From NCBI GenBank assembly GCA_020073395.1, contig JAIQFF010000004.1:1-64000 (forward strand): DNA of 64,000 bases, written 5' to 3'. Source of the stretch: Terriglobia bacterium (GTDB lineage Bacteria; Acidobacteriota; Terriglobia; Terriglobales; Acidobacteriaceae). The stretch's first letter is position 1; the number at the start of each line of letters is the position of its first letter. Shown piece by piece: positions 1-64,000 of the stretch. The position numbers and the translations under genes were made by a program. Below the pieces are notes generated by a model. It did no database searches, had not been told where the DNA came from, and worked only from the letters and a program-made list of their open reading frames with translations.

Positions 1-96
1 GCCGAGCCTTGCCCGGCTGGGCGGGAGGGCACCCGCCCCTACGTGAGTCGTGGTGGCGCGTGCCGCGGAGCGGAACACATCGATATACTCAAAACC

Positions 97-2013
97 ATGA
101 ATCAGGAGAAATGCGACCGCGAACTGGGAATGGGACGCCGCATCACCCGCCGCGATTTTCTGAACGGGGTCGCGGTAGGGATCGGGGCCCTGGGCAGCGC
201 AGAGTTGAAAGGGTTGCCTTCAGGCGCTGAAGCAGCCGAGGACGCGATTCATTCTCCGGCGGGATTCTACCCGCCCGCGCTCACGGGTTTGAGAGGCAGT
301 CAGCCGGGCGCCTTTGACGTTGCCCACGCCCTGCGCGATGGAACTTTCTGGGACACCGCCGGAAGCCCGTCCGACACCGGTGAGACCTACGATCTGATTG
401 TCGTGGGCGGTGGCATCAGCGGCCTGGCTGCGGCTTATTTTCACCGCAAGGGGGCCGGTCCTAATTCCCGCATTCTCGTTCTCGACAATCACGATGATTT
501 CGGCGGGCATGCCCGGCGCAACGAGTTTCGCGTGGGCAAACGCCTGCTTCTCAGCAACGGCGGGACCCAGTCAATCGAGAGTCCATCAGAGTACAGCGAG
601 GTCGCCAAGGCCGTTCTCAAAGACCTGGGGATCGAGACGAAAAAGTTCTACAAGGCCTACGATCAGAAGCTCTACGCGCACCTGGGGACGGCATGCTTCT
701 TCGACAAGGAGACTTTCGGCGAAGACCGCGTGGTGCCGGGCATGGGCTCGCTCCCATGGCCCGAGTTTCTCGACAAGGCTCCGCTGCCGGAAAAGGTACG
801 GCACGAGATTGTGCGGCTTTATACCGAGAAAAAGGATTACTTGCTGGGCTTATCGCGCCAGGAAAAGCAGGCGCGTCTAGCCAAGATCAGCTACGCCGGT
901 TTCTTGACCGATATTTGCCATGCCGATCCTGCCGTTCTGCCGTTCTTCCGTACTTATACCCACGATCTGTTCGCCGTGGGAATCGAAGCCATCTCAGCCC
1001 TCGCCTGCTACAGAAACCCCGACGACTACGGGGCATACCAGTACGCGGGCTTCCACAGCATGGACCTGGGAGAGACTGCAGAAGACGAAGGCGAGCCTTA
1101 CATTTTTCATTTTCCCGATGGCAACGCCTCGGTCGCGCGGCTGTTGGTCCGGTCACTGGTCCCCGGATGCATTCCAGGACACACGATGGAAGACTTAGTC
1201 ACGGCCCGCGCCGATTACGGCAAGCTGGATCAGCCTTCGTCCCCCATTCGTATTCGCCTTAACGCGACGGCCTCGCGGGTACGTCACCTTGGCCCGCCCG
1301 ATGCGGCGAAAGAAGTGGAAGTCGCCTATGTGCGGGAGGGAAAGTTACAGAGCGCCAAAGGAAAGGCCTGCGTGTTGGCCTGCTACAACGGCATGGTCCC
1401 GTACCTCTGTAACGAACTGCCGGAGACGCAGAAAGAGGCGCTGCATTACGGAGTCAAGGAGCCCTTCATCTACACCCACGTCGCGATTCGCAACTGGACG
1501 GCGTTTCACAAGCTGGGCATCCGGCAGATCGTTTCGCCTGGCGGGTATCACTGCTTTACCATGCTGGACTTCCCGGTCAGCCTGGGTGCGTACAAGTTCC
1601 CCAGCAATCCTCAGGAACCCATGGTCCTGTTCATGCTGCGCACGCCTTGCAAACCCGGTCTGCCGCGCCGCGACCAGTACCGCATAGGAAGATTCGAGCT
1701 GATCAACACACCCTTTTCTACCTTCGAACGGAACATTCGCGACCAGTTGCAGCGCATGCTTTCCCCGGGCGGATTCGATGCCTCGCGAGACATCGCAGCC
1801 ATCACGGTAAACCGCTGGGGACACGGGTATGCGTACGAATACGATTCGTTTTCTGACCCTCAGTGGGCGCCGGAGGAGCGTCCCTGCGTGATCGGCCGCC
1901 AGCAGTTTGGACGCATCTCCATTGCCAATTCTGACGCCGGCGCCAGCGCTTACACCGATGCGGCCATCGATCAGGCCTATCGGGCGGTTCAGGAACAACT
2001 GAAAAGTTCATGA
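97..2013 (+). CDS. FAD/NAD(P)-binding oxidoreductase, spermidine dehydrogenase (SpdH)-like, TAT-exported
   Basis: Part of ORF 43..2013; likely start ATG at 97 or the downstream [13 protein letters not shown] (TAT RRDFL motif); Rossmann [18 protein letters not shown]; SpdH-like overall pattern. Confidence 0.75.
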
Positions 2014-2037
2014 TGCCGCCAGCGATCCAATCCGCTT

Positions 2038-2246
2038 TGTCATCCTGAGCGGAGTCAGCCCGTTCGCTTGCGAACGGGCTGATGAAGTCGAAGGACCCCT
2101 ATCTCAGGGAAGAAGCTGTCCTGCGTTCTTTCTTGAAGCGCGATCGGATGAAGACAATAAGGCCGCCAGCACTCCCGTTAACATAGGGGTCCTTCGACTT
2201 CGTGGCTGCTTCGCCAAGCGAAGCAGCCCCTCCGCTCAGGATGACA
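2038..2246. repeat. Paired inverted palindromic element (family A, copy A1/A1')
   Basis: Left arm 2038-2101 TGTCATCCTGAGCGGAG..hairpin..GAAGTCGAAGGACCCCTA; right arm 2184-2246 is the same layout in inverse orientation. Confidence 0.9.
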
Positions 2247-2265
2247 TTCCAAAGGGGTCGAAGTG

Positions 2266-3357
2266 TTAATCGGTTTGCTTGGTGATGTTCAGCAGAACTC
2301 CTACGCAGGCCAGGGTCACGAACAGCGACGAGCCTCCGTAGGACACGAAGGGTAGCGGGATCCCCTTGGTCGGCATCAAGCCCAACACCACGCTCATATT
2401 GATGAAGGCTTGCACCACCACCATGCTGGTAATCCCGACCGCGAGCAGGCGGCCGAACATGTCCTGAGTGCGGAGCGCAGTGCGAACTCCACGCCACAGG
2501 AAGATCCCAAAAAGCAGCAGAAGGACCAGCGAACCCAGCAGGCCCAACTCTTCGGCGGTCACGGCAAAGATGAAGTCGGTGTGCGGCTCAGGAAGGTAAA
2601 ACAGTTTCTGCTTCCCTTCCATGAACCCCATGCCGGTGATGCCTCCCGTGCTAACCGCAATAAGCGACTGAATAATGTGGAAGCCCTTGCCCTGCGGGTC
2701 CGAGTAGGGATTGAGAAACGCGAGAATGCGGTCGCGGCGATAGGCCACATGGAAAATAAGGAAATAGAGTGGTAGCAACGACGCCAGACCGGCGTATCCC
2801 AGCCAGCGCAGGTCGAGGCCGGCCACGAACAGCATGCATGCGGTAATCGCGGCGCAGGCGATGGCAGTACCCAGGTCCGGCTGAAACACGATCAGGCCGA
2901 GAAACATCAGGGTGGGCAGCACCGCGGGCAACAGCGTGTTTCGCCAGTCATTCATGGCGTTGATGCGGCTCTCCAGAAAGAAAGCGAGAAAGAGAATGAT
3001 TGCGATTTTGGCGACTTCAGACGGCTGGAAAGAGAACCCGCTGAAATGAATCCAGCGGTGGGTGTTGTGGGCGCGGTCGAGAAAAAAGACCGAGATCAGC
3101 ATCAGCGTGGTGAGGCCCAACACCGAGAACACGACCCCGGGATGCTTGTAGCGGCGGTAGTCGACTTTCATCGCCACGACCATGGCTGCGAGGCCGCCGG
3201 CGGCCCATCCCACCTGCCGCAACAGGAAGTAGTACCCGGACCCGTAACGTTCCTTCGCCATGACCGCAGACGCGCTGAATACCATCACCAATCCGATAAA
3301 TACCAGGATCAGGGTGACGGTAAACAGCCAGCTATCGACGCTTACACGCTTGGCCAT
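2266..3357 (-). CDS. ftsW: Cell division lipid II polymerase FtsW (SEDS family)
   Basis: 363 aa multi-TM; FSASAVMA, FQPSEVAKIA, and C-terminal GIPLPFVSYGGSS SEDS signature; position in dcw block. Confidence 0.95.
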   Translation of the reverse strand: MAKRVSVDSWLFTVTLILVFIGLVMVFSASAVMAKERYGSGYYFLLRQVGWAAGGLAAMVVAMKVDYRRYKHPGVVFSVLGLTTLMLISVFFLDRAHNTHRWIHFSGFSFQPSEVAKIAIILFLAFFLESRINAMNDWRNTLLPAVLPTLMFLGLIVFQPDLGTAIACAAITACMLFVAGLDLRWLGYAGLASLLPLYFLIFHVAYRRDRILAFLNPYSDPQGKGFHIIQSLIAVSTGGITGMGFMEGKQKLFYLPEPHTDFIFAVTAEELGLLGSLVLLLLFGIFLWRGVRTALRTQDMFGRLLAVGITSMVVVQAFINMSVVLGLMPTKGIPLPFVSYGGSSLFVTLACVGVLLNITKQTD

Positions 3358-3454
3358 GGGGAATTCATTTCACCACGGAGGCACTGAGACGCGGAGGGGA
3401 ATGTCTGTGAATTTCCGGGAGGGCTGTAACTATCTTGGTTCCCCTGGGAAAGGC

Positions 3455-3578
3455 TCGTGTAGGCGCGAGCGCCCCGCTCGTGCGGCGAGCTACCACAAGC
3501 CACGTGGGACAACCGCCCCCGACTGTCCCCACGTGGTCTCTGGCGATTCAAGAAACAGCACGAGCGGGACGCTCGTGC
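3455..3578. repeat. Cluster of three hairpins in the ftsW-murD gap
   Basis: GCACGAGCG-GGA-CGCTCGTGC at 3558-3578; CCACGTGGGACA (3500-3511) / TGTCCCCACGTGG (3524-3536); GCGAGCGCCCCGCTCG upstream. Confidence 0.75.
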
Positions 3579-3587
3579 CCACATTGG

Positions 3588-4952
3588 CTAGGGTCGGGCC
3601 TCGGCGGCCAGGGAGTGTACTACTTCTTTAAAGACCCTTCCCCGGTGCTCGTAGTTCCGGAACTGATCGAAACTGGCGCAGGCCGGGGCCAGGAGAACAA
3701 TGTCCCCAGCCGCAGCCGTCGCCGATGCGCGTCTCAGCGCGGTTTCCAGGGTCTCCGAGTGGTCAACCTCGACGTTCTTGATCTGGGACTCGATCTTTTC
3801 CGCGGCCGCGCCAATCGTATACACCCGCTTGACCCTCTGCCGCAGCAGATCGTTAAGCAGCGTATAGTCGCTGTCTTTGTCCTTGCCACCGAGAATCAGG
3901 TGGACATTTGCCGGGAACGATTCCAGGGCCTTGATGGTCGCATCCACGTTGGTCGCCTTGGAGTCGTTGTAGTACTCCACGTCGCGAATCGTCGCCACAT
4001 ATTCCAGCCGGTGCTCGACCGCTTTGAAGGCGCGGACGGCCTTGGCGATGCGCCCAGGCTCGCAACCCATAAGCACGCCGGCGCAAACCGCGGCCAGCAC
4101 ATTCTCGACGTTGTGGCCTCCCTTCAGCGGTATTTCCGAGGCCAGCATGATCTCGCGCTGGCCCTTGGTATCGCGAAAAAGGACCCGCCCATCGTGGACG
4201 TACGCCCCCTGCTTTACCTCTTCCTTGCGGCTGAACCAGAACACTTGCGCCCGCGTTCGGCCCGCCAGTCCGGCACAGGTGGGATCATCGGCATTCAGGA
4301 CGGCAAAATCTTCCGAATGCTGGTTTTCAAATATGCGCGCCTTGGCGTTGGTGTACGCCTCGAAAGTGCGATGACGGTCAAGGTGGTCGGGCGTGATGTT
4401 GAGCACGACAGCAACTTTTGGACGAAAGGTCTGGATGGTCTCCAACTGGAAGCTCGATACTTCCAGCACCACGACCGTGTCAGCTTTCGCCCGCTCGACC
4501 AGGGAAATTGCCGGGGTGCCGATATTGCCGCCGACAATGGTCGGGAATCCACCCGCCGCGACAATTTCACCGGCCAGCGTGGTGGTCGTAGTTTTTCCGT
4601 TCGAACCGGTGATGGCGACGATGTTCCTCGGCAGGAATTGTGAGGCCAGCTCAATCTCGCCAATCACGGGCTCGCCAAGGGCACGAGCCTGCAGCAGCGG
4701 CGGCGAGTCCACGGGAACGCCGGGGCTGACCACGATCAGGTCCTGCCCCCGAAAAGTACGCTCACCATGCCCGCCGGTTTCGACCACAATGCCGTGATCG
4801 AGCAGGACCGGAATTTCTTCTCCCAGCTGATCTTGCGGCTTGGCATCTGAGACCGTGACCTTCGCACCCCGGGCCTGCAGAAACAAGGCCGAGGCCACGC
4901 CGGATTTGCCCAGGCCGACGACCAGCACGCGTTTGTTGGCAAGATCCATCAA
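3588..4952 (-). CDS. murD: UDP-N-acetylmuramoyl-L-alanine--D-glutamate ligase
   Basis: 454 aa; VVGLGKSGVASALFL, ITGSNGKTTTTTLAGEI Mur ligase P-loop, DHLDRH motif. Confidence 0.95.
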   Translation of the reverse strand: MMDLANKRVLVVGLGKSGVASALFLQARGAKVTVSDAKPQDQLGEEIPVLLDHGIVVETGGHGERTFRGQDLIVVSPGVPVDSPPLLQARALGEPVIGEIELASQFLPRNIVAITGSNGKTTTTTLAGEIVAAGGFPTIVGGNIGTPAISLVERAKADTVVVLEVSSFQLETIQTFRPKVAVVLNITPDHLDRHRTFEAYTNAKARIFENQHSEDFAVLNADDPTCAGLAGRTRAQVFWFSRKEEVKQGAYVHDGRVLFRDTKGQREIMLASEIPLKGGHNVENVLAAVCAGVLMGCEPGRIAKAVRAFKAVEHRLEYVATIRDVEYYNDSKATNVDATIKALESFPANVHLILGGKDKDSDYTLLNDLLRQRVKRVYTIGAAAEKIESQIKNVEVDHSETLETALRRASATAAAGDIVLLAPACASFDQFRNYEHRGRVFKEVVHSLAAEARP

Positions 4953-4962
4953 GAAACTGCTT

Positions 4963-5023
4963 CTGGCTCCCGGCTTCTGGCTTGAAGCCTGTGGTCTTTG
5001 GCTAGTGGCTAGGAGCCAGCAGC
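4963..5023. repeat. Degenerate 7-bp-period tandem array (murD-mraY gap)
   Basis: Phased heptamers GGCTCCC GGCTTCT GGCTTGA AGCCTGT GGTCTTT GGCTAGT GGCTAGG AGCCAGC (4965-5020); ends CTGGCTCC/GGAGCCAG are complementary. Confidence 0.75.
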
Positions 5024-5025
5024 TT

Positions 5026-6159
5026 TTATCTTAGCTTTAGTGTAGTCAGGGCGAACAGGGCAAACACCAGCGATCCGATCCAGAAGCGCACAATAATTTT
5101 TGATTCCGACCAGCCCAGCAGTTCGAAGTGATGGTGCAGCGGCGCCATCTTGAAAATGCGCTTCTTCCTCAATTTGTAGGACACCACTTGAAGAATCACG
5201 GACAGCGCCTCGATCACGAAGATGCCGCCGATGAAGGGTAGCAGCAGTTCCTGCTTGATCATCACGGCCACCGTGCCGATGGCGCCGCCCAAGGCGAGAG
5301 AACCTACGTCTCCCATGAAGACCTCGGCGGGGTGGGCGTTATACCAGAGGAATCCGATGGCCGCTCCTACCATGGCCCCGCAGAAAATCGTCAGTTCGCC
5401 GGCCAGCGGCATGCGCTGCAGTTCAAGATACTGAGCGAAGGTGGCGTGGCCGCTGACGTAGGTAAGCACTGCCAGCGCCCCGGCAGCAATGACGGTGCAC
5501 CCGATGGCCAGACCGTCCAGGCCGTCGGTAAGGTTCACGGCGTTGCTCGACCCGACGATGACCAACACGACAAAAGCGACAAAAGGAAGAAACGCCAAGG
5601 GCCAAAGCGCAGGATTGTTCACCAGCCGTTCGATCACCAGGTCGGGATGAAACTGTTTAATGAAGGGAACCATCAGCTTGGTTGAGTACGAACCCTGGGT
5701 TTGCATGGCAATCAGCGCAACCGCAATCACGACGCTGACGGCAATCTGCAAGCCCAGCTTGGCTCTCGAGGTGAGGCCTAGATTCCTCCGGTTCACCACT
5801 TTGATGTAGTCGTCGGCGAATCCAATGGCGGCGAAGGCGCAGGTGGCAAAAACCGCGATCCAGATAAAGAGGTTGCTCAGATCGGCCCATAACAGCGTCG
5901 GCACAACGATAGAAATGGCGATCAGCAGACCGCCCATGGTCGGCGTGCCGGCCTTCTTCTGATGGGCCTTGGGCCCTTCTTCGCGGATGAACTGTCCGAT
6001 TTGAAATTCGCGCAGACGGTTGATGACGATAGGTCCGACGATGAGTGCCGTGAAAAGGGCGGTGAGGCTGGCGAATGCTGTACGAAATGTCAAATACCGG
6101 AAGATACGAAATGGCGGGAAGTAGTGGAACAGCTTCAGGTACAGCAGCCAGTAGAGCAA
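5026..6159 (-). CDS. mraY: Phospho-N-acetylmuramoyl-pentapeptide transferase
   Basis: 377 aa; [41 protein letters not shown] motifs. Confidence 0.97.
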
Positions 6160-6171
6160 TCAGCCTCCCAT

Positions 6172-6260
6172 CAGTCGTCGGTCTTCAGTCGTCAGAATTC
6201 GATGTTTGAATTAATGATCGGCGGTCTTTGATTTGCCTGACGACCGACGACCGACGACTG
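6172..6260. repeat. 24-bp inverted repeat of heptameric units, overlapping murF 3' end
   Basis: Left arm 6172-6195 CAGTCGTCGGTCTTCAGTCGTCAG; right arm 6237-6260 CTGACGACCGACGACCGACGACTG; 22/24 complementary; both arms have 7-bp period. Confidence 0.85.
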
Positions 6261-7608
6261 CCTCCAAAGCTCGTTCCAACTTTACCCCGCGCGACGCTTT
6301 GAGCAGCACCACGTCGCCTTCGCGCTTTTCGCGTGCCAGCCACTCACCGGCTTCTTCGGGTGTGACCACGAATTCTGCCCTGATTCCGGCGCGGCTTGCG
6401 GCCTCGACCATCTGCTGCGCCAGGCCTCGCACCCCAACTAATATGTCGATCCCCTTGTCCGCCATGTGCTGGCCTGAGCGGCGATGCAGTTCTTCTCCCG
6501 ACGGACCCAGTTCCAGCATCTCGCCCGCGACCACGATGCGGCGCTTGGCTGGCATTGCAGCCAGCGTGTCCACCATCGCGTTCAGCGCCGTTGGATTGGA
6601 ATTGTAACAATCGTTGATGACTGTGATGTTGCCCAGTTGGACGACCGCCCCCCGTTTGTCTGCGGGAGCCAGAGTCGCCAGTGTCTGGGTGGCTTCCGCT
6701 GGGCTCAGGCCTCGCTCGATTCCGGTCGCGACCGCGGCCAGGGCGTTGTAGATATTGTGCGTGCCCACGAGGGGCAAAGTGGCAGCTTCCCGGCAGCCGC
6801 CGGCCACGACATCGAACGCCGAACCGGCCGCGCCGCAGGACTCGATGTTCTCCGCACGCACGTCCGCTGTCTGATGAAGTCCGTAGAGCACAACCTTGCC
6901 GCGAAAGTCGCGGCCGAACTGGGAAACGTACTCGTCGTCGGCATTGAGGATCGCTTTCCCGCCCGCGGGCAGGGCTTCAATCAGTTCGTACTTCGCCCGC
7001 GCGATTTCGGCCACAGACTTGAAGAATTCCAGGTGGACCGGGGCCACGTTGGTGACCACTCCGATTTCGGGCTGCGCGATTTTGGCCAGGGCGGCGATCT
7101 CTCCCCGATGCGACATACCCATCTCGATGACTGCGGCCTCATGTTCAGGCTCGATTTTCAGCAGCATCAGCGGTAGACCGAAATGATTATTGAAGTTGCC
7201 TTCGGACTTCAGCACCCGGAAGCGGGAAGAGAGTACATGGGCAATCGCTTCTTTGGTGGTGGTCTTGCCCGTGGATCCGGTCACACCGATCAGCGGCTTC
7301 GCCCACAAACGGCGGACGGCGGCGCCCAAAGTTTGCAGAGCCACCAGGGTATCTGGCACCGCCAGCAGACGGGTCTTCACCGCATAGCGCGCCAGTTCGT
7401 CCCTGCGGACGACGGCCGCCACGGCACCCTTCTCCAGCGCCTGCTGGACGAAATCGTGGCCATCCATGCGCTCGCCCTTGACCGCAAAAAAGAGCTCACC
7501 GGGCTGGATGGTGCGGGAATCGATCGAGTACGCCTGGGCAATCGCCTTGTGATCGAATTCGCCGGTGGCCGAAATGAATTCGGCGACTCTCGAAAGCGGG
7601 AGTTTCAT
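6211..7608 (-). CDS. murF: UDP-N-acetylmuramoyl-tripeptide--D-alanyl-D-alanine ligase
   Basis: 465 aa; GVTGSTGKTTTKEAIAHVL, YNSNPTAL; ATGA overlap with murE at 7605-7608. Confidence 0.95.
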   Translation of the reverse strand: MKLPLSRVAEFISATGEFDHKAIAQAYSIDSRTIQPGELFFAVKGERMDGHDFVQQALEKGAVAAVVRRDELARYAVKTRLLAVPDTLVALQTLGAAVRRLWAKPLIGVTGSTGKTTTKEAIAHVLSSRFRVLKSEGNFNNHFGLPLMLLKIEPEHEAAVIEMGMSHRGEIAALAKIAQPEIGVVTNVAPVHLEFFKSVAEIARAKYELIEALPAGGKAILNADDEYVSQFGRDFRGKVVLYGLHQTADVRAENIESCGAAGSAFDVVAGGCREAATLPLVGTHNIYNALAAVATGIERGLSPAEATQTLATLAPADKRGAVVQLGNITVINDCYNSNPTALNAMVDTLAAMPAKRRIVVAGEMLELGPSGEELHRRSGQHMADKGIDILVGVRGLAQQMVEAASRAGIRAEFVVTPEEAGEWLAREKREGDVVLLKASRGVKLERALEAVVGRRSSGKSKTADH

Positions 7609-9128
7609 GCGCGTTTTCCGGCGGCGGCGTTCGACGACTTGCAGTCGTATCCGGCGTCGCGCAGCACTTTCTGCGCCACTTCCACATCGTCAAATGGTAT
7701 CGTCCCGTCCCGCATAATCTGGACTTTCTCGTGACCCTTGCCGGCGATGAGCACAATGTCTCCCGGATTCGCATCGCGGACCGCCAGCGCGATGGCAGCT
7801 TTGCGGTCGGGTTCGGTCTTGTATTTCGTGCCCGCGCGTTGCAGTCCCACCATGGCGTCATTAATGATGGCTAGTGGATCTTCACTGCGCGGATTGTCCG
7901 AGGTCAAGATTACGAAATCGCTGCCCCGTCCGGCGGCCTCGCCCATTAAAGGGCGCTTGGCCCGGTCGCGATCGCCGCCACAGCCAAAGACGGTGATCAC
8001 CTTGCCCTTCTGGCCCGCCTGCTGAACGAATTCCCGCGCCAGCGCGGTCAGGTTTCGCAGGGCGTCATCGGTATGAGCGTAGTCGACCACCACGGTGAAG
8101 GGCTGCTGGCAGTCCACACGTTCGAAACGGCCGGGAACGCGGGTAAGCGCCGCTACTCCCTGGGCCATCTTATCCGGCGCGCAGTTCCGCGAATAAGCCG
8201 CACCCGCCGCCGCCAGAATGTTGTAAACATTCACCTTTCCGATGAGCGGAGAAAACAGCGGAATGGTTTCCTTCGGGGTGATCAGATCAAATCTCGTCCC
8301 CCGCAAGGTGATTTCGACTTTCTCGGCGCGGAAGTCGCCCTTCGCCAGCCCGTAGGTTAGCACTTCCGAACTACGCTTTTTGCTAACCTTCACCAGCTTC
8401 TGGCCGTATTCGTCGTCGGTGTTGAGCACGGCTGCACGGGGCGCCTCGGTGCCGCAGCCTTCGAACAATACCTGTTTCGAGGAAAAATACTCTTCCATAG
8501 TGCGATGATAATCGAGGTGGTCGCGAGTCAGGTTGGTGAAGACGGCGACGTCGAATGGAATCCCGTAAACCCGCTGCTGCTCCAGCGCGTGTGAGGAAAC
8601 TTCCATCACCGTCTCAGTTGCGCCTTGTCCCAGGGCCTGGTTCAGAACACGATTCAGTTCCAGAGCTTCTGGAGTCGTGTGCGGCGCGGGAAGAGTCTTT
8701 CCGGCAACGTGATATTCGATGGTCCCGACCAGCGCGCTGTTGCGGCCCGCGGCGGTAAAAATGGATTCGAGCAGAAATGCGGTCGTACTTTTCCCGTTCG
8801 TGCCGGTGATGCCGGTGATGGCCAGCCGCTCGGCCGGCTTCTTGTAGAAGTTGGCGCTTAGTCGCGCCAGCGCCCGCCGTCCGTGCGGCACCTGCGCCCA
8901 GGCTACGTCCGCGCGAGGCTTCTCAGTCGCCGAGTCGGTAACGATCGCGACGGCTCCCGCGGCGATTGCCTGATCGATGAATCTATTTCCATCACTCGAT
9001 TCGCCCCGCATAGCGAGAAAGGCATCGCCCGGCTTGATCCGGCGCGAGTCATATTCCAGTCCGCCGATGCCCGGGTTGCCGCTTTGAGAAAGCACCTCCG
9101 CGCCGTATAGGAGTTCGAGGAAAGTCAT
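7605..9128 (-). CDS. murE: UDP-N-acetylmuramoyl-L-alanyl-D-glutamate--2,6-diaminopimelate ligase
   Basis: GITGTNGKSTTAFLLESI, TNLTRDHLDYH, DNPRSEDP (DNPR meso-Dap motif); ORF 7605..9173, likely start MTFLELL at 9128. Confidence 0.95.
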   Translation of the reverse strand: MTFLELLYGAEVLSQSGNPGIGGLEYDSRRIKPGDAFLAMRGESSDGNRFIDQAIAAGAVAIVTDSATEKPRADVAWAQVPHGRRALARLSANFYKKPAERLAITGITGTNGKSTTAFLLESIFTAAGRNSALVGTIEYHVAGKTLPAPHTTPEALELNRVLNQALGQGATETVMEVSSHALEQQRVYGIPFDVAVFTNLTRDHLDYHRTMEEYFSSKQVLFEGCGTEAPRAAVLNTDDEYGQKLVKVSKKRSSEVLTYGLAKGDFRAEKVEITLRGTRFDLITPKETIPLFSPLIGKVNVYNILAAAGAAYSRNCAPDKMAQGVAALTRVPGRFERVDCQQPFTVVVDYAHTDDALRNLTALAREFVQQAGQKGKVITVFGCGGDRDRAKRPLMGEAAGRGSDFVILTSDNPRSEDPLAIINDAMVGLQRAGTKYKTEPDRKAAIALAVRDANPGDIVLIAGKGHEKVQIMRDGTIPFDDVEVAQKVLRDAGYDCKSSNAAAGKRA

Positions 9129-9186
9129 TGTTTGGATTCTAGTGCACCGAGCCGTCGAAACAAGTGTCATCACAAGAGCAGCGGGG

Positions 9187-9332
9187 TAATCCTGAGCGGA
9201 GGTGAACGTTTCGCTCGCGAAACGTTCGGCGGAGTCGAAGGATCGCTACGCGTACGCACAGGTATCGCCAGGGGTCGTTCGACTCCGCGTGAAGCCCGCG
9301 CGGCGGGGCGTCACTCTACGCTCAGGATGGCA
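9187..9332. repeat. Family A paired palindromic element, diverged (copy A2), murE-ftsI gap
   Basis: ATCCTGAGCGGAG...GAACGTTTCGCTCGCGAAACGTTC...GGAGTCGAAGGATC, then CAGGGGTCGTTCGACTCCGCG...CTCAGGATGGCA inverted. Confidence 0.75.
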
Positions 9333-9394
9333 GATGATTCGGTTCCAACTAACCGCTCGTTGCTTTCTCTTCTGCGGCGCCAGCGCGGGTTTCC

Positions 9395-11596
9395 TCACCG
9401 TCCGAACTTCACCGTCACCTGCGCTCCGGATACCACGTGTGATCCGGCGGGAGGCGACTGTTGTCGAGCCAGGCCGCTGCCCACAGCGTCCAGATCCAGT
9501 CCGCTCTCCTGCGCCATCTCGATGGCCGCCCGAACGCTCTTGCCCAGGAACGATGGAACCACAATTCCGCCCTGTTCGACGTCAAGCACAACTGTGCCAC
9601 TGGATGGAAGATGGGCCGGAAGCGACGATGCTCCCGCTTTCGAGTCGTCCAACATCGCGCTTTGTTTCTGCTCCGGGCCAGCCGGCGCGGCCGGTTCGGG
9701 ATGGCGCAAGGTCGCGGGCAGCACCACGCTGGCGGCGACGTTGGGGGAGGAGGGTGCGGAAGCAACGGCCGGTTGGGAATTCGAATCCGCCGGCGGAATA
9801 TCGGATGCATCCAGAGTCTCGCCCAGGCGGTCGGGCGATCCTTCTTCGACATCCTGGTCTTTTACCTGCCGCTCCGCCAGCAGGACCTGGCGGTTAGGCG
9901 GTAGTTCGACGTCGTGGGGTGTGTGCAGATATTCGAGGACCTGCTGCGTGACTCTCTGGAACACGGGTGCGGAAACTTGTCCGCCTTGGTGCAGGCCCAC
10001 CGGGGAGTCCAGAATGACCGCCACCGTGATGGCTGGGTCATTGATGGGAGCAAATCCTGCGAACGACGCCACGTACTTGGTATGCGAATATGCCCGGGTA
10101 GCGGGATCAACTTTTTGCCCGGTGCCGGTTTTCCCTGCCGAACTGTAGCCCTCGAGAATGGCTTTTTTTCCGGTGCCGTGCAGGACCACGCCTTGCATCA
10201 TCTGCTTCATCTGGGCTGCCGTGAGGGGAGAGATCACGCGCCGTTGCGCCCCAGGATGAAAAGCAACCATCTGAGGAGTGCCCTGCGGTTCCGTGGTCCC
10301 GGCAACAATTCTCGGCGCAACCCAGACGCCATCATTGGCGATGGTGGAAATCATGGCCACCAGTTGCAGTGGAGTCACTCCGATCTCCTGCCCCATGGAG
10401 ATGGCGCCGATAGATACTTTTGACCATCGATTCAGCGGTTTGGAGAGACCGCGGGTCTCGCCCGGCAGTTCAATTCCGGTGTGCTGCCCGAAACCAAAGG
10501 CGCGGATGTACTTGTAAAACCGCTCTTCGCCCAGGCGCAGCGCAATCTTGATCGCCCCCACGTCGCTTGATTCGGCCAGAATGCCGGCTACGGAGAGCAG
10601 CCCGTGAGGTTTGCTATCGCGGATCCGCATGCCGTTAATCACGATCGAACCCATCTGGCAGTCAAACACCTCATTGGGATGGGTCAACTTTTCTTCCAGA
10701 GCCGCCGCAATGGTGACCACTTTGAAAGTCGATCCCGGCTCGTACACGTCGCTCACGGCGTGGTCTTTCAATTTTTGCGGGGTGATGTCGCGGGCCAGAT
10801 TGGGATTGAACGTCGGACGATTGGCCAGGGCCAGGATCTCTCCCGTTTTCGGGTTTTCCACGACCACCGTCCCCGATTCGGCGTGGGTCTGCTGCATCGC
10901 GGTTTCCAGTTCGCGTTCCGCGATGTACTGGATTTTTTCGTCGATAGTCAGAACAACGTTTTCGCCAGGATCAGGCTGCTTCTCGACGCTGCCAAACCAT
11001 TTGCGGCGGGCATCGACTGAGATCAGCATGCGGCCGGGTTTGCCGTGGAGTTCATCATCGTTCGCGCGCTCGATGCCGCTCAGGCCTTCGTCATCCATGC
11101 CGACATAGCCCAGCACCTGTGCCGACAGTTCACGTTTGGGATAGAAGCGCTTGGACTCTTTCTGGAAATAGATGCCGCGCAGATTCATCGACCGGATACG
11201 GTCCGCGGTTTCGGCGTCCGCCTTGCGTGCGAGCCAGCAGAAGGTGCGGGCGGCCTTGCATTTTGCCAGCAATTCCCGGGGATCTGCCTTGGTGATGCGT
11301 GCCACCAGAGATATGGTCCCTGCCAGATCGGGGATGTCAGCCGGCACCGCGAACACGGAATCCACGGAAACGGACATTGCCAGTTCGCGACCGGCGCGGT
11401 CGTAGATGATTCCCCGCTTGGCTGCGACTTCGGTGGTGCGCTGCTGCTGGCGCTGGGCTCTCTGCTCGAAGTCGCCATAGCGGAAGATCTGCAGGTAGAC
11501 AAGGCGCAGGCAGATGGCACTGGCCCAGAGCACCAGGATCGCGCCCAGCAGGTAGAGTCGTTTATTGGCGCCGTTGCGGGGTGTGCTCGTTGCCAC
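9395..11596 (-). CDS. ftsI: Penicillin-binding protein 3 / peptidoglycan transpeptidase with C-terminal PASTA domain
   Basis: 733 aa; N-terminal TM, YEPGSTFKVVTIA (SxxK), SSAGKTGTGQKVD (KTG), C-terminal VVPSFLGKSVRAAIEMAQESGLDLDAVGSGLARQQSPPAG PASTA. Confidence 0.93.
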   Translation of the reverse strand: MATSTPRNGANKRLYLLGAILVLWASAICLRLVYLQIFRYGDFEQRAQRQQQRTTEVAAKRGIIYDRAGRELAMSVSVDSVFAVPADIPDLAGTISLVARITKADPRELLAKCKAARTFCWLARKADAETADRIRSMNLRGIYFQKESKRFYPKRELSAQVLGYVGMDDEGLSGIERANDDELHGKPGRMLISVDARRKWFGSVEKQPDPGENVVLTIDEKIQYIAERELETAMQQTHAESGTVVVENPKTGEILALANRPTFNPNLARDITPQKLKDHAVSDVYEPGSTFKVVTIAAALEEKLTHPNEVFDCQMGSIVINGMRIRDSKPHGLLSVAGILAESSDVGAIKIALRLGEERFYKYIRAFGFGQHTGIELPGETRGLSKPLNRWSKVSIGAISMGQEIGVTPLQLVAMISTIANDGVWVAPRIVAGTTEPQGTPQMVAFHPGAQRRVISPLTAAQMKQMMQGVVLHGTGKKAILEGYSSAGKTGTGQKVDPATRAYSHTKYVASFAGFAPINDPAITVAVILDSPVGLHQGGQVSAPVFQRVTQQVLEYLHTPHDVELPPNRQVLLAERQVKDQDVEEGSPDRLGETLDASDIPPADSNSQPAVASAPSSPNVAASVVLPATLRHPEPAAPAGPEQKQSAMLDDSKAGASSLPAHLPSSGTVVLDVEQGGIVVPSFLGKSVRAAIEMAQESGLDLDAVGSGLARQQSPPAGSHVVSGAQVTVKFGR

Positions 11597-11659
11597 GGTC
11601 TGGGCCCCTTAAGACAAACATGGCGGCCCACGATGCTGGGAGCCGCCAATTAGAGTTTC

Positions 11660-11730
11660 GTAGCGCCGGCGTCTCGCCGGCTGTCTGGCGGGCGTCCCGC
11701 CCGCCTGGGCTGGCCGGAGGCCGGCGCTAC
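11660..11730. repeat. Palindromic repeat family B (copy B1), ftsI-ftsL gap
   Basis: GTAGCGCCGGCGTCTCGCCGGCTGTCTGGCGGGCGTCCCGCCCGCC...GGAGGCCGGCGCTAC. Confidence 0.85.
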
Positions 11731-11757
11731 ACAAAGGCCCGGCTCGGCCGTGGGTCT

Positions 11758-12213
11758 CTATCGCGCCGAATCCATCGGGACCGGGGTCACGCTGGCCAGC
11801 ACCGGCGTTGCGGCCTCCGGTGAAACCGTATCCATGTGCATTACCTGGCCGGCCTGCGGGGATTGCAGTCCCAGCTTGCGCGCCAGCGCATCAATGCGCT
11901 CGGGGTCGCGCAGTGAGGCTTCTTCCAGGCGCAGGGCGCGGTTCATCTCAGCGAGGCCATCACGCTGCGCCCTGAGCGTTTCGATCTTGTAGCCGTATTC
12001 AATCGCTTTGAAATGCTGCCAGGCAAAAGTCATCACCAGCAGAAACAGGCAGCCCAGAGCAACTCCAAATTGTTTCATTTCGCGGCTGCGCTGCGGATCC
12101 TCCACTTTCACCAGGCGCGAATTGTCGATGGGCTTGGCAAAATAAATTTCCGGAGTTCCCGTCCAGCTACGTTTACGCCGCATGACCGGAGCTGCGCACT
12201 GCGCCGCCGCCAT
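11758..12213 (-). CDS. ftsL: Cell division protein FtsL-like
   Basis: Single TM (FGVALGCLFLLVMTFAWQHF) followed by coiled coil; position between rsmH and ftsI. Confidence 0.7.
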   Translation of the reverse strand: MAAAQCAAPVMRRKRSWTGTPEIYFAKPIDNSRLVKVEDPQRSREMKQFGVALGCLFLLVMTFAWQHFKAIEYGYKIETLRAQRDGLAEMNRALRLEEASLRDPERIDALARKLGLQSPQAGQVMHMDTVSPEAATPVLASVTPVPMDSAR

Positions 12214-12414
12214 TTATGCTACCCCGGCCAGACTGGATTCGAATTGCGCAACTTCCTGTTGCGCCACCGCATACCAGTAGGCAAGTTTCTCTTCCTGGGA
12301 GCGCGTGTCCTGCAAGAGCCTGTCGGACCGCACTTCGGTCCGGGCTTCAGTTCGCTCCACCGTGGCAATCAGTTCGTCGATCAATGTTCCTGTGTACGTC
12401 GTCCCTCGATACAT
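12214..12414 (-). CDS. Small (66 aa) uncharacterised protein in dcw cluster
   Basis: Part of ORF 12214..12546; ATG at 12414 has an upstream SD (ACGGAGGCCACTGATG); stop abuts ftsL start (TAAATG). Product MYRGTTYTGTLIDELIATVERTEARTEVRSDRLLQ... Confidence 0.6.
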   Translation of the reverse strand: MYRGTTYTGTLIDELIATVERTEARTEVRSDRLLQDTRSQEEKLAYWYAVAQQEVAQFESSLAGVA

Positions 12415-12428
12415 CAGTGGCCTCCGTT

Positions 12429-12514
12429 CTACCTTCCCATCTCTCCGGGACGGCACCGGAAGAAGGTAGAGAGTTGTGTTTCGCCCTTGTTTGTGAGAGG
12501 CGATGCCGTCCCGG
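12429..12514. repeat. Nested inverted repeats upstream of the 66-aa dcw ORF
   Basis: CTACCTTC (12429-12436)/GAAGGTAG (12462-12469) and CCGGGACGGCA (12445-12455)/TGCCGTCCCGG (12504-12514). Confidence 0.65.
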
Positions 12515-12591
12515 AACTCGCTTACTAAATTCACCCCGGCGCGCACTCACGTCCGTACCGGGTTCCCGGCAGGTTTTCCGGGGTAAACTTT

Positions 12592-12663
12592 GTAGCGCCG
12601 GCCTCGCCGGCTGTCTGGCGGGCGTCCCGCCCGCCTTTCAGGCCGAGCGGAGGCCAGCGCTAC
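12592..12663. repeat. Palindromic repeat family B (copy B2), abutting the rsmH stop codon
   Basis: GTAGCGCCGGCCTCGCCGGCTGTCTGGCGGGCGTCCCGCCCGCC...GGAGGCCAGCGCTAC; near-identical core to B1. Confidence 0.85.
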
Positions 12664-13599
12664 CTAAATTCTCTCCGCGGCTCGCATCTTGGCGCTGCGT
12701 GCCCGCGGATTGCGATCAATTTCTTCTTCCCCGGCGGTCACTGGCTTTTTTGTCAGCAACTTGTAGTGACCCTGCTTCACGCCTTCGCGGAAGGCATCTT
12801 TCACGATGCGGTCCTCCAGCGAGTGGAAACTGATGATCACGATTCGTCCGCCCGGTTTTAGCACCCGCGGGGCTGCGCTCAGCAGCGCCCGCAAGTCGTC
12901 TAGTTCATGGTTTACGAAGATTCGGAGTGCCTGGAAAGTTCGCGTCGCGGGATGAATCCTTCTTTCTGCCTGATTCATTGGCCGGGCCGCGGCTGAGATC
13001 ACGGCTGCGAGTTGCGCAGTCGTCAATATCGGCCGCGACCGGACAATGGCTCTGGCGATTCTCCGCGACCTCCTTTCCTCACCGAATTCGTAAATCAGAT
13101 TGGCGAGTGTGACCTCGTCCGTCTGATTTACCACTTGTTCGGCGGTGGGCCCGGCTTGCGGATTCATCCGCATGTCGAGCGCCCCTTCCGCCTGAAAACT
13201 GAAGCCCCGCGAGGGTGTGTCCAACTGCAGGCTGCTTACGCCGAGATCTGCGAGCACTCCGTCGGCTGACGCCGCTTTGAACCGCTCTCCGATCTCCGCG
13301 AAAGAACCATGCAGCAGACTCACTTCAGGCCATCCCTCCCCCCCGGAAGAGATGAGCCTGACGCGGGCCTCATCGAGCGCCGCGGGATCTTTATCGAGCC
13401 CAATCAAATGTCCCGGTGCGCCGAGGCGTTTTGCGATTTCTAAACTGTGCCCGCCCAGGCCCACCGTGGCGTCGATATAAGTCCCGCCACGCTTGATAGC
13501 TAAAAAGTCGATCGCTTCTTTTAAAAGAACCGGGACATGGCCACTCTTGTTTCCACCATGCCCACCCCGCTCGGGGGTGCTTGTTGAACCCTCGTCCAC
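12664..13599 (-). CDS. rsmH: 16S rRNA (cytosine1402-N4)-methyltransferase
   Basis: HVPVLLKEAIDFL, DATVGLGGHS, FSFQAEGALDMRM; GTG start overlaps mraZ stop. Confidence 0.95.
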   Translation of the reverse strand: MDEGSTSTPERGGHGGNKSGHVPVLLKEAIDFLAIKRGGTYIDATVGLGGHSLEIAKRLGAPGHLIGLDKDPAALDEARVRLISSGGEGWPEVSLLHGSFAEIGERFKAASADGVLADLGVSSLQLDTPSRGFSFQAEGALDMRMNPQAGPTAEQVVNQTDEVTLANLIYEFGEERRSRRIARAIVRSRPILTTAQLAAVISAAARPMNQAERRIHPATRTFQALRIFVNHELDDLRALLSAAPRVLKPGGRIVIISFHSLEDRIVKDAFREGVKQGHYKLLTKKPVTAGEEEIDRNPRARSAKMRAAERI

Positions 13600-14039
13600 T
13601 AGATGCCCAGATCGTCGAGCGTCTTCTCATCCTCAGGTGTGAACGGTTGCTCCTCGATCTCTGTGCGATACGCTTCCAGGTTGCGAACCACGAGATGGGT
13701 AAGATTGCCGGTCACGGCTACTTCGCCCTTGATCTGCGCCGATTCCCGCAGCAACTGCGGCATCAGCAACCTGCCCTGACCGTCCATCTCGACCATCTGC
13801 CCGTAGTAGTTCACCCGGTCCAGAAACTTCTTCTTCGTAGGATTGAAGGTGGAGAGCCCGGCCAGCTTCTGCTCGATCCGTTCCCATTCCTCGAAGGGAT
13901 ACACTTGGCCAACCTTGCCATCCAGGCTGGTGATGTAAAATTGCGTGCTGTACTTCTCGTCGATCACCCGTTTGAACTCCGCGGGGACTTTGAGCCGTCC
14001 TTTTTCGTCGACGCGAGTTGGGTGATTGCCGCGAAACAT
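13599..14039 (-). CDS. mraZ: Transcriptional regulator MraZ
   Basis: MFRGNHPTRVDEKGRLKVPAEFK, DGQGRLLMPQLLRE (two AbrB-like MraZ repeats). Confidence 0.95.
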   Translation of the reverse strand: MFRGNHPTRVDEKGRLKVPAEFKRVIDEKYSTQFYITSLDGKVGQVYPFEEWERIEQKLAGLSTFNPTKKKFLDRVNYYGQMVEMDGQGRLLMPQLLRESAQIKGEVAVTGNLTHLVVRNLEAYRTEIEEQPFTPEDEKTLDDLGI

Positions 14040-14220
14040 GTGCTCTGCCCCTTAGGGCGGGAAATCTCTTGAATACGAGTGCTGCCACAGCGAGGGAGGT
14101 AAAAGCGGCCAAAATGCCGGGTACTTCTGGTTCGTTCGGGCTGTTTTTTGGGGTGTCAGCTACAAAATCCACTGGCGCCTCTCAAAGTTCCAACGCTGCC
14201 CACGACCACCACCGTCTCGA

Positions 14221-14272
14221 CCACTTTCTACCACATTTGTCCACATCCTACGCCTAAAGCATTTGTTGTCAA
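14221..14272 (-). promoter_or_regulatory. Predicted mraZ promoter and MraZ operator
   Basis: On minus strand TTGACA (14272-14267), 16 bp, TAGGAT (14250-14245), then three GTGG boxes at exact 10-bp spacing: TAGGATGTGG ACAAATGTGG TAGAAAGTGG. Confidence 0.65.
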
Positions 14273-14643
14273 TGAGAAAGTTATAGGTCGCTACGGGGAG
14301 AGATGAGGTGTTTTCGAAAGCGCGATTACTTGTGGCTAACTGAATTGGTGACCACAATAGGTATGGTTTAGGAATTTGGTTCTGCTGTCGCTACCTGATT
14401 GTTTTCAGTTTCCACCCGACTCCCGACCCGTGGAAATCCTGTGGAAAACTTGGCTGCGATGGGCGGACTTCGAGCATGGCAGCGAACCGTATGGCTGCGG
14501 GCGACTCGCCCGCGAGGTTTTGACTTCCATTTCTTGCGTGCGGACAAAGCAGACCGCCGCGGCTAAAGCCGGAACCCCTTTCAGCGACTTATCGGCACCT
14601 GTAAACTCGTGCCCTTCCCGAGGGTCGATGTTCTTGTGACTTC

Positions 14644-17600
14644 CTACCAGATCAGCTTTGCACCCAACTGAATGTGCCGCGATCCTCCCGAACCCACCAC
14701 CGGGTTGGAGGCTCCGACGTCCGGGGTGGCGTTTGTCACGCCCAGATCGTTGATCCCGAAGACCGGGTCGGAAATATCAGTTCCTAACGTGTATAAGCCA
14801 TCAAAGTTGGGATGATTCAGCACGTTGAAGAACTCGCCGCGCAGTTGCAGGTTAAGCCGGTCGGAGAGCTTCCAGCGCTTGGTGACAGACATATCCAGGT
14901 TGGCATAGGCCGGCCCGCGGAAAATGTTCCGGCGCATGTGGCCGAAGGTGCCGTAGGCGGGAGGCGTGATCACGGCACTTCCCGAGATGAAACACCCGTA
15001 GAAGTCGAGGTCGGGATTTTTGTTTTGCGCGGCACAGCGCGGGTTGCTGGTGGCGTCGCTGCCGAAGAGATACGTGATTTGCTTCGCCGGGTCCGTGGTC
15101 CAGTGCACGTCGTTGGGATCGCCCGAGAAGTCCCAGCGGTCGAGGAACTCTCCGGAGAAGCTGATGTCATCAAAAGAATCATAGAAGCCGTAGGGCTCAC
15201 CGGTCTGCAGATTGACGATGCTGGTCAGCTGCCACCCTTGGCCCAGCTGCAACGGAGCGTGGAGGCTGGGCAATTCATAACTCAGGGAGAACGTGAAACG
15301 GTGGCGAATATCGTAGTCGCCATTTCCCCACTCTGGACGGAAAGTCCGGTTATCCTGGGGAAACCCGCTGCGGTTGGTGGTGGCGTTGTCCAGAGCGTGC
15401 GCCCAGGTATAGCCTGCGAGAAAGTTGAGTCCTTTGAAGGCCCTCTGGGTGAGTGTCACCTGCAGGCCGTTGTAGAAAGAGCTGCCCAGATTTTCCATTT
15501 CGGTGGCGTAACCGGCCCAATCGAGGCACGGACCCGCTCCGGATGTGCAGTTGACTACGAACGGCCGCGTGTCCTGGCGGCACCCACGATAGCTGTCGTC
15601 ACCGTTGTTATAGCAGTTGAAACTCGCCATCGGATCGGACTGGTTGATATCGCGATGGCTGAACAGCTTGATGCCGCGATTGGCAACGTAGGCCACCTGC
15701 AGTGAAGTAGACTTGCCCAGCGCCTGCTGCAAATTTACGTTCCAGCTGGCAACATAAGGCGTAGCCAGGTGGTAAGGAACGCCGAACACGTCGCAAGGGT
15801 CTCCAATGTCGCAGGGCGTAGTCAGCGCTCCTGCAAATAGCGGGGTTCCGCTGGTCCAGGCGGTACCCAGCGCCCCCGCGTCATCCAGTTCCCTTTGCAC
15901 CAGCTGAATGTTGCCATTGCCAGGAGTTACTCCGGGCAGGCCGCTGGGATTTTCATTCAAGCCACCGCGATCAATGAACTCCCGAATGGTGGGTTGTTCG
16001 TAAATGATGGCGCCACCGGCGCGCAGCACGGTCTTACCGGTCCCGAAAACATCCCAGGCCACGCCGACCCGCGGTGAGAAATTGTTCTTGTCGGTGGCGT
16101 ACGGCGAACTGATTCCCTGCCCCACCTGAATCAGGCCGCCCTGGGTGGGGATGAAGTTGGCGATCAGGTTGTTGGAATCCTTGATCGGGAGAGAAAGATC
16201 ATAGCGCAGGCCCAGATTCAGAGTCAGTCTGGGCGCGATCCGCCAATCGTCGGCCACGAAAGCGCCGAAGGCCGTCATGGTGACGTAACGGCGTATGTCT
16301 CCGGTAAGAATCTGCGCGAAGCCTTCGTCGCCAAAATTACCTTGTAGAAAGTTGACCAGCGCAGGATTCACGATGTCATCGTTGGAGTCGCGAGTGTCGT
16401 CGAAGGATAGCCGCCCTCGGCCTCGGCGGGCGCGGAACAGGTCAGTTCCGCCATGCCGGAACTCGCCGCCAAATCGAAAGTTGTGCCGCCCTCGGGTCAG
16501 GGAAACATTGTCGATGGCCTGATAGGTATAGGTCGGAGAGGTAAACAAGGGCCAACTCGAGTTTCCACCCATGGTGAACAAAGACCCGATGTCGATTTCC
16601 GGAAAGCCGAACAATTTGGGATCGGTGACTCCGGTGTTCAGACCGTAGTCGGCAGCGCTCTTGTCGTGATCAGCGACGTTGTCGCTCTGCCAGTAGTGGT
16701 TGTATCCGAAACGCGCTTCGTTCACCCAGGCTGAAGTCGGCATCCAGGTCCAGTTCACGCCCATCACCTGCACCTTGGTGTCAGCGATCGAGAGCCAATC
16801 CGGCCGGATCGGCGAGGTGTCTTCTTCCGTTTGCAGGCTGTTGGCGTAGAAGAACCGGCCGGTGAAGATGTTTTTCGCGCTCAGGTGGTAGTCCGACTTG
16901 ATCACGAAATTGTCTTCCCGATTCACATTGTTGAAATTGAAATTGATGAGGGCCGGATCTCCCGATGAGACTGTGGAACCGGGATTGGACAGGAACAACT
17001 CGGCCAGTCGCAGACTGACAGGATCGCACGATGCCGGACAACCCGCCGCCGCTTTGGCGTCCGGCAAACTGATTGCCGGGTCCCCAATCGAGGTGGTTAC
17101 GGGACTGTCCACATTGAACGGGTTACCCACCTTGTGCCGCGCCCCTTCGTAATTTCCGAAGATGAACCACTTGTCCTTGATGATGGGCCCACCAGCCGAC
17201 GCTCCGAACTGGTGCAACACCAGATCGGAAAGCGGCTGTGGATTCGGATTGAAGTAGTTGCGCGCATCGAAAGCACTGTTGCGGTGGAAATAGTAACCGG
17301 TTCCGTGGAAATCGTTGCTTCCTGACTTGAGGCCGACATTCACGACTGCGCCCGGCTTCCAGCCATACTCGGCACCCTGATTTTCCTGTGTGTTGAACTC
17401 CTGGATGGCGTCCAGTGGAAGATGGCTGGCCGGGGTCCCGGCCACGCCCACGTCATTGATCACGCTTTCGCCGTAGTAGAGGTCGTTGTCGTCGGTTCCG
17501 TCAACCATGTAGTTGTTGTCTTCGAACCGGTTGCCATTGGTCGTAACGCTGTGGAAGCCGCCGCCTGGGGTGCGCTGTACGCCCGGCCGCAATTCCAGAA

Positions 17601-18078
17601 GATTCTGGAAATCCCGTCCCTGCAAAGGCAACTCGTTGATGAGCTTGTTGGTCATGGTGCCGCCGAGAGTGTCCGTGACGGTGTCGATCGGGGCCTGCTC
17701 ACCCTCGACTTGGACGGTTTCCGAAATCGCGCCCGGCTCGAGTTGAAAGTCGATACCGATATTTGCCGCCACTTCCAGACGGACACCACTGCGCTCGGTG
17801 GTCTTGAAGGTGGGCGCGGAAGCCCTCACAACATAGACGCCGGGGTTGAGATTGGGAGCTGCATATTCTCCCGCCGAGTTGGTCTCCAGCACGCGCTGGA
17901 TGCCCGTCTCCGTATTCTGAATGATCACTGTGGCATTGGGAACAATGGCGCCCGTGCGGTCGGTGACCCTGCCGACGATGCGTCCCTGCTGGGTTTGAGC
18001 AGAAGCGATCACGCAACAACCAAAGACTGCGGCGGAAAGTGCGAGAGCGGTGAGGAACGATTTCATGGCGTCTCCCAA
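14644..18078 (-). CDS. TonB-dependent receptor, carboxypeptidase-regulatory-like N-terminal domain (Oar-like)
   Basis: 1144 aa; signal peptide; GRIVGRVTDRTGAIVPNATVIIQNTETG; barrel ending QLGAKLIW. Confidence 0.88.
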   Translation of the reverse strand: MGDAMKSFLTALALSAAVFGCCVIASAQTQQGRIVGRVTDRTGAIVPNATVIIQNTETGIQRVLETNSAGEYAAPNLNPGVYVVRASAPTFKTTERSGVRLEVAANIGIDFQLEPGAISETVQVEGEQAPIDTVTDTLGGTMTNKLINELPLQGRDFQNLLELRPGVQRTPGGGFHSVTTNGNRFEDNNYMVDGTDDNDLYYGESVINDVGVAGTPASHLPLDAIQEFNTQENQGAEYGWKPGAVVNVGLKSGSNDFHGTGYYFHRNSAFDARNYFNPNPQPLSDLVLHQFGASAGGPIIKDKWFIFGNYEGARHKVGNPFNVDSPVTTSIGDPAISLPDAKAAAGCPASCDPVSLRLAELFLSNPGSTVSSGDPALINFNFNNVNREDNFVIKSDYHLSAKNIFTGRFFYANSLQTEEDTSPIRPDWLSIADTKVQVMGVNWTWMPTSAWVNEARFGYNHYWQSDNVADHDKSAADYGLNTGVTDPKLFGFPEIDIGSLFTMGGNSSWPLFTSPTYTYQAIDNVSLTRGRHNFRFGGEFRHGGTDLFRARRGRGRLSFDDTRDSNDDIVNPALVNFLQGNFGDEGFAQILTGDIRRYVTMTAFGAFVADDWRIAPRLTLNLGLRYDLSLPIKDSNNLIANFIPTQGGLIQVGQGISSPYATDKNNFSPRVGVAWDVFGTGKTVLRAGGAIIYEQPTIREFIDRGGLNENPSGLPGVTPGNGNIQLVQRELDDAGALGTAWTSGTPLFAGALTTPCDIGDPCDVFGVPYHLATPYVASWNVNLQQALGKSTSLQVAYVANRGIKLFSHRDINQSDPMASFNCYNNGDDSYRGCRQDTRPFVVNCTSGAGPCLDWAGYATEMENLGSSFYNGLQVTLTQRAFKGLNFLAGYTWAHALDNATTNRSGFPQDNRTFRPEWGNGDYDIRHRFTFSLSYELPSLHAPLQLGQGWQLTSIVNLQTGEPYGFYDSFDDISFSGEFLDRWDFSGDPNDVHWTTDPAKQITYLFGSDATSNPRCAAQNKNPDLDFYGCFISGSAVITPPAYGTFGHMRRNIFRGPAYANLDMSVTKRWKLSDRLNLQLRGEFFNVLNHPNFDGLYTLGTDISDPVFGINDLGVTNATPDVGASNPVVGSGGSRHIQLGAKLIW

Positions 18079-18361
18079 TGGTGGTTTCCGGGACTACACT
18101 GCAGCGTAAATATCGATGGGGGAATACGAAGGAACAGGAATCAGAGCCCGGATTCGAGCTTCCCAGCGTCCACAAGATGGACCAACTGTTCGAGATTATT
18201 CACGGCGGTGAGGAAAAGGAGTGAGTTTTTTCCCATCTAGTGCCTTGCCCCGAACTGCTGCACCATGCGCGGAAGTCTGTCAAAGAAGATAGCGGAAGTC
18301 AACAACCAAAAGCACCGACAACATGAAACATTCGTTTCCGGAACATCGGCTTCGGGAAACA

Positions 18362-19405
18362 TCAATAGATGGAATTGCCCCGCAGGCTGGTGCGGACAAC
18401 TCCGTTCTCAACCATTATCGAGTAGCCACTACCGCCGTCGCCCGTCCAAGTCTTGAAATCAAAGTGTGCGCCGGCGGGAGCGCGGTAAGCGGAAATGTTG
18501 CGGATTGTAAGAGGAACATTGGGTTTACAAGCCTCTGGGACTGCGGTGACCTGCAGGAAGTAAACCCCTTTCCCGGACCCAATCACGGCACCCTTTCCAT
18601 CGGGTTCGACCAGCACCGCTGACTTCTCGTCGATGGCAACCTCGCGCGGCGCCTTCGACCAGCCGTCCTGCACCAGGCGCGAAAGAAACACCAGTGTCCG
18701 TCCCATGCGATCACGTTTGGCGAAGTGGCTGTCCGTAAGAGTGTTATCGAGGTACGGAACTTTCAGGAAATCGCGAACCAGCGTCACCCGTTCATGGTAG
18801 GGATTGGGCAGAACGTCGGCGGAAGCGAGGTCGTTGTCGTCTGCTTTATCTTTCAAGCAGCCATAGGCGAACTCGCCCAGCACGGCGAGGCCGGCGCTGG
18901 TGCCGCCGATGGGCTTTCCGCCTGCGACATTCGCATTGATGGCATCCTGTACCGGTGTTCCCTGCCAGAAGTTGACATAGCGAGACTGGTCGCCGCCGGC
19001 GATGAAGACTGCTTCGGCGTGCCGAATGATCTCCGCGACGGCAGGATCCAGGGCCGCGTCGCGGTCGGGAATGATCAACGTAGCCACCGAGTTCAGTTTG
19101 CACAGCCCGTTCACGTAGGGGTTGTAGTCGTCGTCCCCGCGCGCCCGCAGTATGAGAAAATCGCCGCCGTTCGCCTTCCGGCACAACCAGCGAAAGGCGC
19201 CGTCGAGGTCAGCCCCGCCGCCCATCATGGCAGTGCCGGCAACCGGTGTCGCCGTGCTGTCCGATTTCTCCCCCAGTCGAATGTATTGGTAGGAGGCAGC
19301 CGCTGCTGTGCTCGAGAAAGAGAGTATGGTCAGGAGAAGAGAAAGAATCACAGCCTGAGAACGCTTGGGAGAAATGATTCCTGAGAACATGATTTTGGAG
19401 GACAT
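18362..19405 (-). CDS. Secreted cyanophycinase-like peptidase (S51 family)
   Basis: Signal peptide; FIAGGDQSRYVNFW, GGTSAGLAVLGE nucleophile motif. Confidence 0.8.
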   Translation of the reverse strand: MSSKIMFSGIISPKRSQAVILSLLLTILSFSSTAAAASYQYIRLGEKSDSTATPVAGTAMMGGGADLDGAFRWLCRKANGGDFLILRARGDDDYNPYVNGLCKLNSVATLIIPDRDAALDPAVAEIIRHAEAVFIAGGDQSRYVNFWQGTPVQDAINANVAGGKPIGGTSAGLAVLGEFAYGCLKDKADDNDLASADVLPNPYHERVTLVRDFLKVPYLDNTLTDSHFAKRDRMGRTLVFLSRLVQDGWSKAPREVAIDEKSAVLVEPDGKGAVIGSGKGVYFLQVTAVPEACKPNVPLTIRNISAYRAPAGAHFDFKTWTGDGGSGYSIMVENGVVRTSLRGNSIY

Positions 19406-19496
19406 GCGCGCCCGGACAATTTATCGCGCCCGGCTCGGCCCGTCTACTGTTTCACGACACGCCGTGCTGTGATGTTTGTAACGTAGCCTGAATGTT

Positions 19497-20018
19497 ATGG
19501 TCCATCTGGTTCAGTTTGAGCAATGGGTCCCGGTCACGATTGAGCGGGTCTTTCTGTTTTTCGCCAATCCCGGTAACCTTCCACGGATCATGCCGCCGCG
19601 CACCGGGACCGAACTGGTCCGGCTGAAACTGGTGCCACCTCCCGGGATTGCAGAAGAACGCGCGACCATCACGGATGGGGCCCCTTTGGCCGGCGCCGGT
19701 TCCGAGATTGTCACTTCGTTCCGTCTGGTCCCATTTCTTCCGTTTCGTGCCCAGTGGATCGCCTTGATCACTGAATTTGAGTGGAACCACCATTTTGCCG
19801 ACATGCAAAAGAGGGGGCCGTTCAAGAGTTTTCACCATCGTCACGAACTTACCGGGGAAACGCGAAACCAAGTCAAAGGAACCGTGATAGGTGACGTGAT
19901 CGAATACGACGTGGGATTTGGATGGCTGGGCGAGTTGGCGCAAAAGCTTTTCGTCAACCGCCAGTTGCAGCAGACCTTCGCGTATCGCCAGAAAGCAGTC
20001 GAGAAGCTGCTGTGCTGA
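19497..20018 (+). CDS. SRPBCC-family protein
   Basis: 173 aa START/SRPBCC-like pattern (ERVFLFFANPGNLPRIMPP ... FSSFHH-like GPFKSFHHRHE). Confidence 0.7.
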   Translation: MVHLVQFEQWVPVTIERVFLFFANPGNLPRIMPPRTGTELVRLKLVPPPGIAEERATITDGAPLAGAGSEIVTSFRLVPFLPFRAQWIALITEFEWNHHFADMQKRGPFKSFHHRHELTGETRNQVKGTVIGDVIEYDVGFGWLGELAQKLFVNRQLQQTFAYRQKAVEKLLC

Positions 20019-20028
20019 GCACAGCTGC

Positions 20029-20403
20029 TTATCTGCTGGGCTCTACTACCACTGCTGTCCCGTAGGCCAGCACTTCCGTGACCCCCTGCATGACCTCGGT
20101 CGCATCGTATCGCGCTCCGACCACGGCGTTTCCGCCCAGTTCAGCCGAGTGCTGCAGCATCAGGTCGAAAGCCTCGGACCGAGTCTTCTCACACAGCTGA
20201 GTCAGAAGAGTAATGTTGCCGCCAAGAATGGTTTGCAGGCTCGCCCCGATAGTCCCGAAAATCGAGCGTGAGCGCACCACGATGCCACGCACCACGCCCA
20301 GCGTGCGCACCACGCGAAAGCCGTCGAGTTCGAATTGCGTGGTCACCATATTGTGAGCAACCATCCGTCCGGACGTTCCGTAGCCTGTAGACATCGTGTT
20401 CAT
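20029..20403 (-). CDS. YbjQ/UPF0145 family protein
   Basis: [20 protein letters not shown]-type N-terminus; [23 protein letters not shown]. Confidence 0.85.
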
Positions 20404-20440
20404 CCTTCCTCCAGGAAGTTGTCGTGCAGCTTCGCAGCTA

Positions 20441-20626
20441 CTATAACGATTCCAGCTGCGCTGTAATCACAAATTCGTGTTCCCGGGTGTCATACTGGAC
20501 ACGCACTACATTCGGCTTGCAACACACCTGGCAATCTTCCACGTAAGACTGGATGCGTCCAGCCGACTCGTCCACGGTAGTCTGGTTCCACTCGCCGCAG
20601 CCGGCGCATTGGAATCCGGTTTCCAT
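20441..20626 (-). CDS. CPXCG-type cysteine-rich protein
   Basis: [41 protein letters not shown], 61 aa; in-frame part of ORF 20441..21058. Confidence 0.75.
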
Positions 20627-20734
20627 CACTGCCTCATTTTCAATTTTGCAATGCCGCTTTGCCAATTGCATATCAGAAGACCCCCGTATAATGGCGGTTC
20701 CCAGATCTAAACTCGAGAGGCCCTTGGAGGATTC

Positions 20735-22024
20735 ATGGTGTCGCGGCGCCGCTTTTTGCAGGCCAGCACAATTACCGCGGGCGCGAGCCTGACCGGCTTC
20801 GCTTCGCCGTTCCACGCCGAGGAGGCCTGTGCGCCTCTGCCGCCGGCGATCGCCAGCCTGAAGTCGATGAAAGATCTGGCCCGGCCCATCAGGGTTGATG
20901 AAAGAGCGGCACGCCAGGAAAAGGCCCGACGACTTATGGCGGCCAACCATCTCGACGCGATTGTTCTGGCCGACGGCACTTCGCTCAACTACTTTGCCGG
21001 AGTGCAATGGTGGGGAAGCGAACGCCTGTTTGGCCTGGTGCTGCCGGTCAAGGGGCACGCGCTCTGTATATGCCCTGCATTTGAAGAAGGCCGGGCCCGC
21101 GAGTTGCTGGCGAATTCTCCCGAAGGCAAAAATGCCGATGTGCGCACCTGGCAGGAGGACCAGAGTCCCTACCAGGTTTTGACGCAGGGATTAAAGGACC
21201 TGAATCTCTCCACCGGCAGGCTGGGCATGGAGGAGTCCGTGCGCTTCGTCTTCACCGACGCCATTGCAAAGGCCGCGCCGCAACTGAAGATTACGAGCGC
21301 GACCCCAGTCACTGCGGGTTGTCGCATGATCAAGAGTGACCACGAACTTGAGTTGATGCGCCTGGCCAACCAGGTCACGCTGACGGCTTATCATGCGGCG
21401 TACCAGACTCTGCACGAAGGAATGACGCAAGCGGAGCTCGAGAAAATGATTCTGTCCGCCTACGGTCAACTGGGTTTTCCCGGCGAAGTGGACATAGAGT
21501 TTGGCGAAAATTCCTCATTCCCGCACGGCTCGACTGTTCCACAAGTGATTCGCGAAGGCACGCTGGTGATGCTGGACGACGGCTGCACCGTCGAAGGGTA
21601 TCAGTCCGATATCACGCGCACGTTCGTCTTCGGCAAACCTTCAGACAAAATGAAGAGTGTCTTTGAAATCGTCCATCGGGCGCAAACGGCCGCACTTAAG
21701 GCCGCCCGCCCCGGTGTGGAATGCCAGGCGGTGGATGCAGCAGCGCGGAAAGTGATCAGCGATGCCGGATACGGCCCGGACTATAAATTCTTCACTCACC
21801 GCGTGGGACACGGAATCGGCATGGACGGCCACGAATGGCCCTATCTCGTGCGCGGCAACGCGACGCCGCTGGCTCGGGGCATGACCTTCAGCGATGAGCC
21901 GGGCATTTACATTCGGGGCGAATTCGGAGTGCGCCTGGAAGACGACATGCACATTACGGAAAACGGCGCGGAGCTATTCACGCCGCAGAGTCCTTCGCTG
22001 GAGGACCCGTTCGGAACGGCGTGA
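20735..22024 (+). CDS. Xaa-Pro aminopeptidase/dipeptidase (M24), TAT-exported
   Basis: MVSRRRFLQAS TAT signal; GHGIGMDGHEWP and SDEPGIYIRGEFGVRLEDD metal-ligand motifs. Confidence 0.88.
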   Translation: MVSRRRFLQASTITAGASLTGFASPFHAEEACAPLPPAIASLKSMKDLARPIRVDERAARQEKARRLMAANHLDAIVLADGTSLNYFAGVQWWGSERLFGLVLPVKGHALCICPAFEEGRARELLANSPEGKNADVRTWQEDQSPYQVLTQGLKDLNLSTGRLGMEESVRFVFTDAIAKAAPQLKITSATPVTAGCRMIKSDHELELMRLANQVTLTAYHAAYQTLHEGMTQAELEKMILSAYGQLGFPGEVDIEFGENSSFPHGSTVPQVIREGTLVMLDDGCTVEGYQSDITRTFVFGKPSDKMKSVFEIVHRAQTAALKAARPGVECQAVDAAARKVISDAGYGPDYKFFTHRVGHGIGMDGHEWPYLVRGNATPLARGMTFSDEPGIYIRGEFGVRLEDDMHITENGAELFTPQSPSLEDPFGTA

Positions 22025-22065
22025 GGTGCATTCTTGCTCGCTTCAATCTCCGCGAACCTTTCACA

Positions 22066-22279
22066 TGTCATCCTGAGCGGAGTCAGCCCGTTCGCTTGCG
22101 AACGGGCTGATGAAGTCGAAGGACCCCTACCTGTCGAATGCACCCGGCGTCGTAGCGTTTTTGGCCTGAGCAGCAGTTGAAAAAACACCCAGCGCGCGCC
22201 CGGCTCGATTTAGCTATAGGGGCCCTTCGACTGCGTGACTGCTTCGCGAAGCGAAGCAGTCACTCCGCTCCGGATGACA
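22066..22279. repeat. Family A paired palindromic element (copy A3/A3')
   Basis: Left arm 22066-22129 is identical over 64 nt to 2038-2101; inverted arm 22217-22279. Confidence 0.9.
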
Positions 22280-22294
22280 ACTCATCGGTGGTAG

Positions 22295-22894
22295 CTACGC
22301 TTCGGGCACAGAAGGGCATCCCGGGAAGGTGAGCAGGTAGGTGTTGCCCACGTAACCCAGATATTTGATTCCGATTTCGCTGGTAAAGAAGCCGTCGGCG
22401 GTCATCTCCCGCAGAAACGCAAAAAACTCCACGCCCTGGCTCAAGCCCGGGTCTTTCTCGGCATTCTTGCAATAGGCGATCAGGTCGAGAATCTCTTTTT
22501 GCTGCGCCGGGGAACAGTCGAGATAAGCCTTGCCGTAACGGTCCGTACACTGCGCATCCAGCCACATCAGACCGCCGCCGAGTTTCAGTTGATACTTGGG
22601 ATTCTCGCTGGTGAGCAGGTCGATAAATTCCGGGGCACCCGCTTCTTTTGCGCCGCCGGAATCGGTGTCTACGGGAATGATGGCCTGGCAGAGCGTTTGC
22701 AGCGTTTTGTATTGCTGGGGCGAGAAAAATTTTGGCGTATAAACGCCCGTCGTGGTTGCGGCTTTCTCCGCTGCCACCATGTGGTGCGCGTATTCGGCTG
22801 CCTGCGCCGGAATCACCCGCAGAACTGAGCCGGCCATCGCTCCCATGGTCAGAGTCTTCAGAATGTCGCGACGCGAGATGGACTTGGTTGCCAT
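22295..22894 (-). CDS. Gluconate 2-dehydrogenase subunit 3 family protein, TAT signal
   Basis: MATKSISRRDILKTLTMG TAT motif; typical subunit-3 pattern (QTLCQAIIPVDTDSGGAKEAGAPEFIDLL). Confidence 0.85.
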   Translation of the reverse strand: MATKSISRRDILKTLTMGAMAGSVLRVIPAQAAEYAHHMVAAEKAATTTGVYTPKFFSPQQYKTLQTLCQAIIPVDTDSGGAKEAGAPEFIDLLTSENPKYQLKLGGGLMWLDAQCTDRYGKAYLDCSPAQQKEILDLIAYCKNAEKDPGLSQGVEFFAFLREMTADGFFTSEIGIKYLGYVGNTYLLTFPGCPSVPEA

Positions 22895-22903
22895 GGTTCC
22901 TTC

Positions 22904-24610
22904 CTAAAGACTTCCTTTCCTGGCCTGATCAAGCAGATATTCCGACGCGCGCCAGGAGAGCGCCATGATAGTGAGCGTCGGATTCTTGTCCGGGTTGGTC
23001 ACGAAGGCCGCGGCATCGGTCACGAACACATTGTTCACGTCATGGGCCTGGCAGTACTTGTTCAGCACCGAAGTCTTGGGATTGCTTCCCATGCGCGCGG
23101 TGCCGAGTTCGTGGATGATCACTCCGCCATCCTCGATGCCATAGGGGTGGCGGCCTTCGGGCTTGGCTTTGCTGATGAATGTCCCGCCCGCCGCCTCCAC
23201 GATCGAGCGGAAGGTTTCCTGCATGTCCTTCGCCATATTGATTTCGTTCTCGCTCCACTGCCAGTGGAAGCGCAGCACAGGGATGCCCCACTGGTCCACG
23301 GTATCGGGATCGATATCGCAGTAGCTGTGCTCGTTGGGGATCATTTCGCCCCGTCCGGAAAAACCGATGTAGGTGCCGTACCGGCTGCGGCAGTGCTGTT
23401 TGAGGGACGCGCCGTAACCTTCGTGCTCTTCACACAAGCGGTCGAAGTCGCCAACGCCGGGCATGTCCCGGCCGCCGCCGAATTCAATGTGATATCCGCG
23501 CAGAAAATCATTCTTGCGATCGTACTTCCACCACGGCATGTACAAGTGCATTCCGCCCACGCCATCATGATTGTGGGGCGGCATCTTCTCCAGTTGCGGA
23601 AAATATCCGCCAGCCGAGCTGCCGACCGAATCAGTCAAGTAGCGCCCCACCGCGCCGGAAGAATTGGCCAGGCCGTCCGGGAAAAGAGTGGAACGGGAAT
23701 TGAGCAGCAGACGCGCCGACTCGCAGGCGCTGGCGGCCACCATGAACGCACGTGCATGCACCCGCTTTTCGGAACGCATGGCTTTGTCGATATACGCTAC
23801 CGCTTCTGCCTTGCCGTCTTTTCCTACCACGATCTCGCGAGCCATCGCGCCGGTGATCAAAGTGAAACGGCCGGTGGCTTGTGCCGGCGGGATCATGACC
23901 TGGCTGGAACTGAAATTGGAAGCCGTCAGGCAGCCCCGGCCGCACTGGGCGCAGTAATGGCAGGCGGCGCGCCCGTTCAGGGGCCTGGTTAAAATCGCCA
24001 GCCGCGAGGGCACGCAGGGAATGTTCAATTTGTCGCAGGCCTTCTTGATAATGGTTTCTGTGCAACGCGGCGGAGGTGGAGGCAGAAAAATACCGTCCGG
24101 CGCGCTGGGAATATTCTCCTTGCTCCCGAACACGCCGATGTAGGACTCCACTTTGTCGTAGTAGGGCGAAACTTCTTCGTAGGTGATAGGCCAGTCGTCG
24201 CCCATGCCATCGGTAGAGCGAGACCTGAAGTCCACCGGGGCGAAGCGGAGGGCGATGCGTCCCCAGTGGTTGGTGCGGCCGCCGACAATACGGGAGCGGA
24301 ACCAGCGGAACTGCGATCCCGCCGCCGCAGTGTAGGGTTCGCCTTCGATTTCCCAGGCACCGTTGGGCGCGATGAATTCGTCGTTCAGTTCATGCCGGTG
24401 TTCGCCCCCGACACCAACGCCGCGATGCGGCAGCTGGTAAGGCCACATGTGCTCCTTGAAATCTTTTTCCGGATTCAGCGGCGGGCCTGCCTCCAGCATC
24501 ACTACGTTCAGGCCGCCTTCGGTGAGCACTTTGGCGGCCGTGCCGCCCGCCGCGCCCGATCCAATAATGCAGACGTCATATACTTTCGGTGAACGAACAA
24601 CTTGTGCCAT
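22904..24610 (-). CDS. GMC family FAD-dependent oxidoreductase with Cys cluster
   Basis: VCIIGSGAAGGTAAKVLTEGG; CHYCAQCGRGC; C-terminal GTARMGSNPKTSVLNKYCQAHDVNNVFVTDAAAF. Confidence 0.9.
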   Translation of the reverse strand: MAQVVRSPKVYDVCIIGSGAAGGTAAKVLTEGGLNVVMLEAGPPLNPEKDFKEHMWPYQLPHRGVGVGGEHRHELNDEFIAPNGAWEIEGEPYTAAAGSQFRWFRSRIVGGRTNHWGRIALRFAPVDFRSRSTDGMGDDWPITYEEVSPYYDKVESYIGVFGSKENIPSAPDGIFLPPPPPRCTETIIKKACDKLNIPCVPSRLAILTRPLNGRAACHYCAQCGRGCLTASNFSSSQVMIPPAQATGRFTLITGAMAREIVVGKDGKAEAVAYIDKAMRSEKRVHARAFMVAASACESARLLLNSRSTLFPDGLANSSGAVGRYLTDSVGSSAGGYFPQLEKMPPHNHDGVGGMHLYMPWWKYDRKNDFLRGYHIEFGGGRDMPGVGDFDRLCEEHEGYGASLKQHCRSRYGTYIGFSGRGEMIPNEHSYCDIDPDTVDQWGIPVLRFHWQWSENEINMAKDMQETFRSIVEAAGGTFISKAKPEGRHPYGIEDGGVIIHELGTARMGSNPKTSVLNKYCQAHDVNNVFVTDAAAFVTNPDKNPTLTIMALSWRASEYLLDQARKGSL

Positions 24611-24637
24611 CAGGCTCTCCGGAAACGAGTTGGACCG

Positions 24638-25507
24638 CTAAAAGCGCACCTTCGCCAGGTATTCGTAACTGGCTTTGATGCTGGCAAAAGGGTCCTTCGG
24701 GTGGTCGTGCTCGACGAAGTAGTGCTTGATACCCGCTTCGTCCGACTGCGCGAAAATCTTCTTCCAGTCAATGATCCCGCTGCCGACTTCTGTCATCTCG
24801 TCCAGCGAGTCGCCGAAATTTTGTCCCCCGGAGGCGTCCGTTTTCGGGATCTTGGTCAGGTCCTTGACGTGCACCAGTGGAAAGCGGCCCGGATAACGCT
24901 TGAAATACTTTAATGGATCCTGCCCGCCCACCGTGATCCAGCACAGGTCCATTTCCATTTTCACCAGCCTGGGATCGCACTCCTCCAGCAGGATGTCGTA
25001 GGGAAGTTTTCCGTTGACTGGAGCAAATTCGAACCAGTGATTGTGATAGGCGAATTGGATCCCGGCTTTCTGACTGGCTTCCCCGGCGCGGTTAAAAGTT
25101 TCCGCGGCATGCTTCCAGCCGTCGGGCCCTTTGCGAACATCATCGTCAATGTACGGATTGACCAGATATTTGTGACCGACTACATGGGCCGCGTCCAGCA
25201 CGCTGGGAAATTTTTCTCCCAGGCTTTTGTATTCGATGTGCGCGGAGGGGCCGGTAAGCCCATGGCGGTCGAGCATGCCTCGCACTTCCTGCGGGGTGTG
25301 GCCATCGTAGCCGGCGAACTCAACTTCGCGATAACCGATCTCCGCGACCTTCGCCAGCTTGCCCTCGAAGTTGTCCTTCATCACGCTGCGGATGGTATAG
25401 AGCTGCAAGCCAACCTTGTCGATCTTGTCATCACCCGCGGCCCAGGAAAGCTGGCGGGACAGAACGCTGGCGGCAGTCATCGTACCCAGGAAAGTTCGTC
25501 GGTCCAT
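24638..25507 (-). CDS. Sugar phosphate isomerase/epimerase-like TIM barrel (AP_endonuc_2), TAT signal
   Basis: MDRRTFLGTMTAASVL; KVGLQLYTIRSVM; FAYHNHWFEF; LVHVKDL. Confidence 0.85.
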   Translation of the reverse strand: MDRRTFLGTMTAASVLSRQLSWAAGDDKIDKVGLQLYTIRSVMKDNFEGKLAKVAEIGYREVEFAGYDGHTPQEVRGMLDRHGLTGPSAHIEYKSLGEKFPSVLDAAHVVGHKYLVNPYIDDDVRKGPDGWKHAAETFNRAGEASQKAGIQFAYHNHWFEFAPVNGKLPYDILLEECDPRLVKMEMDLCWITVGGQDPLKYFKRYPGRFPLVHVKDLTKIPKTDASGGQNFGDSLDEMTEVGSGIIDWKKIFAQSDEAGIKHYFVEHDHPKDPFASIKASYEYLAKVRF

Positions 25508-25508
25508 T

Positions 25509-27194
25509 TTAGATTTCTCCTCGCTTCATCTGACTGACAGCATGGTCGCAGGCCCGCGCGGTGAGGGCCATGTAGGTAAGAGAAGGGTTGACGCAGGATG
25601 ATGACGCCATGCAGGCGCCATCGGTGACAAACAGGTTGTTAGCGTCGTGCGCCTGGTTGTGGGCGTTGAGCACCGAAGTTTTCGGATTGTGTCCCATGCG
25701 CGCCGTGCCCATCTCGTGAATGGTCAGGCCGGGAGCGTTGTCCTCTATGAAAGGTTCTATGTCCCTCGCCCCGGCAGCAGAAAGCATTTCCGCCGCTGTA
25801 ATCGACATATCCTTCAGCAGGGCGCGCTCGTTCTCACGCCAGGCGCAACTGATCCGGAGCACCGGAATGCCCCAGGCGTCCACCGTGGTTTTGTCCAGTT
25901 CGATAAAATTTTCGTGGTTCGGCAGACACTCGCCGAATCCGTAAAGCGACATCGTCCACGGCCCCGGGCGGCGGAGCGCGTGTTTGAACTCCGCTCCAAA
26001 GCCGCGCATCTCCGTCCCGCGTTCCCACTTCGGCCGGCTGGCGCTTCCCTGAAAACCGTATCCCCGAAGAAACAGCGGATGTTTTTGTTTCACGTTGCGG
26101 AAACGTGGAACGTAAATTCCATTGGGGCGGTTTCCCAGTGAGATGTGATCTTCGTTTCCTGGAATACGGCCAGTGGCGCCGCCGCCCATGCAGTGGTCCA
26201 TCAGGTTGTGCCCAAGCTCTCCGCTGGAATTGGCCAACCCGTTGGGGAATTCCGGGGTGGCGGAGTTGAGCAGAATGCGGGCCGACTCCAGCGCCGAGGC
26301 ACACAGGAAGACAATGCGGGCACTGAACTCGACCGTGTCACGCGTCTGCCCATCGATCACCCGCACGCCGGTGATTTTCCTCTTCTTCGAATCGAACATC
26401 AGGCTGTGCACGACGCTATGCGGACGCACCGCCACCTTGCCGGTAGTCAGCGCCGCGGGCAAAGTCGAGTTCAGGCTGCTGAAGTAAGAGCGGGTGATGC
26501 AACCGCGGGCGCACGGCCCACAGTAGTGGCAGGGCGCGCGGCCCTTGTGAGGTTGCGTCAGGATCGCCGTGCGCCCGATGGTCATGAGACGTTCGCCCGG
26601 AAAATACTTGGCAATGGCATCCCTGACCACCACTTCCGCGCAATTCAATTCCATGCCCGGTAGAAAATGCCCATCGGGCAGTTGCGGAAGTCCCTCGCGC
26701 TGCCCGGAGACTCCGATGAAATCTTCTACATAGTCATACCAGGGAGCAATTTCGCGATAGCGGATCGGCCAATCCACGCCAATGCCCTCGCGTTGATTGG
26801 CTTCAAAGTCAAGGTCACTCCAACGGTACGACTGCCGTCCCCAGATAATCGACCGGCCGCCGACCTGGCGCCCGCGGATCCACAAAAACGGTTTGCCCGG
26901 CTCGGTTTTATAAGGATTCTGCTTGTCATTGGCGAAGAATTTGCTGTTCCACTCGTCCATCCCGTTACAGGTTTCCTGCACGGGCTGGTTTTCCTGCACT
27001 CGCTTGCGGTCGCTCATCCCGCGATAGCGGACTTCCCACTCCGGCACATGTTCGGCGTAGTCCTGGTCGGGATCAATGGGGCGGCCGGCTTCGAGAACGA
27101 GCGTTTCCAGTCCCTTTTCGCCCAACTCCTTCGCGGCCCATCCCCCGGTGATTCCCGAGCCCACCACGATTGCGTCGTATGTCTTGGCTGCCAT
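25509..27194 (-). CDS. GMC family FAD-dependent oxidoreductase with Cys cluster (second copy)
   Basis: AIVVGSGITGGWAAKELGEKG; CHYCGPCARGC; GTARMGHNPKTSVLNAHNQAHDANNLFVTDGA. Confidence 0.9.
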   Translation of the reverse strand: MAAKTYDAIVVGSGITGGWAAKELGEKGLETLVLEAGRPIDPDQDYAEHVPEWEVRYRGMSDRKRVQENQPVQETCNGMDEWNSKFFANDKQNPYKTEPGKPFLWIRGRQVGGRSIIWGRQSYRWSDLDFEANQREGIGVDWPIRYREIAPWYDYVEDFIGVSGQREGLPQLPDGHFLPGMELNCAEVVVRDAIAKYFPGERLMTIGRTAILTQPHKGRAPCHYCGPCARGCITRSYFSSLNSTLPAALTTGKVAVRPHSVVHSLMFDSKKRKITGVRVIDGQTRDTVEFSARIVFLCASALESARILLNSATPEFPNGLANSSGELGHNLMDHCMGGGATGRIPGNEDHISLGNRPNGIYVPRFRNVKQKHPLFLRGYGFQGSASRPKWERGTEMRGFGAEFKHALRRPGPWTMSLYGFGECLPNHENFIELDKTTVDAWGIPVLRISCAWRENERALLKDMSITAAEMLSAAGARDIEPFIEDNAPGLTIHEMGTARMGHNPKTSVLNAHNQAHDANNLFVTDGACMASSSCVNPSLTYMALTARACDHAVSQMKRGEI

Positions 27195-27197
27195 GCT

Positions 27198-27785
27198 TTA
27201 CTTCGCCGCCTCCTCTTCCAGAGGGACGCAAGCGGCATGGTGCGATGGAATTATCTCTCCATGAAGTTCCTGCTCAAACCCGATCTGTGAAGTGTAGTAA
27301 CCGACCAGCGTGAGCTGCTTGATCATGAAAAAGAAATTGTGTTCGGGCGGGCGCCTCCGCCTGCGTCTCGGTTCAGGTTCGGCGCGAGTTGCGGCCAGTT
27401 CATCATCCAGGGCCTGGAGAATCTCGATCTGCGGTTTCGCCTCGCACTCAACAAACTCCTTACCGAATAAGTCTCGGGCGCGCATGTCAACATCAGTCAG
27501 ACCGGTCATGAAGATGGATTTCTCTTCCTCGTCGTACCACTCGGTGAGGATCAGATCTATGAATTCGTTCACCCGCGCGGCCTTCGCGCCCGGAGTATCG
27601 GTTTGAGGAATGATGAGCTCGGAAATAGTCGTGACCGTCGCGTTCTGATGCAGATCGAGGCTCTTCAGTACAGACTGTTCGGGAAGCTGCTCGTGCACCG
27701 CCCGGAACATTGAAAACGCTTCCCGCGACAGCAGCGGCAGGGCGGCAGCTGAGGCCAGGAGTCGTAACGCTTCGCGTCTTTGCAT
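27198..27785 (-). CDS. Gluconate 2-dehydrogenase subunit 3 family protein (second copy)
   Basis: MQRREALRLLASAAALPL export signal; ISELIIPQTDTPGAKAARVNEFIDLIL. Confidence 0.85.
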   Translation of the reverse strand: MQRREALRLLASAAALPLLSREAFSMFRAVHEQLPEQSVLKSLDLHQNATVTTISELIIPQTDTPGAKAARVNEFIDLILTEWYDEEEKSIFMTGLTDVDMRARDLFGKEFVECEAKPQIEILQALDDELAATRAEPEPRRRRRRPPEHNFFFMIKQLTLVGYYTSQIGFEQELHGEIIPSHHAACVPLEEEAAK

Positions 27786-27863
27786 GCCTGCTCCCCGATA
27801 ATTGACGGAAGGGGCAGCTTACGCCGTCGCGGGAAGAGAGGTCAACGGTTTACCCCGTATGCC

Positions 27864-28011
27864 TGTCATCCCGAGCGCAGTCTCGAGCCGCGCTTGCGCG
27901 GTGAGAGCAAGTCGAGGGACCCCTATCTTGCCACTAACTCATCGGAAATAGGGATCCTTCGACTCCGTACGTGCTTCGCGAGGCGAAGCACTTACTCCGC
28001 TCAGGATGACA
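27864..28011. repeat. Family A paired palindromic element (copy A4/A4')
   Basis: TGTCATCCCGAGCGCAG...AAGTCGAGGGACCCCTA (27864-27926) and ATAGGGATCCTTCGACTCCG...CTCCGCTCAGGATGACA (27948-28011). Confidence 0.85.
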
Positions 28012-28023
28012 GCGGTGGGGTGG

Positions 28024-29151
28024 TTACGTCGTTCCTAAAATTTCGCCCCTTACGTTCTTCAGCACGTACAGGGCGCGCTCCACTCCCACCTCGCCGGAAA
28101 GAATGGGATCTTCATTCTCGACGCTGAAAATACCTTCGAATCCGACATCCATGTAGGCGCGCATGATTTCTTTCCAGGTGCCTGCGCTGTGGCCGTAGCC
28201 CACCGCGCGGAATGTCTCCGAGGCCTGCGAAAGATCGCTCTTGTCGAAAGCGAAGTTGAGCACGCCATATCGATCGACATTGTTCTTGTAAAAGGTCGTG
28301 TCTTTCATGTGGGCGTGGAAAAGCGCGCCTTGCTTGCCCAGCATGTGAATGACCTCGACGGCGTCACACTGCTGCCAGAAAAGATGGCTGAGATCGCAGT
28401 TGGCCCCAATCTCCTCGCCTACTGCCTCGCGCAGACGCAGCAGCGTCTTGGGGTTGTACACCACAAAATTCGGATGCATCTCCAGGGCGATCTTATGAAT
28501 GCCATGCTCGCGGGCAAACTTGGCTGCCTGCTTCCAGAACGGGATCACTTTCTCTTTCCACTGCCAGTCGAGCATTTGTCCGTACTCAGGCGGCCAGCGG
28601 TAGGTGACCCAGTTGGGCATGGTGTCCGTCGGGCTACCGCCGGGACAGCCCGAGAAACCCACGATCACACTCACCCCGAGGCGTTCGGCCAGCAGCACGG
28701 TGCGGCGGAAGGATTCCGCATCGCGCTCTGCGATCTTGGGATCCGGTGACACCGGGTTGCCGTGGCAACTGAACGTCGCCACCTGGATGTTGCGGTCTTC
28801 AAATTTCTTCTTCCAGGCCTTGGCTTTGGCCGCATCGTCCAGCAAATCCTTTACCGGACAGTGGGTTGAATTGGGATAGCCGCCGGTCCCGATCTCGACC
28901 GCCTCCACTCCCCAGGCGGCAAATTTGTCGATCATTTCGTCCGTGGACAAATTGGGAAACGCAGGGTCGAAGACGCCGATCGGAATCTTGCGCAACGTGC
29001 CCGGCGCAGAAGGCTTTTCGTCTGACTGCGAAGCAGCGGCGCCGCCTAAGGCGGAGGCGGCCCGTGGCGCTGCCGCTGCGACCGCGAGCAGACTGGAAGT
29101 TGCAAGAAAGTCTCTTCGGCTGCGGGAGTTGGGTGCGGACTTCTTATCCAT
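28024..29151 (-). CDS. Sugar phosphate isomerase/epimerase-like TIM barrel, TAT signal
   Basis: NSRSRRDFLATSSLLAVAAAA; AWGVEAVEIGTGG; ALEMHPNFVVYNP; FHAHMKDT. Confidence 0.85.
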   Translation of the reverse strand: MDKKSAPNSRSRRDFLATSSLLAVAAAAPRAASALGGAAASQSDEKPSAPGTLRKIPIGVFDPAFPNLSTDEMIDKFAAWGVEAVEIGTGGYPNSTHCPVKDLLDDAAKAKAWKKKFEDRNIQVATFSCHGNPVSPDPKIAERDAESFRRTVLLAERLGVSVIVGFSGCPGGSPTDTMPNWVTYRWPPEYGQMLDWQWKEKVIPFWKQAAKFAREHGIHKIALEMHPNFVVYNPKTLLRLREAVGEEIGANCDLSHLFWQQCDAVEVIHMLGKQGALFHAHMKDTTFYKNNVDRYGVLNFAFDKSDLSQASETFRAVGYGHSAGTWKEIMRAYMDVGFEGIFSVENEDPILSGEVGVERALYVLKNVRGEILGTT

Positions 29152-29230
29152 GGCGTGTCCCCAAGCGGTTGGATTGATAGGTCTATTGAGTACCGCGCCC
29201 GCATTATACGCATCCCGCGAAGCAACGATC

Positions 29231-29285
29231 CACCACGAACCACTTAGGGGCAGATGCCCTCATCTGCACTACGTGGTTCGCGGTG
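29231..29285. repeat. Double-stem palindrome in isomerase/RpiR divergent region
   Basis: CACCACGAACCAC (29231-29243)/GTGGTTCGCGGTG (29273-29285), 12/13 complementary; inner GCAGATG (29250-29256)/CATCTGC (29261-29267). Confidence 0.7.
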
Positions 29286-29363
29286 TTGACAAGAAGGCCG
29301 CTTTCTACCATGCTTTTGTGCCCGATGAGAAAGTCGCGGAAAGTCACGCGTTCTGTTCTAGTA

Positions 29364-30200
29364 ATGAGTCCATCTGCCCGCATCAGCCTCCTGAGCCCAA
29401 AACGACAGCAGATCATTCGCCCGGCTTTCGAACGGCCGCGCGAGTTTGTTCTGATGAGCGTGCGGGCAATGGCCAAGCGCTTGCGCACCGATCCCGCCAC
29501 CATGGTCCGGATCGTTCGCGGTATGAAGTTTGAGTCCTACCGTGAATTCCAGCATTACGTGCACGAACTGTCCATTGCCCACGCCACTTCGCTCGATACC
29601 ATGCAGACCGGCCCGCCGGCCAGGTCCGCCATCTCTACCCAAGTGCGGGCTTCGCTCGACCAGGACCTCAAGAGCCTGAACCATCTGGCCCAGACCATCG
29701 AACCGGCGAGGATCGCGGCCCTGGTGCGGCGACTCTATTCGGTGCGGCGCGTCGTGCTGCTGGGCGGTGATCTGGCAGCCAATTTGGTGAACTTTCTGGA
29801 GCACCTGCTTATCATCCTGGGACTGCCAGTGACCAGCGCCACGACACCGGCCGAGGTTGTGCACAAAGTTCGCATGCTGGGGAAACGGGACCTGGTGATT
29901 GCCGTCAGCCACGGCCGCGGCCTGCGGCAGACGGTGGAAGGCCTGCGTCAGGCCCGCGCCCAGGGCGCTTACTGCGTGGGCATCACCAACACGCTGGTAT
30001 CTCCCATCGGACAGTTTGCCCACGAGTTCTTTCTGACTTCGATCGCAACTCCTTCTTTCGGCGCTTCGTATGTCGCCCCCATGGCGCTGTTCAACGTCAT
30101 CGTGCTCGCCTGTGCCAATCACCGGCGCTCGCGTACCCTCAAACTGGCGAAGCAACTGGAGCAGGAAGAACGTCACGGCTTCCGCTGGTACGAATCATGA
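29364..30200 (+). CDS. MurR/RpiR-family transcriptional regulator
   Basis: N-terminal HTH (MSVRAMAKRLRTDPATMVRIVRGM), SIS domain (VVLLGGDLAANLVNFLEHLL...DLVIAVSHGRGLRQTVEGL). ORF opens at 29283; start uncertain. Confidence 0.8.
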   Translation: MSPSARISLLSPKRQQIIRPAFERPREFVLMSVRAMAKRLRTDPATMVRIVRGMKFESYREFQHYVHELSIAHATSLDTMQTGPPARSAISTQVRASLDQDLKSLNHLAQTIEPARIAALVRRLYSVRRVVLLGGDLAANLVNFLEHLLIILGLPVTSATTPAEVVHKVRMLGKRDLVIAVSHGRGLRQTVEGLRQARAQGAYCVGITNTLVSPIGQFAHEFFLTSIATPSFGASYVAPMALFNVIVLACANHRRSRTLKLAKQLEQEERHGFRWYES

Positions 30201-32260
30201 AAGCCTGGATCTGCCGTTCCTCCTGGTTTTTGGCGATCCTGCTGCTCGCGGCCGGGACCCCTTGCTCGGCGTTCGCCGTCGAGCCGCCTTCCCCGCCCGC
30301 CTACAACATCCGCATGGAGAACACCTGGATCCCGATGCAGGACGGCATTCGCCTGGCGGTCACTCTGTACATGCCCGACGGCGGCAAAGCGGGAGAGAAA
30401 TTCCCGGCGGTCCTCGAATATCACCCCTACCGTAAGGACGACGGCACCGCCCAACGGGATTATGAACTGTACTCCTACTTCGTGCGCCGCGGATACGTGT
30501 GTGCCCGCGTCGATATCCGCGGCTTCGGCGCCAGTGAAGGCATTCCCACCGGCCGCGAGTACTCCGAGCAGGAGCAGCTCGACGGTTTGCAGATCATCTC
30601 CTGGTTGGCCCATCAGCCCTGGTCGAACGGCAATGTCGGCATGATGGGCATCTCCTGGAGCGGCTTCAACTCTCTGCAGATGGCCATGCGGCATGCACCC
30701 GAACTCAAGGCCATCATCGCGGTGGCCGCCACCGCGGAACTCTTCCACGACGATGTGCACTACATGGACGGCATGGCGCACATCGATGAGTTCGAGTTGA
30801 ACATGGACATGGCGCCCGGCATGACCGGCGCACCCGATTACACGCTCGACGAGAAAGTTCTGGGTCCGCGCTTCGACGCTCCACCCTGGTCGCTGCTATA
30901 TCTCAAGCACCAGCATGACGGTCAATTCTGGCGAAGCCCGGTGCGCCCTTACAGCGAGATCAGGATCCCATGTTTCATTATCGGCGGCCTGCTCGATGGC
31001 TATCGCGACAGCGTCACGGACATGTTGCAACAGACCAAGGCTCCGCTGAAGGCGATTGTCGGGCCGTGGAACCACACCTTTCCTCACGACGCAGTCCCCG
31101 GCCCTGAAATCGAGTGGCGCGCTGAGGCTGTCCGCTGGTGGGATTACTGGCTCAAGGGACGAGACACCGGCGTGCTGAACGATCCCAAGCTGGTCATTTA
31201 TATGCAGCACTGGCACCCGCCGGACCCGAATCTCCCGAACGTTCCCGGGGAGTGGCGGCGCGAGGATAGCTGGCCGCCGCACGATGTGCGCGACACGGTT
31301 TTCTTTCCCCAACCGGACCATACTCTGGGAAAGACCGCGCCCCAGGCGGACCTCCATCAACTCAAATACATTCCTTCAGTGGGGGTGGAAGCCGGATTCT
31401 GGTGGGGCGAGTTGTTGAGCGATCCCCGTCCCGTGGACGCCTTCAGCCTGCTGTACGATTCCGCGCCGCTCAAAGAAGACCTGGCAATCCTGGGAAGGCC
31501 GAGGGCACTGCTGCAAGCCTCCGCCACTGCTCCCCTGGCGGACTGGTTCGCGCGGCTCTCAGACGTAGCGCCCGACGGAACCGTCACACAAATCACGGGC
31601 GCGGGCATCAACGGTGCGCAACGCGAATCCATGACGGAACCGCGCGCGCTCGAACCCGGCAAAGTGTATCCACTCGATATTGTGATGCACCTGACTTCGT
31701 GGGTTTTCCCCAAAGGTCATCGCATTCGGCTGGCGATTTCGAACGCTCAGTGGCCGATGATCCTGCCCACCCCTTATTCCATGACCACGTCACTTGAGCT
31801 CGGAAACAACGGCTCGCGGCTCACGCTGCCGGTCGTGCCCTTGATAGGCACAGCGGCTCCCGCATTTCAGCCGCCGCAGCCTGCCGAGGAGCGCAAAGAC
31901 ATCCAGAGCATTGGCTATCCCTGGCCGGGCGAGTGGACCCTCGAGCGCGACGAAGCCAACCAGAAAGCCACGGTGCACTGGAAGGGAAAGGCGGAAACCG
32001 ACTATCCCTGGGGAAAAGAAATCGACTACGAGAGCCTGGTCTATGACGCGGACGATGCCCATCCCGAAACCAGTGCAGTCCGGGGCGAGGCGGAGAGCAT
32101 CTTCACCTTGAAGGGCCGGGAACTCAGGTGGCGTGGACACCTGTCCGTGACCACCGACCAGAAGAATTTTTATTACAAGTACACGCGGGAATTGTTGAAA
32201 GACGGTCAGATGTTGAAGCAGAAGACGTGGCAAGAAATCATTCCGCGCGACCACCAATGA
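30197..32260 (+). CDS. CocE/NonD family hydrolase
   Basis: Signal peptide; GMMGISWSGFNSLQMA nucleophile motif; C-terminal X-Pro dipeptidyl-peptidase jelly-roll pattern; ATGA overlap with upstream gene. Confidence 0.88.
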   Translation: MKAWICRSSWFLAILLLAAGTPCSAFAVEPPSPPAYNIRMENTWIPMQDGIRLAVTLYMPDGGKAGEKFPAVLEYHPYRKDDGTAQRDYELYSYFVRRGYVCARVDIRGFGASEGIPTGREYSEQEQLDGLQIISWLAHQPWSNGNVGMMGISWSGFNSLQMAMRHAPELKAIIAVAATAELFHDDVHYMDGMAHIDEFELNMDMAPGMTGAPDYTLDEKVLGPRFDAPPWSLLYLKHQHDGQFWRSPVRPYSEIRIPCFIIGGLLDGYRDSVTDMLQQTKAPLKAIVGPWNHTFPHDAVPGPEIEWRAEAVRWWDYWLKGRDTGVLNDPKLVIYMQHWHPPDPNLPNVPGEWRREDSWPPHDVRDTVFFPQPDHTLGKTAPQADLHQLKYIPSVGVEAGFWWGELLSDPRPVDAFSLLYDSAPLKEDLAILGRPRALLQASATAPLADWFARLSDVAPDGTVTQITGAGINGAQRESMTEPRALEPGKVYPLDIVMHLTSWVFPKGHRIRLAISNAQWPMILPTPYSMTTSLELGNNGSRLTLPVVPLIGTAAPAFQPPQPAEERKDIQSIGYPWPGEWTLERDEANQKATVHWKGKAETDYPWGKEIDYESLVYDADDAHPETSAVRGEAESIFTLKGRELRWRGHLSVTTDQKNFYYKYTRELLKDGQMLKQKTWQEIIPRDHQ

Positions 32261-32271
32261 GTTAAGTCCCA

Positions 32272-32331
32272 GTCATCCCGAGCGCCGACTCTCACCGCGC
32301 TTGCGCGGTGAGAGCAAGTCGAGGGATGACA
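32272..32331. repeat. Single-arm family A palindrome (copy A5)
   Basis: GTCATCCCGAGCGCCGA CTCACCGCGC-TTG-CGCGGTGAG AGCAAGTCGAGGGATGACA. Confidence 0.8.
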
Positions 32332-32335
32332 GACG

Positions 32336-33625
32336 CTATTGCTTGTAAACTTTGCCGTCTTTCATCACGAACTGGACATGCTCCAGTACGCTGATGTCCT
32401 GCAAGGGATCGCCGGCAACCGCGATCACGTCGGCATACCTGCCTGGCTTAATGTCGCCGACCACATCGGAATGCCCCAGTAAGTCCGCGGCCGAAGTGGT
32501 GGCTGACTGGATGGCCTGCATCGGCGTCATACCGTACTTCACCATGAAAGCGAACTGCCTGACGCTGCGGTCGTAAGGACAGACGCCGGCGTCTGTCCCA
32601 AAGGAAAGCTTGACCCCAGCCTTCACCGCTTTGCGGAAGTTCTGCCGGTGGAGCTCTCCCAGTTCCGCGTCGTGTTGCAGAAAATCCTTCGGAATTTTTC
32701 CCAGCCTGCCCGCTTCCTGGATGCACTCTTCATCGTAGATATCCATGTCGAGATAAGTGCCGTGCTGCTTGGCTAGCGCGATGCCCTCATCATCGATCAT
32801 GGTCGCGTGCTCGATCGAGGCCACGCCCGCCCGGATTGCATTCTTGATGCCCTCGGGAGAATGGGCATGCGCCGCCACGCGCAGTCCGAAGTGACTGGCC
32901 TCGTCCACCGCGGCCTGCAACTCCTCCGGAGTAAACTCCTGCGATTTCGGGTTGCTGCCGTGGGTCAGCACGGCACCGCTGGAGAGCACCTTGATGTGGT
33001 CGGCGCCGTCGTGCACCAACTGGCGGATTTTCTGCCGCACTTCCCAGGGACTGTCCGCCTGTCCGTAACGCAGGTCCCAGGGCAGAGTGATGTCCGGCGC
33101 GAGTCCGGTCATGGCGCCGGCGCCACCCGTGATCGTTATGTAAGCCCCCGCAACATACATGCGCGGGCCTTCGATGAAACCATGGGCGATCGCATCCCGC
33201 ATGGCGACGTCGTTCAACGCGCGATAGACACCCACGTCGCGCACCGTGGTGAAGCCTTCTCTTAGAAAGGTGCGCGCGTTGGGAACGGAAGCAAAGGCAG
33301 TCTGGGCCGCAGTCATTTTTAGCTGCAAAAAGGGGTCACCATTCTCGTCGGGCGCGTCGGCGAGGTGGGTGTGGCAATCGATGAGGCCGGGCAGCACTGT
33401 CATCTGCGAGAGATCGATGACCTTGGCGTCAGCCGGAATCGCCAGACCCTTGCCCACCTTATCAATCTTGTTGTCGCGGATAAGAATGATCTGATCGTTG
33501 AGCACGGTGCCCGCCTGCGGATCCACCAGCCGGCCCGCCTTGATCGCGGTCACCTGGGCGACCGCACCCACTGCACACAACAGCGACAACCCCAGCCCTA
33601 ATGCGAGAGCTTTCTTCACTTGCAT
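32336..33625 (-). CDS. Secreted metal-dependent amidohydrolase (Xaa-Pro dipeptidase/imidazolonepropionase-like)
   Basis: MQVKKALALGLGLSLLCAVGAVAQ signal; VLPGLIDCHTHLAD; VAAHAHSPEGIKNAIRAGVASIEHAT; GTDAGV; start at 33625 within ORF 32336..33724. Confidence 0.88.
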   Translation of the reverse strand: MQVKKALALGLGLSLLCAVGAVAQVTAIKAGRLVDPQAGTVLNDQIILIRDNKIDKVGKGLAIPADAKVIDLSQMTVLPGLIDCHTHLADAPDENGDPFLQLKMTAAQTAFASVPNARTFLREGFTTVRDVGVYRALNDVAMRDAIAHGFIEGPRMYVAGAYITITGGAGAMTGLAPDITLPWDLRYGQADSPWEVRQKIRQLVHDGADHIKVLSSGAVLTHGSNPKSQEFTPEELQAAVDEASHFGLRVAAHAHSPEGIKNAIRAGVASIEHATMIDDEGIALAKQHGTYLDMDIYDEECIQEAGRLGKIPKDFLQHDAELGELHRQNFRKAVKAGVKLSFGTDAGVCPYDRSVRQFAFMVKYGMTPMQAIQSATTSAADLLGHSDVVGDIKPGRYADVIAVAGDPLQDISVLEHVQFVMKDGKVYKQ

Positions 33626-33692
33626 CACCTCGGTCTCTTGATTGCGTGGCGACAACCGATTGCAGGTTGCTTCGCAGATTGAAGATTTGTAA

Positions 33693-34832
33693 TCAATCGG
33701 CGGCCGCGGCCGTGGCTTCCACACCGCTTTTCAAGTCCGCCGCCAGCAGCCGGTGAAACAGATGCTCCCCGGCCTCGCGCCGCACCGACAGCCGGCCCGC
33801 GCCATAAGCGCGCGACTTCAAGCCTCGCTGAACCGCTTCGCAGATACCTAGGTCTTCGTCCTGGACCCGGGCGCCCACGGCAACACTTTGTTCGTTGTAC
33901 TCGCAGCGAGCTTCGCTGATATCAGCGAAGTAGAAATCGAAAATCACGCGGCAATGATCGACGTCCAGCGGCAGCACCAGGTTGGTGTCCATATAGCCTT
34001 CGTAGCAATTGATCATCAGGTTGGGATATTGCCAGAAGTACCAGGCGCGGTCGCCCTGGCGGGTGGAAGCCGTGGCTGCGTCTTCCTTGCCCGCCACCAT
34101 CGGACTCGACTGCAGGCAGTAACGGTCTTCGTTCTCGATGGTGTACTCCTTGTAATCGAGCACCGAGCTCAGCCCTTTGTGCAGATGGGGAACGTGGTAT
34201 CCGCCGTCGAGATAGTTATCCGCAAATACTTTCCAGTTGCAGTGGATGTCATAGGTGCGGCTGTCGAAGTAGTGCAGCTTGCTCACCCCCAGTGGTGCCA
34301 CGCGTTTGACCAGGCCGCCGAGGAAATCGTTGAGCGGAGCAGCCTGCGGATCCAGATTTACGAATACAAACTTCTCCCAGGTTTCCGCCTTCACCGGAAC
34401 CAGGCCGTTCTGCCGACGCTCAAAGTTCTTCACGCCATCGAATTCCGGCATGCCCTTCAGCGAACCGTCCAGCCCGTAGTTCCAGCCGTGGTAGGGACAA
34501 TGCAGGATGGAAGCCTGCCCGCAAGGCTCCGTGACCACGGCCGCGGCGTGATGACGACACACGTTGTAAAAGCCGCGCAGAACTCCGTCATTGCCGCGCA
34601 CCACGACGATCGGTTCGCCGGCGATGCTGGCAGTCACGAACTGGCCCGGCTTTTCCACCTGCTCGACTCGTCCCACCATTTGCCAGGTCTTGCTGAAAAC
34701 GGTTTGGGCCTCGAGCTCCGCTATACGCGCGTCCACATACCAGGGCGCGGGAATGGTAGAAGCGTCCGGCAATGCGGCCTTATCGTTGTAGGCTGCGAGA
34801 ATCTCCGATACCGTCATGCACCTGTTGTTCAT
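33693..34832 (-). CDS. Rieske (2Fe-2S) oxygenase alpha subunit, choline monooxygenase-like
   Basis: CRHHAAAV..CPYHGWNYGLDGSL Rieske ligands; NWKVFADNYLDGGYHVPHLHKGL; start ATG 34832 overlaps TetR stop (ATGA). Confidence 0.85.
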   Translation of the reverse strand: MNNRCMTVSEILAAYNDKAALPDASTIPAPWYVDARIAELEAQTVFSKTWQMVGRVEQVEKPGQFVTASIAGEPIVVVRGNDGVLRGFYNVCRHHAAAVVTEPCGQASILHCPYHGWNYGLDGSLKGMPEFDGVKNFERRQNGLVPVKAETWEKFVFVNLDPQAAPLNDFLGGLVKRVAPLGVSKLHYFDSRTYDIHCNWKVFADNYLDGGYHVPHLHKGLSSVLDYKEYTIENEDRYCLQSSPMVAGKEDAATASTRQGDRAWYFWQYPNLMINCYEGYMDTNLVLPLDVDHCRVIFDFYFADISEARCEYNEQSVAVGARVQDEDLGICEAVQRGLKSRAYGAGRLSVRREAGEHLFHRLLAADLKSGVEATAAAAD

Positions 34833-35506
34833 GCTCCGATCGCCCTCTTCAGCACGTCCAGAAACTGAGTGATGCGCGCGTCCTTCTTTTCCTGTGGACC
34901 GCCCTGACGGCGGAACAAGCCCGGATCCAATTCTTCCGTGAGCAGCGCGTCCTGGAAGCGTTCCATCGTCCAATCTAAAATTGAGACCATCATTTCCTGG
35001 TCCATTTCACGAAGAAGCTCGCCGCGCTGCAATCCGTAACGCACGAAGGCAACTGTGCCGTAGGGATCTTCGGCCAGGAGGAAGCGGTTGATTTCGCGCT
35101 TCAGGGTAAGGTCGGTGCCATAGTTTCCCAGCAGTGACACCCGGTAAGGAATCCAGTCTTCATGCAGCAAGTGTTCGGTGCTCACCAGCCAGTAGCGCAG
35201 CACTTCGAAGAAGCCCCGCTCTCGCACATCCGCGGGTGCGTCGAGGTAGCGCGGGAACGAACGGACGGCTTTCTTATAGACCTCGAAAAACAATCCGTCT
35301 TTGCTGCCGAAGTGCTGGAAGATCGATCCCTTGGCGATGCCGAGCGCGGCTGCGATGTCACCCACCCGAGCGGCGTGGTAGCCCTGCTCGGCAAAATGGC
35401 GCATGGCGGCATCAATGATTCGGGTTCGCTTGCCTTCGGAACGGGGCCGGGGCGGCATACTGCGATAACGGGGCGGGGAGACGAGACTGCTTCCAATTCC
35501 ACTCAT
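34829..35506 (-). CDS. TetR/AcrR family transcriptional regulator
   Basis: RTRIIDAAMRHFAEQGYHAARVGDIAAALGIAKGSIFQHFGSKDGLF HTH; ORF opens with TTG at 35518, ATG at 35506. Confidence 0.92.
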   Translation of the reverse strand: MSGIGSSLVSPPRYRSMPPRPRSEGKRTRIIDAAMRHFAEQGYHAARVGDIAAALGIAKGSIFQHFGSKDGLFFEVYKKAVRSFPRYLDAPADVRERGFFEVLRYWLVSTEHLLHEDWIPYRVSLLGNYGTDLTLKREINRFLLAEDPYGTVAFVRYGLQRGELLREMDQEMMVSILDWTMERFQDALLTEELDPGLFRRQGGPQEKKDARITQFLDVLKRAIGA

Positions 35507-35509
35507 ATC

Positions 35510-35522
35510 TGACCTCAAGTCA
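35510..35522. promoter_or_regulatory. Operator-like palindrome TGACCTCAAGTCA upstream of TetR gene
   Basis: 13-bp imperfect palindrome TGACYTSARGTCA four bases upstream of the TetR ATG. Confidence 0.6.
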
Positions 35523-35607
35523 TAAGACTGTACAGAAATACCGGCTGAATTTCAATTCTATTTGCCAAGAGGATGCGGTAATGTATCTTGCTTTCATACC
35601 AGCGTTA

Positions 35608-35620
35608 TAACTTCAGGTCA
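35608..35620. promoter_or_regulatory. Operator-like palindrome TAACTTCAGGTCA upstream of FAD gene
   Basis: Same motif family as 35510-35522, inverted orientation (TTATRACTTSAGGTCA), 5 bp before GTG start. Confidence 0.6.
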
Positions 35621-35625
35621 TTAAA

Positions 35626-37257
35626 GTGCCGTCGTCTTCGCCTGCGAAAATTTATGATGCGGTCGTAGTCGGCGGAGGCCACAACGGTCTCACGGCGGCC
35701 GCTTACCTCGCGCGCGCCGGACTCACCACCCTGGTGCTGGAGCGCCGCGATATTGTCGGAGGGTGCTGTGTCACGGAAGAAATCGCTCCCGGCTGTCGCG
35801 TATCGACCACTTCTTATATCGCCAGCATGTTGCGTCCGGAAGTGATTTCGGATTTGCGCCTCGCGGAATACGGGTTACGCATGGTTCCCTGCGACCCTGC
35901 GATTCAAGTTCCATTCCCCGACGGACACGTCGTCCCCTGGTGGGCAGACCGCGAACGGGCGAAGGCGGAATTCAAAAAGATTTCCGCTCGGGATGCCGAA
36001 ACCTTCATCGAGGTAGACGACCGGCTGAAAAAACTGGCGCGCTACCTGCAACCGTTTTTCATGGAGCCACCGCCCGAGATTGACACCAGGAGCATGCGTG
36101 GCTGGACCGATCTGTTTCGCGTCGGAAAGAAATTCCGTGGCATTTCGAGCGACGAAGTCTCGCAACTGATTTCCTTCCTGACCGGAAGCTTGGGCGAATT
36201 TCTCGATCACAATTACGAATCCGAAAAGATGAAGACCATGTTCCTGGCCAACAACGTCTATGGCAAGCATGGCGGACCGTATCAGCCGGGCACGGCCATC
36301 GGCCTGCTTTTTCATCTGCTGAGCGGCGGCGAACACGAACTGCAGGGCTTCTATGGACACGTCATGGGCGGCATGGGCGCGATCACCCAGGCCTTGGCGG
36401 CATCGGGACGAAAGCTCGGAGTCGAAATCCGGACCTCCGCACCGGTCGCGCAGATCGATGTCCGCGACGGCCGGGCGCGCGGCGTCGTGCTGGAAGATGG
36501 CACCGAGATTCGCGCCCGCATCGTGCTCTCCAACGCCGATCCCAAACGCACCTTCCTGAAGATGGTGGCGGCATCCGAGCTGCCCAACGAGTTTCTGCAT
36601 TCTATTCGCGGCATCAAGATGGAAGGCCCCTGCGCCAAGGTCAATCTGGTGCTCGACGCCGAGCCGCGCTTCACCGGAACTTCTCCGGCTGCCACCGCTC
36701 TCGAGCGCACCTTCTACACGCTTGTGCCTTCACTCGCGTTTGCCGAGCGTTGCTATGACATTGCCAAGTTCGGCGAGATTCCCGAAGAGCTCTGGGTGGA
36801 TTGCGTAGTTTCGTCGAATGCAGACCCGTCCCTCGCACCCGCGGGCAAGCACATCTTGACCTGTTTTGTGCAGTATGTTCCGTATCACCTGTGCCAGGGT
36901 AACTGGGACGAGAACCGTGAACTGCTGGGCAACCGCGTGATCAAGAAGATCGCCGAGTATGCCCCCAACGTGCCCAATGCGATTGTCGCGCGCCAGGTGC
37001 TGACACCGCTCGATCTGGAGCGCACTTACGGATTGACCGAAGGCAACATCTTCCACGGCGACCTTCGCCTGGAGCAACTCTTCTTCATGCGCCCGGTTTC
37101 GGGATGGTCGCAGTACCGCACTCCGGTGGACGGCCTGTATCTATGCGGAGCGGGCGCGCATCCCGGCGGCGGCGTCACCGGAGCGCCGGGACACAACGCA
37201 GCCCACCAGGTGCTGCGTGACTGGAAAAAAGGAAGATTGAAGGAGGCCGCCGCGTGA
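35626..37257 (+). CDS. NAD(P)/FAD-dependent oxidoreductase, phytoene-desaturase/PYROXD2-like
   Basis: GTG start; YDAVVVGGGHNGLTAAAYLARAGLTTLVLE; C-terminal GLYLCGAGAHPGGGVTGAPGHNAA. Confidence 0.88.
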   Translation: MPSSSPAKIYDAVVVGGGHNGLTAAAYLARAGLTTLVLERRDIVGGCCVTEEIAPGCRVSTTSYIASMLRPEVISDLRLAEYGLRMVPCDPAIQVPFPDGHVVPWWADRERAKAEFKKISARDAETFIEVDDRLKKLARYLQPFFMEPPPEIDTRSMRGWTDLFRVGKKFRGISSDEVSQLISFLTGSLGEFLDHNYESEKMKTMFLANNVYGKHGGPYQPGTAIGLLFHLLSGGEHELQGFYGHVMGGMGAITQALAASGRKLGVEIRTSAPVAQIDVRDGRARGVVLEDGTEIRARIVLSNADPKRTFLKMVAASELPNEFLHSIRGIKMEGPCAKVNLVLDAEPRFTGTSPAATALERTFYTLVPSLAFAERCYDIAKFGEIPEELWVDCVVSSNADPSLAPAGKHILTCFVQYVPYHLCQGNWDENRELLGNRVIKKIAEYAPNVPNAIVARQVLTPLDLERTYGLTEGNIFHGDLRLEQLFFMRPVSGWSQYRTPVDGLYLCGAGAHPGGGVTGAPGHNAAHQVLRDWKKGRLKEAAA

Positions 37258-37366
37258 GCAGAACCCGGAAAACTGAGATCCGAGAACTGGCCCCTGAAAA
37301 CTCGCGAGCAGTTTGCGGAGTTCGACCTCCGACTCCGATCTGTAAGTCGTCTGGGGTCTCCTCGAC

Positions 37367-38572
37367 ATGAGTCCCGATTCCAGAACCAGTTCCCCGAACG
37401 ATGCCAGGACAAGAACCGCGGACATCGTGATTCTCGGCGCCGGTGTGATGGGCGCGTCCATCGCGTTCCATCTGGCCAAGCGCCGCGCCGGGAGAATCGT
37501 GGTCATCGACAAAGGTCACGTCGCGCAGGGAGGCAGCGGCCGTTCCTCCGCGCTGGTCCGCATGCACTACAGCTATGCGCCCGAAGTGCAGCTCGCGCTA
37601 GTCAGCCTCCGTATGTTCGAGCACTGGCGAGACACCGTCGGCGAAGAAGGAGACTTCCGCAGGACCGGATTTGTGCGTATTGTTCATCCCGGTGAAACCG
37701 AACGGCTGAAGCAGAATGTGAAAATGCAGCGCAAGCTGGGTGTAAACGTGAAGCTTATCGACCGTGTCGAGCTCAAAGCCCTAGAGCCGGATTGGGCGGT
37801 TGATGATGTCGAACTGGCGGCGTACGAACCCGATTCCGGCTACGGCGACGGGGCCGGGGTGGCCAACGATTTCCTCACCCGCGCGCGGGAACTCGGCGTC
37901 GCTTACCTGTCAAAGACTGGGGCCTTGGAGTTTCTCGTGGAGGCCGGACGCGTAAGCGGGATTAGCACCGATCACGGCGGAATTACGGCCCCGGTAGTGG
38001 TCTCGGCGACTGGACCCTGGACTGGGCCATTGTTTCAGCGCGTCGGAATCGACCTGCCGATTGAGACGGAGTACCACCAGGTCGCAATCCTGAAGAATGT
38101 TCCTGACATGAAAGGTGGGGGCTGCGCCTGCATCGACTCAGTCAGCGCCACTTATTTTCGCTCTGACGCGCAGGACAAATTTCTGATCGGGGACTTCTAC
38201 GGCCAGCGCGGTGCCGACCCCGACCATTTTCCGCAGCGCGCATCCGACGACGGCCTGGAAGAGATCATCGAGCGGGCCAGCCGCCGTGTTCCCAAGCTTG
38301 AGAATGCGGAAGTGATGCGCGGCGTGACCGGCATTTATGACATGACGCCGGATTCCCGTCCGCTGCTGGGCGAAATTTCCGGCGTTGCCGGATTGTATGT
38401 TTGCGCCGGCTTTTCCGGCATGGGTTTCAAGATCTCCCCCGCGATTGGCCTGGTGATGTCAGAACTCTTGCTGGACGGGCGCGGTAAGACGGTAGATATC
38501 AGCTCGTTCTGTCCGGGGCGTTTTGCGGCCGGCAAGCCGATCAAGGCAGAGTTCGAATACAAAGACGACTAG
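37367..38572 (+). CDS. FAD-dependent oxidoreductase (DAO family; sarcosine/dimethylglycine-oxidase-like)
   Basis: DIVILGAGVMGASIAFHLAKR; GSGRSSALVRMHYSY; GLYVCAGFSGMGFKISPAIG. Confidence 0.85.
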   Translation: MSPDSRTSSPNDARTRTADIVILGAGVMGASIAFHLAKRRAGRIVVIDKGHVAQGGSGRSSALVRMHYSYAPEVQLALVSLRMFEHWRDTVGEEGDFRRTGFVRIVHPGETERLKQNVKMQRKLGVNVKLIDRVELKALEPDWAVDDVELAAYEPDSGYGDGAGVANDFLTRARELGVAYLSKTGALEFLVEAGRVSGISTDHGGITAPVVVSATGPWTGPLFQRVGIDLPIETEYHQVAILKNVPDMKGGGCACIDSVSATYFRSDAQDKFLIGDFYGQRGADPDHFPQRASDDGLEEIIERASRRVPKLENAEVMRGVTGIYDMTPDSRPLLGEISGVAGLYVCAGFSGMGFKISPAIGLVMSELLLDGRGKTVDISSFCPGRFAAGKPIKAEFEYKDD

Positions 38573-38612
38573 TTCGTTAGAACATGATCTAGAACAATGT
38601 CATCTAGAACAA

Positions 38613-38816
38613 ATGTCATCCTGAGCGGAGGCTTTCCATTCGCTTGCGAATGGAAAGCCGGAGTCGAAGGACCCCTACCGTACAGGAACTGTATTTGAAC
38701 AAGGATTTTTCGCAAGCTGCAATGTAATGTTCGTACCCAGCGGTGTGGAGGAGTAGGGGTCCTTCGACTCCATGACTGCTTCGCGAAGCGAAGCAGTCGC
38801 TCCGCTCAGGATGACA
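38613..38816. repeat. Family A paired palindromic element (copy A6/A6')
   Basis: TGTCATCCTGAGCGGAGGCTTTCCATTCGCTTGCGAATGGAAAGCCGGAGTCGAAGGACCCCTA and inverted arm 38754-38816. Confidence 0.9.
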
Positions 38817-38866
38817 GCGCGACAACGCGTAAGTGACTGAGGATGGCAAGATAACAAGGAGCGGAC

Positions 38867-39865
38867 ATGGCAAAGAAAAAAGGCATTCTCGAGCGGCTCA
38901 AGGACGGTCCCGTCCTGGGCGATGGCGGTTATCTGCTGGAACTGGAAAAGCGGGGATGGGTTCGTGCGGGTCCGTTCACTCCGGAAGTGGCTCTGCTGCA
39001 TCCCGACGCACTCCGCGAATTGCATGTTGAGTTCCGCGAAGCCGGCGCGGATGTTCTACAGGCGCTGACGTTTTACGCCAGCCGCGACAAACTGGCGACC
39101 GTCGGTTTGGAGAACAGGCTCGAAGAGTTGAATCGTGCCGCCGTGCGCATCGCGCGCGAAGTGGCGGGCGACAAGTGTCTGGTCGCGGGTAATCTCAGCC
39201 TTACCTGGATGTACGAGCCCGGCAGTCCATCAGCCGCGGACCGGGTGCGCAAAACCTTCGACGAGCAACTCGCTGTCCAGGTCGACGAAGGCGTGGACTT
39301 CATCATTGGCGAAACGTTTTCCTGGCTGGGCGAAGCTTTGATCGCGGTCGAGCGGGCAAAAAAGACCGGCCTGCCGGTGATGGTAACCATTTGCTTTGAG
39401 AATAAGGACGAGACCGCGGAGGGTAAGTCCGCCGCCGAATCCGCCAAGGCGCTGCTGGATGCCGGGGCCGACATCGTCGGCATGAATTGCCTGCGTCCTC
39501 CGGAGCACACCCTCCTGGCCATGGAACAGATGCGCCAGGCGGTCTCCGGCTATCTCGCGTGTCAGCCCGTGGCTTACCGCACACCCAGGGACAAGCCTGA
39601 CTTCACCAGCTTGCCAGAATTCCCGCTGGCACTCGATCCCCTGCAACTCACCCGCAAGGAAATGGGCGACTATGCGCTTCGCGCCCGCGAAATTGGAATC
39701 AACTACATCGGTTCGTGTTGCGGCTCGGTTGCCATACACATTCGGGAGATGGCGCGTGCGCTCGGCAAACTATCCGAAGATGGACGGGTGTGGAAGAAGG
39801 GTGGAGAGAAGCCGATGTCAGCCTATGAATATTACGGGCATGACGAGGTCACCGCCAAGAAGTGA
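38867..39865 (+). CDS. Betaine-homocysteine S-methyltransferase-like protein
   Basis: KKGILERLKDGPVLGDGGYLLELEKRGWVRAGPFTPE; LPEFPLALDP; YIGSCCGSVAIHIREMA (Zn-binding CC); pattern matches vertebrate BHMT. Confidence 0.88.
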   Translation: MAKKKGILERLKDGPVLGDGGYLLELEKRGWVRAGPFTPEVALLHPDALRELHVEFREAGADVLQALTFYASRDKLATVGLENRLEELNRAAVRIAREVAGDKCLVAGNLSLTWMYEPGSPSAADRVRKTFDEQLAVQVDEGVDFIIGETFSWLGEALIAVERAKKTGLPVMVTICFENKDETAEGKSAAESAKALLDAGADIVGMNCLRPPEHTLLAMEQMRQAVSGYLACQPVAYRTPRDKPDFTSLPEFPLALDPLQLTRKEMGDYALRAREIGINYIGSCCGSVAIHIREMARALGKLSEDGRVWKKGGEKPMSAYEYYGHDEVTAKK

Positions 39866-39886
39866 TCCGCCCTCCGCAAAAGAATA

Positions 39887-39914
39887 GGGCCAGCCCCGTG
39901 GCTGGCCCAAGTTC
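39887..39914 (+). terminator. Hairpin after BHMT-like gene
   Basis: GGGCCAGCC-CCGT-GGCTGGCCC followed by modest T-rich AAGTTCTTCTTT. Confidence 0.55.
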
Positions 39915-40136
39915 TTCTTTGGGGAAAGAAGGGAACTCACGAACTGCATGCGGACAACAACAAAAATTAGATCCCGGGATCAACCATCTGGAACGGGCCA
40001 GCAGCGGCCGCCCGTTCATGTTGTAGTACAGGCTAAGTCATTACCTGGCCGCAGTTGTCACGCAATTGTCATTTTCTTGTTAAGCAAAACCGCCGGTGCG
40101 GGTTGAATCCGGAGGTCCACGAGAGCTCTCCTCCGC

Positions 40137-40865
40137 CTAATGGCGATCATAAGCAGGGCTGTCGGGCGCAGGCGAGTCATAGTCCCGGCCGTACAGGTTT
40201 TTATGGGGCGTGGACAAGGTGGCTTCCGTGAGCCGCAGCACCCCGAGCGTAGAACTGGCCTCCGAAACCGTGACCTCTCGAGTCATCGCCTTCAAGGTTT
40301 CGGGCGGCGTGGATTCGTACCAGACTCGAAGCGTGTACTTGCCGCTGGGAACGTTCGCAATCACGACCTGCCCCCGCGGGTCGGAGATGCCGTAGTAGGG
40401 GGTTTCCAGTGCGATGACCACGGCGCTCATCTCGGGATGGATATTGCAGAAGATGTAGGAGATCCCCGGCTTGTCAAAGTGCACGTCACGGGTGCTGCCG
40501 GCTTCATACAGGCCGAGATCGAAGCGCTTTCCCTCGAAAAGCGAAAACACGTTGTGAAAGAAAGGATCGCGGTTGGGGAACGCCACTACTGAGCCCACGG
40601 GCACCACCAGTACGTGGGGCTCGAAGCTCTTGTTGTGCTGTATCAATCGTGGGGCCTGGGTCTGATGAAATGCCGCCGGCTTGACCGCTCCGGCTGTCGG
40701 CACCAGCCACACCACCACGTTCCCTGCTCCATGCGCTTTTGTGGCTTTGTCGCCATTGATCAGTTCGATCCGGGCCGTCAGCGTGGCGTCTTGGGCCCAG
40801 GCGAGACTTACGCACAGCAGCATCCCGCAAACCCACCGGCAACCGGAAGCCGCGAGACGGTTCAA
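40137..40865 (-). CDS. Secreted cupredoxin-like protein with carboxypeptidase-regulatory-like domain
   Basis: Signal peptide; VVAFPNRDPFFHNVFSL and CNIHPEM type-1 Cu ligand pattern; GQVVIANVPSGKYTLRVWYES. TTG start overlaps upstream stop. Confidence 0.75.
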   Translation of the reverse strand: MNRLAASGCRWVCGMLLCVSLAWAQDATLTARIELINGDKATKAHGAGNVVVWLVPTAGAVKPAAFHQTQAPRLIQHNKSFEPHVLVVPVGSVVAFPNRDPFFHNVFSLFEGKRFDLGLYEAGSTRDVHFDKPGISYIFCNIHPEMSAVVIALETPYYGISDPRGQVVIANVPSGKYTLRVWYESTPPETLKAMTREVTVSEASSTLGVLRLTEATLSTPHKNLYGRDYDSPAPDSPAYDRH

Positions 40866-42442
40866 AACAGAATCCCCATCATCAGGTTCACCTGGTCGGC
40901 CGTGGGACTTCCGGCATCGATATCAAACGTCCTCAGGTGGCGGTATTCGCCGGACAAGAGTAGGTCCGAACGCGGTCGATAAATAACGTTCACCAAAGAA
41001 CTTCGATTCTGCAGCAGGGGCGCGGGAAAACCCGGGCTCAAGGGAAAACCCCGGACATCCGCGGCGAACGGGTTGTCCACTCCAAGCGCGCCGTTGAACT
41101 CCAGTTTGCTGGTGGCCCTGACCTTCACCTGTGACCATCCTCCTACCGAATTCAGGGCCCGCAACTGTGCTTGTGGACTGGGATTGCCGCTGAACAGTAC
41201 GCTCCGTCCCACACCGCCACCCAGGCCGCCCAGGGCGCGGCCGCGATAGAATTCGCCGGTAAGACTCACCCGCCGCGCCAGGGGAACACTCCAGTCCGTC
41301 ATCGCGGCCCAGCCATCCACGCTGTGGTCGAAACTCCAATTCTGACGGCTGTAGTAGCCTGCTGTTCCCAGGGTCAGGGGCATGCCAAATACGTTGCGCG
41401 TCCATGCCACGCGGGCGGCGTAGGCCGGCTGGCCTGAACTTTCTCCCGCCTGGGCGAAGGGTGCGAAGGCCGTAGGCGGCTCTCCGGTAACGTTGTCCAT
41501 GATCCCGCCCTGCAGCGTAATGCTCTGACTTTCCGAAAGATCAAAGCGGTGCTCTACGCGAACTTGCGGAATCCATCCCCAGAGGTTACCGGCATAGCTG
41601 AACGCCGGGACGGCTAGCGAGGCGAATGAGGTTGGCGAAAGCGGGGAGAAGAAGGCATTTTCCTGCCCCGCCACGATGGAAGTATCTTTCCAATCCATGC
41701 GCATACTGGCAATACGCATGCGGACCAAACCGAAATTGACCCCATTCGGGGTGTTCGGAGATCCTCCCGAAAAGTCGAGCTGCAGGCTTCCCGAGGTCCT
41801 GGCTCCGGCGAGATGCGGACCAAATACTTCGAGGCCAACTTCCGATTGGCGCATGGTGGCGCCGAGCGTCTGGCCGGACACATTGGGAATGTTTGGAATC
41901 GCCCACGTGGGTACGTCCTGACTGTCCACGCGGCCGTGATTGCTGAACAGATTCAGCAGCACGATGCCCGAAAGACGGATGCGATACTTCGAGGCCGCCT
42001 CCACTTTGGTCTGGTACTGGTCGTCCAACTTGCTGCTCAGCAGCTGGGAAGACTCTTCCAGGGAGGAAACGCGCTCTTCCATCGGAGCCGGGGCCGCACT
42101 GGCAGGGCTCGCGGCGGCAGCTTCAGGAGGGACGGCGCCGCGGGCCGCTTGCAGCTCCTTCCGCAGCTGTTCCGTCTCGGCGCGGTACTGCCCGGCTTCT
42201 GAACGCAACTCGACCACGGCAGTGCGCAACTCGCGCACTTGGTCTTGCAAGTCGCGTACCGCTTCAGTCATCGGATCCGTTGATTGCGGCGCCGGCGTGC
42301 TGGCTGCTTGCGCCCACCCATTAATGCTTCCCCAAAAAAGAAGCAACCCCATCGTGCCGAATTTTCTGATTCGGCCAGGCAAACTATTCTTGCGTTTCAC
42401 AATTCGCCTCCCGCAGAAAAAGTCCTGGAGTCTCTGCCGCAT
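40862..42442 (-). CDS. Outer-membrane porin-like beta-barrel with N-terminal coiled coil
   Basis: Signal region, coiled coil (VRDLQDQVRELRTAVVELRSEAGQYRAETEQLRKEL), alternating hydrophobic barrel pattern, terminal F. Confidence 0.7.
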   Translation of the reverse strand: MRQRLQDFFCGRRIVKRKNSLPGRIRKFGTMGLLLFWGSINGWAQAASTPAPQSTDPMTEAVRDLQDQVRELRTAVVELRSEAGQYRAETEQLRKELQAARGAVPPEAAAASPASAAPAPMEERVSSLEESSQLLSSKLDDQYQTKVEAASKYRIRLSGIVLLNLFSNHGRVDSQDVPTWAIPNIPNVSGQTLGATMRQSEVGLEVFGPHLAGARTSGSLQLDFSGGSPNTPNGVNFGLVRMRIASMRMDWKDTSIVAGQENAFFSPLSPTSFASLAVPAFSYAGNLWGWIPQVRVEHRFDLSESQSITLQGGIMDNVTGEPPTAFAPFAQAGESSGQPAYAARVAWTRNVFGMPLTLGTAGYYSRQNWSFDHSVDGWAAMTDWSVPLARRVSLTGEFYRGRALGGLGGGVGRSVLFSGNPSPQAQLRALNSVGGWSQVKVRATSKLEFNGALGVDNPFAADVRGFPLSPGFPAPLLQNRSSLVNVIYRPRSDLLLSGEYRHLRTFDIDAGSPTADQVNLMMGILF

Positions 42443-42489
42443 CGCCCTAACAAATTCCAGGGCAGTCGACTAGCCTCGGTTTCGAAATG

Positions 42490-44292
42490 CTACTCCGATT
42501 GTGACTGCTCGGTGCGAGCCATCGGTGTGCGTCCCGCTCTACCCTGCTGCCGGGCCTCGGCAGACGAAGCCAGAGGAAGGAGCAGGCGGAAAACGGTTCC
42601 CTCGGCCGAGGTCTTTTCCACCATCACGTCCCCGCCGTGGTCCTGGACAATCTTTTGCACTACGGTAAGCCCCAGTCCGGTTCCGTTTTCCTTGCCATGG
42701 CTGATGAAGGGCTCAAACAGCTGGCCGCGGATCGACTCCGGTATGCCGCGGCCATTGTCGCTGACGCGAATCTCGACGCCGCCCGGAACTTCCTTCAATC
42801 CCACATGGATGAGGCCACTTTCGGGCACCACCGCCTCACACGAATTCAACAGCAGGTTAAAGAGAGCTCGCTCCAGCTTCCTGGGATCAAACCATCCTGA
42901 ACTACTGCCTTCCTGACTGAAAGTGATACGTACCGGATGGAATTCCGGATGCGTACCAATGGCCTGCACCACGCGTTCGACCGAGTCCCTGACGTTGCCG
43001 TAGGTCAGGCGCAAGGACTCGCGGGTGCGCGAAAACTCCAGCAAGGAATCGATGAGGTCGGTCATCTGGTTGACCGCAACTCGAACTTCCTGGTACAGCT
43101 CTTCCCGCTGATCGGAAGACAAGCGGCTCTCACAGAGGAATTCCGCGTTGGCCACAATGGCCGCCAGCGAGTGCCGTAAATCATGCGAGATCGAACTGGC
43201 CATGCGCCCGATGGTAGCCAACCGCTCCGCCTCCAGCAACTCCTGCTGCGTCTTCTGCAAACTGGCACGCATCCGGTTGAAGGCCCGGGTCACTTCAGCG
43301 ACCTCGTCGCCACCACGAGCGTCCAGAGCGTAGGTAAAGTCGCCCTTCTCCAGAGCGCGAACGCCCTCGACCAGGCTTCCCAGCGGGCGGGTGAAGGTGT
43401 GCGAAATAAAGAACACCAATGCACTGCCGCCCAGCACAGCGGCCAGTCCTAATGCCACCAGAAGGCGGTTGAGGCTGTCGAGAAAAGCCGTCGCTTGATC
43501 GTAGGACTTGAGCACGGTGAGCCGCACAGCAGGGTTTTTTGCCCCGGCAAGCTCCAGCGACGTGATGAGAAATCGTTCATCGCCTAGTTGAATTTCCTCC
43601 GGCTCCGAGACTTCCGAATGGGAATGTAGCCCGTGCTGCCGGGCCAGTTCCGATTCCTGCACTGGCGTCAACGTAGTTTTCACCACTGCATCGCCGTAGT
43701 AAAACGCCACCTGGCTGGCCGCAATCCGGCCTACCTGCGAGGTCATCCGGTCATCGATTTCGTAGCCAATCACCAGAAACCCCAGCAGGTGGTTTTCTTC
43801 GGCGGGGCCAAAATAGATGGGCCGGAGAAAAACCTCGTACAGATGCTGGCCGCCGGACCACCAGTGCCCCGAGCTTTCGTCGCTCAGGGTCGCGGCGAAT
43901 GACTGCTGCGCCATCTCGCGAGTCAGACCCGGAGATGCGGTGTGCAAAGCAACCACGCGGCCGGTCCGGTCTGCCAGGACAAAAAGATCGCTGCCCGCCA
44001 GCCGCCACAAGCCACTGGAGGCATCCTGAATGGTGGCTTCATGCTGCGTGGTCATCAACGCCCGCAGGTTGGGCAGGTCCGCCAGCAGCTCGGCGGAGTG
44101 AGTCAGGGTAAGTTCGCGTTCTCGCTGGAAGTTCTGGAAGGTGCTGACTGAATTGCGCAAGTCGGCAAAGATTTCGAGCCTTACCTGCTTCTGCACGCTA
44201 TGCCGCACCAACAGGAGGCTGGTACAAGTAAGCCCGGCAGAGATCAGCAACATGGAGAGCAGAAACTTGGTGCGCATCCGAAGTTTCAGCAT
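42490..44292 (-). CDS. Sensor histidine kinase with HAMP domain
   Basis: Two TM, periplasmic domain, HAMP, SISHDLRHSLAAIVANAEF H-box, NGRGIP, GTGLGLTVVQKI. Confidence 0.92.
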   Translation of the reverse strand: MLKLRMRTKFLLSMLLISAGLTCTSLLLVRHSVQKQVRLEIFADLRNSVSTFQNFQRERELTLTHSAELLADLPNLRALMTTQHEATIQDASSGLWRLAGSDLFVLADRTGRVVALHTASPGLTREMAQQSFAATLSDESSGHWWSGGQHLYEVFLRPIYFGPAEENHLLGFLVIGYEIDDRMTSQVGRIAASQVAFYYGDAVVKTTLTPVQESELARQHGLHSHSEVSEPEEIQLGDERFLITSLELAGAKNPAVRLTVLKSYDQATAFLDSLNRLLVALGLAAVLGGSALVFFISHTFTRPLGSLVEGVRALEKGDFTYALDARGGDEVAEVTRAFNRMRASLQKTQQELLEAERLATIGRMASSISHDLRHSLAAIVANAEFLCESRLSSDQREELYQEVRVAVNQMTDLIDSLLEFSRTRESLRLTYGNVRDSVERVVQAIGTHPEFHPVRITFSQEGSSSGWFDPRKLERALFNLLLNSCEAVVPESGLIHVGLKEVPGGVEIRVSDNGRGIPESIRGQLFEPFISHGKENGTGLGLTVVQKIVQDHGGDVMVEKTSAEGTVFRLLLPLASSAEARQQGRAGRTPMARTEQSQSE

Positions 44293-44331
44293 GAGCGCTC
44301 TCCACTGCGGCTGGTCGTCCTTCCGTCCGAA

Positions 44332-45009
44332 TCACGGCACAAATTTGTAGCCCACGCCGTGAACCGTTCGGAAGTGTACCGGATTCGCCGGGTCTTTCTC
44401 CAGCTTCTGCCGCAGCTTCAATATGTGATTGTCCACGGTGCGCGTGGAAGGATAATTCTGATAACCCCAGACTTCATTCAGCAGTTCATCACGCGAGATC
44501 ACGCGCTCCGCGTTCCGCATCATGAATTTGAGGGTCTTGAATTCCTGGGCAGTGAGCCCTATCGTCTGGCCGTCACGCGTCACTTCCATCTTGGTGAAAT
44601 CCACGGAGATGCCATCAAAACCGTTGACGTCACTGGTCGCAGACCGAGTGCTGCGCCGCAACGCCGCTCGCACCCGCGCCAACAGTTCTCGCGGACTGAA
44701 CGGCTTGGTCACATAGTCATCCGCGCCGAGTTCCAGCAGCAATACTTTGTCGGAGACGTCGCTGGCAGCACTAAGCACGATCACGGGGATGGTGGGTGCC
44801 TGTAGTTTGATCTCCCGGCAAACATCCCGCCCAGACATGGCGGGCAAACGGAGGTCGAGCACGACTGCGGACGGGATCGTGGCGCGATACGCCTGCAGCG
44901 CCGATTTGCCATCCGCGCTGATTTCGACCGCAAAGCCTTCCGCTTCAAACAAACGCTTGAGCGCCTTCTGGACCGCCCGGTCATCTTCGACCACGAGAAT
45001 CCGTTCCAT
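44332..45009 (-). CDS. OmpR/PhoB-family response regulator
   Basis: MERILVVEDDRAVQKALKRLF; LDLRLPAMSGRDV; winged-helix EVWGYQNYPSTRTVDNHILKLRQKLE; start 45009 inside ORF 44332..45093. Confidence 0.93.
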   Translation of the reverse strand: MERILVVEDDRAVQKALKRLFEAEGFAVEISADGKSALQAYRATIPSAVVLDLRLPAMSGRDVCREIKLQAPTIPVIVLSAASDVSDKVLLLELGADDYVTKPFSPRELLARVRAALRRSTRSATSDVNGFDGISVDFTKMEVTRDGQTIGLTAQEFKTLKFMMRNAERVISRDELLNEVWGYQNYPSTRTVDNHILKLRQKLEKDPANPVHFRTVHGVGYKFVP

Positions 45010-45153
45010 CGGCCCCCCAGAATAAGGAACACCCAGGCGCGGCATGGGCTCGCCACGCTGCAGGGCCGAACCGTGGTTCTGTTCCAATCTCATCGCCTGT
45101 GCTCCGCGCTCCCCAAGCAGGGGGATTGCTACCCAAAGCTTACTAGAAGTTGA

Positions 45154-46224
45154 TTGATATATAAGGCCTGTAGCCCTTTGTTGACAATTTTTTTACAACT
45201 GGGGGAAGTGCCTGGGTGGGAGTGGCTTCCGCCAGATGGGTTAGCCATGGGTGCGCGGTTCCGGGCAGACTACGCCTTCAGAGCCGCCACCATTGTGCCC
45301 GAACACTCACTATTCTTAACTGGCCGGCGAGGGCAATATGCTAGTCACGTGTTTAGCCTGGCTCCGCGATCGAAGTCTTGCGCAGCTGCCGCCGCCATCG
45401 CGTGTTTGCTGTGCTCCTGGGTCAGTTCGATTGCCGAGGACATCCGTTACAGTCCAGCCTCGCGCGAGGTCATCGAAGCCCGGCTAGGGAGATACGCCGG
45501 CAACAACATGCAGCGTGAGGTGACGCTCAAGCAAATGTTTGCCGAAGCCGGTTGTGGCGATCAACACATTTCCGAACAGCCCGTGAAGGGGTCGAAGCCG
45601 CCCAACCTCATTTGTACCCTGCCGGGCAGTTCCGACAAAGTGATCATCGTCGGAGCACACTTCGATCGCGCGCCGGAAGGCGATGGGGTCGTTGACAATT
45701 GGAGTGGGGCCTCCCTCCTACCGTCCCTCTATGCGGCGCTGAGGACCGTGCCGCGCCAACATACCTACGTATTCATTGGGTTTACCGACGAGGAGGAGGG
45801 TGAAGTGGGCTCACACTTCTATGTTCGACAAATGACCAAGGAACAGGCCGCTGCGACTGATGCGATGGTGAATATTGACACGCTGGGCCTGGCGCCTACG
45901 AAGGTGTGGGTCAGACGTTCTGACCAGCGATTGGCGAGACTGCTCGCGCATATCGCCACCAGGATGAACCTGCCCATGGCCGCTGTTAACGTGGATCAAG
46001 TCGGCAGCAGTGACGGGGAACAGTTTGCCAAGATGAAGATACCCCGCATCACAATTCACTCACTGACACAGGAGACCTGGAATGCCGGTGTCCTTCACAC
46101 GTCGAAAGACAGGTTTTCAGCCATCCGGCTCGACGATTACTACCAGTCGTATCGTCTTCTCTCGGCCTATGTCGCGTTGCTGGACCAGTTTTCGAGAACG
46201 CTAGAGATACCGACTGTGCACTAA
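45154..46224 (+). CDS. M28-family metallopeptidase
   Basis: IIVGAHFDRAPEGDGVVDNWSGAS; FIGFTDEEEGEVGSHFYV; start uncertain (45154 or 45247). Confidence 0.8.
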   Translation: MIYKACSPLLTIFLQLGEVPGWEWLPPDGLAMGARFRADYAFRAATIVPEHSLFLTGRRGQYASHVFSLAPRSKSCAAAAAIACLLCSWVSSIAEDIRYSPASREVIEARLGRYAGNNMQREVTLKQMFAEAGCGDQHISEQPVKGSKPPNLICTLPGSSDKVIIVGAHFDRAPEGDGVVDNWSGASLLPSLYAALRTVPRQHTYVFIGFTDEEEGEVGSHFYVRQMTKEQAAATDAMVNIDTLGLAPTKVWVRRSDQRLARLLAHIATRMNLPMAAVNVDQVGSSDGEQFAKMKIPRITIHSLTQETWNAGVLHTSKDRFSAIRLDDYYQSYRLLSAYVALLDQFSRTLEIPTVH

Positions 46225-46238
46225 AAGCAAGACTAGCC

Positions 46239-47228
46239 TCATTCCGCCACGAACAGGTTCTCGGCAAAAGGCCATTCCTGATCAATCCACTGCGCTTTGC
46301 AAAAGAAGCCCGCATCACTGGCGATTCGCGACATCTCTTCCGGACAGTACTTGTGGCTGCTCTCGGTCCAGATTGTCTCCCCTTCGGAGAAAGCGACCGT
46401 CATTTCCGCTCGGGGAATTGATACGCTCTGCCTTCGGCGGGAGCGCAGGTGCATCTCCACGCTGCGCGCCTCGGGATTGAACCGGGCGAGGTGTTCAAAC
46501 TGTTCCAGCACAAAATCCGCGTCGAGTTCCCGATTGATGCGCGCCAGCAGGTTCAGATCGAACGCCGCCGTCACCCCCAGCGGATCGTCATAGGCCGCCA
46601 GCAACTGCGGTATGGGCTTTTCGAGGTCGGTGCCCAGCAACAGTGAATCCTTGGGCTGAAGAATCTGGCGCACTTCCCGGAGGAACTTTGCGGCCGCCGG
46701 ACGGTCGAAGTTTCCAATGGTGCTGCCCAGAAACAGCACCAGCAGATTCTGGCCTTCACGACGCCGCGCCGCCACTTCAACCAGGCCGTCAAGATATTCG
46801 CGTTCGAACCCTACGATGCTCATGAAATCGATATCGCCCAGCTCGCGCTCGCACATGGCCAGAGCGGTCGGTGAAATTTCGATGGGAAAGTAAGAAACAT
46901 GCTGGCGCCGGCAAAGCGCCTTCAGCAGCCAGCGCGTCTTCTTGCCGCTGCCGCTGCCCAGTTCGGCCACGGCCACCGGCCCCGGCACCTGCTCCACAAT
47001 CTCGCTGGCATGCCGCCGCAGCAGGCGCTCATCCGCCCGGGTCAGCCCGTACTGCGGCAGAACGCTGATGACTTCAAACAACGCCGATCCGACATCGTCA
47101 TAAAGATACTTGGAAGGCAATTCTTTCTGTCCAGCTTTAGTGAGTCCGGCGCGTACTTCCGCGGCGAATTCCAGCCCCGAATCGGCGGTGATGGCATGCG
47201 TCAACATGAAATGCCCCTTGTGATTCAT
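46239..47228 (-). CDS. egtD: L-histidine N(alpha)-methyltransferase EgtD
   Basis: PSKYLYDDVGSALFEVISVLPQYGLTRADERLL; AELGSGSGKKTRWLL; FLGSTIGNF. Confidence 0.9.
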   Translation of the reverse strand: MNHKGHFMLTHAITADSGLEFAAEVRAGLTKAGQKELPSKYLYDDVGSALFEVISVLPQYGLTRADERLLRRHASEIVEQVPGPVAVAELGSGSGKKTRWLLKALCRRQHVSYFPIEISPTALAMCERELGDIDFMSIVGFEREYLDGLVEVAARRREGQNLLVLFLGSTIGNFDRPAAAKFLREVRQILQPKDSLLLGTDLEKPIPQLLAAYDDPLGVTAAFDLNLLARINRELDADFVLEQFEHLARFNPEARSVEMHLRSRRRQSVSIPRAEMTVAFSEGETIWTESSHKYCPEEMSRIASDAGFFCKAQWIDQEWPFAENLFVAE

Positions 47229-48560
47229 TTATTCCCCCACGCAGCGGAGTCCCGCATAGACATACTGGTAGTGCGGCTGGAACCAGTTTCGGAAAGACCG
47301 GCGAAGCATGCTGCTCGCCGTGCGGCCGCTGCCGCCTTTCATCACGTAATGTTCACCGTCGAAAAAGTTGGCCGAATAGCCGGGATAAAATTCGAAGGGC
47401 TGAAAACCGGGAAAGGGACCGAACACAGTGGCTGTCCACTCCCATCCGTTCCCGACCATGTCGGCTACGCCGAAAGCGCTTCGGCCTTGCAGATAGGCCC
47501 CGACCGGCGTGGGGTCCCAGCTGTCGAAATCGAAGTTGCCAAACCTGGGATCGGGAAGGTCAGCGCCCCAGGGATACGGCCGCTCCGTTCCCTCCGGCGT
47601 GCCGTAAGCGGCGCGATGCCACTGCGCTTCGGTGGGTAACCCCTTTCCGGCCCAGCGCGCGAATGCGCTGGCTTCCGCATGACTCACATAAACCGGCCAG
47701 TCCAGCGGCAACGGAACGCTCTCGAACATGGTCCGGTACTGCCACTCGCCGTCAACGCAATTCCAAAAGACCGGGCACGAAATATTCTGCTCCGTCTTCC
47801 ATTTCCAGTCAGCTTCGCGCCACAGTGACTGGTTCTCATAGCCCCCGGCATCTATGAACTGGAGATACTCGCGGTTGGTCACTTCGTACTGGTCGATGGA
47901 AAATGCGGGCACTGCGACAGTGTGTGCTTCGTATTCGTTGTCCCATCCAAAGATGTTCGCATCGCGACGCGAAAGGCCGAGCGTCGCCTCACCCGCCGGA
48001 ATTTCGATCATTCGGGGCTTTACCGGATGCATTACCAGTTCAGGCAGACGCGGCTTGCGTACTTTATTGTCGAACGGCAACTGATGCAGCATGTAGGCCA
48101 ACGTTTCCGCGTGCATCAAACGGTGCTCAATGGCTACATGCAACAACTGGTTCGGGGAAAATTTCTCCTGACCCCGCAGTTGTGACCACGCTCCCGCCAA
48201 TCCTTCATCGAGGGCTTGACGGGACTGACTCACATAGTCGCGGACCTGCGCCAGAGAAGGCCATTCGGACGGCTGGTCTGAGGGCAACCCGCCATCGAGC
48301 GGATCAATGCCGAAGGCAAACAGATTATCGAATTCCGAATGGAAACTGGTCCGCCCCAGAACTCTCTCGCCCAGCAAATTCCAATCGAACGCTTCCAGGT
48401 GTCCCACGTAAAAAACGATCCGGTGTCTCTCGGGAATCGGCCGTTGATAAAGGAACTCGGGCTTGACCTGCTGGAACAGACGGTCAGTTTCGGCGCGCGC
48501 CTGCTGCAGACGCGCAAGAAGTTCGTGCTGGACGTCGATTTTGTCCTGCGCGGCGAGCAT
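47229..48560 (-). CDS. egtB: Ergothioneine biosynthesis sulfoxide synthase EgtB
   Basis: DinB_2 + FGE-sulfatase domains; HRLMHAE (HX3HXE iron motif); GGSGRTASSMLRRSFRNWF; abuts egtD. Confidence 0.9.
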   Translation of the reverse strand: MLAAQDKIDVQHELLARLQQARAETDRLFQQVKPEFLYQRPIPERHRIVFYVGHLEAFDWNLLGERVLGRTSFHSEFDNLFAFGIDPLDGGLPSDQPSEWPSLAQVRDYVSQSRQALDEGLAGAWSQLRGQEKFSPNQLLHVAIEHRLMHAETLAYMLHQLPFDNKVRKPRLPELVMHPVKPRMIEIPAGEATLGLSRRDANIFGWDNEYEAHTVAVPAFSIDQYEVTNREYLQFIDAGGYENQSLWREADWKWKTEQNISCPVFWNCVDGEWQYRTMFESVPLPLDWPVYVSHAEASAFARWAGKGLPTEAQWHRAAYGTPEGTERPYPWGADLPDPRFGNFDFDSWDPTPVGAYLQGRSAFGVADMVGNGWEWTATVFGPFPGFQPFEFYPGYSANFFDGEHYVMKGGSGRTASSMLRRSFRNWFQPHYQYVYAGLRCVGE

Positions 48561-48669
48561 CGCGGACCTCCCGGTTCTTCAGCAGGGGCACTCCGCCCCG
48601 GTCAGACTAGGTAGACATACTGAGATGATTTAATCGGCGGAAAGTTGCTCACTTTGTTGCGATTCAAGG

Positions 48670-48778
48670 GAATAAGCTAGGACCGGCCTCCGGCTGGGTC
48701 GATAGGCGGGCAGAGCCTGCCCTGAGCGAAGTCGAAGGGATGCCCCCTAGACAGCCGGCGGGCCGCCGACGCTACAAA
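48670..48778. repeat. Mosaic of family B palindrome with family-A/C-like insert
   Basis: Reverse complement: GTAGCGTCGGC..CGCCGGCTGTCTAGGGGGC-[ATCCCTTCGACTTCGCTCAGGGCAGGCTCT]-GCCCGCC...GCCGGAGGCCGG. Confidence 0.65.
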
Positions 48779-48833
48779 AATGCGGCGAACTCTGGAGTGG
48801 ATGCTACGCAGATCGACGCCAGCCGCTTCACAG

Positions 48834-50462
48834 TCAGACAGAAACCGACTGATATTCCTCGTAAGCGCCTTTGAAATCGGTGATCTGGTGGTTGCCCTCA
48901 AAGTACCAGATGCGAGTGGCCACTTCATCGATCAGGTCTTCGTCGTGCGTACATAGAAGCACCGTCCCCTGATAGCGCTGCAATGCGATGTTGAGCGCGT
49001 TGATCGATTCCAGATCCAAGTGGTTGGTGGGTTCGTCGAATACGAGGACATTCGGTTTCTGCAGCATGAGCTTGCAGAAAATCAGCCGTGCCGCCTCTCC
49101 GCCGGAAAGCACTTCGGTGCGCTTATCACCGTCTTCGCGGGGGAACAGCATCTGCCCCAGCAAGCCGCGAATCTCTTCGTTGGACGCCGCAGGGTCCCAT
49201 TGATGAAGCCATTCGAAGGCTGTCGTGCCGGGCTGGATCAACGCCTTGTGGTCCTGCGCGAAATATCCCACCGCCGCTTCATGCCCCCAGATAACCTTCC
49301 CGTCGGTTAGAAAGGGCCCGTCATATCCGCTGGTCTTACGCAATTCAGCTTCTGGAACCGTAGGAGAATTTGTCAGGAGGGCATTCAACAGCGTAGTCTT
49401 GCCCGCGCCATTGCGGCCCATCAGCGCGATTTTTTCTCCGCGTACGATGCTGGCGGTAAACTTACGCACCACTTCCCCGTCACCGTACGACTTGCTCACG
49501 CCTTCCAGTTCCAGAATGTGCTTGCCGGAGGGCCGCTTCTGCTCAAACTTCAAATAAGGACGCTGAATGTTCGACCGCGCCAGTTCCGTCACCTGCAGGC
49601 GCTCGACTTCCTTGCGCCGCGACTGCACCTGGCTGGAACGCGTACCGGCAGAGAAGCGTGCGATGAACTCGTTCAACTGTGAAATCTTCTTTTCCCGCTG
49701 CGCGTTCTGCGATTCAATCTGTGACCGGATCTGGGTCTTCGCCACCACCATGTCGTCGTATGTGCCGGTATAGGTGATGATGGTTTCGTAATCGATGTCG
49801 GCGATGTGGGTGCACACCCGGTTCAGGAAATGACGATCGTGCGAGATGACGATCACCACGCCGTCATACTGATTCAGGAAGCCCTGCAGCCAGTGGATGG
49901 AGTCCAGATCCAGATAGTTGGTAGGCTCGTCAAGCAGCAGCGCTTGTGGATGCCCAAAAAGCGCCTGGGCCAGCAGCACGCGCACTTTTTGTCCGCCCTG
50001 CAATTCGCCCATTTTTCGTTGGTGCAACGCGTCGGGAATGTCCAGGCCTTCGAGCAGGATGGCGGCGTCACTCTCGGCGGTGTAGCCATCTTCCTCGCCC
50101 ACCACGCCCTCGAGTTCGCCCAGCTTCATGCCGTCGGCGTCGGTCATCTCCGGTTTGGAGTAAATCCTGTCGCGCTCCTCCATGGCCGCCCACAGGCGTT
50201 TGTTGCCCATGATAACGGTGTCGAGTACGCGATACTTGTCGAAGGCAAACTGGTCCTGGCTCAACACCCCCAGCTTTTTGGGGCGGACTACGGTTCCCTT
50301 CTGGGGCTCGATCTCGCCCGTCAGCAGGTTCATGAAAGTGGATTTGCCGGCGCCGTTTGGCCCGGTCAGGCCATAGCGCTTCCCCGGCGTGAAGGCCGTG
50401 GATACCTCGTCAAACAGAACTTTAGCGCCGTAGCGCATCGACACATTACTTACTGAAATCAT
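48834..50462 (-). CDS. ABC-F family ATPase (EttA/YbiT-like)
   Basis: Two ABC domains (GPNGAGKSTFMNLL, GRNGAGKTTLLNALL), LLDEPTNYLDL, FDEPTNHLDL, inter-domain linker; start MISVSNVSMRYG at 50462. Confidence 0.9.
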   Translation of the reverse strand: MISVSNVSMRYGAKVLFDEVSTAFTPGKRYGLTGPNGAGKSTFMNLLTGEIEPQKGTVVRPKKLGVLSQDQFAFDKYRVLDTVIMGNKRLWAAMEERDRIYSKPEMTDADGMKLGELEGVVGEEDGYTAESDAAILLEGLDIPDALHQRKMGELQGGQKVRVLLAQALFGHPQALLLDEPTNYLDLDSIHWLQGFLNQYDGVVIVISHDRHFLNRVCTHIADIDYETIITYTGTYDDMVVAKTQIRSQIESQNAQREKKISQLNEFIARFSAGTRSSQVQSRRKEVERLQVTELARSNIQRPYLKFEQKRPSGKHILELEGVSKSYGDGEVVRKFTASIVRGEKIALMGRNGAGKTTLLNALLTNSPTVPEAELRKTSGYDGPFLTDGKVIWGHEAAVGYFAQDHKALIQPGTTAFEWLHQWDPAASNEEIRGLLGQMLFPREDGDKRTEVLSGGEAARLIFCKLMLQKPNVLVFDEPTNHLDLESINALNIALQRYQGTVLLCTHDEDLIDEVATRIWYFEGNHQITDFKGAYEEYQSVSV

Positions 50463-50642
50463 GATATTTACGGGAACTGCGGGAAATTGCCCAAAGGCGG
50501 GGACGCAGCTTCTCCAATAAGGATACCATGAGCGATACTGGTCACTGCGGTTTCCGGCCACCCTCGACCGACCGTAGGTAACAGACCGAGGGTGCCCCAT
50601 TCATTTCGCGTTTGTTGCGAAATGAGTGGGAGTTCCCCTGCC

Positions 50643-51056
50643 CTATCCCGCGTGGGATTTGGAAGAAAGTGAGGGCACCCTCATCAAGCGCACCGCCAAC
50701 CACACGCCAACAATCGCATCAAACGTCAAACAGAAACCAGGCCACCAATGTGGTACTCCAGGGTTCTCAATGAACCAGTGATGGACGAAATCAAAAACTC
50801 CGTGGCCAATGATGGCACCGACTGCGAACCAAAGATTCCTCTTGAAGCCGAGTACACCAAACAAAAGAAACCCACTCGCCACCACGATCTCAATTACAAG
50901 TGTTCGCCGGGAAGCCCCCATCACGGCAAACAACACATAGTATGAGGCGATTACGATAAGCACGGTGGGGTAGAAGGCCCGCTCACGGTCCAAACCGATA
51001 ACCGTGGCGAAGCCAGCCACCGCCAAAGACAGTATTACGCCAATCAGATATTCCAC
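50643..51056 (-). CDS. Small integral membrane protein, unknown function
   Basis: 137 aa, about four hydrophobic segments. Confidence 0.65.
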   Translation of the reverse strand: MEYLIGVILSLAVAGFATVIGLDRERAFYPTVLIVIASYYVLFAVMGASRRTLVIEIVVASGFLLFGVLGFKRNLWFAVGAIIGHGVFDFVHHWFIENPGVPHWWPGFCLTFDAIVGVWLAVRLMRVPSLSSKSHAG

Positions 51057-51072
51057 TGGACCGAATGCCTCT

Positions 51073-52077
51073 CTAAGGCTTCTCCCACCTGCCCGATTCC
51101 GCCGAACGGAAAATGGCCTCGATCACCGCCATATTCTTGATTGCGTCCTCAAGCGGAACCGGCACTTCGGCACCCTCCAGCACGGCCCGCGAAAAAGCAT
51201 CGCCCTGAATTGTGTACTGGTCGCAGACAGGAAACTCCTCGCTGCTGATGCCGCCGCCGAACACGTCGCGTCCGTCATCGATCAGAATCCGGCAAGGCCG
51301 GTCCTGGGGAGCATTGAACGGAATTTCAATCTCAATGCGCCCCTTGGTCCCGAAAAACTGGCTGCGCTGGTAAGGCACGAGCTGCATGCTGCAGGTAAAT
51401 GTGGATTGGCCCGAGGGAAAATCGAGCATGGCCGAGGTCAGCCGGTCCACTTTCATCTGAGGATCACGCTCGACCAGTCCCAACACTCGCGTGGGCTCTT
51501 CCCCGAACATGAAGCGCGATGTGTTGATGGGATAGCATCCGATATCCATTACGGCGCCGCCGCCGTATGCAGGAATGTTGCGGATATTCTTGGGATCGTT
51601 GTTGAAGTAGCTGAAAAATCCCGTGGCCGCCCGCAACTCGCCGATCCGGCCCGAGACGACTAATTCCCGGACGCGCAACCATTGCGGGTGGGTGCGCACC
51701 ATGAAAGCCTCGCCGATCTTTACTTTGGTGCGGTCCCGCACCGCCAGCAGTTGTCGGGCTTCCGCCACCGTCAGGCTGAGCGGCTTCTCGCACAGAACGT
51801 GTTTGCCCGCTTCCGCCGCTTTGATTGACCACGGAACGTGCAACTGGTTCGGAAGCGGATTGTAGATCGCATCAATCTGCGGGTCAGCCAGCAGCTCTTC
51901 ATACGATCCATAGGCTTTCGGAATGCCGAGGGTGCGAGCCGCCTCCTCGGCTTTGCTCCGGTCGCGCGAGGCAATTGCGGCCACTTCGCACCACTGGCCC
52001 TTCTGCATCCCCGGTATAACTTTCTTCACGGCAATTTTGGCCGCGCCCAGAACTCCCCATCGAACTTTGTTAGCCAT
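51073..52077 (-). CDS. Gfo/Idh/MocA family oxidoreductase
   Basis: VRWGVLGAAKIAVKKVIPGMQ; YNPLPNQLHVPWSIKAAEAGKHVLCEKPLSLT. Confidence 0.93.
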   Translation of the reverse strand: MANKVRWGVLGAAKIAVKKVIPGMQKGQWCEVAAIASRDRSKAEEAARTLGIPKAYGSYEELLADPQIDAIYNPLPNQLHVPWSIKAAEAGKHVLCEKPLSLTVAEARQLLAVRDRTKVKIGEAFMVRTHPQWLRVRELVVSGRIGELRAATGFFSYFNNDPKNIRNIPAYGGGAVMDIGCYPINTSRFMFGEEPTRVLGLVERDPQMKVDRLTSAMLDFPSGQSTFTCSMQLVPYQRSQFFGTKGRIEIEIPFNAPQDRPCRILIDDGRDVFGGGISSEEFPVCDQYTIQGDAFSRAVLEGAEVPVPLEDAIKNMAVIEAIFRSAESGRWEKP

Positions 52078-52124
52078 AGGCGGAACATAATAACGGAAAG
52101 TTTACGGAGACAAAAATTTGGTGG

Positions 52125-52175
52125 GGTCATCCTGAGCTTGCGAAGAGCCTGCCCTGAGTGAAGTCGAAGCGATCT
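52125..52175. repeat. Dispersed repeat fragment (family C)
   Basis: GTCATCCTGAGCTTGCGAAGAGCCTGCCCTGAGTGAAGTCGAAG; shares AGCCTGCCCTGAGNGAAGTCGAAG with 48670-48778 mosaic. Confidence 0.6.
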
Positions 52176-52364
52176 AGCACGCAGCGGATATGCCCTCCGG
52201 GTAGGCTGTGCCGAATATGCGCGCCAGATCCTTCGGAACTACAGTTCCTCACGATGACGGCCGCGTGGGTACGTGGCCGCGCGGAGATTGGTAACGAAAC
52301 AGACCATTACTACCGGATCAAACGGCAAGATCACACATGCCGCCGGGTGGGTTATGCTTGTGCC

Positions 52365-52982
52365 ATGCCGCTTCACGCTCCAGCCAGGGACCAGCAACTG
52401 ATCCAGATTGTGAACGCAGCCCTGGACGATGCCTTTCAAAAGAGCCGCCAGTGGCTGGCTTGCCGGCCCGGTTGCTCACAATGTTGCGTGGGTGTGTTTG
52501 CCATCAATCAACTCGATGCCATCCGCCTGAAAAAGGGTTTGGCGGAACTCGAACAGCAGGATCCCGAGCGCGCCGCCCGCATTCGCGAACGGGCACACGC
52601 TTCCGTGGCGCGTCTCTCGCCCGATTTTCCTGGTGATCTATCCACCGGATTGCTGAATGATGATGACTCAGATGAAGCGTGCAAGCACTGGGATGACTAT
52701 GGCAACAGTGAGCCCTGTCCGGTGCTCGACCCCGAAAAGGGAACTTGCGAACTCTACGAATCTCGCCCCGTGGTTTGCCGCACTTTCGGACCGGCTTTGA
52801 CCTCGGAAAATGACCTGGGCCATTGCGAACTGTGTTTTGTTGGAGCCACGGAAGAAGAAGTGGTCGCCTGTGAAATGCATCCCGACCCGGACCATCTTGA
52901 GGAAGCCCTGCTGAAAGAACTCGAGGAGACAACAGGCGCCAAGGGAGAGACGATCATCGCTTTCGCGCTGGTCAGAGGCTGA
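52365..52982 (+). CDS. YkgJ-family cysteine cluster protein
   Basis: WLACRPGCSQCCVGVFAI; CELYESRPVVCRTFGPAL; start MPLHAP at 52365 within ORF 52158..52982. Confidence 0.85.
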   Translation: MPLHAPARDQQLIQIVNAALDDAFQKSRQWLACRPGCSQCCVGVFAINQLDAIRLKKGLAELEQQDPERAARIRERAHASVARLSPDFPGDLSTGLLNDDDSDEACKHWDDYGNSEPCPVLDPEKGTCELYESRPVVCRTFGPALTSENDLGHCELCFVGATEEEVVACEMHPDPDHLEEALLKELEETTGAKGETIIAFALVRG

Positions 52983-52990
52983 GGCGGAGC

Positions 52991-53147
52991 AATTGGCAGT
53001 TAGCAATTGGCATTTGGCTGGAGATCCCAGCTTGCAGAGTGCCCCGTCCAAGTTCCGCTTGGGCGGGGCTTTTCTGTGGCCACACCCTCGCTGAGGATGA
53101 TTCAAGAACCCTCAGATCGCTTGACCAAGCTCCAAATGCCAATTGCT
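52991..53147. repeat. Heptameric array with 16-bp inverted repeat flanking a terminator
   Basis: AATTGGC AGTTAGC AATTGGC ATTTGGC (52991-53018); AGCAATTGGCATTTGG (53002-53017) exactly complementary to CCAAATGCCAATTGCT (53132-53147). Confidence 0.75.
53041..53075 (+). terminator. Rho-independent terminator-like hairpin
   Basis: GCCCCGTCCAAG-TTCCG-CTTGGGCGGGGC followed by TTTTCT. Confidence 0.7.
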
Positions 53148-53152
53148 GCCTC

Positions 53153-54976
53153 TCAGCCCTTCTTCCTTTCCAGTTCAGCCCAACGCCGATAAAGTTCGTC
53201 AACCTGGTTCTGAGCGTCTTCCATCTCCGCATGCGCGCTGAGAAGACGCGGACCGTCGCTGGCAATCGCCGGGTCCTCCAGTTGTTCTCGCTTGGCCTGC
53301 AATAGCTCTTCCGCCGCAGCAACGCGCTCCTCGATGCTTGCATATTCGCGGGCTTCTAGATATGAGAGCTTGGTTTTCGCCGGCGATCTTCCATCAGAGC
53401 TTTCAGAGCGAGACGTGGAACGCGTAGAGGCCCTCGCCGATTCCCTTCCCTCGGCCTGCCAAATCTCCCATTGCGAGTAGTCGGCAAAACTTTGCGCGCC
53501 GCCTCGTCCATCCAGCCCAAGAACGATGGTGGATACGCGATCAAGCATGTAGCGGTCGTGCGTAACCAGCACCAGCGAACCCCTGAACTCGAGCAGGCTT
53601 TCTTCCAGAATTTCGAGTGTCGGAATGTCGAGGTCGTTGGTCGGTTCGTCGAGCAGCAACACATCGGCGGGCTGAAGCATGAGTTGGGCGATCAGCACTC
53701 GCGCCCGCTCGCCACCGGAAAGACGTTCTACAGGCTGATTGAGCTGCTCCCCGGTAAACAGGAATTTTGCCGCCCACGACGCCACGTGGATGACCCGGTC
53801 CTGATAGATCACCGAATCGCCTTCGGGAGCCAGGGCGCGGCGCAGGGTTACCTTGGAATCGAGTTCGCGGGTCTGGTCGAAGTACACGATACGCAGCCAC
53901 TCCGCCCGGCGAATCTCGCCACCGCTTGCGGTCAACTCGCCGCGCAACAGCCGCAGCAAAGTGGTTTTGCCGCTGCCATTTGGCCCTACTAATCCTACCC
54001 GCATGCCAGCAGTGATGACGAAATTCAGCTTTTCGAACAATGTGCGGTTTTCGATCTGGTAAGCCACGTCTTCCAGTTCGATCAGCCGCTTAGTCTTTCG
54101 ATCGGTTGCCGAAAAATCGATTTGCGCGGTGGCCGTGCGCGTCCTGACGTTCAGGTCTGCGAGGTCTTCCATCAGTTCACTGGCTTTGCTGATGCGCGCC
54201 TTGGACTTCCTGGTCCGCGCTTTCGCCCCGCGTCGGAGCCACTCAATTTCGTTGTGGACAAGGTTTTCCAGCGCTTCCTGCCGCTTCGATTGTGCGTGCA
54301 GAAACTCTTCTTTCTTTTCCAGAAACGTGCTGTAGTTTCCCCGCACCCGCAGTATGCCATCGGGATACACTCGGCTCAGCTCCGCCATGTCGGTGGCGAT
54401 ATTCTCCAGAAAATAGCGGTCGTGGCTCACGATCACGCTGGCGAATGAAGCTTGCGCCAGCACGTCTTCGAGCCACTCGATTCCTTCCAGGTCGAGATGG
54501 TTGGTAGGCTCATCCAGAAGCAGAAGGTCCGGCGCCTGCACCAGGGCCTCGACGATTGCCAGGCGCTTCTGCCATCCTCCGGAAAGAGCCGCCGCTTCGG
54601 CGTCGAGGTCTTCGAAACCGGCGCGGCCCAGGGTTTCAGCGAAGCGCGTCCCGCGTTCCGTGGCATGGACTGCACCCCGTTCCATGGCGTTTTCAGCCAC
54701 GGACCGCACGGTCGCCCCGGACTTGAATTTGGAATCCTGCTCCACGTAGCTGACCCGGAGCCGTTTTCGGAAGGCGACTTCTCCGCTGTCCGGATCTTCA
54801 CTGCCGGCCAGAATTCGCAGCAGGGTGGATTTGCCGGAGCCGTTCGGACCAATGAGCCCGATGCGGTCGCCTTCCGTCACTGTGAAGGACACATTCTGAA
54901 AGAGCGGGTTGGCCCCAAAGGCTTTCGAAATTTCCTGAACATTAATGATTGGCGGCAACGGCTGGCGGTCTCCCAA
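53153..54976 (-). CDS. ABC-F family ATPase Uup-like
   Basis: Two ABC domains, LLLDEPTNHLDLEGIEWLE, LLLDEPTNDLDIPTLEIL, C-terminal coiled coil. Confidence 0.9.
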   Translation of the reverse strand: MGDRQPLPPIINVQEISKAFGANPLFQNVSFTVTEGDRIGLIGPNGSGKSTLLRILAGSEDPDSGEVAFRKRLRVSYVEQDSKFKSGATVRSVAENAMERGAVHATERGTRFAETLGRAGFEDLDAEAAALSGGWQKRLAIVEALVQAPDLLLLDEPTNHLDLEGIEWLEDVLAQASFASVIVSHDRYFLENIATDMAELSRVYPDGILRVRGNYSTFLEKKEEFLHAQSKRQEALENLVHNEIEWLRRGAKARTRKSKARISKASELMEDLADLNVRTRTATAQIDFSATDRKTKRLIELEDVAYQIENRTLFEKLNFVITAGMRVGLVGPNGSGKTTLLRLLRGELTASGGEIRRAEWLRIVYFDQTRELDSKVTLRRALAPEGDSVIYQDRVIHVASWAAKFLFTGEQLNQPVERLSGGERARVLIAQLMLQPADVLLLDEPTNDLDIPTLEILEESLLEFRGSLVLVTHDRYMLDRVSTIVLGLDGRGGAQSFADYSQWEIWQAEGRESARASTRSTSRSESSDGRSPAKTKLSYLEAREYASIEERVAAAEELLQAKREQLEDPAIASDGPRLLSAHAEMEDAQNQVDELYRRWAELERKKG

Positions 54977-55014
54977 CTATCTCTCTTGAGATTATCAGCT
55001 AACGACTTTCGATG

Positions 55015-55078
55015 GAGGACGGGCGTCCCCGCCCGTCGAGCACAGCCCATTCCCTGACCCCCGAGGGCGCCCGTCCTC
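55015..55078. repeat. Palindromic intergenic element between uup-like and lctP
   Basis: GAGGACGGGCG (55015-55025) / CGCCCGTCCTC (55068-55078), perfect 11-bp inverted repeat, plus inner GGGCGTCCCCGCCC. Confidence 0.75.
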
Positions 55079-55095
55079 ACAGATCTGGAAAGATC

Positions 55096-56865
55096 TCACT
55101 TCACGAACGTCAGTCCGTGTGGCACCGCATGAGGGAAAACGTAAGCGTATAGCATCACGATGATTCCGACGATCGCGCCCAGCGCCACCGAATGCCAGAC
55201 CACAAAACGAAAAATGACGCCTTCATTCCCCACCTGATTGGTAGCGGCGGTTGCGATGGTGATGGATTGCGCGTCCACCATTTTGCCCATGACGCCGCCC
55301 GCGCTGTTGGCAGCACACATCAGCACGGGATCAATGCCGAGTTGCTGCGAGGTGATGCGCTGCAAACTCCCAAACAGCGCATTGGATGACGTATCGCTCC
55401 CGGTCAATGCCACTCCGAGCCACCCCAGAAACGTCCCAAAAAACGGATAAGCCCAGCCCGTGCGGGTAAACGCCAGGCCCAGCACGGCATCCAGCCCTGA
55501 ATACCGGGTCACGAAACCCAGCCCCAGCATGAACGAGATGGCGATGACCGCCAGTCGCATGCGCAGCAGCGTGTGCCAGAAAGTCTTGCCCAGTTGAAGC
55601 GGTGACAGGCCCAGCAGCAAACCCGAAATAATGGCCGCTATGAAACACCCCGTCCCAGTCGCCGACAGCCAGTTGAGATCATAGCGCGCCGCTTCGGGAG
55701 CCGGCTTGTCCACTACAGGGGTCGCTCGATAAACCGCATTGTGCAGATACGGCACGTCCCAGCCCGGCGGGCCAGGCCGAACTTTGCCATCCGCCTGTAC
55801 TACCTTGAATGCCGGAGTGGTGGCCTGGTTCAACGCCAACTTGACCCTGGGCAGGCCCCACACCAGTACCACGACCGACAAAATCGCGAACGGCATCCAC
55901 GCTTTCAGAACTTTGCCTAAGGGGTAGGAGTGGACCTCCAGATTCTTGTCGAAGTCTTCCGCAGTCCACTCACCTCCGAACGAGTCAGCGATTCCCTCCG
56001 TAGGCGATGCTGCCGGTTTTGGTCTCTCGTCATAATCGAAGCGCCAAATTCTTTTCGGCTTCCAGAACTTGAGGAACGCAACCGTGGCGATGATCGAAAC
56101 TACTCCCCCCATGATGTCCACCAGGCTGCTGTCGACGTAGTTCGACCAAAAAAACTGGGTCAGGGCAAAAGAAACGCCTACGACCAGGATGGCGGGAAAG
56201 ACTTCAAAGGTTTCGCGCCAACTGACCATGGTCCGAACCAGCCAGAGCGGTACGATCACCGCGGTGATGGGCAGGATGCGGCCGATAGTCGCGCTCAGGT
56301 CCGACTCCGGCAGACCACAAACCGCCGCCAGCGTATGGATGGGAATCCCCACGCTGCCCCAGGCCACCGGCGCCGTGTTGGCAATCAAGTTCAGCGCCGC
56401 CGCGTGGAATGGCTTGAAGCCCAGCCCGATCATTAAGGCGCCGGCGATGGCGACGGGCGCACCGAATCCGGCCGCGCCTTCGATGAATGCGCCGAAGCAG
56501 AATGCCACCAGCAGCACCTGCAGGCGCCGGTCGGCGGTGATCCCGGCAACCGACTCCTTCATGATTTCGAACTGGCCAGTGGCGACAGAAATGTCGTAGA
56601 GAAAGACCGCCGCCAGCACAATCCACGCAATCTTCAGCAACCCAAACGCAACGCCGTATCCAAAACTCGTTACCGCCAAAATCACCGGCATCTTGAAAAA
56701 TACAACCGCGACAACCGCCGCCGTCGTCGCACCAGCAATGGCGCACCAGTGTGGCTTTACCCTCAGCCCAACCAGTAATCCAAACAATACGAAGATGGGC
56801 AGAGTCGCGACCAGTGTGGAAAGCCACCAGCGTCCAAAAGGGTCGTAGACCTGGGTCCAGTGCAC
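55096..56865 (-). CDS. lctP: L-lactate permease
   Basis: 589 aa multi-TM; FCFGAFIEGAAGFGAPVAIAGALMIGLGF; LTGSDTSSNALFGSLQ. Confidence 0.93.
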   Translation of the reverse strand: MHWTQVYDPFGRWWLSTLVATLPIFVLFGLLVGLRVKPHWCAIAGATTAAVVAVVFFKMPVILAVTSFGYGVAFGLLKIAWIVLAAVFLYDISVATGQFEIMKESVAGITADRRLQVLLVAFCFGAFIEGAAGFGAPVAIAGALMIGLGFKPFHAAALNLIANTAPVAWGSVGIPIHTLAAVCGLPESDLSATIGRILPITAVIVPLWLVRTMVSWRETFEVFPAILVVGVSFALTQFFWSNYVDSSLVDIMGGVVSIIATVAFLKFWKPKRIWRFDYDERPKPAASPTEGIADSFGGEWTAEDFDKNLEVHSYPLGKVLKAWMPFAILSVVVLVWGLPRVKLALNQATTPAFKVVQADGKVRPGPPGWDVPYLHNAVYRATPVVDKPAPEAARYDLNWLSATGTGCFIAAIISGLLLGLSPLQLGKTFWHTLLRMRLAVIAISFMLGLGFVTRYSGLDAVLGLAFTRTGWAYPFFGTFLGWLGVALTGSDTSSNALFGSLQRITSQQLGIDPVLMCAANSAGGVMGKMVDAQSITIATAATNQVGNEGVIFRFVVWHSVALGAIVGIIVMLYAYVFPHAVPHGLTFVK

Positions 56866-56903
56866 GAGCTTTTCCTTTCAGGAGTAGCTGGTTAGACGAG
56901 AGC

Positions 56904-56945
56904 AATTGGCAATTGGCAATTGGCAATTGGCAATTGGCAATTGGC
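56904..56945. repeat. Perfect (AATTGGC)6 heptamer tandem repeat
   Basis: Six exact consecutive copies of AATTGGC in the lldD-lctP gap. Confidence 0.95.
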
Positions 56946-57016
56946 ACTCAGCCATCAGTCCCAAAGCAAGAAATCGCCGAGCCTGAGCTAAGCGCTAATT
57001 GCCAAGTGCTGTTTCT

Positions 57017-58201
57017 CTACCGCCAGTGCGCGGGCACATCCACATACGAGCGGTCGAGTGCTGCAATGGATGTGCACCCCAGCAACTTGAGGGTGCGGTC
57101 CACATCAGCCCGCAAGATTTCGAGCGCCCGGGTGACGCCAGCTTCGCCGGCGGCGGCCAGGCCGTACGCATAAGCGCGCCCACAGAGAACGGCTTTCGCA
57201 CCCAGGCAGACGGCTTTGACGATATCGGAACCGCGCCGAATGCCGCCGTCCATCAGCACTTCGACCTGACCGTTCACGGCGGCAACCACCTCAGGCAGCG
57301 CCCTCAACGAAGGAGCTACGCCGTCGAGCTGACGTCCGCCATGATTCGAGACCACCACTGCGGCAGCGCCCGCATCCACGGCACGACGAGCGTCGTCGCC
57401 GGTAAGCAGACCCTTGATCACGATCGGCCCGGGCCAGTGCTTGCGAATCCAACTTAAGTCCTCCCAGGTCACAGCCGCGCGGGCGAGTGCAGCGCTGACG
57501 TCGATCAATTCCATCGGTCCGGTCCCCGGCACGACCACGTTCGGCAGCTTGGACAGACCACCGTCGAGCAGATAACTGACCAGCCATCCTGGACGCGCCA
57601 GCATTTGGGGGAGGAACGGGATCTTGGACAGCAGGCTGCCGCCCATCAGTTCTTTCATGCCATTGCGGAAGTCGCGCTCGCGCATTCCTGCTACCGGCGT
57701 GTCAATGGTAACCACGAGGGCGGCGCAGCCCGCTACCCGGGCGCGTTCGATCACAGCTTCGGAAGCCTCTCGGCCCCCCATCAAGTACAGCTGAAAGCAA
57801 ACCGGTCCGGAGGAAGCGGCCTTGACGTCTTCCAGCCGGTGTCCGGAGATGGTAGAGAGAATGTACGCCGTGCCCGCAGCTCCGGCGGCCCGCGCTGCGC
57901 CCGCCTCGCCGTCTGGATGCATGAGCCGGCTATAGCCCACCGGGGCCAACAAGGCAGGAAATGAAACCCCGAAGCCCAGCACGCGCGTCCGCATATCACA
58001 CCCCGACAAGGGCACCGCATAACGCGGCCGGAACGTGACGTCATCAAACACCCGGCAATTCTCGCGCAGCGTGACTTCACCGTCGGCGCCGCCATCGAGG
58101 TAATCAAAAACCGGCCGGGGCAATCGAAGACGGGCCAGTGGCCGGAAATCGCCGATACTGACGACATGCGGAGATGCCACTGCTCGCGACGCTCTGCTCA
58201 T
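57017..58201 (-). CDS. lldD: FMN-dependent alpha-hydroxy-acid (L-lactate) dehydrogenase
   Basis: FDYLDGGADGEVTLREN; PVIKG-type IVIKGLLTGDDARRAVDAGAAAVVVSNHGGRQLDG; VLMDGGIRRGSDIVKA. Confidence 0.9.
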   Translation of the reverse strand: MSRASRAVASPHVVSIGDFRPLARLRLPRPVFDYLDGGADGEVTLRENCRVFDDVTFRPRYAVPLSGCDMRTRVLGFGVSFPALLAPVGYSRLMHPDGEAGAARAAGAAGTAYILSTISGHRLEDVKAASSGPVCFQLYLMGGREASEAVIERARVAGCAALVVTIDTPVAGMRERDFRNGMKELMGGSLLSKIPFLPQMLARPGWLVSYLLDGGLSKLPNVVVPGTGPMELIDVSAALARAAVTWEDLSWIRKHWPGPIVIKGLLTGDDARRAVDAGAAAVVVSNHGGRQLDGVAPSLRALPEVVAAVNGQVEVLMDGGIRRGSDIVKAVCLGAKAVLCGRAYAYGLAAAGEAGVTRALEILRADVDRTLKLLGCTSIAALDRSYVDVPAHWR

Positions 58202-58424
58202 CGGCTACTCCCGGTAGGAGAACCAGTTCGCTCCGTGCATGCCCGCGAACTCTGTCACCCGAATTTACCGAAGCACGCGATTATACCGGAGAGCGAGCGC
58301 GAGAGCGCGAGGGTCGCAGGCGCCCCATGATTGGAGGCGAAGAATGGTCAAATACAAATCTTGACTGTTCTCTTTTTTTCGCTCTCGGAAGCTGTGATAT
58401 GACTACAAGTTCATTACGCAGATC

Positions 58425-60623
58425 ATGGTGATCGCAATGACCAGAATCTTCAGGCCTCTTGCTCTCTGGCTCCTTGGCATTTCGATGGTTGGGCTTCAGT
58501 CCAGGGCTGCCGCTCAAAACCTGGCTGGACGGCCGATCAAGTACGCAACTGAATACGACTGGTCAATGAGCCCGGCTGAGGAACTGGGTCAGGCGGGCGG
58601 CGAGACCATCAATCTCGCTTCCTGTCCTCCCGGAGTGATGGGGAACGAGCCAGAGTACTGGATCCTCATCAACGGCTCCGAACCTGCCAGGGTCACAGGC
58701 GGAACCTGTGCCGGAGACGGCCGTGCCGGGACCCTGCAGTTTGTGAGCAAGCACGCACATGCCACGGGAGAAACTCTTTCGAGCGCATCCGGCGGACTGC
58801 AGGAAGCCCTCATAGCCGCGCGCTATACGCCCACCAATCCTCCCGGCACTCCCCAGTCCGGCACCGTGGTGGTGCCACCTCGGGAATTGAAGGCATTCGC
58901 GCGAGTTTCAATTCGCTCGTCCAACCTCACCGTGGATTTCTCCGGATCCATCCTTGAATGCTGGATGGACGATACCTGCATCTTTGTCGGCGACCCGTCA
59001 AACTCCAACGCCTACCAGGACATCACCCTGATCAATCCCCGCGGGCGTCCGACCATTGCGCACGGTCAGAAGCCCTTCATCGAAGTGAACGCGCAGAAGA
59101 CCCGGCTGTTCAACGTCTCCACCCGGGTTCCGCTGAAAGGCGGAAGCTTCGGCAGCTACGTGCAGGTGGACGACGACGAATCCTTCCTGCTGGACGGACT
59201 GGATACGGGCCTGGGCAACGTAGGCGTGCGCTGCGATGCCGCCGTCTGCGATCCTGTGATTTACGCGCCGGGATCCTTCCATACCTTCCCGGGTGTGGGC
59301 TGGCTGAAGAACCTGAATATCTCTTTGCAGTGTGGGGGCAATGGAATTGACTGGCAGGCCGGCAATACTTTGCGGATTTCCGACAGCGTAATTCAGGGCT
59401 ATGCGCAATTCGGCGTTCGAGCGGGCGTGCGCCGTGGCGGATACGGCGGATTTGACCTGACCAACGTGTACGAGGAAGTCGGCAACTGTGCCAATCCGCT
59501 GGGCAGGATTGGGCAAGCCGGAGTGATCGCGCAAGGCAGCAGCGTCAAGCTTCAAGGCGGAGAAGCGCCCAATGGATCCTTTCCCCAATTTGCCCGGACG
59601 GGACAGACGGATTACCGCTACTACATTGTTGCCCGGCACGCCGGGCGTGGAGCCTCGAACCCTCTTTACGCCGGCAAGGCACTGACTAATGGGGTAGGTC
59701 ATATCGTCGTAACCACGCCCGACATCAGCGGTGCCACCAGTTTCGATTTGCTGCGAGTAACTCCGGTCGCGGGTGTGCGCGAGCAGGCGCCCTACGGAAC
59801 AGGTAACTACGCCGTGGCGGCCAACGTTTCGCGCAGTTCGGCTTGCTCAAATGGTGTCTGCACCTTCACCGACACCCAGGCCGCCCTGCAGTCCTACAGC
59901 GTGGCGGTCCCGACCTACTTTCCGCTGCTCGACTTCTGGCCGGGAAACCTGGTGTTAAGCGCGAGCATTGATTCCAACAGCGTTCTGGCAGGGGCCCGGG
60001 CCTGGATGGATAGTGCGCCCTCCAATGTGGTCGCGGTGCAAGGATCAACTGCGCCGGCGCTGATCTCGACGAACTGCGACGCGCTTGCGGGCTGGACACC
60101 GCTGTGGTTGAGCTGCTATTCGGCCATGGCTCCGTCAGTGTTTTACGAGCAGGGAGCGTTCCTGCTGGCGGTAAAACCCAACACAGACGGCGGGCTGCGG
60201 ACCAACCTTAAGGGCCGCATGAATTTTTCCACGCTGGGGTCCGGGCCCGGACACATCATTACCCTCTCCGATTCCAATTTCCAGAAGACCATTGCCACTG
60301 CGAACAACCGGCCCACCAATGACGCCAACGATGCCTTCGTCGGCTACGACCAGGGGGACGGGAACCCGCTGAATATCGGGATCAGCTTCGGCGCTCCGAA
60401 GTCGCTTTCAAACTACATCGGGAATGCCGGCGACGGAAAGAACTGGCTGGAGCGTCTGACCTCCAACCTCAAGATGTTTGCCGTTCCAGTTTCCATTCCA
60501 TCGCTCGCGCCCCGCCACGCCTCCGATCCCTGCGTGGTGGGCACAGAAACCTGGGACTCCAACTTCATTTATGTGTGCGTAACGAAGAACACCTGGAAGC
60601 GCTCCCCATTGGCGTCATGGTAA
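58425..60623 (+). CDS. Large secreted protein of unknown function, possible beta-helix/tailspike-like fold
   Basis: Signal peptide; SNLTVDFSGSILECWMDDTCIFVGDPSNSNAYQDITLINPRG and repeated strand-turn pattern; no enzyme signature recognised. Confidence 0.65.
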   Translation: MVIAMTRIFRPLALWLLGISMVGLQSRAAAQNLAGRPIKYATEYDWSMSPAEELGQAGGETINLASCPPGVMGNEPEYWILINGSEPARVTGGTCAGDGRAGTLQFVSKHAHATGETLSSASGGLQEALIAARYTPTNPPGTPQSGTVVVPPRELKAFARVSIRSSNLTVDFSGSILECWMDDTCIFVGDPSNSNAYQDITLINPRGRPTIAHGQKPFIEVNAQKTRLFNVSTRVPLKGGSFGSYVQVDDDESFLLDGLDTGLGNVGVRCDAAVCDPVIYAPGSFHTFPGVGWLKNLNISLQCGGNGIDWQAGNTLRISDSVIQGYAQFGVRAGVRRGGYGGFDLTNVYEEVGNCANPLGRIGQAGVIAQGSSVKLQGGEAPNGSFPQFARTGQTDYRYYIVARHAGRGASNPLYAGKALTNGVGHIVVTTPDISGATSFDLLRVTPVAGVREQAPYGTGNYAVAANVSRSSACSNGVCTFTDTQAALQSYSVAVPTYFPLLDFWPGNLVLSASIDSNSVLAGARAWMDSAPSNVVAVQGSTAPALISTNCDALAGWTPLWLSCYSAMAPSVFYEQGAFLLAVKPNTDGGLRTNLKGRMNFSTLGSGPGHIITLSDSNFQKTIATANNRPTNDANDAFVGYDQGDGNPLNIGISFGAPKSLSNYIGNAGDGKNWLERLTSNLKMFAVPVSIPSLAPRHASDPCVVGTETWDSNFIYVCVTKNTWKRSPLASW

Positions 60624-60677
60624 GAACCTTCGTTGTCATCCTGACAGCTCTCCTGTCATTCTGAGCAAAACTCCGAC

Positions 60678-60887
60678 TGTCATCCTGAGCGGAGAACGCC
60701 GATTCGCTTGCGAATCGGCATGCGGAGTCGAAGGACCCCTATAGCGTCAACTGCGGCTTGAGTTATTGGAAATTTATTTCGTGGCGTTAGTCTGCCAGCC
60801 AACCCGGGCCGACGAGGAGGGCTTAGGGCTCCTTCGACTGCGCGGCAGCTTCGCAAAGCGAAGCCGCCACTTCGCTCAGGATGACAA
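60678..60887. repeat. Family A paired palindromic element (copy A7/A7')
   Basis: TGTCATCCTGAGCGGAGAACGCCGATTCGCTTGCGAATCGGCATGCGGAGTCGAAGGACCCCTA and inverted arm about 60822-60887. Confidence 0.9.
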
Positions 60888-60892
60888 CAATG

Positions 60893-62953
60893 CTAACCGC
60901 CCGCCAACGCTGCATTCGCCTTGGCCGGCGTAGCAGCCCTGCCATTCACCCTCAGCAACAGATCAGAAATGACGTGATGATCAGCCGGCCTCGAGAAGTA
61001 GTAGCCTTGGGCAAAGCCACAGTCCAACACCTTGAGCTGGTTTACCTGCTCTTCCGTTTCGGTCCCTTCTGCAACCGTCACCAGGCCGAGAGTCTGGGCC
61101 AGCATGATGATCACCTGGACAATCTTGTGGCTCTCGGCGTCGCTATCCATCTGCGAGATGAAAGCGCGATCGATCTTCAGCGAATCCACCGGGAACTGCT
61201 GCAGCCGGCTGAGGGATGAATATCCCGTGCCGAAATCGTCCACGCTCAGGCGGACTCCCAACGCCTTGAGTTCGGCGAGCACGGATGCTGCCTTCTCCGG
61301 ATCGCCCATGGCGATGGTTTCGGTAATCTCCAACTGGAGATGGTTGGGATCCAGCCCCGTCTGCTTCAGCGTCTCTGCGATCCCATTCGCCAGGTTGGGG
61401 TGGGCAAATTCCTTCGACGTAATGTTCACACTCATGGTCAGCGGCGGCTCCGCGGGAAACTGAGCATGCCACGAGCGCAGCTGTTCGCAAGCCTCGCGCA
61501 GCAATATTCGATTCATGGGGATAATCAGGCCCGTCTCGTCGGCCACTGCAATGAACTCGGCGGGCGAGAGCAGCCGGTCCCCGTGTTGCCAACGGGTCAG
61601 CGCTTCGAAACCGGTGATTCTGCCGGTCTTCAAGGAAATGATCGGTTGGTAGTGGGTCCTGAACTCACTCAGCTCCAGGCCCTTGCGAAGTTCTGTCTCC
61701 AGCTCCAGACGCCTGACCGCGACCTCATGCATGGCGGTATCGAAGACTTCACAACGCGCCTTGCCCGCTCGCTTGGCGCGATACATGGCGATGTTGGCGT
61801 CCCGCAGCAGATCTTCAGCGTGGGCGCAAGCGGCGGTGCTTAAGGCAATTCCGACGCTGGCGTTTACCACAATTTCATATCCCTGGACGGTGAAAGGCAC
61901 GGCCAGCCTGCTCTGCAGGCGCTCCGCCACCCGGATGGCGTCGCTCGGGTCTCGGATATCTTCCAGCAGGATCGTGTATTCATCGCCACCCAGCCGGGCC
62001 AGGGTGTCATCCTTTTGAGCCTGCCCCAGCTGCGGACGGGAGATCGTGTCCACTTCCCGCAGCGACGCGGTCAACCTCAGGCCGATTTGTACCAAAACTT
62101 CGTCTCCGACTTTGTGTCCCAGGCTGTCGTTGAAGACCTTGAATTCGTCGACATCAATAAACAGGACGGCGAATTTGTAATCGGTATGCCGCTTGGAAAG
62201 AACCAACGCCCGCTGCAACCGGTCGAGGAAAAGGGCGCGGTTGGGAAGATTGGTCAGCCCGTCATGGAAGGCACTGTGCGCCAGCAACTCTTCCGCGCGT
62301 TTGCGCTCGCTGATGTCGCGGTTCACAATCACCAGCTTTTCGGTCTCGCCTTTCGCGTTCCGGATGACGCTGGCGGTCGATTCCAGAATGCGCCACGAAC
62401 CGTCCTTGTGGCGTATCCGGTATTCCAGCCTCTGTCCCTGCCCGGTGGAACGCGCCTTACGCGCCGCCTCCAGCACCCGCTGCCGGTCATCGGGATGAAT
62501 TTGCTCGATCGACGAGGTGGTCTTCAGCTCTTCCGCTGAGTACCCGAGGACGTGCTGGTACGCCGGGCTGTTGTAAATCCGCTGCCCTGTACCGTCAACG
62601 ACTGCAATCATGTCTGCCGCATTTTCGGTGATCAGTTGAAACAACTGATCCCGCTCGGCCAGGCGGCGCCGAATTTGCTGCAGTTGCAAGTGCTGATAGA
62701 GGGTGTAGATATCGAATAACAGGACCACGCACGCCAGTCCGCGGACCCATTCCTTGAGATCAGTCCAATACGTTCCTTCCGTTTGTGGGTGTAACTGGAA
62801 GTAGGTTAAAGAGACGATTCCGAAGGTCAAGACCAGAGTCACGACGACAGCCAGGCCCCATAGCCACCACTCGCGCCCCTCGATCTGCCACCTCTGGATC
62901 GGGGTCGCTGCTGGCTGGTTCTGGTTAGCGGTCGGGAATTCTTCCTGACTCAT
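60893..62953 (-). CDS. Membrane PAS-GGDEF-EAL diguanylate cyclase/phosphodiesterase
   Basis: Two TM; PAS; LARLGGDEYTILLED; GFEALTRWQ; DDFGTGYSSLSRL. Confidence 0.93.
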   Translation of the reverse strand: MSQEEFPTANQNQPAATPIQRWQIEGREWWLWGLAVVVTLVLTFGIVSLTYFQLHPQTEGTYWTDLKEWVRGLACVVLLFDIYTLYQHLQLQQIRRRLAERDQLFQLITENAADMIAVVDGTGQRIYNSPAYQHVLGYSAEELKTTSSIEQIHPDDRQRVLEAARKARSTGQGQRLEYRIRHKDGSWRILESTASVIRNAKGETEKLVIVNRDISERKRAEELLAHSAFHDGLTNLPNRALFLDRLQRALVLSKRHTDYKFAVLFIDVDEFKVFNDSLGHKVGDEVLVQIGLRLTASLREVDTISRPQLGQAQKDDTLARLGGDEYTILLEDIRDPSDAIRVAERLQSRLAVPFTVQGYEIVVNASVGIALSTAACAHAEDLLRDANIAMYRAKRAGKARCEVFDTAMHEVAVRRLELETELRKGLELSEFRTHYQPIISLKTGRITGFEALTRWQHGDRLLSPAEFIAVADETGLIIPMNRILLREACEQLRSWHAQFPAEPPLTMSVNITSKEFAHPNLANGIAETLKQTGLDPNHLQLEITETIAMGDPEKAASVLAELKALGVRLSVDDFGTGYSSLSRLQQFPVDSLKIDRAFISQMDSDAESHKIVQVIIMLAQTLGLVTVAEGTETEEQVNQLKVLDCGFAQGYYFSRPADHHVISDLLLRVNGRAATPAKANAALAGG

Positions 62954-63127
62954 GCCGCCGGTCGCTCTCTCGTCACAGAGAAGATTCTAGACCGGTAAAA
63001 CTGGCGCGAAAGTTACCGAAGTTTAGCGCGAGTAACGCCGCGCAACTTCTGCGAAGACACCAAACCAGTGCGGTATTGATGAGACCCCGATCTCGTCCCA
63101 AGGCGGGCCATCGATTCTTACAGGACG

Positions 63128-63997
63128 TCAGTGCACCACCGGCAAGATCAGTGCCGACGGATGCTCGGCATCGTGATAGACCGTGTTGGTGGCCGAAACG
63201 TAGTTCTTGGCGAAGGCCGGATCCTCCCCGGTATTAAGATTCCGGTCGAAGCGGGGAAAATTGCTGCTCGAAATCTCCAGCCGCAGGGCGTGCCCCTTAC
63301 GAAAAACGTTGCTGGTTGACCACAAGTCCATCGTGAACTTGTACACCTGTCCCGGATTCAACAGCTCAGCCTTCTCCCGCGAATCGCGATAGCGGGCGCG
63401 GACAATTCCTTCCGTCAGATTCTGGGCAAATCCGTCCGGACCCACATCCACCAGCTTGGCGGTGAAATCCGTGTCCACCGCCGAAGACTGGGCAAAGAGT
63501 TCGAAGCTGACCGGTCCGGTGACTTCTGTGTCCTGGGTAAAGGCAGGCGTGCTGTAAATCAAAACGTCGTCACGCGCTTCCACCGCGCGCTGGTCGCGAG
63601 GGCCAGGGGGCAGGTGGGCCGAGTCGCAGCACAAAGGCCCGCCCACGGTGGGCACCGGGTTGGACGGATCATAGACATAGTGGTCGGCAGTCTCCGACCG
63701 CGGGGGCACGGTAGAAAGACTTCCGTCACCGCGCAGCGAGTTCGCGCTCTTGCTGGAGTGCAGAAAATATTTTGTGCTTTGAGCGCGGGCCAACGGCCAG
63801 TCATCTTCCTCCCGCCACTGGTTGGCCCCCATGACGAAAATTTTTACCGGCTTACCCGCAAATTCGTTCTGCACGCCCTTGAGCAGGTAGTCGTACCAAT
63901 TCAGAGTAATGTCATTTTCATCGAACTCGGCGGCGGCCGGTCCAAAGTCGATATCGCCGATCTTTCTGCCGCCTCCGGCATGACCGCCAATGGTCAC
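63128..63997 (-). CDS. CocE/NonD family hydrolase, C-terminal part (truncated by window end)
   Basis: WYDYLLKGVQNEFAGKPVKIFVMGANQWREEDDWPLARA; jelly-roll LRLEISSSNFPRFDRNLNTG. Confidence 0.85.
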   Translation of the reverse strand: MTIGGHAGGGRKIGDIDFGPAAAEFDENDITLNWYDYLLKGVQNEFAGKPVKIFVMGANQWREEDDWPLARAQSTKYFLHSSKSANSLRGDGSLSTVPPRSETADHYVYDPSNPVPTVGGPLCCDSAHLPPGPRDQRAVEARDDVLIYSTPAFTQDTEVTGPVSFELFAQSSAVDTDFTAKLVDVGPDGFAQNLTEGIVRARYRDSREKAELLNPGQVYKFTMDLWSTSNVFRKGHALRLEISSSNFPRFDRNLNTGEDPAFAKNYVSATNTVYHDAEHPSALILPVVH

Positions 63998-64000
63998 GAA

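Follow-up and report, generated by a model that had tools for sequence, protein, structure and literature searches.

The gap between murD and mraY in this acidobacterial DNA consists of short units in a strict 7-bp phase. This raises the question as to whether the array is a local oddity, a functional element of the mur operon or one member of a larger class of intergenic repeats, and whether such arrays have anything in common beyond their period. We addressed this question for the 64,000-nucleotide stretch that contains the array (the window), for a larger sample of the same genome (G000) and for other bacteria. The genes concerned and the focal array are:

3588–4952, minus strand: murD (Pfam Mur_ligase_M, MurD-like_N and Mur_ligase_C)
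4958–5023, no strand assigned: focal array of heptads, which occupies the murD|mraY gap (lag-7 and palindrome scores)
5026–6159, minus strand: mraY (Pfam Glycos_transf_4 and MraY_sig1)
6211–7608, minus strand: murF (Pfam Mur ligase domains; gene order and alignment with relatives)

The 76-bp murD|mraY gap is a single 7-bp-phased array (4958–5023; lag-7 score 18, internal palindrome score 15), which reads from position 4960 as CTTCTGG, CTCCCGG, CTTCTGG, CTTGAAG, CCTGTGG, TCTTTGG, CTAGTGG, CTAGGAG and CCAGCAG, followed by a C. These nine heptads keep one frame from 4960 to 5022 and leave 2 bp before the mraY stop codon. When all sampled intergenic DNA was dinucleotide-shuffled five times, no segment scored 14 or more; TRF alone detects 4959–4983, about half of the array. 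The left part (4960–4980) is made of units with a YYRG core (CTGG, CCGG, CTGG), and the right part (5002–5023), with CYRG-core units (CTAG, CTAG, CCAG), is its imperfect reverse complement. Some units (AGCC...) are accordingly the reverse complement of others (GGCT...), giving the array a mirror layout. The array is the most degenerate of four examined sites, and its DNA hairpin is barely more stable than what shuffled sequence gives (z -1.66; 12 of 200 shuffles were equally good). The original prediction had read the gap as eight consecutive heptamers in one frame, which is correct and corresponds to our nine in another rotation, but it had overlooked the mirror layout. It had also placed a 7-bp period at three other sites of the window, and TRF and lag-7 scores bear this out for all three:

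6170–6195, no strand assigned: left arm of the murF|mraY element, TCAGTCGTCGGTCTTCAGTCGTCAG (lag-7 score 10; inverted partner at 6238–6258; fold z -5.4)
6238–6258, no strand assigned: right arm of the murF|mraY element, GACGACCGACGACCGACGAC (TRF, 2.9 copies of GACGACC)
52988–53018, no strand assigned: left arm, GCAATTGGCAGTTAGCAATTGGCATTTGGC (lag-7 score 13; weak inverted partner at about 53131–53155)
56901–56958, no strand assigned: left arm, six perfect GCAATTG copies, then GGCACTC, AGCCATC and AG in frame (TRF score 90, lag-7 score 40)

The segments 6170–6195 and 6238–6258 are the two arms of a single inverted pair, of which the second encodes, on the minus strand, part of an extended murF C-terminus. 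The murF product ends at residue 465, and most relatives' murF align only to residue ~449–462; where the frame crosses the heptad arm (6211–6260) it gains a C-terminal extension of ~16 residues that is absent in most relatives. The perfect GCAATTG run (6.4 copies by TRF, 56902–56946) has its array's inverted partner at about 56986–57012, GCTAAGCGCTAATTGCCAAGTGCT, and an exact search of 40 relatives found this array in G000 only. A strong intrinsic terminator-like hairpin with a T-run lies at 53041–53069, in the loop between the arms at 52988–53018 and ~53131–53155, so heptad arms can flank other intergenic signals. A separate repeat, TCATCCTGAG / CTCAGGATGA, occurs at 38585–38640 of the window and at L019 14293–14512, with ~20 copies per orientation in the 1.1 Mb sampled; the L019 copy sits between heptad arms.

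Is period 7 a property of the genome as a whole? The assembly is a 5.54-Mb draft in 311 contigs, and we analysed a sample of ~1.1 Mb, with genes called by a simple longest-ORF rule. In intergenic DNA the match rates at lags 7, 14 and 21 are 0.266, 0.265 and 0.268, vs. ~0.255 at lags that are multiples of neither 3 nor 7; in coding DNA the rate at lag 7 (0.2505) is at background level. Period-7 segments scoring at least 10 number 81 in 1.1 Mb, vs. 0.6 in dinucleotide shuffles, and those scoring at least 14 number 42 vs. 0.0, while other periods below 13 give 2–14 segments each. For 80 of 113 segments under half of the length lies within called ORFs, a figure to be read with the knowledge that the longest-ORF rule makes intergenic boundaries approximate and leaves some 'coding' arrays in spurious ORFs or gene ends. 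The autocorrelation and shuffle comparison put forward with the original prediction therefore supports it, both in the intergenic period-7 signal and in the further arrays, and by extrapolation we estimate several hundred arrays in the whole genome.

Typical elements have two mutually inverted arms on either side of a loop, and in the printed gaps these parts often span the whole gap together; loops are 9–218 bp long (39 measured stems). An inverted partner within 250 bp accompanies 53 of 79 arrays, vs. a direct partner in 4, and matches to the flanks of unrelated arrays number 8. Several elements with two arms have a much stronger fold than shuffled sequence (z -5 to -10), and period-8 elements have the same inverted layout. 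Outside the common unit families, an element's own arm scores 15.9, vs. 5.6 against other elements; within the common families an arm matches its own partner best in only about half of cases, so homogenisation within elements is not clear-cut. Array gaps lie between co-directional (31), convergent (7) and divergent genes (4), vs. 230, 107 and 102, respectively (p=0.024). This co-directional excess is weak and fits a passive repeat and an RNA function alike.

The 79 arrays fall into 38 distinct unit classes, and thus no single sequence is being copied. What the units do share is a C-Y-R-R core (YYRG on the other strand), present in 70 of the 79 arrays, vs. 35 expected with unit letters shuffled and a maximum of 46 in 300 shuffles. 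CYRA occurs in 61 (22 expected), and the reversed motif ARYC is at its null level (24 vs. 22). In 229 of 247 units the middle of the core is CG or a dinucleotide that differs from it by transitions only (CA, TG or TA). The unit sequences are hence not unrelated, as had been claimed, and the accompanying statement that the loci have period, not sequence, in common stands in its first half only: period 7 is genome-wide, but inverted layout, arm orientation and a degenerate core are common property as well.

The orientation of the arms follows a rule. In paired elements of this genome the first arm is the YYRG arm in 48 cases vs. 2, whichever strand is read. Since the core was noticed and first tested in this same genome, the fair test lies elsewhere. 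Among other phyla 29 elements follow the rule and 4 oppose it (14 to 4, p=0.03, once the family used to find the loci is left out); other Acidobacteriota give 6 to 2, which is not significant. A G+T-rich (keto-rich) first arm is seen in 42 vs. 8 cases in other phyla, in 25 vs. 10 in G000 and, for period-8 arrays, in 16 vs. 2 in two sets from outside G000. We considered whether the rule is, in general terms, one of a keto-rich 5' arm and rejected this, as the bias is absent in other Acidobacteriota at period 7 (8:7). The YYRG-arm-first rule is real in G000 and likely to be general beyond it.

How stable are these elements? The sister species G001 belongs to the same genus (MraY 97%, DNA about 80–84% identity). 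The murF|mraY element is common to both; the loop remnants are the same and the right arms similar, and the left arms differ in their number of units. The murD|mraY gap of G001 holds a different palindrome, GGAGACACGGAGGCACGGAG..., and that of G022 is ~15 bp. In a further orthologous block, 4 of 4 array gaps in G001 keep an array of the same family with changed units. The comparison of orthologous gaps for unit turnover, also proposed at the outset, thus finds a same-family element with changed units in 5 of 6 gaps, the focal gap being the exception; with 5 of 6 retained, turnover is real but slower than the murD|mraY case suggested. Between G000 and G001, identity in that block is 80% for arms, 63% for loops and 85% for nearby coding DNA, the arm value being inflated by the resemblance that two same-family arrays have anyway; selection could be an alternative cause of the better conservation of arms over loops. 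The murD|mraY gap of L102 (G001) and the mur gaps of G007, G014, G043, G044 and G052 contain a palindrome of another type, with CACAGAG / CACGGAG units and a period of ~8–9, which suggests a second class of inverted short-period elements. G001 also carries a GC-rich repeat of the GACAGCCGGCGGGACGGCGGCGCTAC type (L071 6567–6611 and L054 8677–8836), in ~30 or more copies with ~84–94% identity.

On a wider scale the arrays are patchy across many phyla. An exact 26-base array pattern matched more than 120 contigs among GTDB species genomes. The contigs span many phyla, with Acidobacteria, Deltaproteobacteria, Chloroflexi, Verrucomicrobia, Planctomycetes and a Lyngbya among them, and many of the matched loci are also two-armed. 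A four-unit CYRA pattern gave 0 to 3457 matches in 119 Acidobacteriota genomes, variable within genera; the reversed-pattern control in such genome scans is an unclean null, since heptad arrays can match it too. By lag-7 scoring, array density is ~300 per Mb in one Acidobacteriota genome and 0 in the samples of two relatives.

We infer how the arrays may form from what is directly observed: the 7-bp period, mirrored arms, a single unit family in each element, the core, the orientation, persistence in two species with turnover and the patchy spread. On balance, they are probably DNA-level intergenic repeats that arise by slippage and fold-back template switching and are tolerated between genes, with no need for a sequence-level function. 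Slipped-strand mispairing would expand and contract the heptads; the nascent strand could then fold back, and template switching would copy one arm into the other, which may be why both arms keep unit and phase while the loop drifts. Since 7 is not divisible by 3, genes would exclude arrays, which would then accumulate in gaps and sometimes invade a gene end, as in murF. For the mur operon, any consequence would be a by-product.

The elements could instead function in the RNA, as hairpins between genes of one transcript that stabilise the mRNA or act in attenuation or termination, a role that has been proposed for REP/BIME. The enrichment of co-directional gaps and rarity of divergent ones, the strong folds of several two-armed elements and the better conservation of arms than loops would suit such a role. 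Contrary to RNA pairing, however, arm mismatches oriented by transcription show no sense-strand excess of G.T (29) over A.C (36). The focal array folds weakly, its hairpin is swapped for another palindrome in G001 and its gap shrinks to ~15 bp in G022. T-tracts are absent after the arms, and terminator-like sites near arrays are not clearly above shuffles; a search for Rho-independent terminators (3 found vs. 1.9 in shuffles) gave, at the focal array, a weak match at 4972–4989 alone, on the strand opposite the genes. Rfam has no match at gathering score in the 64-kb window. The mismatch counts, together with the lack of a terminator or Rfam family at the arrays, disfavour the RNA reading, which we consider rather unlikely. 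Rho utilisation through periodic YC was also rejected, as TTGGCAA units, inspected by eye, have no YC.

Slippage with template switching, our preferred reading, does not by itself predict the YYRG/CYRR core or the one-sided arm orientation, and universal slippage without a genome-specific factor leaves loads of thousands vs. none, even among congeners, unaccounted for. The core and fixed orientation in this genome, together with the unrelated phyla and the period-8 arrays, could point to one trans-acting activity (e.g. a primase, hairpin nuclease, HUH enzyme or template-switching polymerase) that builds and maintains heptad hairpins, in which case bacterial 'heptameric repeats' would be products of one process; we rate this bolder proposal as unlikely. 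The same core, exceeding composition while its reversed control stays at the null, the strict phase and the orientation kept in other phyla would also be expected of binding-site arrays, in which a DNA-binding or nucleoid protein recognises the YYRG core at 7-bp intervals (two thirds of a helical turn, with 21 bp making two turns). Such arrays, however, do not need mirrored arms or units that change family from element to element, the three positions outside the core vary freely between families and the load varies within a single genus, all of which makes this explanation quite improbable.

REP elements and GTAG- or CGTC-tagged palindromes are likewise small, intergenic and high-copy, with a degenerate YR tag (PMC3733652), and a dispersed REP- or MITE-type mobile element moved by an HUH (Y1) transposase has to be weighed. 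REP tags degenerate to GYRG (PMC3733652), similar to the YYRG core; element presence in gaps varies between relatives, and array counts correlate with Y1_Tnp copies across 119 Acidobacteriota genomes (rho 0.46, or 0.40 with genome size accounted for), G000 having 8 copies. Yet 7 of 35 array-rich genomes are without any Y1_Tnp, and genomes with up to 17 show no array match, so that dependence on Y1 transposases is unlikely in view of these clear exceptions to the correlation. REPs have a short fixed stem with the tag outside it (PMC3733652), whereas here the stem is the heptad array, in many families, and elements inspected by eye showed no constant flank beside it. Near-identical copies and constant terminal inverted repeats, the hallmarks of MITEs, are not seen: the elements have no common termini, and the loops are unique. 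The focal 70 bp have no close genomic copy, the next best being 78% identical, which also argues against dispersed copies of one element. Unique loops and array-rich genomes without Y1 transposases disfavour REP-like mobility despite the correlated copy numbers, and we regard it as very improbable. Finally, the partial TRF detection and weak fold of the focal array would suit a chance or low-complexity artefact, but this reading is ruled out by the shuffle test, with an excess confined to period 7 and its multiples in intergenic DNA and agreement from independent genomes.

Among known repeats, heptamers of intergenic DNA come closest, in particular the GGGAATC repeats of Xanthomonas with their convergent pairs. 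These form degenerate intergenic arrays genome-wide, with 70 cases in Xcc being convergent inverted pairs; they lie mostly between co-directional ORFs, rarely between divergent ones, and vary in length and sequence in the same gaps across species (PMC4692102). Inverted pairs likewise predominate here, and the Xanthomonas unit, read as ...TCGGGAATCGGG, has a YYRG core and obeys the arm rule if 'convergent' means GGGAATC arm first. Xanthomonas differs in having one G-rich, quadruplex-forming family per genome; in this genome, of another phylum, there are tens of more degenerate families without G-tracts, and the G-quadruplex-forming GGGANTN unit is absent from the listed unit classes. The GGGGA(C/T)T heptanucleotides of Nostoc and the STRRs of Calothrix are likewise tandem and intergenic, as cited in PMC4692102, and the resemblance to cyanobacterial STRRs raised with the original prediction may hold in these two respects; for Nostoc the same account reports few inverted pairs, unlike the arrays here, and the Xanthomonas pairs are the better match. 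TAACTGA repeats of marine Beggiatoaceae are intergenic heptamers, patchy across phyla, and contain CTGA, the commonest core in our arrays; they differ in their one fixed unit, their location near start codons and their 169 direct sets vs. one indirect (PMC4679880).

As cited in PMC4679880 and PMC4692102, the survey of Mrazek et al. 2007 found that, in most genomes, no other class of long units is as abundant as heptanucleotides, and proposed slippage as the cause of bacterial heptamers. With overlong tandem runs of 7-nt units in non-coding DNA, the present arrays are heptameric long simple sequence repeats (LSSRs). The definition of LSSRs, as cited there, asks for statistically long runs and would largely pass over arrays as degenerate as the focal one. 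We found neither the mirror layout nor an orientation rule described for LSSRs in those two citing papers. A description of many unit families with a common core and an orientation rule was likewise not found in a search mostly without subscription papers, which is no proof of novelty. The arrays extend the known class of bacterial heptameric repeats.

For annotation, the arrays carry a warning, in that their units may be misread as gene ends, as in murF. The bacterial preference for seven-base repeats has lacked an explanation since the 2007 survey, if not longer. Arms in mirror image, a single unit family for each element, a leading YYRG arm and loops that drift faster than the arms are constraints on any mechanism, and relatives that differ widely in array load offer a natural comparison for locating the responsible factor.
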